A stretch of DNA of 64,000 nt, from contig JAHBUV010000001.1 in the NCBI GenBank assembly GCA_019637915.1, positions 1,582,565 through 1,646,564 on the forward strand. The letters run 5' to 3'. The stretch comes from Pseudobdellovibrionaceae bacterium (lineage in GTDB: Bacteria > Bdellovibrionota > Bdellovibrionia > Bdellovibrionales > Bdellovibrionaceae). The position numbers and the translations under genes were made by a program. The notes below the pieces were generated by a model. It worked only from the letters and a program-made list of their open reading frames with translations. It ran no database searches and was not told the DNA's origin. Of the stretch, positions 1 through 64,000 are shown in pieces (position 1 is the first letter of the stretch; every line of letters starts with the position of its first letter).

Positions 1-512
1 AAATGCGCGAAACCCCCGTGCTCGGCCTGATCACGGAAATGGGCGGCTGCATCTACGTCGAGCGCCGCAGCCGTTTGAACATCGTCAATGAACTCGGTCA
101 GATCACGGAGCACCTGAAAAAAGGTTTCCGCGTCGTCCTTTATCCCGAAGCCACCTCCACCAACGGCGAGACCGTGCTGCCCTTCAAGCGCACCCTGCTC
201 ACGGCGGCGGCGCAGGCCGGGGTGCCCGTCATCCCCTATGTCTTCAATTTCCGCGAAGTGAACGGCGAGCCCGGCTTCCCGCTGAAGTACCGCGACTCGG
301 TTTGCTGGTACGGCGACATCAGCTTTCACCAATCGATCTGGCGCGCCTTCGGGCTGAAGAGCCTGGTCTGCGAACTGGAATTCCTCTCTCCGGTTTACAC
401 CCGGACGGAGGACGACCGCGCGGTCGTGGCCGATGCCTTGCGCGAGATGATTCTCGGGAAATACACGCCGCCGCAAACTTCGCCCGCCGGGGAGGTCGCA
501 TGGTCCAGATGA
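1..512 (+). CDS. 1-acylglycerol-3-phosphate acyltransferase-like protein (PlsC family), 5' part missing
   Basis: The frame is open from the left edge and stops at 510-512. The visible 169 residues hold the C-terminal half of the PlsC fold: YPEATSTNGE (about residues 48-57 of the visible part) matches the FPEGTxSxG substrate-binding block, followed by LPFKRTLL. The catalytic HX4D motif is not visible and must lie before base 1, so the first in-frame ATG (base 3) is not the real start. Expected role is acylation of a lysolipid at the inner membrane. The variant PEATST instead of PEGTRS also occurs in lyso-ornithine-lipid and related acyltransferases, so the exact acceptor is uncertain. The stop overlaps the start of the next gene, suggesting an operon. 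Confidence 0.8.
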   Translation, partial: MRETPVLGLITEMGGCIYVERRSRLNIVNELGQITEHLKKGFRVVLYPEATSTNGETVLPFKRTLLTAAAQAGVPVIPYVFNFREVNGEPGFPLKYRDSVCWYGDISFHQSIWRAFGLKSLVCELEFLSPVYTRTEDDRAVVADALREMILGKYTPPQTSPAGEVAWSR

Positions 513-907
513 ACATCGTTTACCAGGGCGACAAGCACTGCGAGCTGACCCATGGCCCTTCGGGGGCGCGCATTGAAACCGACGCGCCGAAAGACAACAA
601 CGGCCGCGGCGAAGCCTTTTCCCCGACGGATCTGTGTGCGGTTTCCCTGGCCTCCTGCAAGCTCACCGTCATGGCCATCGCCGCCGAAAAAGAAGGCGTC
701 GATCTGAAAGGCTCCAGGGCCGTCGTCAGCAAGGAAATGGCGGCGAACCCCCGGCGCATCGGCCGCCTGGGCGTTGAACTGCACCTGCCGGCCCGTCTCA
801 CGCCGGAGTGGCGCAAAAAACTTGAGGAAGTCGCGCGCCATTGCCCGGTGCGCTTGAGCCTGCACCCGGACGTGAAAGTCGACGCGGTTTTTCACTACGA
901 TCTGTAG
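500..907 (+). CDS. OsmC/Ohr family protein
   Basis: A 135-residue protein. The block SPTDLCAVSLASCKLTVMAI (about residues 41-60) and a later HCPV match the two-cysteine core of OsmC-like proteins, which reduce organic hydroperoxides or act as thiol-dependent carriers in the cytosol. The ATG at 500 was chosen because GGAGG (490-494) lies five bases upstream; the ATG at 509 is spaced too far from it, and the open frame upstream only shadows the acyltransferase. The start overlaps the end of the acyltransferase. It belongs to the OsmC-like subgroup rather than clear Ohr; the substrate cannot be told from sequence alone. Confidence 0.85.
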   Translation: MVQMNIVYQGDKHCELTHGPSGARIETDAPKDNNGRGEAFSPTDLCAVSLASCKLTVMAIAAEKEGVDLKGSRAVVSKEMAANPRRIGRLGVELHLPARLTPEWRKKLEEVARHCPVRLSLHPDVKVDAVFHYDL

Positions 908-910
908 TGT

Positions 911-1807
911 TCACTTGAACAGCAAGGGAACGGTCACTCTCGAGGCGGATTTCGCCCGCGGGAATTTCACCGACTGAAACAGTTTTTTCATCCCCGCCAA
1001 AGCCTGGCGGCGCTGCCGCGCGGAGTCCTCCAAGCCCATCAAGGTGTCGGTGAGCCAACGGAATTCGCGCACCTCTCCACCCGGGGAAATCTCCAGACGG
1101 AAACTCACCGTGCCGTGCATCGCACCCCACTCGGGCAAAAGCAGGCCCAGCGCTCCCAAAGCTTCCTCCATGGCCTGTCCCACTTGCCGGGTGCTGAGCG
1201 GCCCCACGACGTAAGGACGCGGCTCCACGAACCAGCCGTGCACGACCAGACGGGCCTCCAGGGGATCTTCCACCCCGCGCACTTCCGTGACGCCGTGGGG
1301 AAAGCGCGGATCGAACACCGTCAAGCGATTGAAGGGTGATTTCACGCGGTCCACGAAGCTCGAGTGCTCGCGGTCACCGGCATCGGAAAAGCCCGGCCAG
1401 TAGTTCAAGACCTCGGGCTTCAGGATCAGGGTCTCGCCGCCGTGGAATTTGATTTTTTTCGGCGTCAGGGAATACACGAAGGCCCAGGGGCCATGGGGAA
1501 CGTCGGCATGCAACTCCTGCCGGCAGCCATCCACGTAGTAGGACAACCAAGGCGGCGAGATATCATGACAACCCAGGTTCTCGCGTCCCCACTGCACGAG
1601 GGACGAATGGAAAGCTTGGTACATGCGGGCCGGGAAATAGTGGTAAGCCGGAGTGCGCACCAGTCGGTACTGATCCGGCACGAACCAGAAATCCCAGACG
1701 AAACGATCGGACGCGCCGGCACGCGGGTCGCGAAAGCGCGACTCGAAAACCTCGCGCATCTCCGCGGCCTTCCCGTAAAAGGAATCCACGGTCAGGACGT
1801 GCTTCAT
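911..1807 (-). CDS. 2OG-Fe(II) oxygenase-like protein with a TonB/AgmX-like C-terminal domain
   Basis: 298 residues. The middle part shows a 2-oxoglutarate/Fe(II) dioxygenase jelly-roll pattern: LHADVPHGPW supplies the HxD metal ligands (about 97-106), FHGGETLIL follows, and FPHGVTEVRG with RLVVHGWF supplies the distal His and the 2OG-binding Arg. The last ~80 residues (around HGTVSFRLEISPGGEV) look like the TonB_C/AgmX-PglI type beta-alpha-beta domain, an unusual partner. The start ATG overlaps the stop of the upstream fumarylacetoacetase-type gene by four bases, so the two are translationally coupled. The substrate is unknown. The C-terminal domain call is weaker than the oxygenase call. 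Confidence 0.7.
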   Translation of the reverse strand: MKHVLTVDSFYGKAAEMREVFESRFRDPRAGASDRFVWDFWFVPDQYRLVRTPAYHYFPARMYQAFHSSLVQWGRENLGCHDISPPWLSYYVDGCRQELHADVPHGPWAFVYSLTPKKIKFHGGETLILKPEVLNYWPGFSDAGDREHSSFVDRVKSPFNRLTVFDPRFPHGVTEVRGVEDPLEARLVVHGWFVEPRPYVVGPLSTRQVGQAMEEALGALGLLLPEWGAMHGTVSFRLEISPGGEVREFRWLTDTLMGLEDSARQRRQALAGMKKLFQSVKFPRAKSASRVTVPLLFK

Positions 1808-2787
1808 CGGCGGACCGCGCGAACGCGCTGGAAGATGCGGCCGAAAAGGTCCTCACCCCGTTCGTTCTTCATCGAGATCTCGATGGTGTCGCCATCCTTC
1901 ATGTAGGGCGTTTTCGCCTCACCGCTTTCGATCTGCTCGATGGTGCGCTTTTCAACCAGGCAGCTCGAGCCCACGCTGGGGTCTTCGTTGGACACCGTGC
2001 CGCTGCCGATCAGGGAGCCCGCCGCGAGGTCCCGGGTCCTGGCCGCATGGGCGATCAACTGTCCGAAATGAAAATGCATGCTGCCCGCGTTGGCGCGGCC
2101 GAAAAAAGTCCCGTTGTAGTTCACGTTCAGCGGCAGGTGCACGCGGCCCTCGCGCCAGCTCGGGCCCAACTCGTCGGGAGTCACGGCGAACGGCGACAGG
2201 GCCTTGTTCGGTTTGCTCTGGAAGAAACCAAAACCCCCGGCGAGTTCCGCCGGGATCAGGCCCCGCAGGCTCACGTCGTTGATCAGAACCAGAAGACGGA
2301 TTTTCTTCAGGGCCTCGTCCGCCGTTGTCCCCATGGGGACCGGTCCCGTGATCACGCCCACTTCGGCTTCGAAATCCGTGCCGTGGGAGAAATCCACTTG
2401 CGGGATCTCCTCCGTCGGCGCGAGGAAGCGGCCGCTTTCCGCCTGATACATCAGCGGCACCGTGAGCAGGGTCTCGGGGGCCGCCGCATTGCGGGCCTTG
2501 CGCACCAGACGGATGTGATGAATGAAGGCCGAACCGTCGGCGAACAACCACGTGCGGGGCAAGGCCGCCTGGAAATCGCTCTCGCGAACCGGGAAAGCGT
2601 CCTCGCACTGGCCGGCGTTCAAACGGTCCGACAGGGCGCGCAGCTTCGGCTCCTGCTCCTCCCAATGCTCCACGACTTCACGAAGGCTGGACACGGGGTT
2701 CACCTTCACCGCGGTTTTTTGATCGCGGCTGACGACGCACAGTTCACCGTCGGCGGACAGGGGGGATTTCAAAGAGCCGAGTTTCAT
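1804..2787 (-). CDS. Fumarylacetoacetate hydrolase family protein
   Basis: 327 residues, typical of bacterial fumarylacetoacetases, which split fumarylacetoacetate into fumarate and acetoacetate, the last step of tyrosine breakdown. Visible FAH-fold blocks are DFSHGTDFEAEVGVI (metal-binding Glu residues), VLINDVSLRGLIPAEL (metal Asp) and GSGTVSNEDPSVGSSCL near the C terminus. The tyrosine role is supported by a maleylacetoacetate isomerase gene 1.4 kb away (4225-4884), the preceding enzyme of that pathway. No homogentisate dioxygenase is in the window. It is transcribed ahead of, and overlaps, the 2OG-oxygenase gene. Confidence 0.88.
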   Translation of the reverse strand: MKLGSLKSPLSADGELCVVSRDQKTAVKVNPVSSLREVVEHWEEQEPKLRALSDRLNAGQCEDAFPVRESDFQAALPRTWLFADGSAFIHHIRLVRKARNAAAPETLLTVPLMYQAESGRFLAPTEEIPQVDFSHGTDFEAEVGVITGPVPMGTTADEALKKIRLLVLINDVSLRGLIPAELAGGFGFFQSKPNKALSPFAVTPDELGPSWREGRVHLPLNVNYNGTFFGRANAGSMHFHFGQLIAHAARTRDLAAGSLIGSGTVSNEDPSVGSSCLVEKRTIEQIESGEAKTPYMKDGDTIEISMKNERGEDLFGRIFQRVRAVRR

Positions 2788-2798
2788 TGCCGCGCTCC

Positions 2799-3374
2799 TT
2801 ATTCGAAGTAGATCACGAGGTTCGCGCCGACCGCTTTGAAGTCCTTCAGGCCTTTGGCCGCTTCGCCGCCGAAGGACTCGAAGAACACGCTGGTGCCCAT
2901 TTGCGGGGCGAACTTGAAGCTCGCTCCCAGGATCAGGGGCAACACGGGCGACTTCACGTCATCCACTTTCTGTCCCTTCAAGATGCCATTGCCGTCATAG
3001 GTTTTATCCAGGTTGATGGACAAAGCCACCCCGCCAAAAACGCTGGCGTAATCCTCGAATTTGTAGGCCAGGGCGAGCGGCACCTCAAAATACGTCAGGC
3101 TGATTTTGGCGTCGCCGCCGCCGGCATCGACATCCACCGCCAGGGGACGGTTCACGTAAAAGAAGCCGCTGCGCAGGCCGAGATTGCCTTGGAAGGGGAA
3201 GAATCCCGACACGCCCAACTGATAACCGGATTGCGATTTGGCGGTCACGCCGGTCGCGTCCAAAGTGCCCGACTGCTGGCGGAAACCGACTTCCAAACCG
3301 AAATCATCCGCGTGGGCCGCTTGAACCGTGAAGACCGAACCAACCAGAAGCGCAGACAACAAAAGATGTTTCAT
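2799..3374 (-). CDS. Secreted outer-membrane beta-barrel-like protein
   Basis: 191 residues with a signal peptide (MKHLLLSALLVGSVFTVQAAHA, cut after Ala-His-Ala). The rest has alternating polar and hydrophobic strands and ends in NLVIYFE, with a C-terminal aromatic stretch as in small outer-membrane beta-barrels of the OmpW/OmpX-like type. The start at 3374 was preferred over an upstream in-frame ATG (3401) because GGAGG stands seven bases before it and the signal peptide then begins at residue 1. It ends 11 bases before the FAH gene, so the two could be co-transcribed. Function is unknown. Confidence 0.7.
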   Translation of the reverse strand: MKHLLLSALLVGSVFTVQAAHADDFGLEVGFRQQSGTLDATGVTAKSQSGYQLGVSGFFPFQGNLGLRSGFFYVNRPLAVDVDAGGGDAKISLTYFEVPLALAYKFEDYASVFGGVALSINLDKTYDGNGILKGQKVDDVKSPVLPLILGASFKFAPQMGTSVFFESFGGEAAKGLKDFKAVGANLVIYFE

Positions 3375-3452
3375 GTTTTCCTCCTTGGCCATTTTCGCCA
3401 ACGATCCTTGATAAACCAGACGGGGACGCTTGTCGGCGGGGAGGACGCCGCG

Positions 3453-4226
3453 TCACTCTTCTTCAGGCTTTTTATCAAAGGCCCAGAGGGGATTCAGAAC
3501 CAATTGATTGACCACGGAAAAAGAAGAAACTTCGCTGTGGCTTCTTTCCAGATGATGCGGCGTGACTGTTCCACGGGCGGCCAAAGCCACGAGCAGAAGG
3601 ATCCCGAAAGAAAATCCCAGGCGACGCCCCCAGCTCCAGGCGGGACCCGGCATCTCTCTTTCAGGCGCGTCGGCCTTGATGAAACCGCGAAGGCCCAAGA
3701 CGGCCAGACACAGGAAAATCCCGATGGTCAGCAGCAGGGTTTCCCAGCCCAGACGCTGTCCCACGGTCGTGGCGAAGCGGCCGTCACCGCCGCTGAAGTC
3801 ATACACCGTCAGATGACGGCCGGAGAATGAGAAGAAAAACAGATCGAACATCGACAGTCCGCAAAAGAACAGCCAGAACAAAATCAAAAACCAGCAGGAC
3901 AGGCGCCCGGCGATCACCAATCCCCGTCGCAGCCAAGCCGCCAGCAGGACGATCAAGACGACGGGGATCATCGCGAAACCAAGAACCAGCGAATCAAAAC
4001 GCAGGCCCACCGCGAAAGCCTTCAGGATCTCGGCGTTCTCCATCAGGATGAAATGCGTTCGGGAGTTCCAGAAAATCAGGAAACGGATCAGTTCCATCAG
4101 GAACAAGGCCTGCAGCAAGGCGGGGAGAAGATTCTTGAAAAACCGCGCCGCCGCCCTCAGCGAGTCATCCAGAGGGGGAATCTTTGACTTTGACAGGGTT
4201 TCCATCCGTTGATCTATTTTTCCCAT
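3453..4226 (-). CDS. Multi-pass membrane protein resembling the N-terminal half of LTA-synthase-like sulfatases
   Basis: 257 residues with about five hydrophobic helices (near 33-50, 68-95, 105-130, 160-178 and 203-220) and the pattern ARGTVTPHHLERSH...NQLVLNPLW. In phosphoglycerol-transferase/sulfatase-type membrane enzymes this pattern stands directly before the catalytic domain. Here the frame stops right after it, and the next 80 bases hold no catalytic domain, so the protein is a membrane part alone or a truncated gene. The ATG at 4226 shares two bases with the divergent maiA ATG at 4225; a second ATG at 4205 would avoid this. The family call is moderate. Confidence 0.55.
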   Translation of the reverse strand: MGKIDQRMETLSKSKIPPLDDSLRAAARFFKNLLPALLQALFLMELIRFLIFWNSRTHFILMENAEILKAFAVGLRFDSLVLGFAMIPVVLIVLLAAWLRRGLVIAGRLSCWFLILFWLFFCGLSMFDLFFFSFSGRHLTVYDFSGGDGRFATTVGQRLGWETLLLTIGIFLCLAVLGLRGFIKADAPEREMPGPAWSWGRRLGFSFGILLLVALAARGTVTPHHLERSHSEVSSFSVVNQLVLNPLWAFDKKPEEE

Positions 4227-4884
4227 GACGACTTTCGTTCTCTACAACTACTTCCGGAGTTCGACATCTTATCGCGTCCGCATCGCTTTGCATCTCAAAA
4301 ATCTGCCCTTTGAATACAAAGCCGTGAATCTCCTGAAGAGCGAACAGACCTCCGAGGAATACCGCCGCATCAATCCCCTCGGGGAAGTGCCCGCGCTCCT
4401 GCACGAAGGCCATCTGATCGCGCAGTCTTTGCCGATCATGGAATACCTCGACGAGATGTTTCCCGAGCCGCGCCTTTATCCCTGGGATCCCGTGGCGCGC
4501 GCGCAAGTGCGGCAATTCTGCGAGAACATCAACGCGGGCATGCACCCCTTGTGCAATCTGAAAATTCAAAAATACCTCGAGGCGAAGCACGGCTACGATC
4601 AGGCGGCCAAGGAGGCGTGGATCGCGCACTGGACAAGGCCCGGCTTCGCCGCTCTTGAACAATTGTTGCAACGCCATGCCGGGACCTACTGCTTCGGCGA
4701 CCAGATCACGGCCGCCGATGTCTGCCTGGTTCCCATGGTTTTTTCCGCCCGCCGCTTCAATGTGGACCTCGGCGACTTTCCGATCGTCGAGCGCATCGAC
4801 CGCCGCTGCCAGGAACATCCCGCCTTCCAACAGGCCCACCCGCTCACGCAGGTGGACACGCCCGAGGAGCTGCGCCGGAAATGA
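4225..4884 (+). CDS. maiA: Maleylacetoacetate isomerase (zeta-class glutathione transferase)
   Basis: 219 residues, the normal family length. The N terminus LYNYFRSSTSYRVRIAL carries the Ser-rich glutathione-activating motif of zeta GSTs. INPLGEVPALLHEG and the glutathione-binding QSLPIMEYLDE follow, then the all-helical C-terminal domain (TAADVCLVPMVF). It isomerises maleylacetoacetate to fumarylacetoacetate in tyrosine and phenylalanine breakdown, matching the FAH gene nearby. No ribosome binding site is visible before the ATG at 4225, so the mRNA may be leaderless. The start overlaps the divergent membrane-protein start, and the stop overlaps the phosphatase start by four bases. Confidence 0.92.
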   Translation: MTTFVLYNYFRSSTSYRVRIALHLKNLPFEYKAVNLLKSEQTSEEYRRINPLGEVPALLHEGHLIAQSLPIMEYLDEMFPEPRLYPWDPVARAQVRQFCENINAGMHPLCNLKIQKYLEAKHGYDQAAKEAWIAHWTRPGFAALEQLLQRHAGTYCFGDQITAADVCLVPMVFSARRFNVDLGDFPIVERIDRRCQEHPAFQQAHPLTQVDTPEELRRK

Positions 4885-6194
4885 TTCACCGCCGGGAATT
4901 CCTGCAACGAAGCGCCCTCATCGCGACAGCCGCCCTGCTGCCGGCGCCCTGGGCCGCGGCCTCCGAACAGAGCGCGCAGGCCACCATGGATCTGTCCCGC
5001 TGGCCCATCATGCAGGGCCCGACGGATGATGAATCGGCCAGCTTCGTTCTTCTCATCCCGCACGGCGTGGAGTTCGCCCTGCAGGCCCAAGATTCGCGCG
5101 GCGGGCTCCTGCCCCTGGAAACGCTCGAGTCCTGGCTGGTGCCCGGAACGAACACGCGGACCCTGGAGGTCGCGGTCACCGGTCTCGCTGTGGGAGAGGA
5201 CTACACGCTCTCCCTCACCGACGCGAACGGCGATGTTTTTGACGAGCGCCGGTTCCGCGCTTTGGACATTCATCGTCCCGAAGCGCGTTTCGCGGTGATG
5301 AGCTGCATGTATGATCGCTTCCACTCCCCCGGCATGTGGGAGGCGCTGGCGCGCGAAAGTTGCGATTTCGTGGTTTTTCTCGGGGACACCTGTTACGCCG
5401 ATCAATCCAATCCCCAACGCGATGAAGCCGGCTACGGCGCCCGTTACGCGCAAACGCGGCAACGCCTGGCCTGGTTCCGTCAGCCGCGACTGGTGCCCAG
5501 TTACGCCGTCTGGGACGATCACGATTTCGGCGGCAACAACAAAAACCGCCACTTCCCCATGAAGGAATTCATGCGGGGGATGTTCCGCCGTTTCTGGGGA
5601 TCGCGGCCCAACCGCGCCTGGGGTCCGGCCTTCGGGGCCGGCAGTGTTTTGCAGGCCTTCGGCCAGCGTTTTTACCTGATGGATGATCGCACTTACCGCG
5701 ACCGCCCCTACCTTTCCTCCGGCCGCCATTGGGGCGAGAATCAGACCGATTGGTTGCTCGATGATCTCAGCCGTTCGGACCGCCCGGCCTGGTTGATGAA
5801 CGGCAGCCAGTACTTCGGCGGATACCTGCGCAAGGAGTCCTTCGAATACTGCCAGAAAGAGGACTTCGCCGCCCTGCTGCCGCGCCTGGCCCGCGTTCAG
5901 GCCCCCGTCGCTTTTGTCTCAGGCGACGTGCATTTCAGCGAGCTGATGCGCATCGAACCCGCACTCCTCGGCTATCCGACCTACGAATTCACCTCGAGTT
6001 CCATCCACAGCATGACCTTCCCCTTCCATCAGCATCGCCATGGCCGCAACCCCCGCCGGGTCGCCTCGGAATGGCGCTATAACTTTCTGGTCTTCGACGT
6101 GAACGCCGAAAAAGGCTGGGACATCGACACGCGCTGCGTGCTCAGCTCGAACCGCACGTCTTTCCAGAAGCGGCTGACGATCTCGCGCTCTTAA
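4881..6194 (+). CDS. PhoD-like alkaline phosphatase/phosphodiesterase, Tat-exported
   Basis: 437 residues. The first residues, with RREFLQRSALIATAALLPA, form a twin-arginine export signal, so the enzyme acts outside the cytoplasm. Metallophosphatase motifs follow in order: FLGDTCYADQ, VWDDHDFGGNN, MNGSQYFGG and VSGDVHFSEL, the arrangement of PhoD-type calcium/iron phosphodiesterases. The ATG sits in an ATGA overlap with the maiA stop, so the two are likely co-translated, although no metabolic link is obvious. The substrate (phosphomonoester, phosphodiester or teichoic-acid-like polymer) cannot be assigned. Confidence 0.87.
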   Translation: MIHRREFLQRSALIATAALLPAPWAAASEQSAQATMDLSRWPIMQGPTDDESASFVLLIPHGVEFALQAQDSRGGLLPLETLESWLVPGTNTRTLEVAVTGLAVGEDYTLSLTDANGDVFDERRFRALDIHRPEARFAVMSCMYDRFHSPGMWEALARESCDFVVFLGDTCYADQSNPQRDEAGYGARYAQTRQRLAWFRQPRLVPSYAVWDDHDFGGNNKNRHFPMKEFMRGMFRRFWGSRPNRAWGPAFGAGSVLQAFGQRFYLMDDRTYRDRPYLSSGRHWGENQTDWLLDDLSRSDRPAWLMNGSQYFGGYLRKESFEYCQKEDFAALLPRLARVQAPVAFVSGDVHFSELMRIEPALLGYPTYEFTSSSIHSMTFPFHQHRHGRNPRRVASEWRYNFLVFDVNAEKGWDIDTRCVLSSNRTSFQKRLTISRS

Positions 6195-7069
6195 CCGCGA
6201 TCGATGAACAGGAAACTCCACTTGTCCAGCACGGGCACGATCACGAAGACCAGCATGCTGACGTTGGTCCACATGAAAAACGCGAACCAGCGCTCCTGAC
6301 CTTTCGAACGGTGGAAGCGGTAAAACTCCTGCAGCACCTTGAACGCGAAGGGCAGCACCAGCAGCAGGTACATCCAGCTGGCGTGCACGAACCACGGCGC
6401 CGCCAGGGCCACGCCGACGTACACGAAGGTGTAGAGGCCGATATGGAAGATCGTGCGCTCGACCCCCACCACGGCGGGCAGCACCGGCACGCCGCCTTTG
6501 GCGTAATCCTCGCGGAAACGGATGGCGAGGGCCCAGAAGTGCGGCATCTGCCACAGGAACATGATCAGAAAAAGATACAGCGATTCCGAATTGAAAATGT
6601 CCGGGTTGACGGCGGCGTAACCGATGGTCACCGGCAAAGCCCCCGGCACGGCGCCCGGAACCGCGGCGAACACCCAGGCCCGTTTCCACCACATGGTGTA
6701 GAAACCGTTGTACAAGATCACCGTCGCCAGACCCACGTAAGCCGCCGTCGGCGAGGCCTGGCGCAGGCACTGCAAACCGACGATCAAAAACGCCGCCGCC
6801 AGAATGCCGGCCGCCGCGGGCTTGATCTTCCCGGTGACGATGGGACGCTTCGAGGTGCGCGGCATGCGCGCGTCGAGTTTGAACTCCTGAACCTGGTTCA
6901 AGGCGAGGCTGCCGGAGCTCAAGAAATAAAGCCCCAGCACCGTGTCCAGGAAGTGACGCCATTCGAAAGGGCTCTCGACGGTGAAGCCCGTGGCGTAACC
7001 CGCCACCCCCGACAACAGGACAAAAACGACGATTCCTAGTTTTGTCAGATCGGCGTAAACCTTCAGCAC
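6191..7069 (-). CDS. ctaB: Protoheme IX farnesyltransferase (heme O synthase)
   Basis: 292 residues, a UbiA-type prenyltransferase with about eight membrane helices. The prenyl-diphosphate motif reads NQVQEFKLDARMPRTSKRP, with Glu where NxxxD is usual, and the second loop motif is RFREDYAKGGVPVLP. It converts heme B to heme O for the terminal oxidase encoded 3 kb away. The GTG at 7069 was chosen because GGGAGG lies seven bases upstream; the longer frame from 7105 adds an unlikely Gly/Pro-rich leader. It converges with the PhoD-like gene (stops overlap by four bases) and diverges from the RND pump gene. Confidence 0.92.
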   Translation of the reverse strand: MLKVYADLTKLGIVVFVLLSGVAGYATGFTVESPFEWRHFLDTVLGLYFLSSGSLALNQVQEFKLDARMPRTSKRPIVTGKIKPAAAGILAAAFLIVGLQCLRQASPTAAYVGLATVILYNGFYTMWWKRAWVFAAVPGAVPGALPVTIGYAAVNPDIFNSESLYLFLIMFLWQMPHFWALAIRFREDYAKGGVPVLPAVVGVERTIFHIGLYTFVYVGVALAAPWFVHASWMYLLLVLPFAFKVLQEFYRFHRSKGQERWFAFFMWTNVSMLVFVIVPVLDKWSFLFIDRG

Positions 7070-7124
7070 GGAACAGCCTCCCGGGATCCCCTGTAAATCC
7101 GACAAAAGAGCCCGACGTTCAAGA

Positions 7125-7142
7125 TCTTTGCGTTTGCAAAGA
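7125..7142. promoter_or_regulatory. Inverted repeat between ctaB and the RND pump gene
   Basis: TCTTTGC-GTTT-GCAAAGA is a perfect 7-bp inverted repeat with a 4-base spacer, placed in the 144-base divergent region. It could be a repressor operator for either gene or a hairpin in a leader. There is no direct proof of function. Confidence 0.35.
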
Positions 7143-7183
7143 GAGGTTCTTCGTTGCCACCTCCGGCGGTCGGGGTTAAATCC

Positions 7184-7199
7184 TCAAACGATTGTTTGA
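7184..7199. promoter_or_regulatory. Palindrome just upstream of the RND pump start
   Basis: TCAAAC-GATT-GTTTGA is a perfect 6-bp inverted repeat ending 14 bases before the pump ATG and next to its ribosome binding site (AGAGG at 7201-7205 region). The size and symmetry suit a TetR- or LysR-type operator, as is common for efflux pumps. No regulator gene lies beside it. Confidence 0.4.
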
Positions 7200-7213
7200 A
7201 AGAGGTCCCTTCT

Positions 7214-10200
7214 ATGGCCGAACTATCCATCCGTCGCCCCGTTTTCATCACCTGCCTGTTCATCCTCATCCTGGCCGTGGGCTTTCTGAGCCTGAAGATC
7301 CTGCCGGTCGATCTTTTCCCGGACGTGACGTTCCCCATCGTCACGGTGTCGACGCCTTACCCGGGTTCGGGCCCCTCGGAGGTGGAAAACCTCGTCTCCA
7401 AAAAAATCGAGGACGAGCTCAGCTCCATCTCCGGCATCAAGGCCCTGCGTTCGGTGAGCCGCGAGGGCGTTTCCACCGTCATCGCGGAATTCAACTTGAG
7501 CGTGGACATCAAATACGCCGAGCAGCAGGTGCGCGACCGCGTGTCCGCGGTCCGCAACAAGCTCCCCGATGACATCGAAGAGCCCGTCATCCGCCGCGTC
7601 GACCCCGCCGACCAGCCGATCATGTTCATTTCGGTTTCAGGACGGCCCGACATGGGCGAAGCCGAACTCTTCGACCTGGCCGACCAAGTCATCAAACCCC
7701 GCCTGGAACAGGTCGAACAGGTCGGCCTCGTCGAGATCGTCGGTGGCCGCAAGCGGGAGATCCGCGTGGAGCTCGACCTCGAAAAACTCCGCGAATTCGA
7801 CATCTCCGCCTCGAACATCCGCCAGCGCCTGGCCACCACGGGCAAGAACGTTCCCGCCGGCAAGGTCGACAAGAAAGAGAAAACCAACGTCTTCCGCACC
7901 ATGGGGGAATTCCGCTCGGTGCAGGAGATCGAGCACGTGCCGATCAACTTCTTCAACAACGAAAACGCCGTCCGCATGGGGCAGGTCGCCCGCATCGTCG
8001 ACGGCCTGGAAGAGGAAAAAACCCGCACGTTCGTGAACGGCACCAAAGGGCTCCTGCTGCAGGTTTTCCGCCAGTCCGGCTCCAACACCGTGGCGGTGGT
8101 CGACGGCATCAAGAAAAAAGCCGTCCAGATCAACAAGGAGATCGAGGGGCAGGGCCACGTCGAGGTGATCCGCGACGGCGCCAAACCCATCCGCGCCAAC
8201 ATCGCCGACGTGAACGAGGCCATCATCATCGGCGTGATCCTCACCGTGATCGTGGTGTTTTTCTTCCTGGCGAGTTTCCGTTCGACCCTGATCACGAGTC
8301 TCGCCCTGCCGAACTCCCTGCTCGGCGCCTTCATCCTGATGGCCGCGGCCGGGTTCAGCATCAACATCATGACCCTGCTCGCCTTGTCCCTGGCCGTGGG
8401 TCTGCTGATCGACGACGCCATCGTGGTGCGGGAAAACATCTTCCGCCACATCGAGATGGGCAAGAGCCCCGCCGACGCCGCCCGCGACGGCACGAACGAG
8501 GTGATCCTCGCCGTCGTGGCGACCACCATGACCGTGATCGCCGTGTTCGGCCCGATCGGTTTCCTGCAAGGGGTGGTCGGCCAGTTCTTCAAGGAGTTCG
8601 GCCTGACGATCTGCTTCGCCATGCTCATCAGCCTGTTCGACGCCCTGACCATGGCGCCGATGCTGTCCGCCTATTTCGCCGGCGGCCACAATCACGAGAA
8701 GAAAAAAGGCCGCTTCGCCCTCGCGGTGGAGCGCATGCTGAAGGCCTTCGACCGTTTCCAGACCCGCCTGGAAAACCGTTACGTCGGCATCCTGCATTGG
8801 ACGATGCGCTGGCCGAAGACGGTGCTCGCCGGCTCCGTCGCCGTCTTCGTCCTGAGCCTGTTCGCCGCCGGCTTCGTGCCGAAGACTTTCCTGCCCCCGC
8901 AGGACAACGGCGAATTCATGGTGGCCATCGACCTGAAACCGGGCACCAGTCTGCAGGCCATGACCGAACTCTCCATCAAGATCCAGGACCTGATCCGCGC
9001 CAACCCCGAGGTGAAGGACACGATCCTCATCGTCGGCGACAAAGAGGGCGAGTCGAACACGGCCTCGTTCTTCATCACCCTGGTGGAATCCCATGAGCGC
9101 CAGGTCAATACGTCGCAACTCAAGGAGCGCGTGCGCGAGCAGCTGAAGCCTTTCGCCTACGCCAACCCCGTCGTCAAAGACTACGACGCCGTCGGTGGCG
9201 GCCAGCGCGCTTTCAACCTGAACATCATCGGCCAGGATCTGAAGCAGCTCGAAGAGGTCTCTCAAGGGGTCTTTGAAAAACTGAAAAACCATCCCGGCCT
9301 GAAAGACGTCGATCTCAGTTACCGCCCCGGAAAACCCGAAGTGCAGATCGACATCGATCCCGTCAAGGCCCAGCAGATCGGCGTGCTCACGGCCGCCGTC
9401 GGCGACGAGCTGCGCGCCCTGGTGGAAGGGGTGACCCCCGCCGTGTTCCGCGAACACGGCCGGGAGTACGACGTGCGCATCCGCCTTTCCGAAAGCCAGC
9501 GCGACATCGCCGAGCAGCTGCGCCAGCTCAAGATCCCCAACATGAACGGCCGCCTGACCAACATCACCAACGTCGCCGTCATCCGCACGACGACGGGCCC
9601 CACCAGCATCAACCGCGAGGACCGCCAGCGCTACATCGCCGTGCAGGCCGACATCGCCCCCGACGGTCCTGGCATGGGCGGCGTCATCAACGACATCCAT
9701 CAGATGTTCAAGGAAACCCCGCTGCCGAACGGCATGCGCTACCGCTTCGCCGGTCAGGCCGAGAACTTCGCCGAACTGCTGGTGAACATGGTGATCGCCA
9801 TGGGCTTGGGCGTGCTGTTCATTTACCTCGTGCTGGCGAGCTTGTACGAGTCCTTCATCATCCCCTTCGCGATCATGCTGGTGCTGCCCCTGGCCGCGTG
9901 CGGGGCCTTCTACGCCCTCCTGATCACACGTTCCTCCCTGGATCTGTTCTCGATGATCGGGGTGGTGATGCTGCTCGGGATCGCGACGAAGAACTCGATC
10001 ATCCTCGTCGATTACATCCATCAGCTCACCGAAAAGGGCGCCAATCTGCGGGACGCCATCTTCGAGGCCGGTCGCACCCGCCTGCGTCCGATCATGATGA
10101 CGAGCTTCGCCCTGATCGCGGGGATGCTGCCCGTCGCGATCGGCTTGAACGAAGCCTCGAAACAGCGCACCAGCATGGGGATCGCCATCATCGGCGGCCT

Positions 10201-10351
10201 GGTGAGCTCGACGCTGCTGACCCTCGTCGTGATCCCGGCCGCCTACGTGTACATCGAAAGGTTCCAGCACTGGCTGATGAAGTGGTTCTCCAAGATCGCC
10301 TCCGACCCGAAAAAAGCCCACAGCCCCGCTCCCCATCCGGAGCACAAATAA
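7214..10351 (+). CDS. RND family efflux transporter, HAE1 type inner-membrane subunit
   Basis: 1045 residues, the usual length for AcrB-like pumps. The N-terminal helix starts ELSIRRPVFITCLFILILA. Two repeats of six helices each flank large periplasmic loops. Helix 4 holds LSLAVGLLIDDAIVVREN, with the two proton-relay Asp residues, and GVVMLLGIATKNSIILVD is the matching block in the second half. The ATG at 7214 follows AGAGG and gives the classic N terminus; an in-frame ATG at 7154 has no such support. No membrane-fusion or TolC-like gene is adjacent, so partners must be encoded elsewhere. Substrates may be drugs, lipids or other hydrophobic compounds. Confidence 0.92.
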   Translation: MAELSIRRPVFITCLFILILAVGFLSLKILPVDLFPDVTFPIVTVSTPYPGSGPSEVENLVSKKIEDELSSISGIKALRSVSREGVSTVIAEFNLSVDIKYAEQQVRDRVSAVRNKLPDDIEEPVIRRVDPADQPIMFISVSGRPDMGEAELFDLADQVIKPRLEQVEQVGLVEIVGGRKREIRVELDLEKLREFDISASNIRQRLATTGKNVPAGKVDKKEKTNVFRTMGEFRSVQEIEHVPINFFNNENAVRMGQVARIVDGLEEEKTRTFVNGTKGLLLQVFRQSGSNTVAVVDGIKKKAVQINKEIEGQGHVEVIRDGAKPIRANIADVNEAIIIGVILTVIVVFFFLASFRSTLITSLALPNSLLGAFILMAAAGFSINIMTLLALSLAVGLLIDDAIVVRENIFRHIEMGKSPADAARDGTNEVILAVVATTMTVIAVFGPIGFLQGVVGQFFKEFGLTICFAMLISLFDALTMAPMLSAYFAGGHNHEKKKGRFALAVERMLKAFDRFQTRLENRYVGILHWTMRWPKTVLAGSVAVFVLSLFAAGFVPKTFLPPQDNGEFMVAIDLKPGTSLQAMTELSIKIQDLIRANPEVKDTILIVGDKEGESNTASFFITLVESHERQVNTSQLKERVREQLKPFAYANPVVKDYDAVGGGQRAFNLNIIGQDLKQLEEVSQGVFEKLKNHPGLKDVDLSYRPGKPEVQIDIDPVKAQQIGVLTAAVGDELRALVEGVTPAVFREHGREYDVRIRLSESQRDIAEQLRQLKIPNMNGRLTNITNVAVIRTTTGPTSINREDRQRYIAVQADIAPDGPGMGGVINDIHQMFKETPLPNGMRYRFAGQAENFAELLVNMVIAMGLGVLFIYLVLASLYESFIIPFAIMLVLPLAACGAFYALLITRSSLDLFSMIGVVMLLGIATKNSIILVDYIHQLTEKGANLRDAIFEAGRTRLRPIMMTSFALIAGMLPVAIGLNEASKQRTSMGIAIIGGLVSSTLLTLVVIPAAYVYIERFQHWLMKWFSKIASDPKKAHSPAPHPEHK

Positions 10352-10380
10352 AAAAAGCGGCCGGAAAGGCCGCTTTTTTT
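10351..10380. terminator. Bidirectional intrinsic terminator between the RND pump and oxidase operons
   Basis: GCGGCC-GGAAA-GGCCGC (10357-10373) is flanked by A6 on the left and T7 on the right, so it can stop transcription in both directions: the pump gene from the left and the ctaF end of the oxidase operon from the right. Confidence 0.9.
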
Positions 10381-10431
10381 ATTTTCTCGCGCGATGAGAG
10401 GCCGCTTCAGACGCCCTCTTCGCGCGCCGGT

Positions 10432-10451
10432 GCGGGGTCATAGAACCCCGC
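10432..10451. other. Hairpin downstream of the oxidase operon
   Basis: GCGGGGT-CATAGA-ACCCCGC forms a 7-bp GC-rich stem ten bases beyond the ctaF stop, with no T-run on either side. It may protect the 3' end of the oxidase mRNA from exonucleases before the real terminator at 10351-10380. Confidence 0.45.
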
Positions 10452-10461
10452 CCGCGGAGCC

Positions 10462-10779
10462 TTAGATCGTGCCCAGCACGGGAACGCGGGTCCAGATGTC
10501 GAGGGCCGAGAAGGCCATCAGCACCGCCAGGAAGAAGAAGCCAAGACCGAAAATGATCCGGTTCATGGTGGAATCGTACTTCAACCCCATGAAAAACATC
10601 ATCACGATGGCCGCTTTCACGCCGGCGATCAAAAAGGCGATCGGCGCGGCGAAAGCCCCCAGGTGGTGGTGGTTCCAGAAGGCGATCATGGTCAGGAAGG
10701 TCAGCGCGAACAAAGCCGCCCCGGACTTCAGAAGGATCTTGTAATCGACAATATGGTGAACATCTTTGGGTTCGTTCAT
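10462..10779 (-). CDS. ctaF: Cytochrome c oxidase subunit IV (prokaryotic small membrane subunit)
   Basis: 105 residues with three hydrophobic helices (about 15-35, 42-64 and 75-95), the plan of the CyoD/CtaF subunit IV family. The pattern LIAGVKAAIVMMFFMGLKYD is typical. It is the last gene of the caa3 operon, 13 bases after ctaE. It is an accessory subunit thought to help assembly and stability of the CuB centre rather than catalysis. Confidence 0.88.
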   Translation of the reverse strand: MNEPKDVHHIVDYKILLKSGAALFALTFLTMIAFWNHHHLGAFAAPIAFLIAGVKAAIVMMFFMGLKYDSTMNRIIFGLGFFFLAVLMAFSALDIWTRVPVLGTI

Positions 10780-10792
10780 TCGTGAATCCTCC

Positions 10793-11441
10793 CTAGCCGA
10801 CCAGATAAAGAAGTGGGAACAAGAAAATCCAGATCAAATCGATGATGTGCCAGAAAATCCCCACGCCCTCGACCGGGGTGTAGTAGTGGGAATGGAAATC
10901 GCCGCGCATGGTGCGGAAGAGCACCCAGGCGATCAGCGCCATCCCGATCAGCACGTGCAGACCGTGCATGCCGGACATCAGGTAATAAAAGCCGAAATAC
11001 ATGCCGAGATTGGCGTGCTCGGCCCCCACTTTCGCCACATCCAGGTATTTCCCGGGATACAGGCCGAGATGGAACTTGTGGGTGTATTCGAAGTACTTCA
11101 CCACCATGAAGATCGCGCCGCACAAGATGGTGAGCGCCAGGCTCAGAACGGCTTTTTTATTGTGGCCTTTCTGAATCTGATGAATCCCCAGGGCCATGGT
11201 GAAGGACGAGAAGATCAGCACCAGGGTGTTGCCGAAGCCCATGCGCCAATCCAGGGATTTCGCGCCCTCCGCGAACATGCCGGGATAGATGTGGTGGAAA
11301 ATGAAGTAGGCGACGAACAAGCCGCCGAACATCAGGATTTCCGTCACCATGAAGAGCCAGATCCCCTGCTTCGACGTCAGGAATTCATGATCGGCGCTCT
11401 TGAAGTGGTGAGCGAAGTGGTGCTCGTGGCTTGCGTGCGAT

Positions 11442-11455
<14 letters not shown>
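10793..11455 (-). CDS. ctaE: Cytochrome c oxidase subunit III
   Basis: 220 residues with the usual helix pattern of COX3. Blocks [35 protein letters not shown] and [11 protein letters not shown]...[22 protein letters not shown] are diagnostic. It supports stability of subunit I and oxygen access. The start overlaps the end of ctaD by 14 bases, so it is translated with it. Confidence 0.95.
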
Positions 11456-13040
<1,585 letters not shown>

Positions 13041-13051
13041 GGCTCAGCTCC

Positions 13052-14008
13052 TTATTTCAAACCTTTGAGGTACTCGATCAAGGCCGCCATTTCCACTTCG
13101 GACAACTGACCTTGGAAGGAGGGCATCACGTTCGAGGGGAATCCTTTGACGATTTTCGCGTTGGGATTCAGCACCGATTCACGGATGTAATTCTCGTCGA
13201 ACATGACTTTTTCACCGCTGGAGGTTTCCTCCTCGTGGCCGAATCTCTGCCACAAGGAGGGACCGACCTTCACGACGGCGTCGGACACCGAGTGGCAGGA
13301 GGCGCACGCCTTCACCTGGAACACTTTCGCGCCCCGTTCGGCCAGGGGCAGAAGACCGACTTTGGATTCCTCTTCCAGCCAGCGGTCATAATCCTCGCGG
13401 CTGACGATCTTCATCGTGCCGATCATGCCGGAGTGCTGGGTTCCGCAGTATTCCGTGCAGAAGATGTGGAACTCGCCGAGTTTGTTGGCCTTGAACCACA
13501 GGGCCGTGTAACGGCCCGGGACGACGTCCTGCTTGATGCGGAAGCTGGGGACGTAGAACGAGTGGATGACGTCGTTCGAGCTCATGATCAGCTTCACGTC
13601 GGTGTCGATCGGGGCCACGACGAGGTTGGACGCCTTCACGCCGCTCTTGTACTGCGTTTCCCAGGCCCATTGCTTGCCGACGACGTGGATTTCCAAAGCG
13701 TCTTTCGGCATGTCGCGCATCTGGTGGTACACGTACCAACCCCACACGAAAACGCCCAGGAAGATCACCAGGGGGATGAACGACCACAGGAACTCCAAAG
13801 CCGTGCTATGGCTGATGTACGGAGTCTTGTCGTTGTCGGTCTTGCGCTTGTACTTCCAAGCGAAGAAGATCATGCCGCCGATCAGAATCGCACTCGCGAT
13901 GAAACTCACGATCAGCAAAAAGCTGTACAGATTGCTGACCTGAGAGGCGACCTCGGTCCCTCTTGTCGGCATGAGTGATTGCGCTCGAGCCACATTCATC
14001 CACATCAT
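13052..14008 (-). CDS. ctaC: Cytochrome c oxidase subunit II fused to a cytochrome c domain (caa3 type)
   Basis: 318 residues: two N-terminal helices, then the CuA cupredoxin domain with FCTEYCGTQHSGMIG giving the two Cys, His and Met ligands. A C-terminal cytochrome c domain has the heme-binding CASCH and a distal Met in NVMPSFQGQL. The fused cytochrome is what makes this a caa3 oxidase, taking electrons from a periplasmic or membrane cytochrome. It is 11 bases before ctaD and 12 bases after the SCO gene, in one operon. Confidence 0.96.
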   Translation of the reverse strand: MMWMNVARAQSLMPTRGTEVASQVSNLYSFLLIVSFIASAILIGGMIFFAWKYKRKTDNDKTPYISHSTALEFLWSFIPLVIFLGVFVWGWYVYHQMRDMPKDALEIHVVGKQWAWETQYKSGVKASNLVVAPIDTDVKLIMSSNDVIHSFYVPSFRIKQDVVPGRYTALWFKANKLGEFHIFCTEYCGTQHSGMIGTMKIVSREDYDRWLEEESKVGLLPLAERGAKVFQVKACASCHSVSDAVVKVGPSLWQRFGHEEETSSGEKVMFDENYIRESVLNPNAKIVKGFPSNVMPSFQGQLSEVEMAALIEYLKGLK

Positions 14009-14020
14009 TTCACGAACTCC

Positions 14021-14881
14021 TCACACCTTTCCGCGGGCGCGGGCCCGCCAGAAGAAAGGCAACAACCAAATCGCCAGAACCAGCACCATCAACGCCCCGC
14101 CCAGCTTCATGATATTGAAGGCATAGATGGTGTAAGCGCTTTGGTGCGGATTGTATTGAAAACAATAAAGAACCAACTGATCGATGATGCCGCCGACCTT
14201 GCCCTCGCCCGCTTCGACCAGGGCGAGTCGGATGTTCTTCGGCTCGAACTGGATGCCCGGCAGATAGCGGGAGACCTCGCCCCGGGGCGTGGTGACGATG
14301 GCGGCCGAAGCGTGGGCCCACTCTTTTTCGTCCTCGTTCCAGCGGTATTTGAAACCGACGGAGTCCGTCAGTTTTTTGATCGACTCTTCCGAGCCCGTCA
14401 GGAAATGCCAGCCGTCCTCGGTGCCGGGGCGCCCGTACAGCTTCATGTAAGTGGCTTTTTTCTTCTCGGCGAGATCCGGGGTCTCTTTGGGGTCGAAGGA
14501 CACGGCGATCACCTTGAACTTCGAACCCACCGACCAGTCCATGCCCTTCAGGCCCTCGGTGAAACCGTTCAGGTGGAAATTGCACAGCCCCGGACAGGAG
14601 TAATAGACGGGACTGATCACAACGGGCGTTTTGCCGTCGTAGAAACTGCCGAGGGTGACCTCTTGGCCCCGCTCATCGCGGAAAACCAGGGACAGATCGA
14701 GCGGCTGACCGAGTTTTTCCTCGATCCCGACGCCCTCGAGCTCTTTCGGGCGTTCCGTCGCGACCATCGGCGCCGGCTGACCGGTCATCCCCCCGGGCGT
14801 CGAGCGTTGAGCCAAAACCGGCCCCGCCCCCAGCGCGAGGGAAAAACCCAAACAACCTGCGATCCAACGGAAACTCGTCAT
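14021..14881 (-). CDS. SCO1/SenC family copper chaperone
   Basis: 286 residues with an N-terminal signal sequence and a thioredoxin-like fold. The copper-binding YYSCPGLCNFH supplies Cys96 and Cys100, and a His (in EWAHASAAIV, about 191) completes the site. A C-terminal hydrophobic helix (LGGALMVLVLAIWLLPFFW) likely anchors it in the membrane, an extra compared with the shortest SCO proteins. It delivers copper to the CuA site of subunit II, encoded just downstream. Confidence 0.92.
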   Translation of the reverse strand: MTSFRWIAGCLGFSLALGAGPVLAQRSTPGGMTGQPAPMVATERPKELEGVGIEEKLGQPLDLSLVFRDERGQEVTLGSFYDGKTPVVISPVYYSCPGLCNFHLNGFTEGLKGMDWSVGSKFKVIAVSFDPKETPDLAEKKKATYMKLYGRPGTEDGWHFLTGSEESIKKLTDSVGFKYRWNEDEKEWAHASAAIVTTPRGEVSRYLPGIQFEPKNIRLALVEAGEGKVGGIIDQLVLYCFQYNPHQSAYTIYAFNIMKLGGALMVLVLAIWLLPFFWRARARGKV

Positions 14882-14891
14882 TCCCTACAAC

Positions 14892-15425
14892 TCACTTCGC
14901 GGTTTTTGCGAATTCAGCCACTTTGGCCGGATCGTCCGAGCCCTTGTTCTCCGTGATGGATTCGATGAATTGCGCCAAAGCCCAGCGGTCCGCCGGCTTG
15001 AAGTGCGCGTACGAAGCCATCGACGTTCCCGGGATCCCTTCGGACAAGACTTTATAATGAGAGACCAGGCCCGAACCGTGGGTCCACTTGCCCTCAACCA
15101 GGTTGCGCGGCTTCGGGTTCAGACCGGCGCCCGCGGGGCCATCGCCTTTGCCTTCGTTGCCGTGGCACATGGCGCAGTTGATCTGGAAGAGCTTCTTCCC
15201 GTAGGCCGCGACCTCGTCGTTCGGCACCCAGGGTTCAGCCACTTTTTGGATATCGAATTGCTCGACAGCCGGGCCTTGCTGGTCATGAGGGTCGACCACT
15301 TTTTCATCGAGATTCACGCCGGGATGGATCGCCACCAGGTAGAACATGAAGGCGAAAACAAAAGTCATGGAGAAAATAAAGGCGTAGAACCCGCCGCGAT
15401 TGAACTGATCTTGGTTCTCAGACAT
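14892..15425 (-). CDS. Membrane-anchored monoheme cytochrome c, ActE-like
   Basis: 177 residues. One N-terminal helix (about 15-35) is followed by a cytochrome c domain with CAMCHG and the block GKGDGPAGAGLNPKPRNL, with a distal Met in GTSMASY. The pattern resembles ActE of alternative complex III, which passes electrons to caa3 oxidases, and the gene heads the oxidase operon. No other act genes are seen on the side shown, so the ActE link is inference. ATG 15425 was chosen; an in-frame ATG at 15440 would also be possible. Heme attachment places the domain in the periplasm. Confidence 0.85.
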   Translation of the reverse strand: MSENQDQFNRGGFYAFIFSMTFVFAFMFYLVAIHPGVNLDEKVVDPHDQQGPAVEQFDIQKVAEPWVPNDEVAAYGKKLFQINCAMCHGNEGKGDGPAGAGLNPKPRNLVEGKWTHGSGLVSHYKVLSEGIPGTSMASYAHFKPADRWALAQFIESITENKGSDDPAKVAEFAKTAK

Positions 15426-15538
15426 AAAAAGGCACTCCACTCCATCTGTGCGTGACGAACGAGATGGCTCATACTGAAAGCTTATTGATCACCCTGAAAC
15501 CTAACGGAAAATAATTCGACGGGCAATCGAAGCTCCTC

Positions 15539-15590
15539 ATTTTCTAAGGCTTTAGTGCGGAGTGCCACCCCGCCAAGGCGCCTAGAAAAT
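15539..15590. repeat. Long imperfect stem-loop upstream of the oxidase operon
   Basis: ATTTTCTAAGGC (15539-15550) pairs with GCCTAGAAAAT (15580-15590) with one bulge. The interior holds GCGGAGTG/CACCCCGC, a second stem with one mismatch. The result is a cruciform-like element in the gap between the hydrolase gene and the cytochrome gene. On the plus strand a T6 run follows a few bases later (15595-15601), but no plus-strand gene ends here. It could be a repeat-family element or a boundary structure. Confidence 0.5.
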
Positions 15591-15612
15591 CAGCATTTTT
15601 TGTGGTTCCCGC

Positions 15613-16428
15613 TCATCGGGTCATGAGGAATTGTCTGGTGACAGCGACAAAGCTTTCGGGATTTTCGATGTTCGGGCAATGTCCCTGGCCCGCCAGCATC
15701 TCGAACCGGCCTTGCGGAATCAATGACGCCAATTCACGGGAGTCCTCCACCGGCAGCAGTTGATCATGCTCGCCGTGCAGAACCAGCACGGGGGAAGTGA
15801 TCTTCGCCATCTCCGCGCGCGCGTCCAGACCGTCCAAGGCCCGCAAAACCCAATGTCCCACCGCCTTCACCGCCCGCTGGGCGTCTTCGACGACGAATTT
15901 CTGGAAAAAATCGGAGGCAGGATCGTGGCCATGGATGGTGGCGCCCAGAACCGCCGCCGTCATGCCCCGGTCGGACTTCATCCTTTCAAAGGCCCCGATC
16001 ATCGAATCATCGAAGCGCACGCCCCGCGCGCCCACCGGGTCCACCAGGACGGCCCGGTCAAACAAGGACGGCTCCATCGCCATCATCAGGGCCGCGATCA
16101 ACCCTCCCGTGGAATGACCCACCAGATGGAAACGCCCGCGGTTCAGGTGCCGAACGAGCTGAATGAAGTCGCGCGCGAACAGGTGCATATCCACGTCCGC
16201 CGCCGAGCGTGGGTCCGAACTGCCCCCGCAACCGCGGAACTCCCCGTACACCAAGGCCCCGGGGTCCGTGCCCCGGGAGGACGCCGCCCAAAAGGGCTCG
16301 GCCGGCTTCCACCAGGCGTTGGAGGCCAGATTGCCATGGATAAAAAGGATGTTTTCGGGAACAAGGCCGTCGCGCACCTCATAATGGAGGCGCGCCCCGC
16401 TGCCGTCATTCAATTCCAAGAGGGCCAT
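15613..16428 (-). CDS. Alpha/beta hydrolase
   Basis: 271 residues with the canonical fold: ILFIHGNLASNAWW (oxyanion HGN), nucleophile elbow LVGHSTGG (Ser about 108), acid in VLVLHGEHDQLLP and a late His in GQGHCPNIENP. The start at 16428 has AAGGAGG upstream, which rules out a 50-residue N-terminal extension of the open frame. It follows a second hydrolase (26 bases) and a FabG-like gene on the same strand, so the three probably form one operon. The substrate (an ester, thioester or lactone) is unknown. Confidence 0.87.
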   Translation of the reverse strand: MALLELNDGSGARLHYEVRDGLVPENILFIHGNLASNAWWKPAEPFWAASSRGTDPGALVYGEFRGCGGSSDPRSAADVDMHLFARDFIQLVRHLNRGRFHLVGHSTGGLIAALMMAMEPSLFDRAVLVDPVGARGVRFDDSMIGAFERMKSDRGMTAAVLGATIHGHDPASDFFQKFVVEDAQRAVKAVGHWVLRALDGLDARAEMAKITSPVLVLHGEHDQLLPVEDSRELASLIPQGRFEMLAGQGHCPNIENPESFVAVTRQFLMTR

Positions 16429-16454
16429 CGTGGCCTCCTTCCCTTGAGGGGAAA

Positions 16455-17471
16455 TCAGTCGTCGAGGCGGATGACTTCGTTGCCGCTGCGGACGGTTCCC
16501 GTGGACACGGGCCAGGCATCGAAAACGCGGCCCTGACGCAGGAGCGGATTGCCCTTCAGGATCTGCCAGGTCCAAGCGGCGGCGAAGTCCGGCACGAACT
16601 CGGTCATCTTATGTTCCACTTGATAAACCCGGAGGCGGCTCATGCGCGTCCCGGGAAGCAGGCGTTTCCAGAAGGTCTCGTAGAGGTCCGCCGGAATGTA
16701 CTGGTCCAGCATCGGTTGCATCACGTGCACGGTGCCCGGAGGCAAGCGGTTCGCGAAATCCACGGGACGGAATTTGCGGATGCCGCGGACGAGGTTGTAA
16801 ATGGCTTCGAGCTTGTAGGGATTCTCGAGCACGATGGGTTCCGCCGTCGGATAGGACGAATAAACCGTCTGGCGCAGGAAGAAATCATACAGCTCGTCAT
16901 CCGTCGCCGGATTGCTCGGGAACAGGCGGCGGGTCATCCAGATCTGTTGCTGGATCATCTTGTCCTGGCTCGACAGGGGCTGGGTGTACGGCGCGATCAG
17001 GATGAGATTCCTGATCTCCCGCGGGAACGTCAGGGCATAAGCCACCGCGATTCCTCCGCCATAGGACAGACCCGCCAGATTGTAAGGCGGGCGGATCCCG
17101 GTGGCTTTCAGCAGATTCTTCAGGTCGGCCACCTGCTGATCATAAGGATAAGGGGCGAGTGAAGGCGCGTATTTCAGCAAAGTCGCGCCCATGCCGTTGA
17201 AGTCAAAACGCAGGACCCCGATGCCCCGACGGGTCAGGGCGCTGGCGTAGCTTTCAAACTGGCGCAGGCTGTAGGTCAGGCCGTTCAGCAGGATGACCGT
17301 GGGTTTGCCGGCCTGCGGGCGCACGTACTCGATATAGAGTTCGCGATCCGCGCGGACTTGAACGAAGCCGCGAAAAGTCGGCATGTCGGGATGAAAGCGC
17401 GGAGCCGCCCAAGCGGAGCCCGTCCCGAGCAGCAAAACCAAGGCGAAGAACCAAATTCCGATCGCTTTCAT
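16455..17471 (-). CDS. Secreted alpha/beta hydrolase
   Basis: 338 residues beginning with a signal peptide (MKAIGIWFFALVLLLG... ending SAWA). The hydrolase core shows TVILLNGLTYS, LRFDFNGMGAT, nucleophile LAGLSYGGG, and a late His in YQVEHKMTEF. The ATG at 17471 was chosen because AGGG lies nine bases upstream and the signal peptide then begins cleanly. It is placed between the FabG-like gene and the cytosolic hydrolase gene, probably in one operon. Export suggests it acts on an envelope or external ester, unlike its neighbour. Confidence 0.82.
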   Translation of the reverse strand: MKAIGIWFFALVLLLGTGSAWAAPRFHPDMPTFRGFVQVRADRELYIEYVRPQAGKPTVILLNGLTYSLRQFESYASALTRRGIGVLRFDFNGMGATLLKYAPSLAPYPYDQQVADLKNLLKATGIRPPYNLAGLSYGGGIAVAYALTFPREIRNLILIAPYTQPLSSQDKMIQQQIWMTRRLFPSNPATDDELYDFFLRQTVYSSYPTAEPIVLENPYKLEAIYNLVRGIRKFRPVDFANRLPPGTVHVMQPMLDQYIPADLYETFWKRLLPGTRMSRLRVYQVEHKMTEFVPDFAAAWTWQILKGNPLLRQGRVFDAWPVSTGTVRSGNEVIRLDD

Positions 17472-17496
17472 GACCACCCTCATGCAAAGACAAAAT

Positions 17497-18246
17497 TTAA
17501 ACGACGAGACCGCCGTCAACGCTTAGGACCGTGGAATTGACATAGGAAGCTTGATCCGTCGACAAAAACATCACGGCATTGGCGATATCTTCAGTCTCAC
17601 CCAGGCGCGCCAGGGGCACTTTGGCCGCCATTTGCTCCAGAACCTCTTTCGGCATGGCCTCGGTCATGGGAGTGCGGATGAAACCGGGGGCGATGGCGTT
17701 GACCGTGAAACCTTTACGCCCCAGCTCGCGACCCCAGGTCTTGGTCATGCCGATCACGCCGGCTTTCGCGGCGACGTAATTGGTCTGGCCGAAATTGCCG
17801 TACAAGGCCACCACGGACGAGATGTTGATGATGCGTTTGTTCGGGGAGGAGGGGTTGAACTTTTCCAACAGGGTTTTCGTGACGTTGAAGAGCCCCGTCA
17901 GGTTCACGGAGATCACGGCATCCCAATCTTCGGGGGTCATCTTGGCGAAGGACTTGTCGCGGGTGATGCCGGCGTTGTTCACCAGCACGTCCACCGCCCA
18001 GGGCAAAGAGGCGGCGGCCTGGGTCACGGAGGCGCGATTGCTGACGTCCACAGCCACGGTGTGCAGCTGGGAGGCGAACTGGCCGAGCTCCGTTTTGGCT
18101 TTGTTCAGGGCGTCCTCGGAATAGTCCCAGATGGACACTTTGGCGCCGGCGGCCAGGAAAAGAGAAGAAATACGGAAACCGATGCCCGAGGCACCGCCCG
18201 TCACGACAACACTTTTGTTTTGAAAATCAAACTTGATATTTTGCAT
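17497..18246 (-). CDS. Short-chain dehydrogenase, FabG-like 3-oxoacyl reductase
   Basis: 249 residues. NAD(P)-binding TGGASGIG (16-23), NNAG (90-93) and the catalytic Ser143/144, Tyr157, Lys161 (NISSVVALYGNFGQTNYVAAK) are all present, and the C terminus ends SVDGGLVV as in FabG proteins. It likely reduces a 3-oxoacyl thioester. The start at 18246 gives a normal FabG N terminus; the long open frame upstream runs antisense to the KAS III-like gene. It diverges from the KAS III-like and acyl-ligase genes, which suggests a shared acyl-chain pathway. Confidence 0.88.
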   Translation of the reverse strand: MQNIKFDFQNKSVVVTGGASGIGFRISSLFLAAGAKVSIWDYSEDALNKAKTELGQFASQLHTVAVDVSNRASVTQAAASLPWAVDVLVNNAGITRDKSFAKMTPEDWDAVISVNLTGLFNVTKTLLEKFNPSSPNKRIINISSVVALYGNFGQTNYVAAKAGVIGMTKTWGRELGRKGFTVNAIAPGFIRTPMTEAMPKEVLEQMAAKVPLARLGETEDIANAVMFLSTDQASYVNSTVLSVDGGLVV

Positions 18247-18414
18247 TTTTAACGCGGTACCATGGTTTCCTCGGGGCGGGTCAATCAATGGCTGGCTTTG
18301 GCATGCAGCATTCACTTCTTTTCCCTCGGAAAACAGAGTATCAACTCTAATATTTTTATCCTTGCAAAGGCCGGCGGGCGGCTTGTATTGCTCGCCAACG
18401 CAGGAGGAAAAACC

Positions 18415-19431
18415 ATGGCGGAACAGCAGATCAGACGCGCGACGATTGCCGGCACGGGGATGTATGTTCCCGAAAAAATCGTGAAGAACCAGTTCTTCAA
18501 CGACCTCTATCAGAAAGACATCGACACCTTTTTGCGCGAACAACGCAACATCTTCGAGCGCCGCTGGATGCGCGAGGATCAGAGCACCTCGGACCTGATC
18601 CTGCCGGCGGCCGAAAAGGCCCTGAAAAACTCCGGCATCACCGCCAAGGATCTCGATCTCATCATCGTGTCCACCGACACCCCCGACTACCTGTCGCCGT
18701 CGACCGCCTCCGTGGTGCAGTATAAGCTCGGCGCCGAAAAGGCCGGCACCTACGACATCAACACGGCCTGCGCGGGCTTCGTCACCGCGCTGGACATCGC
18801 CTCGAAGTACATCGCGGCCGATGAGAACTACCAAAACATCCTCGTCGTCGGCGCCTACGCCATGAGCAAATGGCTGAACCTGGACGACTATAAAATCGCC
18901 ACCCTGTTCGCCGATGGCGCCGGGGCTTGCGTCGTGCGCGCCGCCCCCGCCGGAGAAAAAGGTTTCCTGGCGAGCCACCTGTGGACCGACGGTCAATACC
19001 ACGATTACATGGGCATTTACGCCGGCGGCTCCTGGAAGCCGGTGAATCAGGATGTGCTCGATAAAAAAGAACACCTCCTGGCCTTCCCGAAACGCATTCC
19101 GCCCGAGACCAACGGCATTCACTGGCCGCGCATCAGCCGCATCCTCTTCGACCGCATCGGCAAGATGCCCCAGGACGTGAACCACTTCTTCATCACGCAA
19201 TTCAACGTCCAGAGCATCTACGAGACCCTGGATCGCCTGGAAGTGCCGCGCGAGCGCGCCCATTACGTCATGGACCGCTTCGGTTACACCGGCAGCGCCT
19301 CCATCGGCATGTGCCTCGCCGACGCCGTCGAGCAGAAAAAACTCAAGAAAGGCGACTTGTGTTTCTTCATCGGCTCCGGGGGCGGCATGAGCATGGCGGC
19401 CCTCGCTCTGGAGTGGGGATACGACACATAA
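18415..19431 (+). CDS. 3-oxoacyl-ACP synthase III-like protein with replaced His and Asn
   Basis: 338 residues with the thiolase fold of KAS III. The acyl-accepting cysteine is present (DINTACAGF, Cys119). Where KAS III has HQAN this protein has ITQFN (Thr261 replaces His), and where it has GNTSAAS this has GYTGSAS (Tyr291 replaces Asn). Without the His-Asn pair, decarboxylative condensation should be impaired. It may be an acyltransferase or a relative of OleA-like or HMG-CoA-synthase-like enzymes. The ATG at 18415 follows AGGAGG. The acyl ligase starts three bases after its stop codon. Confidence 0.85.
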   Translation: MAEQQIRRATIAGTGMYVPEKIVKNQFFNDLYQKDIDTFLREQRNIFERRWMREDQSTSDLILPAAEKALKNSGITAKDLDLIIVSTDTPDYLSPSTASVVQYKLGAEKAGTYDINTACAGFVTALDIASKYIAADENYQNILVVGAYAMSKWLNLDDYKIATLFADGAGACVVRAAPAGEKGFLASHLWTDGQYHDYMGIYAGGSWKPVNQDVLDKKEHLLAFPKRIPPETNGIHWPRISRILFDRIGKMPQDVNHFFITQFNVQSIYETLDRLEVPRERAHYVMDRFGYTGSASIGMCLADAVEQKKLKKGDLCFFIGSGGGMSMAALALEWGYDT

Positions 19432-19433
19432 AC

Positions 19434-20930
19434 ATGGAACTGGATTGGCTGAAGCGCTGGAACACCTACTCCCCCGCCGCCGTCGCCATCAAAGACGGCG
19501 ACACGGGCCGCGAGATCTCCTACCGGGATCTCTATGAGGTGTCTTGCGCCGCCGCCGCCCTCCTGCAACGGGACTACGGCATCCGCACCGGCGACCGCGT
19601 CGCCGTTTTCAGCACCAACGAGCTCGAGTACGTCTTCTTGTTCTTCGCTCTGCAACGCCTGGGCGCCATCCTCGTGCCGGTGAATTTCCGCCTCACGCCC
19701 CGTGAGGTGGAGCACATCCTCACGGACTGCGCGCCGAAGCTTTTGGTTTATCAAAACGACCTGTTGCCGGTGGTGGAAGCCCTGCCCGCCACGGCGAAGC
19801 CGCGTTTGCTGCCCTTGCAGGGCCCGAACTCCTTCGCGGCCTTCGCGCGGCAGGAACAGGCCCGCCACGAGGATTTCCACGGCCAGGCCGCGGATCCCGT
19901 GATGATCATCTATACCTCGGGCACCACCGGCTCACCGAAGGGCGCCGTGCTCACGCACGAAATGCTCTTCTGGAATTCCGTGAACACCACTTTGCGCCTG
20001 AACATCAGCCAGAGCGACTGCACGGTGATTTTCCTCCCCTTTTTCCACACGGGCGGCTGGAACGTCCTCACCACCCCTTTCCTGCATCGCGGGGCGAAGG
20101 TGGTTTTCCTGAAGAAATTCGACAGCGACCGCATCCTGCAGCTGTCGCAGGATGAAAAGGCCACCTTGCTGTTCGGCGTTCCGACCACCATGGACATGAT
20201 GACCCTGTCGCCGCTGTTCGATCAGGTGGATCTCAGCTCCATCCGCTACGCCATCGTCGGCGGCGAGCCCATGCCCATCGAGCTGATCCGCACCTGGCAT
20301 GAAAAGGGCATTCCGATCCGCCAGGGCTACGGGCTCACGGAGTTCGGCCCCAATGTCTTTTCGCTGAACGAGGGGGACGCCCTCCGCAAGATCGGATCGA
20401 TCGGCTTTCCCAACTTTTATGTTTCGGCGAAGATCGTCGACGATCACGGCCGCGAGTGCGGCGCCAATGAGATCGGCGAGCTGGTCCTGAAGGGCCCCAT
20501 GTGCATGCAGGGCTACTGGAACAACGCCGCCGCCACCCATGAGACCGTGCGCGACGGCTGGCTGCACACCGGCGATCTCGTTCGCCGCGACGAAGAGGGT
20601 TTCTACTACGTCGTCGGCCGCAAGAAAGACATGTACAAAAGCGGCGGGGAAAACGTCTACCCGGCCGAGCTGGAAAAGGTCATGCGCTCGCTCCCCGGCA
20701 TCCGCGAGGTCGCCGTCATCGGCGTCGCCGATGAGAAATGGGGCGAAGTCGGCCAGGCCTTCGTGGTGAAGGATTCCCATCACATCACGGAGGAAACCCT
20801 GCGCGAGCATTGCCTGAAAAACCTCGCCAAATTCAAAGTGCCGAAGTTCTTCGTGTTCATGGACAGCCTGCCCAAGGGCGAAAGCGGCAAGATCCTGAAA
20901 AAAGCCCTGCGGGTCCCGCTCGCCCAGTGA
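19434..20930 (+). CDS. AMP-dependent acyl-CoA synthetase/ligase
   Basis: 498 residues. The nucleotide loop YTSGTTGSPKG (160-170), the motif QGYGLTEFGP, GWLHTGDLVRRDEEGFYYV, GRKKDMYKSGGENVYPAE, and the C-terminal catalytic Lys in PKGESGKILKK are all in place, so the enzyme should adenylate a carboxylic acid and load it on CoA or a carrier protein. It directly follows the KAS III-like gene, so it probably supplies or uses the same acyl chain. Chain length cannot be read from the sequence. Confidence 0.92.
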   Translation: MELDWLKRWNTYSPAAVAIKDGDTGREISYRDLYEVSCAAAALLQRDYGIRTGDRVAVFSTNELEYVFLFFALQRLGAILVPVNFRLTPREVEHILTDCAPKLLVYQNDLLPVVEALPATAKPRLLPLQGPNSFAAFARQEQARHEDFHGQAADPVMIIYTSGTTGSPKGAVLTHEMLFWNSVNTTLRLNISQSDCTVIFLPFFHTGGWNVLTTPFLHRGAKVVFLKKFDSDRILQLSQDEKATLLFGVPTTMDMMTLSPLFDQVDLSSIRYAIVGGEPMPIELIRTWHEKGIPIRQGYGLTEFGPNVFSLNEGDALRKIGSIGFPNFYVSAKIVDDHGRECGANEIGELVLKGPMCMQGYWNNAAATHETVRDGWLHTGDLVRRDEEGFYYVVGRKKDMYKSGGENVYPAELEKVMRSLPGIREVAVIGVADEKWGEVGQAFVVKDSHHITEETLREHCLKNLAKFKVPKFFVFMDSLPKGESGKILKKALRVPLAQ

Positions 20931-20937
20931 CGATTTC

Positions 20938-20958
20938 CCTCTCCCGCGCCGGGGGAGG
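20938..20958 (+). terminator. Possible weak terminator after the acyl ligase gene
   Basis: CCTCTCCC-GCGCC-GGGGGAGG makes an 8-bp stem with one G-T pair, starting eight bases after the stop codon. The following bases are only T-rich, not a clean T-run, so stopping may be partial. Confidence 0.4.
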
Positions 20959-21093
20959 CTTCGTTGTCTTCATCTCCTCCGCTTGAAATCCGGGCTTTCC
21001 GCCGACGGGACGTCTCACTTTGGGACGCGGCCACCGTCGAACTTCCCGCCTGTCCCGCCCCGTGAGACACTGTTTCAAAGGGGAGGACGGCCT

Positions 21094-21534
21094 ATGTTCG
21101 GGCGTTTCATTTTCCTCGCGGCGACACTCCTTGGGCTGACGGCCTGTCAGTCGTCGATGTTGCGTTCTTTTGAGAAACTCCATCCCGGCATGGACAAGCA
21201 TCAGGTCCTGCAGGTGATGGGCTCTCCCGACACCTCCATGCGCATGCACGGCAAGGACCGCTGGATCTATCGTTTCTACGAGGACAACATCCGTTTTGAA
21301 AAAGAGGTCCACTTCCAGGATGGCGCCGCCGTTTACGTCGGCAACGCCTGGGTTCCGCAGGCCGAGCGCTCCGCCATCGCCGTCGATCAAAAGAACCAGG
21401 AGATCAACGTCGCCGCCGAGCAGGAGCAGGTGGAGCGGAAAAAACAAAACGCCGTGCTCTTCGAGCAATACGAAAAGCAATCCAAAGGGCAGGACAAGGT
21501 CCGCTACATGCCCGACTTCAAAGAGCTGAAATAA
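21094..21534 (+). CDS. SmpA/OmlA-like lipoprotein
   Basis: 146 residues with a lipoprotein signal (lipobox LTAC, acylated Cys about 18). The block LHPGMDKHQVLQVMGSPDT is the start of the SmpA/OmlA (BamE-like) fold, a small domain found in outer-membrane lipoproteins. The C-terminal half is Gln/Lys/Glu-rich and probably helical, longer than in BamE. The ATG at 21094 has GGGGAGG upstream. A role in barrel-protein assembly is possible but not shown. It converges with a secreted coiled-coil protein gene, the two stop codons being adjacent. Confidence 0.75.
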   Translation: MFGRFIFLAATLLGLTACQSSMLRSFEKLHPGMDKHQVLQVMGSPDTSMRMHGKDRWIYRFYEDNIRFEKEVHFQDGAAVYVGNAWVPQAERSAIAVDQKNQEINVAAEQEQVERKKQNAVLFEQYEKQSKGQDKVRYMPDFKELK

Positions 21535-22116
21535 TCATTTCGCCATCACCGAAGGTTCCGTGACCGTGCGGGACTCCTCGTTCTTTTTCCGGGCCGGGGA
21601 CAGGGCTTTCTCCCGGACTTCCGCCGGCGGCTGGTCGGGATCGGCGTACTGGCGGCGGATTTTCCCGATGGTGCGACGGAGGCTTCCCTCCAGGCCCACC
21701 TGGTTCTCCATGTCGTCGAGGGAGCGCACGTTCACGCGCTCGTACGTGCGCCCGTCCTTCAGGCCTTTTTCCGGATAGCGGTAGCGCAGGACGTTCCGGG
21801 AGCGTTCGTACTCCTCCGCCATTTCCTGGAACTCATGGTGTTCGCGCTTCAGGTCTTTCACGATCTGATTGAGCTGGGCCGGGTCTTTCGCGTGCTGCTT
21901 CGCCTGAATCAGCTCCTGCATGGTCTTTTCCTTGCCGGCGATGCGGGCCTTCAAGGTTTGCAGGCGGCTTTGCAGCTCGACCCATTCGGGAACGGATTTG
22001 GCTTCCTCTTTTTTCGCTTCTTCTTTTTTCTCGCCGCCGCCCTCATTGGCCCGGGAAGATTGCATCGGCAAAGACAAGAGCAGAATGACCGGCAGACAGC
22101 TAAGAAGAGACCTCAC
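21535..22116 (-). CDS. Secreted coiled-coil protein of unknown function
   Basis: 193 residues with a signal peptide (LLSCLPVILLLSLPMQSSRA) followed by a Lys/Glu-rich stretch and a long heptad-like helix (about 45-105: LQSRLQTLKARIAGKEKTM and onward). The GTG at 22116 was chosen because AGGAGG stands six bases upstream; an ATG ten codons earlier has no such site. The gene overlaps the end of the zinc-ribbon gene by 17 bases. I recognise no family; a periplasmic scaffold role is plausible only. Confidence 0.65.
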   Translation of the reverse strand: MRSLLSCLPVILLLSLPMQSSRANEGGGEKKEEAKKEEAKSVPEWVELQSRLQTLKARIAGKEKTMQELIQAKQHAKDPAQLNQIVKDLKREHHEFQEMAEEYERSRNVLRYRYPEKGLKDGRTYERVNVRSLDDMENQVGLEGSLRRTIGKIRRQYADPDQPPAEVREKALSPARKKNEESRTVTEPSVMAK

Positions 22117-22768
22117 CGTAAACCTCCTGCCTCCAGGATACCTCAATCGGCAAAGACTTGATGCGGTTGACGAGAATCGAGGCTTTGGTCGGGTTCATCG
22201 GTTTCAAACGCAGCTCGCCGTTTTTGAGATGGGCCATGATGTCGTCCACGTCCCAACCGAAGCGGCTGTCGGTCAGGGCTTCGCGCAGCTCACGCACGGT
22301 CGAAGCGAGCTCGAGCCCCCGCAGGATCAGGATGTAGCGCAAAGGGCCCGTCGAAGCGCTGGCGTTGGCGTATTCCACCACGCTGCCCAGATCCGACGGC
22401 GCGGGCGAGGTCGGCTCCAGGCCGAAACCGGCCGCGGATTCTTCGCTCACGGGCGCGATGGGTTGATCGAAATTGTCAGGATCCGGCGGGGCCGCCGGCG
22501 TTTCCTCTCCCCCGGGATTCTCACCGAAGACCGCGGCTTCCTCGGGGGGAAGCGGGGTTTCCGGTAAAGGCTCGAAGGAAAAGGGCACCGGCTGATCGCC
22601 GGAAAAGGCCGGTGTTTCGACCTCGTCGTTTTCCGCCGGCGCGGCCGCCTCGGGCTGACCGTCCCAGCCGACGAAAAAAACGGCCCGGCAATGGGGACAG
22701 GTGAACAGCGTCCCCGCGTGTTGATCGGTGATTTCAATCGCCTGATGGCAATTCGGACAGGCGGCCAA
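22100..22768 (-). CDS. Zinc-ribbon protein with a C-terminal conserved domain
   Basis: 222 residues. The N terminus has CPNC and CPHC pairs (Cys4, Cys7, Cys24, Cys27), a zinc ribbon of the MJ0042/FmdB-like kind. A long Pro/Glu-rich linker (about 38-135) leads to a C-terminal domain (RYILILRGLELASTVRELREAL...SILVNRIKSLPIEVSWRQE) that looks like a small alpha/beta domain. It sits 23 bases downstream of secA on the same strand. Function is unknown; the ribbon-linker-domain plan suggests a regulator or adaptor. Confidence 0.65.
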   Translation of the reverse strand: MAACPNCHQAIEITDQHAGTLFTCPHCRAVFFVGWDGQPEAAAPAENDEVETPAFSGDQPVPFSFEPLPETPLPPEEAAVFGENPGGEETPAAPPDPDNFDQPIAPVSEESAAGFGLEPTSPAPSDLGSVVEYANASASTGPLRYILILRGLELASTVRELREALTDSRFGWDVDDIMAHLKNGELRLKPMNPTKASILVNRIKSLPIEVSWRQEVYGEVSS

Positions 22769-22791
22769 TCCGTGGCACTCCTTCGCTTTTT

Positions 22792-25455
<2,664 letters not shown>

Positions 25456-25507
25456 AGGCGACAGAATAGTCCTCACTTGCTGTCAGGTGCAAGAAAGCCC
25501 TGTTTTT

Positions 25508-25987
25508 TCAGAGACTTTTGGACTCGCCGAGTTGCCTGATTCCCTCGTACGTGGCGATCGCCACCGAGGTCGAAAGATTCAAACTGCGGGCCGGCCCCAA
25601 GAGGGGGATTTTCACCGCCTGATCTGCGTTGCGTCGAACGAGTTCCGGATCCAGCCCTTTGGTTTCTTTTCCGAACACCAGCCAGTCGCCGGGCTGATAT
25701 CGGGCTTCGGTGTAGAGCCGCTTCGCCTTGGTGGAAAAATAAAAAACCCGTTTCGGATCCTCGATTTTCTCCTGCCATTCCTCGAGCGTGGCATGATGGA
25801 ACCAGGTGAGGTGCTGCCAATAATCGAGGCCGGCGCGTTTCAAGGTGCGGTCGCTGATCTCGAAGCCCAAACGCCCCACGAGGTGCAGTTCACAGCGGGC
25901 CGAAACGCAGGTGCGCCCGATGTTCCCCGTGTTCTGCGGGATCTCCGGTTCAATCAGGACAATGCGGAAAAGGGAACTGCTACCCAA
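25508..25987 (-). CDS. trmL: tRNA (cytidine(34)-2'-O)-methyltransferase TrmL
   Basis: 159 residues, the family length. SPOUT-class motifs are VLIEPEIPQNTGNIGRTC, LVFGKETKGLDPEL and IPLLGPARSLNLSTSVAIATYE, which form the trefoil-knot SAM site. It methylates the wobble ribose of leucine tRNAs. The predicted start is TTG (25987), overlapping the end of the upstream gene by eight bases, so translation is probably coupled. Confidence 0.92.
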   Translation of the reverse strand: MGSSSLFRIVLIEPEIPQNTGNIGRTCVSARCELHLVGRLGFEISDRTLKRAGLDYWQHLTWFHHATLEEWQEKIEDPKRVFYFSTKAKRLYTEARYQPGDWLVFGKETKGLDPELVRRNADQAVKIPLLGPARSLNLSTSVAIATYEGIRQLGESKSL

Positions 25988-26582
25988 GATGACGAACGAC
26001 CTCTTGACCGAATTTGGACAACGCCAACCGACGTCCCTTGTCCACGATCAGATCAAGGTTCATCAGCTCACGGTACAGGCTCATATCATTGATCGGCACG
26101 ATTTCACGCCCGGTGGCGGCACCGAGGCGCATGAGGTAGGTGCGTTGACGCTCGGTCAATTTGTCGGTCAGCGCCGGGTCTTCCCGCAAAGAGCGTTGCC
26201 AGTCCCCGTCCTCCAAAGGACGCGCCGTTCCCGGCAATTTTTTGGGATTCAAATAATAAACCCAGGCCCGAACGGGCTGGTCCGCCCCGTCCGCCAGAAC
26301 CTCCACCTCCTCGCGGCGGTGCAGGCCTTTTTCCGGCTCCAGGCGGGAGCATCCGTGGAATTCATCGAGTAAATTGATCAGCAAATCCGAATGCTTAACT
26401 GAAACAAGCTGCCCCCGGACGGCGCTCGAGCCGCCTTTCAACAAGACCGGATAACCGACCTTCAGGCGCCAAGCGGTGGCGCGGATCAGGGCCCCCGTGC
26501 TGGCTTCAATCATATCGGCGATCTTCGACCAGTGGACCATACCTTCCGACATGGCACCGAACACGAAAAAGCGCGTCGTCAT
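25980..26582 (-). CDS. Gamma-glutamylcyclotransferase-like protein
   Basis: 200 residues. The start FFVFGAMSEGMVHW resembles the FVYGTLxxG glycine-binding loop of the GGCT/BtrG fold, with VKHSDLLINLLDEFHGC in the place of the LDxxEG block. The C-terminal 60 residues are helical and extra. The ATG at 26582 has GGAGGGGG upstream; the open frame extends further but without a signal. It could cut gamma-glutamyl peptides or amines; the catalytic Glu position is not certain, so the call is at fold level. Confidence 0.6.
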   Translation of the reverse strand: MTTRFFVFGAMSEGMVHWSKIADMIEASTGALIRATAWRLKVGYPVLLKGGSSAVRGQLVSVKHSDLLINLLDEFHGCSRLEPEKGLHRREEVEVLADGADQPVRAWVYYLNPKKLPGTARPLEDGDWQRSLREDPALTDKLTERQRTYLMRLGAATGREIVPINDMSLYRELMNLDLIVDKGRRLALSKFGQEVVRHLG

Positions 26583-26664
26583 CAGAACCCCCTCCAACGG
26601 ACAACTTTTTTTCGTCAGGCGCTGTGTGTGTACCAAAAACAACGGTCTCGAGCAAGGGCTCTGT

Positions 26665-26692
26665 TTGACGGGCAAAAGGGATCTGATATGGT
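26665..26692 (+). promoter_or_regulatory. Candidate sigma-70 promoter for glnB-glnA
   Basis: TTGACG (26665-26670), 16 bases, then TATGGT (26687-26692), 24 bases before the glnB ATG. No clear -24/-12 GG-N10-GC sigma-54 site was seen in this gap, so nitrogen control would have to act in another way. Confidence 0.5.
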
Positions 26693-26697
26693 TCTGA

Positions 26698-27054
<357 letters not shown>

Positions 27055-27096
27055 GACCGGCGAGCGACAACATCAACGTGAGGAGGGAAGACTGAT

Positions 27097-28512
27097 ATGA
27101 AAGCGCAAGAGGCGATCAATTTTGCGAAGGAAAAAGGCGCCAAGATGGTGGACTTCAAGTTCTGCGACATGGTCGGGACTTGGCAGCACCTGACGATTCC
27201 GATGGGCGAACTGTCCCTGGAAACCTTCGAGCAAGGCGTGGCCTTCGACGGCAGCTCCATCCGCGGCTGGAAGGGCATCGAAGAATCCGACATGGTCCTC
27301 CTCCCGGATCCCGCCACGGCGAAGATCGATCCTTTCATGCAAGTCCCCACCCTCTCCCTGATCTGCGACGTGGCCCTGCCGGAAACTCTCGAGGCTTACG
27401 ACCGCGATCCCCGCCAGGTGGTGAAAAAAGCCCTCGCGTACATGCAATCCACCGGCGTCGCCGACACGGCTTTCTTCGGCCCCGAGGCCGAATTCTTCGT
27501 GTTCGATGACGTTCGTTACGAACAAACCAACAACAGCGGCTTCTACATGGTCGACTCGTCGGAGGGCACCTGGAACACGGGCCGCGACGAAGAGGGCCGC
27601 AACCTCGGCTACAAACCCCGCCACAAAGAGGGCTACTTCCCGGCCCTGCCGACGGACTCCATGCACGATCTGCGCACGGAGATGTGCCTGGAGCTCGACC
27701 GCCTGGGAATGACCGTCGAACGCCATCACCATGAAGTCGCCTCCGCCGGCCAGATGGAAATCAATTTCCGCTTCGACAGCGCCGTCAACATGGGCGACAA
27801 AATGCAGTGGTTCAAGTATGTCGTGAAAAACGTCGCCCGCCGCCACGGCAAAACCGTGACCTTCATGCCGAAACCGCTTTTCGGCGACAACGGCTCGGGG
27901 ATGCACCTGCACATGTCGCTGTGGAAAAACGGCCAGAACCTCTTCGCCGGGAACAAGTACGCCGGCCTCTCGGAAATGGCCCTTTACTACATCGGCGGCA
28001 TCCTGAAGCACGCGCCCGCCCTGTGCGCCTTCATCAACCCGACCACCAACAGCTACAAACGTTTGGTGCCAGGCTACGAAGCGCCGATCAAACTCGCTTA
28101 CTCCTTCAAGAACCGCTCGGCCGCCGTTCGCATCCCGAACTCGGGCCCGAACCCGAAAGCCAAGCGCATCGAGTTCCGCACGCCGGATCCGTCGGCGAAC
28201 ATTTACCTCGCCGAAGCCGCGGCCCTCATGGCCGGTCTTGACGGAATCATCAACAAGATCCATCCCGGCGACGCGCTCGACAAGGACATCTACGGCCTGC
28301 CCCCGCAGGAAGCCGCGAAAATCCCCTCGATTCCCGCCTCCCTCGAGGAAAGTCTCGCGGAGCTGCAGAAAAACGGCGGCTTCCTGATGAAAGGCGACGT
28401 TTTCACGCAGGATCTGATCGACACCTGGATCGGCTACAAAACCGATCGGGAAATCCGCCCCGTGCAGCAGCGCCCGGTGCCCTACGAATTCCACTTGTAC
28501 TACGATATCTAG
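27097..28512 (+). CDS. glnA: Glutamine synthetase type I
   Basis: 471 residues. Catalytic and metal-binding blocks are visible: [58 protein letters not shown] and [28 protein letters not shown] holds the Tyr that is adenylylated in type I-beta enzymes, so the activity is likely controlled by covalent modification together with P-II. It forms glutamine from glutamate and ammonium. AGGAGG precedes the ATG. Confidence 0.97.
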
Positions 28513-28542
28513 GCCGTTAATTTTGGTTGAAGAGGTGATCAT

Positions 28543-28929
28543 ATGAGCGATGTGCGCAACTTCATGGGTTATTTGTGGTTCCGGCAGGAAGACGGTGTCG
28601 TCACCATCGGGATCAACGAAGAAGGCCTCGAGGATTTCGAAGAGATCTCTTCCGTGGAACTGCCCCCGGAAGGCGAGAAAATCGAAGCGGACGTCGTTCT
28701 GGGCACCATTGAAACCGACGACGGTCCTTTGGATATCTATTCGCCCGTCGACGGCACCGTGCTGGAAGTGAATTCCCAGGTCGTCGACGAGCCCTCCCTG
28801 ATCCAGGAAGAGCCCTACGAGGAAGGCTGGCTCATCCGCATCGAAACGGATGATGTGGCGGACGATGAGGACGAAGAAGAGGATGATGATGACGAGGATG
28901 AAGAAGACGACGAGGACGACGACGAATAG
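28543..28929 (+). CDS. GcvH-like lipoyl-domain protein without the lipoyl lysine, with an acidic tail
   Basis: 128 residues. The core (10-101) follows glycine-cleavage H protein: VELPPEGEKIEADVVLGTIET, DIYSPVDGTVLEVN and EEPYEEGWLIRIE. The lysine of ESVKA that carries lipoate is replaced by Asp60 in IETDDGPLDIY. The final ~25 residues are almost all Asp/Glu. Lipoylation is therefore not expected, and the protein may be a binding or regulatory domain. It follows glnA by 30 bases, in the glnB-glnA transcription unit, with no other glycine-cleavage gene nearby. Confidence 0.8.
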   Translation: MSDVRNFMGYLWFRQEDGVVTIGINEEGLEDFEEISSVELPPEGEKIEADVVLGTIETDDGPLDIYSPVDGTVLEVNSQVVDEPSLIQEEPYEEGWLIRIETDDVADDEDEEEDDDDEDEEDDEDDDE

Positions 28930-29054
28930 TCGTGGTCCTTGGTGCCAGCTTGGCATCCCCTCGTGAAAAAACTCTCAAAAATTCCCCTGGCGCTTTGACC
29001 TTTGCGCCGTCTTTGAGTAACCCGGTCTCCTTGGATCAACGAGGAGACTGAAAT

Positions 29055-29258
29055 ATGAAAAAGATGCTTTTGGCCGTCGCTCTCTTGCTGGCCGCCTTGG
29101 CTTTGACCGGCCGCCCGTCCACCGCTCTGGCTTTCTGCGAGACTTACGAAAGCCCCTGCGGCGGGAACGAAGACCGCACGGGTGACGATCGCCATCGCGA
29201 TGATGACCGCGATGACGGCGAACGCCACGACAACGACGAGGAAGATCCGGGTTTCTGA
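29055..29258 (+). CDS. Small secreted His/Asp-rich protein
   Basis: 67 residues: a signal peptide (MKKMLLAVALLLAALALTGRPSTALA) then about 40 mature residues with two Cys (FCETYESPCGG) and a run rich in Asp, His and Arg (DDRHRDDDRDDGERHDNDE). GAGGAGA lies ahead of the ATG, and a strong terminator follows. The mature part is probably disordered and could bind divalent metals. No family was recognised. Confidence 0.7.
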   Translation: MKKMLLAVALLLAALALTGRPSTALAFCETYESPCGGNEDRTGDDRHRDDDRDDGERHDNDEEDPGF

Positions 29259-29285
29259 GATCATTCCCGCTTCCGCAAAAGCAGC

Positions 29286-29317
29286 AAAGCCCCGCCCACA
29301 AAGCGGGGCTTTTTTTT
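29286..29317. terminator. Intrinsic terminator after the small secreted protein
   Basis: AGCCCCGC-N7-GCGGGGCT forms an 8-bp GC-rich stem (29288-29310), followed by T8 and preceded by AAA. It is strong in the plus direction. Confidence 0.92.
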
Positions 29318-29396
29318 GACCCAACCAAGCCTGTCGACAGGTCGAGTTCGCGAGAATTCATTCACGGGTTCCCCCGGAGTCGGGGATAATCTTCCC

Positions 29397-30746
29397 ATGA
29401 CCCAGGAATCCTTGCTGAGACGTTTGGGGACCAAAGAGGCCGCGGCCATCGTGGTGGGGTCCGTGATCGGCACGGGGGTTTTCCTGAAGACCGCCACCAT
29501 GGCCCAGCAAACGGGCTCGCCGGCTCTGGTGCTCCTGGCCTGGTTGGTGGCGGGCCTGCTGTCTTTGGCGGGGGCGCTTTCTTACGCCGAACTCGGCTGC
29601 TTGTTTCCCCGCGCCGGCGGTGAGTACGTTTACCTGAAAGAAGCCTACGGATCGGGAATGGGGTTTCTCTTCGGTTGGACCCGTTTCTGGATCGGGTCGC
29701 CGGGTTCGATCGCCGCCTACGCCGTGGGGGCCGCGACTTTTTTGAACGGCCTTATCCCTTTGGGGGACCACCGCACCCTCACCGCCCTCGTCATCATCGC
29801 GATTTTCACCGGGTTGAATTGTTTCTCCGTGGCCTTCGGCGGAAGGTTGCAGACCTTCATGACGGCCCTGAAACTGATCATGATCCTGGGCCTGACGGCG
29901 GCGATTTTCATCGGGGGCTCCACCAGCGGCTGGCATCACCTGAGCACGCCCGAAAGCGGCGGCTGGCTCGGTTGGAGCGGTTTCGGCGCGGCGGTGCTGG
30001 CCGCCCTTTGGGCTTTCGACGGCTGGAACAACCTGCCCATGGCGGCGGGTGAAATCCGCGACCCGGGCCGCGTGATCCCCCGGGCTTTGGGCTTCGGCAT
30101 GCTGGCGGTGTTCCTCATTTACGCCTTCACCAACGTCGCTTATTTTTATGCCCTGCCCTTTGATGAGATCCTCACCGCGAATTCGAACCTGCATCAAGAC
30201 GCCCTGCCGGTCGCGACCAAGGCGGTGTTTTCGATTTTCGGCGCCGTCGGCGTGACTTTGCTGTCGGCGGGATTCGTGTTTTCCGCGGTGGGCGCCATGA
30301 ACGGCTCGATCCTGTCGAGCGCGCGCGTGCCTTTCGCCATGGCCCGCGACGGCCTTTTTTTCCGCCGACTCGGGGAGGTCAGCCATCGCTCGCGGGTGCC
30401 GGTGACAGCCCTGGTGGTGCAAGGGATCTGGTCGTCGATCCTCGCCCTGTCGGGCAGTTTCGACCAGCTCACCGATTACGTCGTGTTCGCGAGTTGGATC
30501 TTCTACGCCCTCGGCGCCGCCGCGGTGCTGGTGCTGCGCCGGAGGCGCCCCGACCAGGAGCGCTCCTTCCGCACGCCTTTTTATCCCTGGCTGCCTTTGA
30601 TCTTCCTTGTTTGCTCGGTGCTCCTGCTGGCCAACACGCTCTGGACCTCGCCCCTGCAAAGCTTGATCGGCCTGGGTTTCATCCTCATGGGAATCCCGGC
30701 CTATCTCTTTTTCCGCGGGACCTCGAAAGGCATGACAAATTCCTGA
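29397..30746 (+). CDS. Amino acid permease, APC superfamily
   Basis: 449 residues with about twelve helices. Helix 1 has IVVGSVIGTGVFLKT, the unwound substrate-binding GSxxGxG segment of APC transporters. PRAGGEYVYLKEAYG and WAFDGWNNLPMAAGEIRDPGR match the LAT/YfnA-like subgroup. The ATG at 29397 gives a normal N terminus. It probably carries neutral or cationic amino acids by exchange or proton symport; specificity is unknown. hflX starts 21 bases later, so the two may share a transcript. Confidence 0.9.
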   Translation: MTQESLLRRLGTKEAAAIVVGSVIGTGVFLKTATMAQQTGSPALVLLAWLVAGLLSLAGALSYAELGCLFPRAGGEYVYLKEAYGSGMGFLFGWTRFWIGSPGSIAAYAVGAATFLNGLIPLGDHRTLTALVIIAIFTGLNCFSVAFGGRLQTFMTALKLIMILGLTAAIFIGGSTSGWHHLSTPESGGWLGWSGFGAAVLAALWAFDGWNNLPMAAGEIRDPGRVIPRALGFGMLAVFLIYAFTNVAYFYALPFDEILTANSNLHQDALPVATKAVFSIFGAVGVTLLSAGFVFSAVGAMNGSILSSARVPFAMARDGLFFRRLGEVSHRSRVPVTALVVQGIWSSILALSGSFDQLTDYVVFASWIFYALGAAAVLVLRRRRPDQERSFRTPFYPWLPLIFLVCSVLLLANTLWTSPLQSLIGLGFILMGIPAYLFFRGTSKGMTNS

Positions 30747-30767
30747 AAGGCCCGGCATAATGCGCGG

Positions 30768-32156
30768 ATGGATCTGCAGAAAACCCGCCGCAAAACCGTG
30801 CTCGTCGGGATCCAACTCCCCCGCGTGCCTGAATCCGAAGTGCAAGCCTCTTTGCAGGAGTTGCGCCGCCTCGTGGACACTCTGGGCCACGAGGTGATCG
30901 GCACCCTCACGCAGAAACGCTCGGGGACTTCCGGGGCGACCGTGATCGGCGAAGGAAAGCTGCGCGAACTCGCGCGTTGGACCGGCGGGCCGGGCGAAGT
31001 GCAGTCCTCGGTGAAAGCGAAAAAATCCAAGGCGGCCGAACGCTTCGCCGCCGCCGCGGCGGAAGAAGAGCCCGAAGAAATCGAAGAAGAGGAAGATCCG
31101 CTTCTGCCCGGACCCCCGGAAGGCGTGAAGGCGGAACTGGTCGTCTTCGACGGCGAACTCACGCCCTCGCAAATGCGCAATCTGGAATCCGCCACGGGCG
31201 CGGAGGTGTTGGACCGCACGGGCGTGATCATCGAGATCTTCTCGCGCCACGCGCGCACCCGGGCGGCGCGACTGCAGGTCGAGATCGCGCGCTTGAATTA
31301 CCTCGCGCCCCGTTTGCGTGAAACCGGCGGCGGGGGCGATCGTCAGGGCGGCGGCATCGGCGGCAAAGGCGCCGGGGAAACCTCCCAGGAGCTCGACAAG
31401 CGCCGCATCCGCGACCGCATCAAGGAACTCAAAACCGAGATCGAAGCCGCGCAAACGGAAAGCATCGTGCGACGCACGCGGAGGACCGGTGAAAACGCCG
31501 TGGCCCTGGTCGGCTACACCAACGCCGGCAAGTCTTCGCTGATGAGGGCCATGACCGGCAGCGAGATCCTGGTCGCCGACAAACTCTTCGCGACCCTCGA
31601 CACGACGGTGCGCCCCCTGCATCCGCCGTCCATGCCCCGCGTGCTGCTTTCGGACACGGTGGGGTTCATCAAAAAACTTCCCCATGATCTGGTGGCGTCT
31701 TTCCGGTCGACTCTGGATGAGGCGTTGAACGCCGATTTGCTTTTGTACGTCGTTGACGCCTCGGATCCGACTTTCCGTTCGCAGCTCGAGGTCACGCGCC
31801 AGGTCCTGGGCGAGATCGGCGCCGGCGACGCGGAAAGCCGCCTGGTTCTGAATAAGCGCGATCGCCTGAGCGCCGAAGAGGCGCAAGCGCTTCACCGGGA
31901 ATTCCCCGAGGCGATTTTCCTGTCCACCCGGGATCCCCAGGATCTCGCGCGTCTGCGCGAGCTGCTCCTGGAGTTCTTCGAGGGCGACATGCTCGAAGAG
32001 GAACTGCATGTTCCTTACGCCGTGCCGGGCGCCGTCGGCGAGATCCGCCGCCACATGCGGGTCTTGAAAGAATCCTACAACGAAAGCGGCGTGACCCTGT
32101 CGGTGCGCGCGCGGGCCGAGGATTTGGCTCGTTTCAAAGCGCGCTTCCGGATTTGA
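30768..32156 (+). CDS. hflX: Ribosome-splitting GTPase HflX
   Basis: 462 residues. The N-terminal HflX domain (LVDTLGHEVIGTLTQKR, ATVIGEGKLREL, LDRTGVIIEIFSRHARTRAARLQVEIA) is followed by the Gly-rich linker (186-203) and the Ras-like domain: GYTNAGKSS (249-257), LFATLDTT, DTVGFI and NKRD. HflX splits stalled 70S ribosomes under stress. An unusual insert (about 74-118), Lys/Ala-rich then strongly acidic, breaks the N-terminal domain between the GEGK loop and VFDGELTPSQ. It follows the permease gene closely. Confidence 0.95.
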   Translation: MDLQKTRRKTVLVGIQLPRVPESEVQASLQELRRLVDTLGHEVIGTLTQKRSGTSGATVIGEGKLRELARWTGGPGEVQSSVKAKKSKAAERFAAAAAEEEPEEIEEEEDPLLPGPPEGVKAELVVFDGELTPSQMRNLESATGAEVLDRTGVIIEIFSRHARTRAARLQVEIARLNYLAPRLRETGGGGDRQGGGIGGKGAGETSQELDKRRIRDRIKELKTEIEAAQTESIVRRTRRTGENAVALVGYTNAGKSSLMRAMTGSEILVADKLFATLDTTVRPLHPPSMPRVLLSDTVGFIKKLPHDLVASFRSTLDEALNADLLLYVVDASDPTFRSQLEVTRQVLGEIGAGDAESRLVLNKRDRLSAEEAQALHREFPEAIFLSTRDPQDLARLRELLLEFFEGDMLEEELHVPYAVPGAVGEIRRHMRVLKESYNESGVTLSVRARAEDLARFKARFRI

Positions 32157-33030
32157 GCGAAGAGATCAGCTGGTCTTTTTCTTCCCAGAGATTCGACACC
32201 CAATTTTGGATTTTCTCGCGGAACACGGGATCGTTCTGGTAATCGCCGCCGAGGAATTCGATGGGGATCGAAATCTCGCGGATCCTCACGATGACGTGAC
32301 GGAGCCGCCCCTGGCAAAGATCCCAGAAGCTCACGGGCCCCTGAGGGTAGACGATGGTGACGTCCAGGAGGGAGTGGAACTGCGACCCCATGGCCTGCAG
32401 GACGAAGGCGAGCCCGCCGGTTTTCGGGCGCAGAAGATGCCGGTAGGGCGATTGCTGCCGACGGTGTTTGTCCGCGGTGAAGCGCGTCCCCTCCAGGAAA
32501 TTCAGCACCGACACCGGGGAGCCGCGGAAACGCGCGCAGGCCTTGCGGGTGGCTTCGAGGTCCTTGCCGCGTTTTTCCGGGTGTTTCTCCAGGTATTCTT
32601 TCGAGTAACGGCGCATGTAAGGGTAGTCCAAAGCCCACCAGGCGATTCCCAAAAAGGGCACCCACATCAGCTCTTTCTTCAGGAAAAAACGCAGGAAAGG
32701 GATGCGGTGGTTGAACACGTGCTGCAGGACCACGATGTCCGTCCAAGAGAGGTGATTCGCGCTCACCAGGTAGGACTGGCGCGGCTGAAGTTCCTCCAGG
32801 CCCTCGACGTCCCAGCGGGTCCGGCCCGCGATCGAGAAGACGAAGCTGTTGAACGAGATCCAATTCTCCGCCATCCACACCATGATTCCGGTGAGAAAGC
32901 GCTGCCACCCCCGGATCGGGATCAGGAATTTGAGCACGGCGAAAGGCAGGAGCAGCGAACTCCAAAACACGGTGTTCAAGGCGATCAAGGAAAAAGCAAT
33001 CGTCCCTTTCATTCCCCCATCATCGGTCAT
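32134..33030 (-). CDS. 1-acyl-sn-glycerol-3-phosphate acyltransferase family protein (YihG-like)
   Basis: 298 residues with one or two N-terminal helices, the catalytic NHLSWTD (HX4D) and FLEGTRFT, a variant of FPEGTR. The long form with internal KHRRQQSPYRHLLRPKTGG resembles YihG/YihG-like acyltransferases, which add the second acyl chain during phospholipid synthesis or remodel lysolipids. The start is uncertain: ATG 33030 or 33012, with no clear ribosome binding site. It converges with hflX (23-base overlap). Confidence 0.85.
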   Translation of the reverse strand: MTDDGGMKGTIAFSLIALNTVFWSSLLLPFAVLKFLIPIRGWQRFLTGIMVWMAENWISFNSFVFSIAGRTRWDVEGLEELQPRQSYLVSANHLSWTDIVVLQHVFNHRIPFLRFFLKKELMWVPFLGIAWWALDYPYMRRYSKEYLEKHPEKRGKDLEATRKACARFRGSPVSVLNFLEGTRFTADKHRRQQSPYRHLLRPKTGGLAFVLQAMGSQFHSLLDVTIVYPQGPVSFWDLCQGRLRHVIVRIREISIPIEFLGGDYQNDPVFREKIQNWVSNLWEEKDQLISSLKSGSAL

Positions 33031-33108
33031 TGTCGCCGCCAAGGAAATCAGTTATTCGCCGATTCCTCCTGGGCGCGCCGCAGAAGCCGCCGCAACGGGG
33101 TCCTTGTC

Positions 33109-33136
33109 TTGACAACGAAAGCTCACCGGCTATCTT
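33109..33136 (+). promoter_or_regulatory. Candidate sigma-70 promoter for the 45-residue membrane protein
   Basis: TTGACA (33109-33114), 16 bases, TATCTT (33131-33136), 27 bases ahead of the ATG at 33163. The -35 hexamer is perfect. Confidence 0.6.
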
Positions 33137-33162
33137 TTCCTCTTTTCCGGAAAGGGCCCCGC

Positions 33163-33300
33163 ATGAATCAAAAAACCATCCGCAACGTCGCCATCCTGAT
33201 CGTGATCGTTTTCGCCGTGACGGTGATTGTTTACCCGCTCATCTTCAACCCGGACCCCCAGGGCGCGGCGGAACCGGCGGTCGAACTCGAAGTGAAATAG
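33163..33300 (+). CDS. Small single-pass membrane protein (45 residues)
   Basis: Too short for most gene finders, but it has its own promoter (33109-33136), a GGAAAGGG ribosome binding site, and a clear membrane helix (VAILIVIVFAVTVIVYPLIF), followed by an acidic tail. It runs antisense to nothing and fills the gap between the divergent acyltransferase and the secreted protein gene. Function is unknown. Confidence 0.6.
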   Translation: MNQKTIRNVAILIVIVFAVTVIVYPLIFNPDPQGAAEPAVELEVK

Positions 33301-33424
33301 ACCCCCGTTTCGCCGGGCCCGACGTCCTGAACAAATCGTCAAAAAGTCCAGATCCGGGGGGCGTGACCCGCGTGCCGGGTGTTTTCCCTTCGGAAGAATC
33401 GCCGTTTTGCTCTAACTTGAGAGT

Positions 33425-34636
33425 ATGCAAAACCACCTGGCGCTTTGGTTCGCGGCTCTTTTCACCTTTGTCGGAACGCCTCTCCTGGCTTCGACCTCGC
33501 TGCTGCGGGAGATCCAGGCGGATGAGCTGCATCTGAGCATTCAGCAAAAGGCCTTGAGTTTCCAGCCGAGCGCTTTTTGCGACACCAAGTTCAGCGCCCT
33601 CACCTGCGAGCAGCAGATGAACATCTGGTTCTCGGCCATCGAGGATCTCTTCGACAACGGCGCCTTGGAGGAATCCCGTGAGGCCGCGGAGAGCCTGGAG
33701 TGGCGCGAGCTCCCCCGGCTGCAAAAAGTCCTGCACTATCGTCTCCTCCGCCGGACGACGCCCCGTTCCCCGCAGATCGAGGAAATCCGCCGCGAGCTTT
33801 TGTCCTCCCGGGGCTGGGGGGAACTCTCGCCCGCCGAAAGCCACGCTTTTTGCCGTTTCGTCAGTCCTTCGTTTTGCCCTTCACGCCCCGGCTTCACCCG
33901 CACCCTGCCCTCGCGCCAGGTGCTGAAGGATCTTTATCAGAAATGGGTGAACCTGCGCCCGGTCGCCGGCGGTCGTTACGCCGAAGCCCCGCGCGTTTAC
34001 ATCTTCTGCCGGGCCGATCGCGTTTATCCTTGCCGGGCCCTGGTGAAGGATAAGAGCGGCAAGCCCTTGAGGGGTTCCGACGGGCAGCTCTGGTCGCAGC
34101 CGATCCTCGCCTACTCCCGCCATCAGAAAAACTTCGACGAGCCGGGCGGCGACACCCCGGGCGGCGTGCACTTGGTCGACGGCGTGATGCCGGCGGCCGA
34201 CCAGACCGAGCTGTTCGGGCGCTTTCGCCGCTTGATCCTCGGTTTTGTGCCGAAATCCCAGGGCGAGGCCAACCAGAAAAAATTCCTGCCCGCCTCCAGC
34301 CAAAATCATTCCTGGTGGCGCGAGGGCGTGGTGGCCCGCGATCTCGGCCGCGCCCATCTGCGCGTTCACGGCGTCGGGCGCGTGAACCACGATCGCAGCA
34401 AACCCTATTACGGCTATTTCGGCACGAGCGGCTGCATGGAAAACCGCGAGAACGTTTACGACGGCGTCACCTACATCGATCAGCGCCATTTCCTGGACGC
34501 CGTGATGAAAGCCATGGGCAAGACCCCGTCTTTCGCCAACGAGCCCTCGATCCGCGCCGTTCTTTACCTCGTCACCCTGGATGATGAAAAGCGAGCCGTG
34601 ACCGCCCAGGATCTTTCGTTCCTGCAATCCCGCTGA
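33425..34636 (+). CDS. Secreted protein with an L,D-transpeptidase-like HG...SGC motif
   Basis: 403 residues with a signal peptide (LALWFAALFTFVGTPLLA). The C-terminal part has HLRVHGVGRVNHD (His315-Gly316) and GYFGTSGCMENR (Ser335-Gly336-Cys337), matching the spacing and sequence of the YkuD-type catalytic HGx(n)SxGC signature. If active it would cross-link or edit peptidoglycan in the periplasm. The rest of the protein (four conserved Cys between about 52 and 151) is not recognised. The overall resemblance is weak, so the enzyme call is tentative. Confidence 0.6.
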   Translation: MQNHLALWFAALFTFVGTPLLASTSLLREIQADELHLSIQQKALSFQPSAFCDTKFSALTCEQQMNIWFSAIEDLFDNGALEESREAAESLEWRELPRLQKVLHYRLLRRTTPRSPQIEEIRRELLSSRGWGELSPAESHAFCRFVSPSFCPSRPGFTRTLPSRQVLKDLYQKWVNLRPVAGGRYAEAPRVYIFCRADRVYPCRALVKDKSGKPLRGSDGQLWSQPILAYSRHQKNFDEPGGDTPGGVHLVDGVMPAADQTELFGRFRRLILGFVPKSQGEANQKKFLPASSQNHSWWREGVVARDLGRAHLRVHGVGRVNHDRSKPYYGYFGTSGCMENRENVYDGVTYIDQRHFLDAVMKAMGKTPSFANEPSIRAVLYLVTLDDEKRAVTAQDLSFLQSR

Positions 34637-34641
34637 GTTCT

Positions 34642-35202
34642 TCAGACGCGCAAGGAAGATGAGACGGGTGTGCGCAGTCCCAGGGCCTCCCGCATCTGGC
34701 GCAAAGCAAACTCATTTTCCGATCTTTTGTTCGAGGCCGTGCAGTCTCGGGGCACGATCACCTGGTAGTCCCTCATATGAGCGTCATGCGCCGTGAAAAG
34801 CACGCAGATGTTCCCGGCGATCCCGGTCAGGATGAGCTTTTGAACTTTCAGATGCTTCAGCAGGAGATCGAACGTGGTGGAGTAGAATCCAGAGTGTTTC
34901 GGCTTCAACACGAAGTAATCGTCGTCGTCGGGCTTGAGGATCCGCGCGATGTCGCGGCCGGGACGGCCTTCCGCAGAGCAAACCTCGAAAACGTTTTTCC
35001 AGTTCGACTGCCATTTGCCGAAGTTGTCATTCACGTAGATCACGGGGACTTTTTTCGCCTTTAATCTTTTCTTCAAGCGCAGGATGCTTTTCGCCACCGG
35101 CAAAGAGGCGCGGCTGAGTTCCTTCCCCTCCGGAAAATCGAAAAGATTGAGCATGTCCAGGATCACCAGGGCGAATCTTCCCTCGCGTTCTTGCTTCCGC
35201 AT
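34642..35202 (-). CDS. Isochorismatase-like cysteine hydrolase
   Basis: 186 residues. The catalytic triad of the family is visible: Asp in LVILDMLNLFD, Lys in VLKPKHSGFYSTTF, and Cys in LTGIAGNICVLFTAHDA. This family includes isochorismatases, nicotinamidases and N-carbamoyl hydrolases. The ATG at 35202 has GAGAGGA upstream. It converges with the preceding gene. The substrate cannot be named; the SGF(Y/F)ST block is common in the YcaC/PncA-like group. Confidence 0.87.
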   Translation of the reverse strand: MRKQEREGRFALVILDMLNLFDFPEGKELSRASLPVAKSILRLKKRLKAKKVPVIYVNDNFGKWQSNWKNVFEVCSAEGRPGRDIARILKPDDDDYFVLKPKHSGFYSTTFDLLLKHLKVQKLILTGIAGNICVLFTAHDAHMRDYQVIVPRDCTASNKRSENEFALRQMREALGLRTPVSSSLRV

Positions 35203-35313
35203 GGATTCCTCTCCCGCGACCATTCTCCGCCCCGCGGTCGCAGTGGGCACTTGAAATTATTTTCCTTTGATCCTTCACCCGGCTTTTCCCGAAGATCCTT
35301 GTAGGAGGCCCTC

Positions 35314-35820
35314 GTGAACACGCTGCAAAACACATTCTGGTCGAGCCTCATAGCGGCGGGACCGATGACGCTGGCGATGATGAATCTATACGACCGTCTA
35401 TCCCCTTCGCGGAAATCGCCTTTGCCGCCGGCCACCCTTCTCGAGCAAACGCTGCAAAAAACCAATCTTCCGTCCCCATCCACGCCGGAAAGAAAAACCG
35501 ATCTGACCATGCTTTCCCACTTCGCTTACGGTTTCGCCGCCGCTTTGCTTTACAGCGGGCTCCGGCATGCCCTGCCGCGGGTTTCACCGACCGTGAGGGG
35601 CGGCCTCTTCGGCTTGGGCGTTTGGGGCGTGGGATACATGGGCTGGATCCCGGCTTTCGGCTTTCGCGCATCGGCTTACCGGACGCCGCCCTCGAGAAAC
35701 GGGCTGATGATCCTGGCTCACGTGGTCTGGGGCATGAGTCTCGGATCCGCAGAGGACAAGTTCCGTCGCGAAGGCGAAGCGATGTGGGACGGCCAACGAA
35801 AAGCCCCTTTGGCCGAATAA
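35314..35820 (+). CDS. Membrane protein, YagU/DUF1440-like
   Basis: 168 residues with three or four hydrophobic segments (about 8-24, 66-85, 93-112 and 130-145). It starts with GTG six bases after AGGAGG. The pattern LSHFAYGFAAALLYSGL...GLGVWGVGYMGWIPAFG recalls DUF1440 inner-membrane proteins of unknown function, some linked to acid resistance. It diverges from the isochorismatase-like gene and converges with mscS. Confidence 0.6.
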   Translation: MNTLQNTFWSSLIAAGPMTLAMMNLYDRLSPSRKSPLPPATLLEQTLQKTNLPSPSTPERKTDLTMLSHFAYGFAAALLYSGLRHALPRVSPTVRGGLFGLGVWGVGYMGWIPAFGFRASAYRTPPSRNGLMILAHVVWGMSLGSAEDKFRREGEAMWDGQRKAPLAE

Positions 35821-35824
35821 GCCT

Positions 35825-36940
35825 TCAATTCATGCGGATCTCTCTGTTTTCCGCCGTTTTGCCGTTCTGGATCTCCAGGCGGCTTTCGCGTTCCTCGAGT
35901 CGGAAATTCTGAGTTGGCAGGCCGAGTTCGACTTTTTCCGCGCGCAGTTTCTCCAGGAGGTCATGGAAGTAGGACTCCTGAATGTTCAGGGAGAGACGAT
36001 AGTCGGGATCCAGGACCCAGAAAACCGTCTCGAACGTGTAGGCGTATTGCCCGATCTCGGTGAGATTGCAGTACTCGAAACGGATTTTATTCTGACGGCC
36101 GAGGATCTCCCGAACCCAGCCCGGGATCTCCTTCAATTTTGCCGCCGGGGTCTCGAAAGACACGTTGAGTTTGTGAACCACCCGTCTTTCATGCATGCGC
36201 TTGAAATTGCGGATGCGGCTTTCGAGCAGGTCTTTGTTGGAAAAAATCAGCTGTTCCCCGGTCTGGCTTTTCACCCGGGTGGTTTTAAGGCCGATGTTCT
36301 CTACCGTGCCGTTGTCCGTGCCCACTTGAATGGTATCGCCGATGCGAAAGGGCTTGTCGAAGAGGATCGAGAACGAGGCGAAGAGATCGCCCAGGATGTT
36401 CTGCGCCGCCAGGGCGACGGCCACGCCGCCGATCCCCAGACCCGCGATCAATGCCGCGATGTCGACGCCGAGGTTGCTGAGGCCCATCATCACCAGAATG
36501 ATCACGGTGATCGTGCCCGCCACCGCCGACAGCAGGCTGATCGGCGCCTGGGCCGAGGGATCGCGTTCCAGGATCACGCGGATTTTGTTGTCGCGCCAGG
36601 CATGCAGGCCCTTCAGCACCCAGATGATGGCTTGCGCGGTGGTGGCGAAAACGGTCAGCACTTTCACCAGAGTGAGCACGCGGGGATCGGTGGTCATGCC
36701 TTGAACGACCAGGTTCAGAACCCAAATGGCCACCACGGCCACCTTGGTGTTGTCCAGAACGACGTACAGAATATCGTCCCATTGGGTGGCGGTCCGCTGC
36801 GCGAACTGATGAACCAGGCGCTTGGCGCCACGCAGGAAAAGCATCGCCATCAAAGTGCCGGCGGCGGTCATCCCCAGGCCGACCAACGCCGGAAAGGCGA
36901 CGCTGTTTCGCAGTCTTTCCATCAGAATGTGAATATCCAT
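35825..36940 (-). CDS. Small-conductance mechanosensitive channel, MscS family
   Basis: 371 residues: about four or five helices, then the pore-lining helix LGVDIAALIAGLGIGGVAVALAAQNILGDLF and the beta domain (FDKPFRIGDTIQVG, GTVENIGLKTTRVKSQTGEQLIFSNKDLL). It opens under membrane tension to release solutes during osmotic downshock. The ATG at 36940 follows GGAGGACG; 28 further in-frame residues upstream are not supported. Two or more extra N-terminal helices make it longer than E. coli MscS (286 residues). Confidence 0.93.
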   Translation of the reverse strand: MDIHILMERLRNSVAFPALVGLGMTAAGTLMAMLFLRGAKRLVHQFAQRTATQWDDILYVVLDNTKVAVVAIWVLNLVVQGMTTDPRVLTLVKVLTVFATTAQAIIWVLKGLHAWRDNKIRVILERDPSAQAPISLLSAVAGTITVIILVMMGLSNLGVDIAALIAGLGIGGVAVALAAQNILGDLFASFSILFDKPFRIGDTIQVGTDNGTVENIGLKTTRVKSQTGEQLIFSNKDLLESRIRNFKRMHERRVVHKLNVSFETPAAKLKEIPGWVREILGRQNKIRFEYCNLTEIGQYAYTFETVFWVLDPDYRLSLNIQESYFHDLLEKLRAEKVELGLPTQNFRLEERESRLEIQNGKTAENREIRMN

Positions 36941-37168
36941 GAACGTCCTCCACGCGGATAAAATTGCAATGGATGTACCACGGCGAGGACGAGCTGATTG
37001 CGCCACAAGACCTCGCCCCTCCAAGGCTCGGGGCAGAATGGGACAAATGGGGAAATTGGGGGATCGCCGGCGGGCTGATCATTTTCTTTTCAGCTCGGTG
37101 TCGGCGTCCTCCGTCCGTTGACCCGGGCGGGATTCCGTAGGACTTCACCATCCACAAAGGAGATCTTT

Positions 37169-37597
37169 ATGAAGTCGATTCTCGTCTTGTCCCTGTTCCT
37201 CGCCGCCACGGCCCAGGCCCATATCAAACTCGGCACTTACGCCGGAACCAGCCCGACCCAGGGCGCTTGCTCGGTGCGAATCGAAGAGGTCTCTTTTGAG
37301 AATAACGTCCGCCACCCGCTGAACGAACGCGTGAAAGCCCGCATCGGCAATGACCTGTTCGTGCTGCAGCACCCGCCCGTCGTGAACGTGGCCCAGTCCT
37401 CGGTCACCTTCACGCACGATCTCCTGCAAGGCGTCCTCGCCACCCCGACCGGCGCCCGCGCCTTGATCATCGAGATGTCCCACGAAGCCGGCAAAGAAGG
37501 GCCTTTGGCTTTCACTCTGATCGACCACCAATGGCGCCAGAACGCCCGCACGGCGCTCGCCTGCCAGAAGTTGGTTTTCGTCGCGCCCTTGCGCTGA
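37169..37597 (+). CDS. Secreted hypothetical protein (142 residues)
   Basis: Signal peptide (MKSILVLSLFLAATAQA) then about 125 mature residues, predicted mostly beta. Two Cys (about 34 and 132) could form a disulfide. AAAGGAG lies seven bases before the ATG, and a strong terminator follows the stop. No family was recognised. Expression signals at both ends make it a convincing single-gene unit. Confidence 0.75.
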   Translation: MKSILVLSLFLAATAQAHIKLGTYAGTSPTQGACSVRIEEVSFENNVRHPLNERVKARIGNDLFVLQHPPVVNVAQSSVTFTHDLLQGVLATPTGARALIIEMSHEAGKEGPLAFTLIDHQWRQNARTALACQKLVFVAPLR

Positions 37598-37604
37598 AAA
37601 ATAA

Positions 37605-37635
37605 AAAAGGCTGGTGGTATCTTCCCCAGCCTTTT
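37605..37635. terminator. Bidirectional terminator between the 142-aa secreted protein and the antitoxin gene
   Basis: AAAAGGCTGG and CCAGCCTTTT form a perfect 10-bp stem with an 11-base loop. A-runs and T-runs flank both sides, so it can serve the plus-strand gene and the toxin-antitoxin pair coming from the right. Confidence 0.9.
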
Positions 37636-37647
37636 CTCATTCGCCCA

Positions 37648-37971
37648 TCAAGACGCCTTGAAGCCCTTACTCACGCTGACCGTAAAACTTAATTTTTCCC
37701 TGCTCAAATAATCTTGCAGCACCAGCTGCACGACCAACTCCTCCATCACCCCTATTTTTCGAGCGATGGCAATGGCACGACGGACTGAAGGGACCTTACG
37801 CTCATGTTCCAAGTCATTGAGGCTTTGCTTGGAAATTTTGAGTTGTTTTGCCATTTCCACTTGAGTCAAACCTTCGCCGATCCGGTGGGACTTCAAAAGT
37901 CTGCCGAAAGTCAGGGGAGCAAATTGCTTTTCGATTTCAGCCAACCCCATTTTTTTATCTTTAGTAATCAT
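37648..37971 (-). CDS. HTH antitoxin of a type II toxin-antitoxin pair
   Basis: 107 residues with a Cro/C1-type helix-turn-helix (GLTQVEMAKQLKISKQSLNDLEHERKVPS residues about 45-72, quoted in part). It overlaps the end of the RelE-like gene by 11 bases; AGGAGG lies nine bases before the chosen ATG (37971). It should neutralise the toxin and repress the pair's own promoter, as in HigBA-like modules where the toxin comes first. Confidence 0.8.
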   Translation of the reverse strand: MITKDKKMGLAEIEKQFAPLTFGRLLKSHRIGEGLTQVEMAKQLKISKQSLNDLEHERKVPSVRRAIAIARKIGVMEELVVQLVLQDYLSREKLSFTVSVSKGFKAS

Positions 37972-38236
37972 GATGATTGACCTCCTCAAGAATGACGAGG
38001 TTGACGGTCCCGTCATGTTCTTCTTCATAGATGGCTCTATAACTCTTTGTCAGCCTGATGGAGCGCTGTCCCTGTCGGGGCCCTTTCAGAGGCTCATCAT
38101 GGTAACCAGGAATCTTCCTGACCTCCCGAAGACCTTTCATTTCCACCGACATTGCCCAAGCCAAGAGCTTATCCACCACGTAATCGGGAACTCTTTTCAG
38201 TTGCTTATGCACCTTATCAAAGACCACTTTATCCAT
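37961..38236 (-). CDS. RelE/HigB-like toxin
   Basis: 91 residues. The pattern KQLKRVPDYVVDKL, LREVRKIPGYHDEPL, GQRSIRLTKSYRAIYEE matches the RelE/ParE fold with basic residues in the catalytic groove (Arg and Lys in RSIRLTKSYR). Such toxins cut mRNA on the ribosome. Toxin-first order with an HTH antitoxin downstream is the HigBA arrangement. The pair lies about 1.8 kb from the left end of the mobile island but on the host side with respect to GC content. Confidence 0.82.
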   Translation of the reverse strand: MDKVVFDKVHKQLKRVPDYVVDKLLAWAMSVEMKGLREVRKIPGYHDEPLKGPRQGQRSIRLTKSYRAIYEEEHDGTVNLVILEEVNHHDY

Positions 38237-38473
38237 TCAGATAGTACTCCAATTTGGCATACTTTTCAAGACTTCTGGGATCTGACTTCGAAAGCCCTCC
38301 TTCATCCGCTGCAAGCGTTTGACCTGATTGAGCTTTCCCTGGATTGACCGGGAAGTCTGAAAAGCGCCGAAAACCGTTCCACCCTCGCTCTCAGGTCGTT
38401 TCTTTGCATTGCCCCTTCGTGACGAAGACGAGGGCGGCCCCCGGCCCGTGGATTCGCTATGGAGGACTTCCCG

Positions 38474-39868
38474 ATGTCGAAGTTTTATTCAGATGTTGAG
38501 CGCCCGCTGGCCCGCGTTTTCCTCTTCGTTTTGATGGCTTTCTGGAGCCTCCAGAGCTGGGCCTGGCCGCCGACCTACGGGGCGGAGTTCGAGCTCACCC
38601 GCGTGGGCCTTGGCGTGCATGATTTCAGCTTAGGCCAGGCCACCCAGTCCTTCGAGAGGCAAGAGCAGCTGCGGTTCGTGCAGAAAATGCGCGAACGCTG
38701 CGAGGCCTTGGGCTGCCGGATCACGGAGGTCCGTGGCAAATGGGATCAGGACTTTCGCGTCGAATTTTCCGACGGCTGGTGGTTCAAGGTCAGCTACGAC
38801 CCGGGTTGCGTGGAGATCACCTTCAAGCCCTCCCCCTTGGAGACACTGCGGGAAAAGGCCCGCCTGATCAATGACGCCATTTTTTCCACCGCGAACCAGA
38901 TCGGCCTCGAGGTGAAGCCGAATGAAACCTCCCATTTCAACATGGGAATCCGTTCCGCTTTCGATGACAGCGCCAAGGACTTCGTGCGTTTTTTCGCGGA
39001 CTACGCGAATCATCCCGACCTCGCGCTGGGAAGCCTCGGCCACGACGTCTACAACGCCCCGCCCTTGTCCGTCCTGAACCGCAAACAGCGGGGCGCCCTT
39101 CAGCGCATCATCGACGCCGTGAACGCGGGCGAGATGACCACGATCACCGAGGCGGCGCGCGCCATCCAGAACCAGGTTTACACCGAGTCCTACTACAAGC
39201 CGTGGGGAGGCATTCACCACTACCAGGCCGTCGGTTTGAAGTACGTGAATAAAACGAATCTGCAAGTCAGTGACGCCCCTCTCGAGCTTCGCGCCGTCTG
39301 GATCCAGGAAAGCGCCGAGAAATTCAATCTGGTCTCGGAATTGATCGAGGGCCGGGTCCGCTACCTGAAGACCTTAACCACGCCGATCATTTACACGGCG
39401 CCCGCGCACACGGAATTCTCCAACTCCGAATTGCATTCCCGGTTCCTGATCTACGTCGAAGAGGCCGGCCTTTCGCTCAAGAAATTCCAGGACCTTCTCC
39501 CGACGGTCGTGCGCCAGGCCGAACTCAGCAATTTCGTCCGTCGCGACCTTCCACCCAGGTCGCGCCTGCAGGGCGCCTCCCAGTACATCGACCTGATCCC
39601 CGCCTCGGAGTGGGTGCGGAACCAGATGATCGAGCTGATCAGCCACCCCGACACCCGCGGCTCCTCCGCGGCCCGCGGCCTGGAAGACAAGATCCGCGCC
39701 GCCGCGGCCAAACAGCAGGTCAAGGAAACCCATCCCCGCCTCATCGCCGAGGCCTATCAGCAAACCCTGACCGCCATCCAGGAGAGGATCACGCGCCCGG
39801 CGCCGCTCTTTGCGCCCGAAGTCCCATCCCGGTTTTCGAATGGCGTGCAGTGCCAGGCCGTTTTTTGA
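38474..39868 (+). CDS. Secreted protein with amidoligase/GCS-like sequence features
   Basis: 464 residues with a signal peptide (VFLFVLMAFWSLQSWAW). PPTYGAEFELTRVG, the DPGCVEITFKPSPLE block and TSHFNMGIRSAF resemble in order the GxExE, D-x-x-xE(I/L) and HxN/H elements of amidoligases and glutamate-cysteine-ligase-like enzymes. Export would be unusual for an ATP-dependent ligase, so this may be a non-enzymatic relative. ATG 38474 was chosen because GGAGG lies eight bases upstream (inside an earlier ATG at 38459). It is the last host gene before the island. Confidence 0.5.
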   Translation: MSKFYSDVERPLARVFLFVLMAFWSLQSWAWPPTYGAEFELTRVGLGVHDFSLGQATQSFERQEQLRFVQKMRERCEALGCRITEVRGKWDQDFRVEFSDGWWFKVSYDPGCVEITFKPSPLETLREKARLINDAIFSTANQIGLEVKPNETSHFNMGIRSAFDDSAKDFVRFFADYANHPDLALGSLGHDVYNAPPLSVLNRKQRGALQRIIDAVNAGEMTTITEAARAIQNQVYTESYYKPWGGIHHYQAVGLKYVNKTNLQVSDAPLELRAVWIQESAEKFNLVSELIEGRVRYLKTLTTPIIYTAPAHTEFSNSELHSRFLIYVEEAGLSLKKFQDLLPTVVRQAELSNFVRRDLPPRSRLQGASQYIDLIPASEWVRNQMIELISHPDTRGSSAARGLEDKIRAAAAKQQVKETHPRLIAEAYQQTLTAIQERITRPAPLFAPEVPSRFSNGVQCQAVF

Positions 39869-39916
39869 AATAGGCGTTTTCAAGTGAATTGATTTTTCGA
39901 TTTTCGGATGTCGATC

Positions 39917-39996
39917 ATCGATTTTCGAATTTTTGCGCCAGGGGATTGGCTCGTGCTTTCGCGACTCGCCTGGAAAATGGAGAATCGAAAATCGAG
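39917..39996. repeat. Large imperfect inverted repeat at the island edge
   Basis: TCGATTTTCGA (around 39919-39930) pairs with TCGAAAATCGA (around 39984-39995); inside them CCAGG and CCTGG can also pair. The whole forms an 80-base cruciform-like structure with an AT-rich outer arm. It lies between the last host gene and the likely island end. Confidence 0.5.
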
Positions 39997-39997
39997 G

Positions 39998-40016
39998 AAT
40001 TTTGCTGCGCAAAATT
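39998..40016. other. Perfect hairpin next to the putative left attachment site
   Basis: AATTTTGC-TGC-GCAAAATT, a perfect 8-bp stem touching the tRNA-like repeat at 40017. On the minus strand it would directly follow a tRNA 3' end, the position of a tRNA terminator, so it may be the original terminator of the tRNA gene, displaced by island insertion. Confidence 0.45.
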
Positions 40017-40039
40017 TGGTAGGGAGTGCGGAGGTTGAA
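40017..40039 (-). repeat. Putative left attachment site: degenerate copy of the tRNA 3' end
   Basis: TGGTAGGGAGTGCGGAGGTTGAA matches the 3' end of the tRNA gene at 59876-59898 at 18 of 23 positions, with the first eight identical (TGGTAGGG, the complement of CCCTACCA). Direct repeats of a tRNA 3' end at both ends mark integration by tyrosine recombinases. The imperfect match suggests either a short crossover core or later drift. Confidence 0.5.
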
Positions 40040-40091
40040 ATTCATTAATGATTTCAATGCTCTTTTTCCCGACCGACTACAAATCACTACA

Positions 40092-40634
40092 TTACTTCGT
40101 TAATAGCTCGATTGGTACACCATTTCTAAACTTGGCCACCTCAGCTAGGCGATTTTTCTCTACGATTTCCGCAAATTTCGCAGCATCGACCCCAATTTTT
40201 AATAGACCCTCTTTGCAACGCTGATCGACCCACATGATGGCCTTTAAAAAGGTAGCCTGATCTTCAATCAATTCTTGAACGATGCTTAGCCTGCCGTCTG
40301 GGACTGTGGCTTTCGATTCATTATGATAGAAGTAATCGTGAACTAAGTAATTTCGTCTTTTAAGGGCTTTTTGAAGCAACTCTTCAATGTCGGAATCTAC
40401 GGAGGTTTGCTTTTTCAATTTTCTCAGGAGTTCGCCCAAATTGCTTTTATATAGCTTCGATATTTCTTCGTGATACTTCTCGTAGGGAAGCTTGCCTTTA
40501 TTCTCGAAAGCAAATTCTCCCTGCAAAAAAGCAGCTAAGCCCTTTTCGAACTTCTGTGCCAACCAAACCGCATTACCATATTGTGTGAACATCTCAAAAT
40601 TTTCTGTATTCCCGTTACCTTCAAAATTTCCCAT
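40092..40634 (-). CDS. HEPN-like protein
   Basis: 180 residues, nearly all helical. KRRNYLVHDYFYHN holds R94-N-x3-H99, the R(N/D/H)xxxH signature of HEPN ribonucleases. HEPN proteins often act as RNA-cutting toxins or effectors in defence. No nucleotidyltransferase (MNT) partner is adjacent; the neighbour is the integrase, ten bases away on the same strand. It may instead be a non-toxic HEPN scaffold. The motif is short, so the call is moderate. Confidence 0.55.
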   Translation of the reverse strand: MGNFEGNGNTENFEMFTQYGNAVWLAQKFEKGLAAFLQGEFAFENKGKLPYEKYHEEISKLYKSNLGELLRKLKKQTSVDSDIEELLQKALKRRNYLVHDYFYHNESKATVPDGRLSIVQELIEDQATFLKAIMWVDQRCKEGLLKIGVDAAKFAEIVEKNRLAEVAKFRNGVPIELLTK

Positions 40635-40643
40635 GCCAGACCT

Positions 40644-41738
40644 CTACTTGAAGGATATTAGCTTTCCAGACTCAATGCCATGAGTTTGTAGGCCATCCAA
40701 AACGCTCGTAGCGCCTCTAATATCAATGCCTGCTTTACGCATGTAGATCATCATCGTATCCATGTCTTTCCAGCCTCCCATAGCCATAACCTTGCTCGGA
40801 GCCACGCCCTTACTCAATAAAAGAGTCGCCCAGCTCGCTCTCAAGTCATGAAATCTGATTTCAGGCAGACCTAGTGACTTAAGAAAAAAACGAAGCTCCC
40901 TGGCCTGATCTCCTTTATCCCATTTACTCATGCGCGGGAGAACAAAGTCATTTCCGCCTGATTGAAGTTTTAGGTCCTTCAATAAAGGCAACAAAGGTTT
41001 CGGAATTTCCACGATACGATCATCGCCAGACTTAGTTGATTTGTATCCATCTTTGCTACTCCAGGAACAGTTCACTAGAATCTGACGTTTATCGAGACTA
41101 ACTTTGTCCCAAGTGAGCGCATATAGCTCGCCATTTCTCATGCCCGTATATAAAGCCGCTGCATAATGTGGGTACCAATGCCAATCGAGTTCTTGAGATC
41201 GTCGCAGAAGCAATAAGATCTGCTCTTCATTAAGAACTGATTTGATCTTGTCGTTGACCTTGAACTTGATCAAAGGCGTCGGGTTCCGCAGAATAATTCC
41301 CTCTTCGACCGCGTACTGCAAAACACCTTTGATACATTTCACGAAGAACTTTTTATGAGCTTCAGCATTGCTACCGAGGCGATCACTCAAAATCTTGTGA
41401 ATGTCTTGAGTCGTGATTTGATCGACGCGCTTATTCTCCCACAATGGCAGAGTATGGTGCCGAAGGACCTTTTCACGATTATAGATCGTGCTTTTCATTA
41501 TCTCATTCTGCTCATCTACTTTCTTGAAATAAGCCGATACCAAATCTGGCCAGCTTGGAACGATTTTTTGATGAAAATAGTTACTCATTTGAATAACGAG
41601 TTCTTTTTCCACCTTCATCGCTTCGGCTTTAGATTTCAGACCTATACGCTTGTAGTTCTTTGGCACCCGAGTAATCGGATGCCTTTTGCTGTAATAGGCC
41701 GTCCACGTCTTTGTTTTTTCGTCGAATTTAATTCCCAT
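40644..41738 (-). CDS. int: Tyrosine-type phage integrase
   Basis: 364 residues. An N-terminal arm-binding beta domain (1-40: FDEKTKTWTAYYSKRHP) and a core-binding SAM-like domain (60-155) are followed by the catalytic domain with Arg201 (YTGMRNGEL), His297-x-x-Arg300 (FHDLRASW), Trp323 in the second His position and nucleophile Tyr332 (MMIYMRKAG). It should integrate and excise the island at the tRNA. Its start overlaps the Xis-like gene by 11 bases. Confidence 0.95.
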   Translation of the reverse strand: MGIKFDEKTKTWTAYYSKRHPITRVPKNYKRIGLKSKAEAMKVEKELVIQMSNYFHQKIVPSWPDLVSAYFKKVDEQNEIMKSTIYNREKVLRHHTLPLWENKRVDQITTQDIHKILSDRLGSNAEAHKKFFVKCIKGVLQYAVEEGIILRNPTPLIKFKVNDKIKSVLNEEQILLLLRRSQELDWHWYPHYAAALYTGMRNGELYALTWDKVSLDKRQILVNCSWSSKDGYKSTKSGDDRIVEIPKPLLPLLKDLKLQSGGNDFVLPRMSKWDKGDQARELRFFLKSLGLPEIRFHDLRASWATLLLSKGVAPSKVMAMGGWKDMDTMMIYMRKAGIDIRGATSVLDGLQTHGIESGKLISFK

Positions 41739-41979
41739 TGAAACCTCCTCTTCGGTTAGACAGAAGAAGTCGCAACAGGTCAGATTTTAAATATCGATTT
41801 CGTCGTTGAAACTTATAGTAAGGGACTTTGCCATTACTAGATAAATTCAACAGTGAAGCTTTTGGAATTTTCAAATATTCCGCAGCTTCTTCAGTTGTCA
41901 TCCACTCTTCAGTTTTCAAAGAACAATCCTGATTGTCCTGGCTTATATCTAATTTTTGCGCACTACGGAAGTCTTTCAC
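41728..41979 (-). CDS. Excisionase-like helix-turn-helix protein
   Basis: 83 residues. EEWMTTEEAAEYLKIPKASL followed by KVPYYKFQRRNRYLKSDLL is the MerR-like winged helix of HTH_17/Xis proteins. Its position directly before and overlapping the integrase gene supports a recombination directionality factor, which turns the integrase towards excision. Alternatively it is a small regulator. Confidence 0.78.
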   Translation of the reverse strand: MKDFRSAQKLDISQDNQDCSLKTEEWMTTEEAAEYLKIPKASLLNLSSNGKVPYYKFQRRNRYLKSDLLRLLLSNRRGGFNGN

Positions 41980-41981
41980 TA

Positions 41982-43511
41982 CTAACCTCCGTTTTCTTCA
42001 GACGGCACGTCGGAAACGTCGCAAATGTCGGAATTATGGGGCAGCGTTTGTTGAACCATCGACGTTTCGACATTTGCGATTTCTGATTCTGAAGTTTTTG
42101 AGATTCGGTAAATTCGTTCGCGAGATCGCTTGAACTCAATCTGCATCCCGCATTGTTCAAGATTCGTTTGAACCGAATTGAACTGCCTCCCAAAGCTGTA
42201 AGCATTTTCTGGAAGGTCACGTGGATTCACCCCAGCCTCAAAGGCAATTCCATTTAGCTTGTTCAATATCGACGTGGGGGTCCCTTCGAGAACCTCATTG
42301 TCTCCCATGTAGTATTTGATGGCTCTACCTAGGGGTGAGGCTAAGAGGGACTCCTCCGTCAATTCATTCTGATTTCGCTGATAGGAATCCATGAACTCAT
42401 TTTTAGAATGTCCAAGAGCTTCTGCAAACGCCGCGCCCCATTTGGTAAAATCCGCCAAGCGATATAATTTCGTTAGCTGAATCTCGGGATAAAGGGCCAT
42501 CGCCTTGCTCACCAAGGTGAAACATTCACCCAGAATGAATGGCAGTTGCTTATCAAACTCCTCGCGCAAGGTCTTTTCATCTAATCTCAATTCTGAGGGT
42601 ATTCTCTGAAGATTAACTGTAATACATCTGTCCAATAGATCAGGACGCGAAGCCGGAATATTTATTCCGTTCATCATGACAACATTCTGCAACTGATTGA
42701 TTACTTCATCTTCGTCTGAGAAAAGCTTTCTTCTTACGCGACCACTTCCCGTAATGATCTTGCAAAGTAGATCGGACATTCTTGGCGAAACTATCGAAAG
42801 ATTGTCTAGAGGCAAAACGTGCCTGTGCGAGGCATTTAGCAGAAGCTGGCTTTCATCTTCTGTTTGCGCATCTTCGTTAAGCGATGGGTCAATCAACTTA
42901 AGAAGAGCTTTCATTGTTGAAGACTTAGCCGCTCCCTGATTTCCATGCAAAACAAGTGCGGGGTGGGGAATGCCAGGTATAAATGCAGCCAGCACCCAAC
43001 ATGCAAATAGCAGCTTTTGTTCTGGTGCAATGAAGAAGAAGCTGTGTAAATCCCAGTAGCTTCCTCCAACTTTTGGGGTTACCTGAGCCTTTCCTTGCGA
43101 GTAGCGCTTAAAAATGTTCGGAGGATTTGTAATAATCTTCCAGCCCTCGGGTGAGATCCGAACAACAGATCGACCTAGGTCATACCAAATACATCCATCG
43201 TGATTCGCCACTCTGCTATTTAGCTCACAAGAGTCACCCCTAAAAATTGCATTCGCATTGAGAGTCTGCTGAATTTGCTTAGTGGTGGACTCGCTTAGTG
43301 AGGCTTCAAATTTTGTCCATGCAATTTCCTGAATGAAAGCTGATGAACCGCTTATGGGAAAAATATCCACCCCATCCTCATACTGGATACGAATAAATCC
43401 TGTAGTCCTTCGATGATTAATCAAAGAAATATTCTTCTGTGAAAGGATTTGATCGATGACTTTTTTTGCAAGATTGCTTTTGGTTTGTCGTTGCTTTTCA
43501 ATTCTCTCCAT
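41982..43511 (-). CDS. P-loop ATPase, helicase-like replication protein of the island
   Basis: 509 residues. VLHGNQGAAKSSTMKALL (Walker A, 190-197) is followed by a Walker B-like HRHVLPLDNLS, then VVMMNGINIPASRPDLLDRC (sensor region). This resembles the helicase half of phage and plasmid primase-helicases; no primase domain was seen in the first 150 residues. It may unwind the island's origin or act as a DNA-dependent switch. It ends three bases from the Xis-like gene on the same strand. Confidence 0.7.
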   Translation of the reverse strand: MERIEKQRQTKSNLAKKVIDQILSQKNISLINHRRTTGFIRIQYEDGVDIFPISGSSAFIQEIAWTKFEASLSESTTKQIQQTLNANAIFRGDSCELNSRVANHDGCIWYDLGRSVVRISPEGWKIITNPPNIFKRYSQGKAQVTPKVGGSYWDLHSFFFIAPEQKLLFACWVLAAFIPGIPHPALVLHGNQGAAKSSTMKALLKLIDPSLNEDAQTEDESQLLLNASHRHVLPLDNLSIVSPRMSDLLCKIITGSGRVRRKLFSDEDEVINQLQNVVMMNGINIPASRPDLLDRCITVNLQRIPSELRLDEKTLREEFDKQLPFILGECFTLVSKAMALYPEIQLTKLYRLADFTKWGAAFAEALGHSKNEFMDSYQRNQNELTEESLLASPLGRAIKYYMGDNEVLEGTPTSILNKLNGIAFEAGVNPRDLPENAYSFGRQFNSVQTNLEQCGMQIEFKRSRERIYRISKTSESEIANVETSMVQQTLPHNSDICDVSDVPSEENGG

Positions 43512-43534
43512 AGAGTTCCATCCCCCCTGATTCC

Positions 43535-43786
43535 TTACTTGGAATCCTCAGCTATGATCAATTCTTCAGAAATATTCAGAAATTGTTCACAGGCTCCGAT
43601 TGCCGATTCCAGCCCAGTGAAATCGGCTTTCAAATCGTAGTTTGTCTTTTCGCGAATTTTGCGCTGGTATCCACGGAAAACCTTGAACTGCATACGCATC
43701 ATTGCGTGCTCCATAAGGAGCAACATCGTTTCAACTTTCATCGCGCACCTCAGTGAACTTTCATAGAACTGGGATTCCCGTTCCAA
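43535..43786 (-). CDS. Small helical protein of the island
   Basis: 83 residues, helical and charged, with no recognised domain. It overlaps the previous gene (43750-43998) and is 23 bases from the helicase-like gene, all in one minus-strand series that begins at the Cro-like gene. It may belong to the replication or regulation block of the element. Confidence 0.55.
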   Translation of the reverse strand: MERESQFYESSLRCAMKVETMLLLMEHAMMRMQFKVFRGYQRKIREKTNYDLKADFTGLESAIGACEQFLNISEELIIAEDSK

Positions 43787-43998
43787 AGAAGATTGATCTG
43801 AATTACGCTAAGCAGTTGGTTGTATCCCGCAAGATTGTTCACATAGTCTTTAAAGGCCACAGAATCTGGGTCCATCTTTAGTAGCGGCGCTAAAGTGCTC
43901 TGCATGTTCAATGCTCGCTCTTCAATAATGCTTAATAGAATTATTCCAAGTTCGACATTTTTACCGAGAGTCGTTTTTTGATGCGGGGTCAATTTCAT
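43750..43998 (-). CDS. Small helical protein of the island
   Basis: 82 residues, starting MKLTPHQKTTLGKNVELGIILLSIIEERAL. It overlaps the Cro-like gene by four bases (ATGA) and the following gene by 37 bases. No domain was recognised; the coupled spacing indicates a real gene. Confidence 0.55.
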   Translation of the reverse strand: MKLTPHQKTTLGKNVELGIILLSIIEERALNMQSTLAPLLKMDPDSVAFKDYVNNLAGYNQLLSVIQINLLWNGNPSSMKVH

Positions 43999-44195
43999 TT
44001 ATGACCTCCAGACTTCGATTTTTTCAAAACTTCGACGTCACAATTCAGTATCTCGGCGACCTTCTGAATATGCTTGAGGGGAATGGGAAATCCCCAATTC
44101 ACCCACTTTGAAATCGATGCATCTGAAACTCCGAGTTCAGATGCCAACTGGATTTGGGATATGCCTTTTTGTTCAATTAATTTTTTTATATTCAC
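43995..44195 (-). CDS. Cro/C1-type repressor
   Basis: 66 residues. GISQIQLASELGVSDASISKW (partly quoted; about 13-33) is a clear helix-turn-helix. GTG 44195 was chosen because AGGAGG lies six bases upstream; a longer frame begins further up but crosses the operator region. It heads the minus-strand block of small proteins, helicase, Xis and integrase, so it is likely the switch gene of the element. Confidence 0.75.
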   Translation of the reverse strand: MNIKKLIEQKGISQIQLASELGVSDASISKWVNWGFPIPLKHIQKVAEILNCDVEVLKKSKSGGHK

Positions 44196-44206
44196 TACTG
44201 ACCTCC

Positions 44207-44230
44207 TTGTTGAAACAACAGAATCAACAA
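44207..44230. promoter_or_regulatory. Candidate repressor operator
   Basis: TTGTTGA-N10-TCAACAA is a perfect 7-bp inverted repeat, with a second nested one (GTTG-AAA-CAAC). It lies right at the ribosome binding site and upstream of the Cro-like start, the place for autoregulation. Confidence 0.55.
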
Positions 44231-44319
44231 TAAGATCGAAGTCAGTAGATTGGCCAAATGAGTGGGGACAGGGAACTAACGAATTTTTATTAGAGATAAA
44301 GTCTAACAATATTAGTCAC

Positions 44320-45327
44320 TTATTCGGTTGGAGGGATCCCCCAACGGTACGAAAGGGCTTTTTCGTCAAATTCAGACACAATACTTTTAATGGAATCTAT
44401 GCCCGTAATTCGCAATTTATAATCAGGATGGAACTTCTCAATCAGAGTCAAAGTTTCACGCAGTATTTTAAAGTCCATTGGCAAAGAGTTTGTTGGTTCA
44501 GTCGATTCGTAGCTCTTCAGGCATCCATAAAAGTAAGTAAAGATTATATCCTTCTGAAATTGAATCCTCGATCTATTATCAACTTGATGAGGGTCGTAAT
44601 TACTGGACTTGAAAATCTCATCGCCTACGTCTGAAAGACGCATACTCGTCAGAGATTTACGATGGGTCATATCTAAGCCAGATGAGTTTGAACTAATGAA
44701 CCGAATGACTAATTTAAAAGAAAGTGGAAAAAAAGGATCCCCAAGCACAGCCTGAGAAACCTTATATCCAATTCTGACAGGATCTTTGCGTTTTCTATTC
44801 CTGCACTCTGCCACAAGTCTAATTCGCTCTTCTCTCAGAGCAACAACTATTTCCTTCTCCCCTGGGGTTGGCAGCCAATTTGTTTTTAATTGTTCAATGT
44901 CAGGAAATAGAAACGATGCAGCCGTTAATGGAGCGTTTGACTTTGCATCACCGAAAGAAAAATGGTTCCTGGCAAGAAACTTAAGGTATTCATCAAGAAT
45001 TAAAACTTTGAAGTCAGCAGAAGTTGTTTTGCTTACCAAAACTTTATTCAAAGTCGTTTCAATACTATTACCAAATGCTTCAAGGTGAGCATCTCTTTGA
45101 GCCGCATAGCTATGTTTGTGATAAGGCTTCTCTGGCATAAAACTGCCATCCTCACTCCGAAAAAGCTCTCGAGTTCCCGCACGTCGAGACAACCTAGCAA
45201 GGGCATCGATCCAATAGAATCGTTTTGGGCCAACTGGCCACCGATGGGATTTTAACTTTTCGATAAGCCACTCAAGCTTGTCGTGCCTTCTTGAAAGCTC
45301 TTCGAAGAATTTATCACCTTCAGCCAT
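44320..45327 (-). CDS. Unknown 335-residue protein of the island
   Basis: No domain was recognised. It is mostly helical, rich in Lys, Arg, Phe and Ser, with no signal or membrane segment. It directly follows an RHH gene (stop and ATG adjacent), so the two are co-expressed. That arrangement (small DNA-binding protein plus larger unknown protein, divergent from a recombinase operon) recalls toxin-antitoxin or accessory modules, but nothing in the sequence supports a specific activity. Confidence 0.6.
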   Translation of the reverse strand: MAEGDKFFEELSRRHDKLEWLIEKLKSHRWPVGPKRFYWIDALARLSRRAGTRELFRSEDGSFMPEKPYHKHSYAAQRDAHLEAFGNSIETTLNKVLVSKTTSADFKVLILDEYLKFLARNHFSFGDAKSNAPLTAASFLFPDIEQLKTNWLPTPGEKEIVVALREERIRLVAECRNRKRKDPVRIGYKVSQAVLGDPFFPLSFKLVIRFISSNSSGLDMTHRKSLTSMRLSDVGDEIFKSSNYDPHQVDNRSRIQFQKDIIFTYFYGCLKSYESTEPTNSLPMDFKILRETLTLIEKFHPDYKLRITGIDSIKSIVSEFDEKALSYRWGIPPTE

Positions 45328-45555
45328 CTATTTCTCCGAAGATAGTCGGCTGGACTTCTCAGCCTTCTTCATATCTTCCGGATAGCTCTTCTTTGCCTTT
45401 TGATACCCCTCAGCCAGCAATGCCTCTATGACCTCAACCTGGGTCATATTCATCACTTTAGCTAGTACTTCTAAGGATTTTTTCGCCTGTTCTGACATCC
45501 GGAAAGAAATAGGATTTGGGCGTTTATTTCGTGCGTCTTTTTTCTTAAGTGCCAT
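45328..45555 (-). CDS. Ribbon-helix-helix DNA-binding protein
   Basis: 75 residues. PNPISFRMSEQAKKSLEVLA followed by MNMTQVEVIEALLAEGYQ gives a beta strand and two helices, the RHH (CopG/Arc) plan. The tail is Lys-rich. It should bind an operator in the 83-base divergent gap towards the serine recombinase, where GTAATTAC (45565-45572) is a palindrome. It is coupled to the 335-residue gene. Confidence 0.7.
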   Translation of the reverse strand: MALKKKDARNKRPNPISFRMSEQAKKSLEVLAKVMNMTQVEVIEALLAEGYQKAKKSYPEDMKKAEKSSRLSSEK

Positions 45556-45600
45556 AAAACAACGGTAATTACTGGCACTACATTTGTATAGCTAATTGTA

Positions 45601-45629
45601 TTGACATATGGCAACATTATTGATACCCT
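45601..45629 (+). promoter_or_regulatory. Candidate promoter of the serine recombinase operon
   Basis: TTGACA (45601-45606), 17 bases, TACCCT (45624-45629). Only nine bases separate the -10 from the ATG at 45639, so transcription would begin close to the start codon and the mRNA would be nearly leaderless. Confidence 0.5.
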
Positions 45630-45638
45630 GCATCGAAC

Positions 45639-46358
45639 ATGAAGAATGTAGTCATTTACGCTCGCGTATCAACATCGCACCATGACCAGAATCCCGAAGT
45701 CCAACTTTCGACACTTCGACGTTTCTGTCGTTCTCGTGAATGGAAAATTGAGTATGAGATCGTCGATCACGGATATACCGGAGGAAACGATAAACGTCCT
45801 GGCCTAAAGCGACTCATGGAATTGGCTAGATGCCGTGAAATCGACGCCATAGTCGTCCTCAAGATGGATCGCCTATTTCGATCTCTCAAACATCTAGTCA
45901 CAGCATTAGACGACTTTTCCGCTCTTGGAATTGAGTTCGTCGCCGTTACCGACAATATCGACTACACGACTCCAAGTGGAAGATTATTCGTTCAAGTTCT
46001 GGGCAGTCTCGCCGAGTTTGAAAAATCGCTGGTGCGGGAAAGAACTCTACTTGGGCTTCAGCATGCGAAAGCTAAGGGAAAAAAACTAGGACGCCCCCGA
46101 ACGGTTAATGACGATATAATTCTGTTGCTCTATCAGGAAGGTCTTTCGCAAAGAGAAATTCAAAAACGCACGGGAGTTTCCAAAGGGACTATCTGGCGAG
46201 CACTCAAGGCGTGCCCCAAAAACCCTTCTGAAACATCGGTAGAAAAGCCTAATGATTTCAATGTGGAAAATTCAGAATTTGAATGCCCCACAAACGAACG
46301 ATTATTGGGCGAATTGAAGTCCGATGAAAAGGACAATATGTCCGGTGATGAGGATTAA
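45639..46358 (+). CDS. Serine recombinase (resolvase/invertase)
   Basis: 239 residues. The catalytic domain has VVIYARVSTSHHD (nucleophile Ser11), DRLFRSLKHLV and GRLFVQVLGSLAEFEKSLVRERT. The C-terminal HTH (GLSQREIQKRTGVSKGTIWRAL, partly quoted) fits small resolvase/invertase enzymes. Length beyond the HTH (about 40 residues) is extra. It heads a three-gene operon with overlapping start and stop codons (TAATG at 46356-46360). Confidence 0.92.
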   Translation: MKNVVIYARVSTSHHDQNPEVQLSTLRRFCRSREWKIEYEIVDHGYTGGNDKRPGLKRLMELARCREIDAIVVLKMDRLFRSLKHLVTALDDFSALGIEFVAVTDNIDYTTPSGRLFVQVLGSLAEFEKSLVRERTLLGLQHAKAKGKKLGRPRTVNDDIILLLYQEGLSQREIQKRTGVSKGTIWRALKACPKNPSETSVEKPNDFNVENSEFECPTNERLLGELKSDEKDNMSGDED

Positions 46359-46723
46359 TGATTAAGAAGTCGGACGTTGTATCAAATGCACAGCTTAAGA
46401 TGCCGATTGTTCATTCGATGAACTTAAAGAAGCAACTTAGATTTTATCTAGATACTCATGACTTAAGCGCGGCTCAATTGGCGCGGAAAGCAAACATACC
46501 CAAACAGTCGCTTTCAGGTTGGCTTGCGGGCAGCAATCCTCGCGACGTAAGACAAGTTAAAAAGGTGGCCGACGCTCTTGGTGTTACCTTGGATAATTTG
46601 ATGTTTGGAAACGGCCAAGATGAAGATACAAAAAAGCATACTGAGTTAAGTGCCTTGTTAGGAGATGAATGGATTGGCGGAGTATTCGAAGTAAAATTTC
46701 GTCGGGTTAAAGGCAAAGCATGA
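46358..46723 (+). CDS. XRE-family regulator
   Basis: 121 residues. LSAAQLARKANIPKQSLSGW (partly quoted) is a helix-turn-helix, followed by VKKVADALGVTLDNLMFG as in XRE proteins. Its ATG overlaps the recombinase stop and its stop overlaps the next start, so it is translated in a chain with them. It may regulate the nuclease gene downstream. Confidence 0.8.
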   Translation: MIKKSDVVSNAQLKMPIVHSMNLKKQLRFYLDTHDLSAAQLARKANIPKQSLSGWLAGSNPRDVRQVKKVADALGVTLDNLMFGNGQDEDTKKHTELSALLGDEWIGGVFEVKFRRVKGKA

Positions 46724-47676
46724 ACAAGTTCCGAGATGTTGCAAAACTTGAAATTGTGCCCGTTCGTCACGCCTTCAAGCACGAAGCCCATAATTTCACG
46801 CGATGGCTTGAACTTCATATCGATGCATTAACAGAAAGACTGGGATTTGAATTGTCCGTTACAGCCAGAGAACAAAAAATTGGCGACTTCAGTATTGATC
46901 TTGTATGCGAGGATGATGAAGGCGGAGCCGTAGTCATCGAAAATCAACTCGAGAAAACAAATCATAATCATCTCGGTCAACTTTTGACATATTTGGTAAA
47001 CCTCGATGCAAAGAAGGCTATCTGGATCACGACTGAACCGCGACCAGAGCATCAAAAGGTCATTGAGTGGCTTAATGAAGCTTCGTCGTCTGACGTCGGA
47101 TTTTACTTAGTACGAGTTGAGGCTGCAAAAATTGGCGACTCTCCGTTTGCGCCTATATTTACAGTTTTAGCCATGCCAAACGAAAAAATTAAAGAGGTCG
47201 GCGAGAAAAAGAAGGAATGGGCTGCCAACCATTTAGATCGGTATTCCTTTTGGTCTGAGCTTTTAGAAAAGAGTAAACTTAAGACTAAGCTTTTCAGCAC
47301 AATTTCCCCTGTGCGATTTCACTATATAAATATGGGGGCAGGACAAAGTGGGATTTACTTTGCTTATACGGTCACTCGTAAGAGGGGAACCGCTGAGCTT
47401 GTTATAGACAAAGATAAGCAAGAGGGCGGAGCAAAAAATAAGAAAATGTTCGACCAAATCAAAAAGCACCAAACCGAGATAGAAAATTCCTTCGGCGGTC
47501 CCATCGAATGGGAACGGATGGAAAGTGCCAGATCCTCGCGGATTAGAGTCTCGATTGATGGAGATCCGTTCAATAATCCGCAAAGCAGGTCGAAGCTCCA
47601 AGATCAGATGATCGACACTATGATCAGACTTCACGAGGCACTTAAGCCTTATTTAGAATCTCTTAGTGCTGACTAA
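46720..47676 (+). CDS. DUF4268-like protein with a PD-(D/E)XK nuclease-like core
   Basis: 318 residues. FSIDLVCEDDEGGAVVIENQLEKTNHNHLGQ supplies D...ExQ (Asp in FSIDLV, Glu-Asn-Gln), a variant of the PD-(D/E)XK active site (Gln for Lys), followed by LLTYLVNLDAKKAIWIT. The C-terminal third (FSTISPVRFHYINMGAGQSGIYFAY and SFGGPIEWERM) matches the DUF4268 part seen in many defence and phage-derived proteins. It may be a nuclease or an inactive binder. It ends by overlapping the convergent terminase gene by four bases. Confidence 0.7.
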   Translation: MNKFRDVAKLEIVPVRHAFKHEAHNFTRWLELHIDALTERLGFELSVTAREQKIGDFSIDLVCEDDEGGAVVIENQLEKTNHNHLGQLLTYLVNLDAKKAIWITTEPRPEHQKVIEWLNEASSSDVGFYLVRVEAAKIGDSPFAPIFTVLAMPNEKIKEVGEKKKEWAANHLDRYSFWSELLEKSKLKTKLFSTISPVRFHYINMGAGQSGIYFAYTVTRKRGTAELVIDKDKQEGGAKNKKMFDQIKKHQTEIENSFGGPIEWERMESARSSRIRVSIDGDPFNNPQSRSKLQDQMIDTMIRLHEALKPYLESLSAD

Positions 47677-49172
47677 AGTTTTGTAATTTTATCCAGGAAT
47701 GTGATGGCCTTATGGCGGCTCTGAAAATCGTTCAGCGCCATCGTCATCGCATCAACTTGATCATCATGCTTGCCACGCGGAAACCTAAGGGCCTCATCAA
47801 TAAGATCATTCACCCAAGGATTCAATTCTGGCTCTGGCAAATATATATTTCCAGCTTCGATCTGAGGACAGACTGCCGAAAGCCTCGCCAGCTTTGATTC
47901 TGTTGGATTAACTGCAATAATCCCAGAGATTGAATCTTTCAAAGTCGAGATGATTGCCGACCCATTGGCTTTATCTTCGACAAGCTTACGATAGGCTCGA
48001 GGCCACTGTGCAGTTAGGACTTTGAATGAACGAACCGTATCCGGAAAGGCCATTTTTTTTCGAACCTGCGCAAGAAGATACTTATTCGCACCTACACGGC
48101 CCCATACTTGCCCAACTACATAATCTGAATTTTCAGAATCTTTAAAACTCATGTCCCATGATTGAATGATTTCATCAAATTTAATGGGTAATTCAGAATA
48201 GTATCTGAACCAAGATTTTTGAATAATTGCGCCCTCGCTTGGGGTTGGCTGCTGTTGGTATTGAGCCGCAAACGCGATGCTACCCAAAGCGCGCTTTTGT
48301 CGCTCGATCTCTGTAGTATCCTCTCGTTTACGAAAAAGGATTTCGCCTTCTTCATAAACCTTCTTTTTGCCTGAGACCGGATAGGTATAAATCGTGCGTG
48401 ACTCGGCGAGAGCTGGCACGCACAGGTGAGTCCAATCGCGTTGTGCCAGCAAGTGTCCGGTCAAATCATCTTCGTGCAGCCGTTGCATGACGACAACGAT
48501 AGCCCCGTTCTTTTTATTATCTAAACGAGTCGTCAAGGTCTGATCAAAGAAGTCGATAGCTTTCTGCCTTAAGACATCTGAACTCGCTTCTAGAGGATTG
48601 TGCGGATCATCTACAACAATAACGTCGCCACCCTTGCCCGTAGCCGTACCTCCGACAGAAGTTGCGATCATGTGACCACGTCGAGTGTTCAAGAACTCAG
48701 TTTTAAGATTTTGATCATCGGTAAGAGAAAATAACTTACCCCATCGATTCTGAAAATAGGGCGACTGAATCAAGTGACGGCGATCAACCGAATGCTTCGT
48801 TGCGAGGGACTGAGAGTAGCTGGCAAAAATCCAACGATTCTCGGGACGTGCAATCCAGGACCAAACTGGCCACATCACACTTACACAAAGGCTTTTCATG
48901 TAACGAGGAGGAATATTAATGATCAGACGCTTTTCCTCACCGTTGCTAACAGCCTCTAGATGCTCTGTGATCAATCCAATATGCCAGTTATATAATAAAT
49001 AGGCGTTCTTAGGTTCAAGAACGTCCCACGCATCCATGACGAAGCGAGAGAGGCTTTTCTCAGCCAGCTCGTAACCTTCGTTTTCCAAAAGCTTTAGAAG
49101 TTCAATTTTTTCAGTCCTCGATAAGGACAGTTCGTTTCTGTAAGAGTTTTTCAATGCGCGTCTCCATTTCAT
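47673..49172 (-). CDS. terL: Phage terminase large subunit
   Basis: 499 residues. The ATPase half has IINIPPRYMKS (P-loop variant, 84-94) and DVIVVDDPHNP (Walker B). The RNase H-like nuclease half has QSWDMSFKDSENSDYVVG and GKHDDQVDAMTMAL with catalytic acids. It would cut and package DNA into a capsid. The start overlaps the small-subunit gene by 62 bases. No portal or capsid gene follows, which is unusual; packaging would need a helper phage. Confidence 0.9.
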   Translation of the reverse strand: MKWRRALKNSYRNELSLSRTEKIELLKLLENEGYELAEKSLSRFVMDAWDVLEPKNAYLLYNWHIGLITEHLEAVSNGEEKRLIINIPPRYMKSLCVSVMWPVWSWIARPENRWIFASYSQSLATKHSVDRRHLIQSPYFQNRWGKLFSLTDDQNLKTEFLNTRRGHMIATSVGGTATGKGGDVIVVDDPHNPLEASSDVLRQKAIDFFDQTLTTRLDNKKNGAIVVVMQRLHEDDLTGHLLAQRDWTHLCVPALAESRTIYTYPVSGKKKVYEEGEILFRKREDTTEIERQKRALGSIAFAAQYQQQPTPSEGAIIQKSWFRYYSELPIKFDEIIQSWDMSFKDSENSDYVVGQVWGRVGANKYLLAQVRKKMAFPDTVRSFKVLTAQWPRAYRKLVEDKANGSAIISTLKDSISGIIAVNPTESKLARLSAVCPQIEAGNIYLPEPELNPWVNDLIDEALRFPRGKHDDQVDAMTMALNDFQSRHKAITFLDKITKL

Positions 49173-49566
49173 CCTCAGTCATCGACTGAATTTCAATTGG
49201 CCCGCCATCCATTCCTGTATGTTCAAGTTGAACCTTAGATTGGCGTCCCCATTTGTTAGGGAATTTTCTTTCAAGTCTCCAGGCAGCAGCTGTCCATTCG
49301 CCTTCTTGGGCTGCTTTATCGATCACATCAAGATCACGTTTTTCTGATTCAGCTAGTGCCTTTTTTACTGCGTCCGATAATTTCACCGTCAGAGGTGTCG
49401 AATCGTCGCTTTCAGCCTGACGAAGCCAACGATAGAACGAATCTTTGGATACTCCGGCAAGGGCAACTGCCGTTTCGACGTAAGCTCCGACTCGAATGGC
49501 TTGAGCAATGGTTTCGATCAACTGTTCGGTTAGCTTGGGAGTGGTGTCTTTGGGATGTCTTGCCAC
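49111..49566 (-). CDS. Terminase small subunit-like DNA-binding protein
   Basis: 151 residues. The first 70 residues form a helix-turn-helix (AVALAGVSKDSFYRWLRQAE), and AAWRLERKFPNKWGRQ is typical of small subunits that precede TerL genes in prophages. It would recognise the pac or cos site of the island or of a helper phage. It is the gene directly upstream of TerL, so pairing is expected. Confidence 0.82.
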   Translation of the reverse strand: MARHPKDTTPKLTEQLIETIAQAIRVGAYVETAVALAGVSKDSFYRWLRQAESDDSTPLTVKLSDAVKKALAESEKRDLDVIDKAAQEGEWTAAAWRLERKFPNKWGRQSKVQLEHTGMDGGPIEIQSMTEDEMETRIEKLLQKRTVLIED

Positions 49567-49769
49567 TAGTCCTCCTGCCTAAAGAACTTTTCAGGAACCG
49601 TAGCCCGTATCATTTCCTCTATGGCAGAGCTCTCAGTAACACCGTGTTTTTCACACCACGCAGCCAAACCTGATTTAGCATTTGCAGTAATAAAGAAAGT
49701 TACCCTTTTCTTTTTAGGTTCTGATTTTCTAATTGCTGCCAATATCTGAGATTCTTTTTGTGTGTTCAT
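49566..49769 (-). CDS. Small RHH-like protein upstream of the terminase genes
   Basis: 67 residues from ATG 49769 (an earlier in-frame ATG at 49844 would cover the operator region). KKRVTFFITANAKSGLAAWCEKHG followed by VTESSAIEEMIRATVPEKF (each quoted in part) suits a ribbon-helix-helix or small DNA-binding protein. Its stop overlaps the small terminase start by one base. It could control the terminase genes. Confidence 0.55.
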   Translation of the reverse strand: MNTQKESQILAAIRKSEPKKKRVTFFITANAKSGLAAWCEKHGVTESSAIEEMIRATVPEKFFRQED

Positions 49770-49782
49770 TGCATACAATTTT

Positions 49783-49804
49783 ACATACGTTTTTACGTAA
49801 ATGT
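49783..49804. promoter_or_regulatory. Candidate operator in the divergent gap
   Basis: ACATACGT-TTTT-ACGTAAATGT is an imperfect palindrome in the 31-base space between two divergent starts. A further TTTTTACGT copy at 49814-49822 repeats part of it. It probably controls both directions. Confidence 0.45.
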
Positions 49805-50493
49805 ATAAACAAATTTTTACGTCCTCGAATAAATATGATGGCATTGTGCGTAATAAAGTGGCATTAAATGCTATGAAAATTTATTTGAAGAAATGCAAAA
49901 GCTACGCACTCTGCATGGGAAGTTGGGCTTCAGAAGGCGTTACTGAATTAACTAAGGGTATCCGTTTCACTGCAAACGCCGTTAGCCAGACTATGGACAC
50001 CATGAACGGCGGCACACTTAAGCACGGCGGTTTCCACCGTCTATACGGTGGCCATAGCATTGTTGACTCCGATTTGTGGGGGCGCTTTGGATTTCGATTC
50101 GCTAGAGAAGTCGGCAAAGACTCCTTAACGACAAACGGCATCCCACTTCCCGGTGTCCAAACAGCGGTTACCAAAAACCTTATCTCCCCAAAAATTGCAC
50201 AAAATCTCGGGAGTCTGAACATCGGCGATTTTTTGGCTTCAGGTATCGCACTGATTGATACTGGGGTGAGCGCTCATCGCTTCATAAAAGATCGTAACTC
50301 ATTTTTAGAAAGCTCAAATAGAGTTCTAATTAAAGGTACGATTAAAATCGCAACAGCCAGCTTCCACGGCAATCTGCCACTAATGGCTCTAGGAGCTTGT
50401 GACCTCGCAATGTATGGTTATTCTAAAGTAGAGTCTCAAATTCAGCTCAATATTGACTTAAATTTTGCGTTTCAAGACATCCACCCGACCTGA
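49801..50493 (+). CDS. Unknown 230-residue protein, start uncertain
   Basis: No family was recognised. The pattern GGFHRLYGGHSIVDSDLWGRFGF is rich in Gly, His and aromatic residues, and the C-terminal half has two weakly hydrophobic stretches (GDFLASGIALIDTG, LPLMALGACDLAMYG). A second ATG at 49873 is also possible; no clear ribosome binding site was seen for either. It is a single gene between the terminase block and the radical SAM operon. Confidence 0.5.
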   Translation: MYKQIFTSSNKYDGIVRNKVALNAMKIYLKKCKSYALCMGSWASEGVTELTKGIRFTANAVSQTMDTMNGGTLKHGGFHRLYGGHSIVDSDLWGRFGFRFAREVGKDSLTTNGIPLPGVQTAVTKNLISPKIAQNLGSLNIGDFLASGIALIDTGVSAHRFIKDRNSFLESSNRVLIKGTIKIATASFHGNLPLMALGACDLAMYGYSKVESQIQLNIDLNFAFQDIHPT

Positions 50494-50658
50494 CCTCGCA
50501 TTAAACCCAGAAAGATCCAGAGTTACCACATACGCCATAATGGATATGGTTGTCGTAATCGTATAAAAAATTCACTGTCTGTCTAGAAGATGGATGACGT
50601 TGTTGCTCGACGTAAGACGCAGTGTTACTCCGCTATACGCACAATAATCGGAGCATGA

Positions 50659-50868
50659 ATGTCGCCCAAACCAATGAACACGAGGACCATAAGATTCAAC
50701 GAAGAGGATCTTCGCGATATCGAAAAATTCCTCGAGAAGAATTCTTTTTTTGATTTCTCCACTTTAGCGCGAATTGCGATTCGAAAATTTATTGAAAGTC
50801 CGAATATTGAAGTCCGAGGAATCAAAGACCGCACTGAAGTCGTAAAAAAAACGGAGATAAGCTTATGA
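50659..50868 (+). CDS. RHH protein, first gene of the radical SAM operon
   Basis: 69 residues. TRTIRFNEEDLRDIEKFLEK and FSTLARIAIRKFIESP match the ribbon-helix-helix plan. It overlaps the radical SAM start by four bases (ATGA), so it is the first cistron and probably the regulator of the operon. The upstream gap (50494-50658) holds no other gene. Confidence 0.65.
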   Translation: MSPKPMNTRTIRFNEEDLRDIEKFLEKNSFFDFSTLARIAIRKFIESPNIEVRGIKDRTEVVKKTEISL

Positions 50869-52253
50869 GCCTAGAGCAAACTGAAGTAGCTAATGTAATC
50901 ACCGGAAAGTTTCCGCAGAATATTGGCTTCAAGGAGTCTTCTAAAAAGTCGGAACGTAGTTTTGATGGTCCCATTTCAAAAGCTATGTGGGCAAAAGTAT
51001 CCGCACTTGATTCAAAATATCCAGATACCTTCGACTGGTCTGCATATGATCAGCTTTACAACAGATTTGGAGACAATCAGCCAAGAGGCGGAGTTGTATT
51101 CAAAACCACCTTCAAATTAGTGAACCATCATCTTACATGTACAAAGTGTCACTACTCATTCGAAATTGATAGTTATGGGCGTGGATGTATGCACGACTGT
51201 ACGTACTGCTATGCAAAGGAACAACTCTCTGCTCATGGCTATTGGAAACGTCCAATTCCTTTTCCCGTTGATCTAAGTGAAGTTCGCAAAACTCTCTACA
51301 CTGTGTTTGAAACAGATAAGCCATCAAAATGGCGTGATGTAATGATGAAGCGAGTGCCGTTACGTATCGGGTCTATGAGTGATTCATTCATGTGGATGGA
51401 TCAAAAATACGGCGTGACTAAAGAATTACTGCGCATGCTTAACTTCTACAAATATCCTTACGTCATATTCACAAGATCCGACCTGGTCGCACATGAAGAC
51501 TACCTGCCATTGATTGATCCGAACTTAGGGTCGGTTCAATTTTCAATTTCAGGCAATAACGAAAAACTAACTAAATCAATAGAGCCCGGCGCTCCGTCTC
51601 CGAAGCGTCGATTTGAAGCACTAAAAACTCTCGCAGATGCGGGAATCTGGACGGCGATTCGAGTGAATCCTCTGTTTCCCTTAAGACCCGACGGATACTT
51701 TACCGATAAAGATACACTGCTGAAGAGATTTGGCTCAGAATCGGCAATTCCTGAACTTCCTCTTTACGATGAAGGTTTCTTTTCAGACATTGCAGAATCA
51801 AAAGCTAAAACCGTAATCGCTGGATTTGTGCGCCTAAGCCCTGCTTCCATAAATTCAATGTCAAAGGCTGCTGAGGTTGATCTCAAACAATTCTTTACTC
51901 CTGAGGTAATGAAGGGTCACAACGATAAACATTATTCGGATAGAGAAATATCGCATTACTATCGTTGGTTTAAACAGGAGTCTTTAAAGTATGGATTCCG
52001 TTTTACAACTTGCTACATCGGAAACGGCGCAAAAGACTACTATCAGTATCAAAGCTTATGGGACAACAAAAAGGATTGCTGCGATATTGTTGGTAATGTC
52101 AAATCCTTCACTACAACTAGCCAAACGGTTCCTTGGCAGGAACGTATTAAGCATGCCTCCAACGAAGTGGCGGCAAAAAAAGGATATGCAGAAGATCGCG
52201 AAATGGAGCTGATTTTTGAAGGCAAAAATAACGAACCAGAAATCCAACTCTAA
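50865..52253 (+). CDS. Radical SAM protein, SplB/Rv2578c-like
   Basis: 462 residues. The SAM iron-sulfur motif is GRGCMHDCTYCYAKEQL (Cys108, Cys112, Cys115), with an extra CxxC (TCTKC, 92-95) just before it. RVPLRIGSMSDSFMWMDQKY and YVIFTRSDLVAHEDYLPLI follow, as in the spore-photoproduct-lyase-like branch. It should make a 5'-deoxyadenosyl radical and act on a nucleic-acid base or peptide. It is preceded by an RHH gene and followed by overlapping ASCH and unknown genes, all on one transcript. Confidence 0.85.
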   Translation: MSLEQTEVANVITGKFPQNIGFKESSKKSERSFDGPISKAMWAKVSALDSKYPDTFDWSAYDQLYNRFGDNQPRGGVVFKTTFKLVNHHLTCTKCHYSFEIDSYGRGCMHDCTYCYAKEQLSAHGYWKRPIPFPVDLSEVRKTLYTVFETDKPSKWRDVMMKRVPLRIGSMSDSFMWMDQKYGVTKELLRMLNFYKYPYVIFTRSDLVAHEDYLPLIDPNLGSVQFSISGNNEKLTKSIEPGAPSPKRRFEALKTLADAGIWTAIRVNPLFPLRPDGYFTDKDTLLKRFGSESAIPELPLYDEGFFSDIAESKAKTVIAGFVRLSPASINSMSKAAEVDLKQFFTPEVMKGHNDKHYSDREISHYYRWFKQESLKYGFRFTTCYIGNGAKDYYQYQSLWDNKKDCCDIVGNVKSFTTTSQTVPWQERIKHASNEVAAKKGYAEDREMELIFEGKNNEPEIQL

Positions 52254-52662
52254 GAAAATTCCAGGGATTCATATTCAGTGGCCCTGGAGTCTTTTGATAG
52301 TTAGCGGGAAAAAAACCATTGAGACACGTGGATATCCTCTCTTAGAGAAGTACGTCGGCGTAGAGCTTGCAGTTATTGAGACCGCTGGCCCACGTGGAAA
52401 AAAAGAAGCAGGAATTCTTCAGGCCAGAATTATTGGCACAGTCACCTTCTCAGGATCTTTCAAGTATGATTCTAAAGTCACTTGGAGCTCCGATTTCTCA
52501 AAACACCAAGTTTCACCTACGGACTCCAATTTTGGGTTTGATAAACGGGATGAAACGTGGGGATGGGTAGTCTCTCAAGCGAGACAGTTTCCGAATTACG
52601 TTCCTCCTCCGAAAAAAAGAGGAATCGTATTTGCTTTAAACTGTTCGGTACCGAATGACTAA
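52216..52662 (+). CDS. ASCH-domain protein
   Basis: 148 residues. SGKKTIETRGYPLL (30-43) is the ASCH signature, a fold related to PUA that binds RNA or modified nucleotides. IETAGPRGKKEAGILQARIIGTV supports it. The start is TTG at 52216 with GGAG eight bases upstream, inside the end of the radical SAM gene (38-base overlap). Placement next to a radical SAM enzyme suggests recognition of a modified base. Confidence 0.8.
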   Translation: MKAKITNQKSNSKKIPGIHIQWPWSLLIVSGKKTIETRGYPLLEKYVGVELAVIETAGPRGKKEAGILQARIIGTVTFSGSFKYDSKVTWSSDFSKHQVSPTDSNFGFDKRDETWGWVVSQARQFPNYVPPPKKRGIVFALNCSVPND

Positions 52663-53362
52663 CGAAAATATCCTTAATGCAATCACCGTAGCTTCCAACG
52701 ATAGAGAAAAGTGGGCACTTGCCGACTGGATCGTTAGACAACAATGGCTATATCGTTTGATCGACTACCACCAAAAAATTCTCGACAATCGAGCAAGTCC
52801 AGCTGAATACGATATGTTCTGGATTAAACTATACGGCCTAATTAGAGAGTTTAACCAACCTATGAAAGAGTCGATAGAGGGACTAGAGGTTATTTTAAAT
52901 ATAGATTCGGCGATATACGCCCAATTTACCTCGCCAGAACAGAAAGAAGAGATACGCTTAGCAATTCAAGGAACTCTAGCAAATGAACGTGAGTTCGTGG
53001 CGCTCGTGAATCATTCAATTGAGATAGTAACCAAAATTCGGACCGCATTCACCGACAATGAGATTCTTTTCTTAATCGATCAAAGGACTCACGCAGCCCA
53101 TCCAACCGCAGATTTTTATAAATTCAAAATTGGAAGAAATGGTCAGCTACAAGATCAATTCAATGGGTTATCAAAAGCTGAAGTTCAGGATATTCTTAAG
53201 TCCGAATACATTAGGCATCAGGGAGAATCTAAATCTCTGGCTACCACCGCAAATGCGGCTATCTATTATGCAAAAAAAATTAAAAGCACTGATTTAAATG
53301 AAATTCTATCCGACATTAGAAAAATCTCGGCAATACTAAATCCGATATCTGTCCTATTCTAG
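52655..53362 (+). CDS. Unknown helical protein, last gene of the radical SAM operon
   Basis: 235 residues, nearly all helical, with no recognised domain. It overlaps the ASCH gene by eight bases and converges with mcrC (four-base overlap). DQRTHAAHPTADFYKF has closely spaced His residues that could form a metal or catalytic site, similar in look to some HEPN-like proteins but not clearly one. It may be an effector or partner of the operon. Confidence 0.6.
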   Translation: MTNENILNAITVASNDREKWALADWIVRQQWLYRLIDYHQKILDNRASPAEYDMFWIKLYGLIREFNQPMKESIEGLEVILNIDSAIYAQFTSPEQKEEIRLAIQGTLANEREFVALVNHSIEIVTKIRTAFTDNEILFLIDQRTHAAHPTADFYKFKIGRNGQLQDQFNGLSKAEVQDILKSEYIRHQGESKSLATTANAAIYYAKKIKSTDLNEILSDIRKISAILNPISVLF

Positions 53363-54744
53363 GCAGCAAACATATTTGAAAATTGGTTTTTATCAATGCT
53401 CTCGCCGCTGGAAAGAAGTCGTACGGCCTTTAACACATCTACACAGAAAATTTCTACTTTCAGTTTTTTTTCATCTAATGGATTTTCCATTTCAATAAAT
53501 CCTACTTTAGAAAGAATATCTTTCGAGTCGTTTGTAATCGGACTCGGATATATGATTCCGACACTTAGTGACTCTTTCTGCTCATTTCGAAAATGAAGCC
53601 AGTATGCAAGCACCTGCTGGATATCTTTGCTCTGAACTCCTGAAAATGAGTTCTTGGAGGAATCGTAATTCAGTATCTTGTATTTTGCATCGAGTGTGGA
53701 TAGCACAACACCTTTACTATTTACAATATAAGCGTCAGGCTTAATTGCTATGGAGTCTGTCTCAAATTCTCCTTCGTCATCTTCGACATTAAGGCCGACA
53801 CATTTATTATTCAGAAGATGAAGTGCACGTAAATTTCCTGACTTTAATATGCTTTCCCCAGGCACAACACATTTCTCCAGAAGAAGACATACCAACTTCT
53901 CAAAATGTGCATTCATATTAAAACTAAAGCAGTGATGGGAAATCGAGCCGACCCCCATCTGAATCATTTCAGCAAATCCAAAAACGGAATGAAGAATAGA
54001 TGCGCTTTTTCTGTGTTCAGAAACCAGAAGTTTTGCCTGAGACTTCAGGGTACGAATTGACGATCTATCAAAAGGCAGTTCGTTTATCTCACTTAGAATA
54101 CTTTTACTTTTTTGAGCTATGCTTTGAATTGACGTATTTTCAGAGAACGTTGCAATTAATGTGATAAAGCCTTTAATCGTTCCTAAAAACTCCAACCTCG
54201 GTTGGGTAGTTTGAATCTCACATATATTCTTATGCTTTAAACCTTTTCCGGCCCGGATTGACTCAGCAACTTTAAGCCTTCCCCTTACTCCGATAACTTC
54301 CTCATCGTAAGAGTGCATAACCATACGATCGTACTTACGCAGAAACTCGTGAATTTGCGTAAGTACTGAATAGAAATACCAATCAAAAATAGACGAGGGT
54401 GCACCTTCTAGCTCTGACTTAGCTAGCGGTAGGTAGCTATTGGAGGGAGCGCCAGTAACATTAAATAGATCTGATACGAATGAATCTGGAGCTGTCTCAT
54501 CTGCAAACAAAAACTTAGGAGTAACCTCAATTACTCTATCGCCAATCCGCGCAATTCCAAATGCTTCGGGACGTGCGCGGAAAACAATTTCATCATTACT
54601 AACCGACCAACTCAAAAGACGTTTTAAATCTTCAGAATGATTGGTTAGAACGCTTTTTGCATCGGCATAATCCATCCGAATCTCATCGACAGAATTCTTT
54701 GACCGAGCCGCAGCACTTAAATAAGTTCTGCCAGGAATACTCAA
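53359..54744 (-). CDS. mcrC: McrC-like endonuclease subunit
   Basis: 461 residues. The nuclease core is AIKPDAYIVN...LSTLDAKYKIL (Pro336-Asp337, Asp352-Ala-Lys354), the PD-(D/E)XK site of McrC. The N-terminal part (ARIGDRVIEVTPKFLFADE, DWYFYSVLTQIHEFLRKYDR) is the McrB-binding region. Start is TTG overlapping the mcrB stop (GAGG six bases upstream). It should cut DNA when the McrB ring stalls. Confidence 0.92.
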   Translation of the reverse strand: MSIPGRTYLSAAARSKNSVDEIRMDYADAKSVLTNHSEDLKRLLSWSVSNDEIVFRARPEAFGIARIGDRVIEVTPKFLFADETAPDSFVSDLFNVTGAPSNSYLPLAKSELEGAPSSIFDWYFYSVLTQIHEFLRKYDRMVMHSYDEEVIGVRGRLKVAESIRAGKGLKHKNICEIQTTQPRLEFLGTIKGFITLIATFSENTSIQSIAQKSKSILSEINELPFDRSSIRTLKSQAKLLVSEHRKSASILHSVFGFAEMIQMGVGSISHHCFSFNMNAHFEKLVCLLLEKCVVPGESILKSGNLRALHLLNNKCVGLNVEDDEGEFETDSIAIKPDAYIVNSKGVVLSTLDAKYKILNYDSSKNSFSGVQSKDIQQVLAYWLHFRNEQKESLSVGIIYPSPITNDSKDILSKVGFIEMENPLDEKKLKVEIFCVDVLKAVRLLSSGESIDKNQFSNMFAA

Positions 54745-56756
54745 GCTGACCTCTTTTGGGTCGATTGAGAGATTTGTAACGCTACGATAGTCTTCCGAAA
54801 TTCCTGCTCAATACTCTTCCAAGTTTCGATATCATAATCTAATATGCTCTTTGCTGATAAAAGCCGTCGAACTTCAGATTTGAGTGCGTGACTGTTGGCT
54901 ACAATCAAGCCCTTCGGGACAAACTTTTCTAGAAGGTCACGTCTATCCAGGAAAAAATCCTGCAATACTGGAAAGATATCTGCAAAGTATATTTTGAAAA
55001 TTGCACGCAGACATAAATCTTCGTTCGTCATTTCGCTTGGCTTGTTCTTAATTCCTTCTTTCACTTCACTATTGATCTTAAACAGATATGAGTGTCCAAT
55101 TTGCCTATCATAGTCCACCTGTTTTGAATCTAATATCGCAGCATTCAGTCCATCTAAAAAATGAGCCAGATTGATTTTGGAGATATCCTCGAAGCTAGAG
55201 ACCATTTTTTTCCAAGGTCCATCGTGCGCTAAGTCTGAACTATTGAGTGGCATTAACTCACGTAATTCAAATCGTCTTTTAAGTGCCTGATCCAATACAT
55301 CCACACTCTTGTCACAACTGTTCATCGTACCGAGCATACTTAGATTTTGCACAAGAACTAGAGGCGTTTTCGAGTACTGAGTTCTTACTTCAGGATATTT
55401 GTCGTCGCCGGAGGCAGACATTGCAAAAAGAAGTTCGCCGAATATTTTTGAAACTTTCCCTCGATTAATTTCGTCCACAAGTACAAAGTACTGATTCGAT
55501 GGAGACCAACTATCACCTTTTAATGAAACAGGAATAAGTTTCCCATTTTGGATTTTTCCAAACTCTTCTGAGGTCATATTGGTTTTCAGCCAGTTACTTC
55601 CGGCAACATGCTTACCTGAAAAATACTGCTCCAGGGACGGCACGAAAACATCAACAGAAGTTTCGATATCAAGGTCGTATAGACTAATGAAATATGGATC
55701 AATTTCTAGAAAGATGTCGTCGCCTTGAGATACAAATTTGGCTTTTAAATTGGCAGATTTTCCAGTTGCCTTGCGCCAAATAGCCAGAAATGAGCCGTCC
55801 ACAACTTCATATCTTACATCTGAATCTTCGCCAGAAAGTGGCCTCAACCCTTCAATAAAATCTTCATAAGAGTATGTGGAGTGAAACTGGCACACGGTTA
55901 TAAACTTTCTCAACTCACGCATTACAGTTTCTCTGAATTTTGGGGTCCATTCACCATTCAATGTTTGTTTTCTAATTTCACCATCAGACGATATCTCTAA
56001 CTGCTTCGCCAACGTATCTTGAATTAACTTGTTAGCTTCACGCGTTTTTCCAGTCCCTGGTGGACCATAAAATAGAATGTATGTACCAGCTCCCCATTGT
56101 GGAGCAAGATCGTCAACGCTTGCTTGCTTACCTTCGAAAGTCGCAGACTCAGATTCTTGAGTTGAACCTATTTGTTGCGAACAGAACTGTTCGGATCCTG
56201 AGCCCACCTTAATTTCCAAACATTCATATTTCACTTGAGTCTTTAGAAACCCAACTAATTTGCTAAAAGCTATTCCCCGAAAGTTGGTCCAAGACTCATT
56301 CCAATTCACTTCAAGTGATAGTGGATAGATAATCTCGATGTTATTACTGGAGTCGAACTCAGCCTCTTGAAAATCGGAAACGCCAAGGTGACTCACAATC
56401 GATCTTAACACTTGGCTAGCTCTAAATCTCCGTTTTCCAGCGGCTTCGAGAACTGAGTCCCCAAACTTGAAATCTCTTTCATCTGCCTTAACTGCCACTT
56501 TCCAGTATTCTTCAGCAGTAGTCCTTGAATTTTTTATGTCTTCGTCTGTTACATTAGAAAATATCCAGCTCAAAAGCTGGACCGTAACATCCTGATATTG
56601 ATCCAATGAAATTTTCTTCTGTTTAATTTCCTTTTTCCAGCTAGGGTTTCCCGCTATTGCAAGAATACTAACGTAGTTTGCAATTAACGACTTACTCCAG
56701 CCCGTGGTATCTTCCTCACCATCTTTTCTCTGCGACCAATCGACGATGCGCTTCAT
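54741..56756 (-). CDS. mcrB: McrB-like AAA+ GTPase subunit
   Basis: 671 residues. The N-terminal 220 residues form a specificity region with no recognised fold. The AAA+ motor follows: ILFYGPPGTGKT (Walker A, 228-239), YFVLVDEINRGKVSKIFGELL (partly quoted, Walker B and the McrB-type motif), MLGTMNSCDKSVDVLDQALKRRFEL (arginine finger region). McrB binds the DNA target and translocates with GTP. The start lies in a TGATG overlap with the methyltransferase stop. Confidence 0.93.
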   Translation of the reverse strand: MKRIVDWSQRKDGEEDTTGWSKSLIANYVSILAIAGNPSWKKEIKQKKISLDQYQDVTVQLLSWIFSNVTDEDIKNSRTTAEEYWKVAVKADERDFKFGDSVLEAAGKRRFRASQVLRSIVSHLGVSDFQEAEFDSSNNIEIIYPLSLEVNWNESWTNFRGIAFSKLVGFLKTQVKYECLEIKVGSGSEQFCSQQIGSTQESESATFEGKQASVDDLAPQWGAGTYILFYGPPGTGKTREANKLIQDTLAKQLEISSDGEIRKQTLNGEWTPKFRETVMRELRKFITVCQFHSTYSYEDFIEGLRPLSGEDSDVRYEVVDGSFLAIWRKATGKSANLKAKFVSQGDDIFLEIDPYFISLYDLDIETSVDVFVPSLEQYFSGKHVAGSNWLKTNMTSEEFGKIQNGKLIPVSLKGDSWSPSNQYFVLVDEINRGKVSKIFGELLFAMSASGDDKYPEVRTQYSKTPLVLVQNLSMLGTMNSCDKSVDVLDQALKRRFELRELMPLNSSDLAHDGPWKKMVSSFEDISKINLAHFLDGLNAAILDSKQVDYDRQIGHSYLFKINSEVKEGIKNKPSEMTNEDLCLRAIFKIYFADIFPVLQDFFLDRRDLLEKFVPKGLIVANSHALKSEVRRLLSAKSILDYDIETWKSIEQEFRKTIVALQISQSTQKRSA

Positions 56757-58018
56757 CACGCCGCCTTTTTTAGCAAAGATAAATCAATAGCGTTGGCTGC
56801 GAGCTCGACATTTTTGATATCTGAAATGGTAACGTAAGGAAACAACGAACGCTCTAGCTTTCCAGAATTTTTTGAAAGCAATTTTTGTCCTGCTGGTGAT
56901 TGCAGATATGATGCTATTTGCTTCAAAAGTTTTTTTGATTGCGAATTCAATTGTTTCGGCACAATCACAAAAACTACTTGCGAAACGTGTGGTAGCTCAT
57001 CGACAAAAGATACACGCACAGGGCTTCCGGTCTTTCTAACTAGGACTGCAGGACCGACGTAATCGAAATGTGACTTTATCAATGAACTAGGAACCTTTTT
57101 TGAAATATATCTAGGAGTTTCAAGATTTAGTTCCCCAGAAACCTGCATCTCCTGCCCAGAAATAAATGGTCGTCGTGGATCAAGCGCTTGAGATCTTTCG
57201 GACACCAAGTGAGAAGATGATCTACCAGATATTTCAAACCCTCTAAATAGATGAAAGTGATCGCCAATTGTCGCCTCCATTGACCTTTTTTTAGATGGTA
57301 TCGAAACCAAATTCTTCTTTGAGCGCTCAAGAGAAATGAATACACTCTCATGCTGAACACCATCGAAAAAAGTGAGAGGTAATACCTTTGATTCAAAGCT
57401 GGAGCACAATGGTTTGATCAGATTAATGCTATTCGAAGGCTGATGAGACGAAAGAACTTTGTCCGGAAGAAATAGAGCCATTTCGCCTTCGGCTCGCAGT
57501 AACTGGAAGCACTTCAATACGAAAGGGTCCAGCAGATCGAACTGTCCAGAAAGCGAAAACTTTTGTTTAATATAGTTTTTGTCCTTGGCCGAAATGTTTC
57601 GATATCCAACCCAAGGAGGATTCATCACCACACAATCAAATTTTGATTCGTCCTGAAACTTCTCGAGAAAGTCACCCTGTACAAATGATATTGATTTTTC
57701 CCATCTCTTAAAATTTTCGGATACGACCTGTTTTTGAAGTTTTAGATATTGTCCGTTCAATTCGCACGAAATGATTTGAACTCTACTTGGAGCTACATTC
57801 CTTGACGAAAGAATATTCAAAATTGCAAGAATGAGATTTCCAGTTCCCGAGCTAGGCTCAAGAATTCTAATCGTACCCGTTTTAGGTAGTCTTTTAAGTA
57901 TTGGTGCAATTAAAGCTGCTGCCTCGTGCACTGGAGTGAAGACAACGCCTTCATCGCAATATTTACTTAGCACATCAGTTGCATCTCGATAGAATAGGTC
58001 TAGTTGTTCTAGCGTCAT
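56756..58018 (-). CDS. Adenine-specific DNA methyltransferase (Eco57I/Type I-like)
   Basis: 420 residues. SAM-binding motif I is ILEPSSGTGNLILA (55-64), and the catalytic motif IV is VVMNPPWVGYRN (Asn135-Pro-Pro-Trp), the N6-adenine signature. The C-terminal half (after about 240) probably recognises the target. ATG 58018 was chosen, with a GGGGGG site just upstream; a GTG two codons earlier is also in frame. It is the first of three overlapping genes with mcrB and mcrC, so it probably protects host DNA from the same target. Confidence 0.92.
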   Translation of the reverse strand: MTLEQLDLFYRDATDVLSKYCDEGVVFTPVHEAAALIAPILKRLPKTGTIRILEPSSGTGNLILAILNILSSRNVAPSRVQIISCELNGQYLKLQKQVVSENFKRWEKSISFVQGDFLEKFQDESKFDCVVMNPPWVGYRNISAKDKNYIKQKFSLSGQFDLLDPFVLKCFQLLRAEGEMALFLPDKVLSSHQPSNSINLIKPLCSSFESKVLPLTFFDGVQHESVFISLERSKKNLVSIPSKKRSMEATIGDHFHLFRGFEISGRSSSHLVSERSQALDPRRPFISGQEMQVSGELNLETPRYISKKVPSSLIKSHFDYVGPAVLVRKTGSPVRVSFVDELPHVSQVVFVIVPKQLNSQSKKLLKQIASYLQSPAGQKLLSKNSGKLERSLFPYVTISDIKNVELAANAIDLSLLKKAA

Positions 58019-58019
58019 G

Positions 58020-58036
58020 GACACCCCCCGGGTGTC
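58020..58036. promoter_or_regulatory. Hairpin covering the methyltransferase ribosome binding site
   Basis: GACACCC-CCC-GGGTGTC is a perfect 7-bp stem with a 3-base loop, ending two bases from the chosen ATG. On the minus-strand mRNA the G-run that would serve as ribosome binding site lies in the stem and loop, so folding could block translation. Confidence 0.6.
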
Positions 58037-58165
58037 TCATTGATCGGACCTTTATCAATGACTCTAAATGACACTTAAGTCTGAATTTCTCTGAAATATT
58101 TCGCCTTTTTAGAACCTTGATCGATCCAGACTAAAATCTGGGACTGAATTCTGAGGTGTGTGGCA

Positions 58166-59572
58166 TCATCTATTCGCTAGATCGAAAAAGTACGACAAAT
58201 TCTGAACGTCTTTTGAGATAACTGCGGTAATTTTAGGAGACAAAAGAATTGCCCCATCGGTTTCGTCATTCAAATAGTACTTACGTCTAATTTGGATGTC
58301 TGAAACCTCTCTTGAAGTTAAATAATGTGAAATTTCCGAACGAAGCCTTTTTTGATCTAGATCTAAGACCCCAACAGTTTTTGGAGTATTTTTTGAGAAG
58401 CTTCCATGCGACAGGTACCAACCATGACCAAGGCTATGCAGACGTACGATGACCTCATCTATATTCTTAAGCATATTTTGTATAAGTCGCTCACCTGCGA
58501 CTGAAAGTTCCGAAAGGGTATCTTCTTCAACTCCAGAGCGTACTTCCAGCCAACCGCTTTCGCTGGAGCCCTTGCCCATTCCTATAATAATAGAAGGCTC
58601 ACCCAAATGACGACGTGCTGCCTTTCCTGGACGAGGCTTAGTCAGAAATAGGTAACGGTCGTGTGGAAACCTATTTCGCAAAAGAAGATTCTGTGAAAAT
58701 CCACGCTCTAGAGCGGAAAAATTTGTCTTAAATATAGGGTCGTTCTTTAGCTGCAAATAGAATTTATAGAGCAATGGATTTATCTGCCTATCTAGTATCT
58801 TCCTGAAGTTGTTTCTATTTTCCTCCGTTAGCTCGAGTTTGTTATTAAAAACATCCCAATGAGTTAGATCGAAACCTTCAAAAATATTTGTCATCATTAG
58901 GTCAGTCGAAATGCTCTGCTTATTTAAACTTGGCCGCTGAAAGGAGGTGAACGGAACCTCCGGCAAGCTATCGCGCCAAGAGTCTTCAATTTTTATTATC
59001 TGTGATCTCAAGTCGGAAACTTCGTTTGAAACGGCTTTATACTTCTCTAATATTTCTAAAGAAAGAGGCTCAGCTTGCTTAAAGACGAATTCCCATAGTG
59101 AGCGCAGTCGCTCCTTATAGGCTCGCGTGCCACCCTTGAAAGCATTCTCGCTAAGGATCATGGGACCGAGTGAAAAACCTAATTCGAAATTTCGACTGAG
59201 ACCATTGCGAGTCATATTAGCTGAGGTTAGTAAAACTTCATTCTGATCAAACCAATACATTTTAGCGTGAAGTCCAGACGTCAAGTAGCGCACATCACAA
59301 CCTAAAGCGATTAACTCAGACAATGCCTCTACACTTTGAACTCCAGAAGTAACTGCACGAGGTGATAGCTCCGTTATTAAGGTAATCCGAACGTTCTCTT
59401 TCTTATTATCTTTAAGCCACTCGATACCCTCGAGAGATATAAAAGGACAAACAATTTCAATGGTCTTTGCAGCGTTCGTCGTCAAAGATCGCAATCGATC
59501 ATCGTGGCATATATTTTTGTGAGTATTGGAGATAATGAAGTCGCTCAGATCGCGCATAGAAAATCTTCCCAA
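58166..59572 (-). CDS. Phospholipase D-like domain protein
   Basis: 468 residues. LHAKMYWFDQNEVLLTSANMT has His102, Lys104, Asp109 with Ser117 and Asn119, an HKD motif. Only one HKD is clear, so dimerisation or a second, divergent site is likely. It is upstream of the methyltransferase on the same strand, 147 bases away. PLD-like proteins in defence islands usually cut DNA or bind to it; here it may be a helper nuclease of the McrBC cluster. The C-terminal 250 residues are not recognised. Confidence 0.8.
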   Translation of the reverse strand: MGRFSMRDLSDFIISNTHKNICHDDRLRSLTTNAAKTIEIVCPFISLEGIEWLKDNKKENVRITLITELSPRAVTSGVQSVEALSELIALGCDVRYLTSGLHAKMYWFDQNEVLLTSANMTRNGLSRNFELGFSLGPMILSENAFKGGTRAYKERLRSLWEFVFKQAEPLSLEILEKYKAVSNEVSDLRSQIIKIEDSWRDSLPEVPFTSFQRPSLNKQSISTDLMMTNIFEGFDLTHWDVFNNKLELTEENRNNFRKILDRQINPLLYKFYLQLKNDPIFKTNFSALERGFSQNLLLRNRFPHDRYLFLTKPRPGKAARRHLGEPSIIIGMGKGSSESGWLEVRSGVEEDTLSELSVAGERLIQNMLKNIDEVIVRLHSLGHGWYLSHGSFSKNTPKTVGVLDLDQKRLRSEISHYLTSREVSDIQIRRKYYLNDETDGAILLSPKITAVISKDVQNLSYFFDLANR

Positions 59573-59845
59573 ATATTGATGTCATTAAATACCTAAGAAC
59601 AAAATATAACACGTCCTAAGAACTAAACAAATATTGAGGATAGCAGTCGGACCTGCGGCAACAGATAGCTTACATTTTTATGAGCGCGATGATCGTCCGT
59701 AGCGTTTTGAAAACCCGTAGCGTGCGAACGCTACAAACAGACTGCAAATGCGGTTATTTCGAGTGATTTCGAATGATATTTAAAAATTCTGACCTGTCGC
59801 GATTTCTGTCTTAATTATTTGTTTTTACTTACGAACTTCTAGAAA
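59573..59845. other. Gene-free right end of the island
   Basis: No gene was found in this stretch. It holds a hairpin GTAGCGT-GCGA-ACGCTAC (59717-59734) with a further GTAGCGT copy at 59699-59705, and a 10-bp tandem repeat, ATTTCGAGTG/ATTTCGAATG (59756-59775). Repeats near an attachment site are often arm sites for integrase or Xis; this is unproven here. Confidence 0.5.
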
Positions 59846-59871
59846 CACAAAAACCGCCTTTGCAGCGGTTT
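59846..59871 (-). terminator. Terminator of the tRNA gene
   Basis: On the minus strand AAACCGC-N7-GCGGTTT forms a 7-bp stem five bases after the tRNA CCA end, followed by TTTTTGTG. Confidence 0.8.
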
Positions 59872-59875
59872 AAAA

Positions 59876-59952
59876 TGGTAGGGGGTGAGGGATTTGAACC
59901 CCCGGTCCACCGGTTATGAGCCAGCTGCTTTAACCAACTAAGCTAACCCCCC
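59876..59952 (-). tRNA. tRNA with anticodon CAT (elongator Met or lysidine-modified Ile)
   Basis: A 77-base cloverleaf: acceptor GGGGGGT pairs with ACCCCCT (one G-U), D arm GCTT/AAGC, anticodon stem GCTGG/CCGGT with loop CTCATAA, T arm GGGGG/CCCTC with TTCAAAT, then A and encoded CCA. The CTCATAA loop is shared by elongator Met and Ile2 tRNAs, so identity depends on TilS recognition. The gene is intact; its 3' end is the insertion site of the island. Confidence 0.9.
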
Positions 59953-59986
59953 ACGCTTGCGCGCCAGCATAACCCGATTTTTGGGA

Positions 59987-60412
59987 TTACTTCAAACCGA
60001 ACGCGGAGAGGCGGAAGTTCTGCAGGGTGCAGGGTGCGCTCACCGCGCTGCTGGCGTCGTCGAAACGGCCCGTGGCGGCCTCCCCCTTGATGTCGATGAC
60101 GATGTCCATGTGGTTGCGCGAAGCCTTGCCCGGGGGCTGCTTGGGCGCGCAACGGCCGGCCTTGCGGTATTTCAAACGCAGGCTGCGGCTGCCGTCCTGG
60201 TTTTTCTGATCTTCGACTTTGTGACGGCGGTAAGGGCAGCGGATGTTCACTCCCCCCTCTTCACGGAAAAACACCGCCGATTTTTTGGGACCCGCGTCCT
60301 CCAACGAAATGGAACGCTTGCCCATCGTGGCCGTGCACTTCACCGGGACGGCGGCATTTGAAACGGGAGCCAAAAAAGACATCAAAATCAGAACCGTCAG
60401 ATGTTTCCGCAT
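59987..60412 (-). CDS. Small secreted protein
   Basis: 141 residues with a signal peptide (LTVLILMSFLAPVSNA). The mature part has four Cys (in VKCTAT, IRCPYR, GRCAPK and APCTLQ) that could form two disulfides, and is basic. It is the first host gene beyond the tRNA and has host-like GC. No family was recognised. Confidence 0.7.
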   Translation of the reverse strand: MRKHLTVLILMSFLAPVSNAAVPVKCTATMGKRSISLEDAGPKKSAVFFREEGGVNIRCPYRRHKVEDQKNQDGSRSLRLKYRKAGRCAPKQPPGKASRNHMDIVIDIKGEAATGRFDDASSAVSAPCTLQNFRLSAFGLK

Positions 60413-60457
60413 CCCAGAATCTCAACAGAAGGCGGCGCAAAAAGCGATCAAAATAGA

Positions 60458-60481
60458 AAAGGGAGGCTTTCGCCTCCCTTT
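60458..60481. terminator. Terminator downstream of rpoD
   Basis: AAAGGGAGGC-TTTC-GCCTCCCTTT is a perfect 10-bp stem; on the minus strand it is followed by TTCTATTTTG. It lies 145 bases after the rpoD stop and also fits plus-strand use. Confidence 0.85.
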
Positions 60482-60625
60482 GTGGAATTTGGTGACTGTT
60501 TCAGCGCCACCCATCGACAAGAACCAAGCTATCAAACCACCGGACTTTTGTCGAGAGGGACTTCAAGGTGATGAAACAATTGAAGAAAGTAAAAACTCTA
60601 TCAACTCTTTCGTCACATTTGAAGT

Positions 60626-62449
<1,824 letters not shown>

Positions 62450-62458
62450 GATCCCCCT

Positions 62459-64000
62459 TTACCCTTTGGTCAGGCTGCTAATGTCTTTCTGAAGATTCGC
62501 TAAACTCTCCAGCTTTTCAGGGCTGGGGTCCCTCGCCAGTTCCGCGCGTAACTTTTGGAGCTGGCCGCGCAGATGCATCTCGCGAACTCTCCTCAATGCA
62601 TCCCTCAACCATTTGACCTCCAGTTCGGTATCAACCTCTTCAGGCCCTTTCGGGCCTGACGGCTCACGCGCGAACAGGAGACCAGGTTGGTCCACAGTCG
62701 AAACAAGCAGACTGGACAATCTATCAAAACGCTCCTGGTCTTGTCCATAGACCGTCTGCGCTTCGAGAAGAATCTTTCTGACCCCTTCATGGGCGAACCA
62801 GTCGAACACCGACTCCCTTGCAAAGATTTCAAAGTTGGCACGACTCTTGAGGGAGAGGGCCATGGCGGTGAGTTCCGCGCTCGGAGCCCCTTTTAAAATG
62901 ATCTGAGAGCCTTTCTCCTCCGCCGCCAGCGGGCCGCTCACGGCCCCCCCTCGGGGAGGAGACACCGCGGGACCCCGGCGCGGGTCAATTCCACGAGGAC
63001 CGCTCATGACGCGATCCGGGCCGGCCGCGGCGCTCCCATCCAGGGCCTGGCGGAGCCAGGGCAGCTGAACATTGAGCCGGCGGGCGATCTCCTGCAGGTA
63101 AAGTTCCCGCAGGCGGCGGTCGGCGATGCCGTTCAAAACAGGTTTCAGTTTATCGACCAGCTTGAGTTTCTCGGGCGGCTCGCCGCGGTAGTTCTCCATC
63201 CAGCGATCGAGGACGACGAACAGCAGGTCCTGGGCGCGATCCAGGAGCTCGCGCAGGGCTTCGACCCCCTGGGATTTCACGAAATCATCCGGGTCCATGT
63301 TGTCCGGCAGGAAAACGCCCTTGGGGTAGAGATCACCCTGCAGGAGGATCGGCAGACTGCGCTCGGCCCCGTCGACCCCGGCGTTGTCGCCGTCCAAGAG
63401 CATCACCACGTTGCGGGTCATGCGCTTCAACAGGCGCGCCTGCTCCGGGGTCAGCGACGAGCTCATCACGGCGGCGACGTTCTTCACGCCCGCCTGGTAG
63501 AGCGACACGGCGTCCATGTAGCCTTCGACGATGACGGCCAGGTCATCGCTGCGGATGTAGCGGGCCGTCTGGTGCAGGCCGTAGAGGACTTTTTTCTTTT
63601 CGAAGACCGGCGTCTCGGGGGAGTTCAGGTATTTCGGGTTGTCTTCCGGATTGAGCACGCGGCCGCCGAAGGCCACGGCCTCGCCCATGGTGTTCAGGAT
63701 GGGGAACATCAGGCGATCGCGGAACATGTCGAAGTGACCCGACTTGCCGTCCTTCCGGGCGACGATCAGGCGCGCCTCCTCCGCCAGCGCCGGCGGGACG
63801 TTTTTCGAAATCAGGAAGGCGAGCAACCCGTCCCACTCGCGGGGGGCGAAGCCGATCTGGAAGGCCTCGACGGTTTCCTCCGTGAGGCCGCGCTTGGCGA
63901 TGTACTGGCGCGAGTAATGATCGGCGCGCGTGCGCTTCAGCTGCTCGGCGAAGAACTGCAGCGCCAGGCGGTTCACCTCGAAGAGTTTTTTTCTTTTCGC
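62459..64000 (-). CDS. dnaG: DNA primase DnaG, N-terminal part beyond the window
   Basis: The reading frame continues past base 64000, so the first in-frame GTG (63976) is not the start. The visible 514 residues hold the end of the RNA polymerase domain lead-in (FDMFRDRLMFPILNTMGEAVAFGGR), the TOPRIM acids (VIVEGYMDAVSLYQAG, VMLLDGDNAGVDGA) and the C-terminal helicase-binding part. The N-terminal zinc domain lies outside. A Pro/Gly-rich linker (about 330-350 of the visible part) is longer than usual. It makes RNA primers for replication and is in an operon with rpoD. Confidence 0.95.
   Translation of the reverse strand, partial: AKRKKLFEVNRLALQFFAEQLKRTRADHYSRQYIAKRGLTEETVEAFQIGFAPREWDGLLAFLISKNVPPALAEEARLIVARKDGKSGHFDMFRDRLMFPILNTMGEAVAFGGRVLNPEDNPKYLNSPETPVFEKKKVLYGLHQTARYIRSDDLAVIVEGYMDAVSLYQAGVKNVAAVMSSSLTPEQARLLKRMTRNVVMLLDGDNAGVDGAERSLPILLQGDLYPKGVFLPDNMDPDDFVKSQGVEALRELLDRAQDLLFVVLDRWMENYRGEPPEKLKLVDKLKPVLNGIADRRLRELYLQEIARRLNVQLPWLRQALDGSAAAGPDRVMSGPRGIDPRRGPAVSPPRGGAVSGPLAAEEKGSQIILKGAPSAELTAMALSLKSRANFEIFARESVFDWFAHEGVRKILLEAQTVYGQDQERFDRLSSLLVSTVDQPGLLFAREPSGPKGPEEVDTELEVKWLRDALRRVREMHLRGQLQKLRAELARDPSPEKLESLANLQKDISSLTKG

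Follow-up and report, generated by a model that had tools for sequence, protein, structure and literature searches.

Why does a gene for an H-protein of the glycine cleavage family lie directly behind the genes for P-II and glutamine synthetase, and what can its product do with Asp at the position of the lipoylated Lys? This question is raised by a locus in the window, which is the whole stretch of 64,000 nucleotides analysed here from a Pseudobdellovibrionaceae bacterium. The gene and its product are called gcvHL and GcvHL below. The features of the locus are listed in Table 1.

Table 1. Positions of gcvHL, its notable sites and its neighbours in the window
Feature	Position	Strand	Basis
secA, conserved neighbourhood	22792..25476	-	also adjoins the locus in relatives
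trmL-type SpoU methylase gene, conserved neighbourhood	25508..25987	-	loci of relatives
GGACT-domain protein gene (AIG2-like), conserved C-terminal part, divergent neighbour	25980..26582	-	loci of relatives
glnB, P-II protein	26716..27054	+	Pfam, sequence
glnA, type I glutamine synthetase with adenylylation-type DIYGLPP motif	27097..28512	+	Pfam, sequence
AAGAGGTGAT, resembling a ribosome-binding site, 5' of the gcvHL ATG	28530..28539	+	sequence
gcvHL, Lys-less GcvH paralogue, 128 aa	28543..28929	+	ORF, Pfam/NCBIfam scores, homologues
Leu11 codon, at the conserved HEW-motif Glu position of true GcvH	28573..28575	+	alignment
Hairpin E57-T-D-D-G-P-L-D64 in place of ESVKAxSD	28711..28734	+	alignment
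Asp60 codon	28720-28722	+	sequence
Acidic tail, residues 103-128	28849..28926	+	composition and AF2 model

An H-protein without the lipoyl lysine

GcvHL matches Pfam GCV_H (PF01597) with 92 bits (E 3.4e-26; cut-off 22.2). Its AF2 model, built on a four-row alignment, has a mean pLDDT of 79.8 and resembles solved H-protein structures at a TM of about 0.7-0.75. In the alignment, E-S-V-K-A-x-S-D of true GcvH corresponds to E57-T-D-D60-G-P-L-D64, and Asp60 occupies the lipoyl Lys position. The earlier note had described an H-protein (lipoyl) fold with Asp60 in place of the modified Lys, and the Pfam score, the alignment and the model match all bear this out. Two further descriptions in it also hold: the acidic tail, given as about 25 residues, consists of 26 residues, 24 of which (92%) are Asp or Glu, and the gene starts 30 bases after glnA. 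The tail is modelled at low confidence and is likely disordered. The net charge of the core is -23, versus -14 for the true GcvH of the same genome. Homologues in other genera, about 70-79% identical, preserve the frame. Because of these homologues and the class-wide presence of the family, the frame is not a product of chance.

The true gcvH of this genome, which encodes the Lys, is on the same contig about 0.86 Mb away (C1:2467348-2467701). It is this gene that gcvT adjoins, and the gcvT link is absent from gcvHL. Third copies of GcvH are seen in two relatives. One (L065; G006:C1:2627873-2628229) is adjoined by a Fur-like regulator and retains the Lys (ESVKNIHD), and the other (L123; G030:C5:181079-181438) has Arg for Lys (ESVRQIHD).

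Among 43 aligned GcvHL members, position 60 is Asp in 30, Gln in five, Glu in five, Asn in two and Ser in one. Conservation of Asp60 in relatives had been proposed as a check; what is conserved in all 43 is the absence of Lys, whereas Asp itself is shared by 30. Position 61 is Gly in 42 members, and 39 have Leu or Ile at position 63, which is Ser in GcvH. The HEW-motif Glu, which lines the aminomethyl pocket of pea H-protein, is retained in only four of the 43 members. Positions 58, 60, 61 and 63 as well as 7, 27 and 29 distinguish GcvHL from GcvH, and W12, G23, P68, G71, E75, N77 and W96 are invariant in GcvHL. Three members, which belong to a different order within the class, contain ETKDG or ETRDG, in which the basic residue is placed one position earlier. 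Since Lys is missing throughout at position 60 and positions 61 and 63 are nearly constant, the hairpin is rebuilt and conserved, not decayed, and the invariant residues preserve the fold. Judged from these residues, the lipoyl site is absent and GcvHL is unable to act as a lipoyl carrier.

GcvHL thus shares with GcvH (PF01597; TIGR00527; NF002270) the fold, the core length and the structural Trp, Gly, Pro and Asn, but it lacks the lipoyl Lys and usually the HEW Glu, has the rebuilt hairpin, is hyperacidic, is encoded away from gcvT and gcvP, and misses the cut-offs of both NCBIfam GcvH models (85.3 versus 117 and 81.2 versus 115.85). TIGR03077 (not_gcvH) and NF045810 (GcvH_rel_desulf) are likewise named as GcvH-related families outside the equivalog. 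GcvHL belongs to neither of them, with scores of 45.8 and 37.3 versus cut-offs of 144 and 150.

GcvH-L of Firmicutes (PDB 5a35) and LbpA of sulfur oxidation are, like GcvHL, paralogues of H-protein with roles outside glycine cleavage. Their genes are located with lipoate ligases, whereas gcvHL is not: lipoate ligase, macrodomain and Hdr genes are absent beside gcvHL, and its neighbours are secA, trmL, the GGACT gene, glnBA and a SpoVR cluster. GcvH-L acts through a lipoylated Lys. The same is described for LbpA (PMC6067878). In contrast, no lipoylatable Lys is present in the 43 GcvHL members.

Descent of GcvHL and a second lysine-less family

A search with the family alignment covered 242 genomes of the phylum, 107 from the class Bdellovibrionia and 135 from outside it. 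GcvHL was found in 92 of the 107 with matches of 113.7 bits or more and in none of the 135, where the best match was 110.6 bits or lower; such presence and absence counts depend on genome completeness. The outside matches that were inspected (L116 and L117) are of the Lys-bearing type. In the tree, true GcvH is separated from a single group that holds all GcvHL rows; the support is 86/86, which is moderate and based on only 96 columns. The tail part of the alignment carries no meaning. Based on this tree and distribution, GcvHL is an old GcvH paralogue, ancestral to the class Bdellovibrionia, vertically inherited and lost in some members.

The losses include several small genomes and a few genomes with type I glutamine synthetase (GSI). 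A degenerate short copy with the hairpin TIRGADGYIEI (G045, L072 4757-5071) is still placed directly after glnA. Such losses and degeneration, including those in small-genome members, would fit a decaying, functionless pseudo-copy of gcvH. This is highly improbable in view of the intact frames and invariant residues across the 92 genomes, and of the conservation of both the new hairpin, including Gly61, and the gene position.

One relative is a Bdellovibrionaceae MAG. In G036, which is very probably the model predator B. bacteriovorus HD100, gcvHL is directly behind glnA. The open-access literature yielded no paper about a GcvH-like protein of Bdellovibrio, about Bd0267 (a locus tag that is a guess) or about a gcvH that follows glnA, and the gene is not mentioned in the main text of a Tn-seq paper (PMC6561027).

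Another family of H-proteins has a similar appearance. Its first member, L034:9968-10465 (JAITQT010000086.1), lacks the lipoyl-Lys motif and has a long Asp/Glu C-terminal tail. The family, which also includes L084-L103, belongs to a deltaproteobacterial group and is widespread among relatives of the genome of L034. As in GcvHL, the hairpin lacks an ESVKA motif and the C-terminal tail is long and rich in Asp and Glu. Unlike GcvHL, these proteins form a separate clade (support 100/99), keep the C-terminal region of GcvH, and have icd and cobS as recurrent neighbours, with another arrangement once seen. Three of them (L100, L101 and L103) have a Lys near the hairpin tip, outside an ESVKA motif. 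No paper on this family was found in the open-access literature. If the tree is right, an H-protein would have turned into an acidic protein without a normal lipoyl site at least twice. The L034-type protein is the sole GcvH-type protein found in its genome, where no true GcvH was detected; this suggests that H-folds without the Lys need not serve glycine cleavage.

The link with glutamine synthetase

The 60 relatives searched are of two kinds. One has GSI, and the other lacks GlnA and has in its place only a protein about 640-780 aa long. This protein is regarded as type III glutamine synthetase (GSIII), an assignment confirmed by Pfam in G008, deduced elsewhere from the length and a partial match, and based on a weak match only in G053. 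GlnE is confined to the GSI kind, and so is P-II with few exceptions, one of them, a weak one, among the non-GSI relatives that keep GcvHL. Within the order, the set of GSI, P-II and GlnE has repeatedly been exchanged for a lone type III enzyme, as seen in these 60 relatives.

GcvHL does not follow this division. It is present in 21 of 25 near-complete GSI genomes (the degenerate copy in G045 counted as present) versus 24 of 25 near-complete non-GSI genomes, and there is no positive association (Fisher p = 0.35). Four complete GSI genomes (G039, G041, G048 and G057) lack it. Mapped onto the GcvHL tree, the type of glutamine synthetase changes about eight times, which is an estimate because this gene tree is poorly resolved.

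Where a GSI genome has both genes on one contig, gcvHL nearly always comes directly after glnA; G051 has one intervening gene. Non-GSI genomes have gcvHL at an unchanged position, next to trmL, secA and the divergent GGACT gene. Members from the other order have plsY upstream of gcvHL and no glnA nearby. The earlier note had suggested looking for the glnA linkage in relatives; it is near-constant in GSI genomes, but absent in about half of the relatives, and these keep GcvHL. Because gcvHL keeps its place after glnBA has gone and is not associated with GSI, the linkage is positional, and regulatory at best. The simplest history is that glnB-glnA ancestrally lay between the GGACT gene and gcvHL and was removed wherever a lineage acquired GSIII.

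In several families of the class, a SpoVR-DUF444 cluster is located near gcvHL on its opposite flank (L043:11-3413, L057:3-1424 and L068:2686-5246), with a PrkA-like end in some. The GGACT protein, encoded divergently to gcvHL across the class, ends in an extension that is strongly conserved, LTERQRTY..RLGA..GREIVPI...LYRELMNL.LIVDKGRRLALSK.G. The GGACT gene is usually adjacent, but an obligate partnership with GcvHL is rejected, as several genomes (e.g., G011, G023, G044, G047, G055 and G058) retain GcvHL although the search revealed no GGACT gene in them.

These observations bear on the proposal of the earlier note that GcvHL may bind GlnA or P-II. The note itself had named homologues without glnA linkage as a refutation, and such homologues exist. 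The proposal does not stand as it was put, since GcvHL is kept in genomes without GSI, nearly all of them also without P-II. As a main role, a dedicated partnership with GlnA or P-II is contradicted by co-occurrence: P-II and GlnE follow GSI, and GcvHL does not. In a wider form, in which GcvHL binds or regulates glutamine synthetase, possibly of any type, or P-II, the idea is unlikely. The constant position behind glnA in GSI genomes speaks for it, as does G008, the only non-GSI genome seen with an adjoining glutamine synthetase gene, where a type III glnN is located 104 bases downstream of gcvHL (L076:1751-4479), an odd arrangement for chance. Against it, GcvHL is present in nearly all near-complete non-GSI genomes, where the synthetase gene is elsewhere except in G008; complete GSI genomes exist without GcvHL; GcvHL persists in genomes that lack P-II; and GSI here already has its normal partner, GlnE.

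A regulatory contribution of the position can be considered. A scan of the glnA-gcvHL gap for promoters and terminators revealed no promoter-like site, a result that carries no weight either way. Given the gap of only 30 bases, gcvHL is probably co-transcribed with glnBA where glnBA is present. Such co-transcription would make the level of GcvHL track nitrogen supply in species bearing glnBA.

Possible functions of GcvHL

It can be proposed, with a probability of roughly 55%, that GcvHL is a binding module which has lost the carrier function and has no dedicated role with glutamine synthetase. GcvHL would be a non-catalytic, non-lipoylated, hyperacidic protein-binding module derived from an H-protein. 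The reasons to consider it a binding protein are that it is conserved, stand-alone and highly acidic, and that its hairpin is rebuilt and conserved. A partner might dock on the face of the former lipoyl arm, where the conserved Gly61 and Leu/Ile63 contrast with Ala and Ser of GcvH, and on the acidic surface and tail. The long acidic tail is mostly limited to the family of the window and a few others, and it cannot therefore be the core of the function. As a guess, the likeliest partners would be proteins that already bind H-proteins, such as the P- and T-proteins of glycine cleavage or the enzymes of lipoate assembly, for which GcvHL could be an arm-less competitor or stabiliser. Since none of the near-complete Bdellovibrionales genomes among the 60 searched lacks true GcvH, co-occurrence is unable to test a role in glycine cleavage.

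A narrower idea is that GcvHL works as a decoy or chaperone-like factor for the glycine cleavage complex or for lipoate assembly: it would fill the site at which GcvP, GcvT, LipA or a ligase receives the H-protein, but would not accept the cofactor. This is possible but doubtful. The H-fold and the invariant structural residues listed above are in accordance with it, and the titles of solved structures include H-protein complexes with T-protein, LplA and lipoyl synthase. However, residues around the arm, the expected contact area of such enzymes, are among the most divergent, and one genome with the second Lys-less family has no other GcvH. The binding module without a dedicated role with glutamine synthetase is still favoured. 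The scaffold with a new role, the other suggestion of the earlier note, is the preferred class of explanation.

It can be speculated, at long odds, that at the root of Bdellovibrionia a lipoyl-carrier fold was converted to a cofactor-free regulator. Through non-covalent contacts with glycine cleavage, with lipoate assembly or with either type of glutamine synthetase, it might relay the state of nitrogen or one-carbon metabolism, and a second bacterial group might have undergone a similar conversion independently.

Most likely, GcvHL is a real binding protein and not a dedicated partner of glutamine synthetase, as it is kept where glnA has been lost. Adjacency to glnA should be read with caution, as it may reflect a frozen position and no functional link. 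GcvHL is a class-wide, unstudied gene that Pfam places in the glycine cleavage H-protein family, a job it cannot do. It represents a clean natural case of a swinging-arm carrier fold minus its cofactor, and is tractable in a genetically accessible strain.
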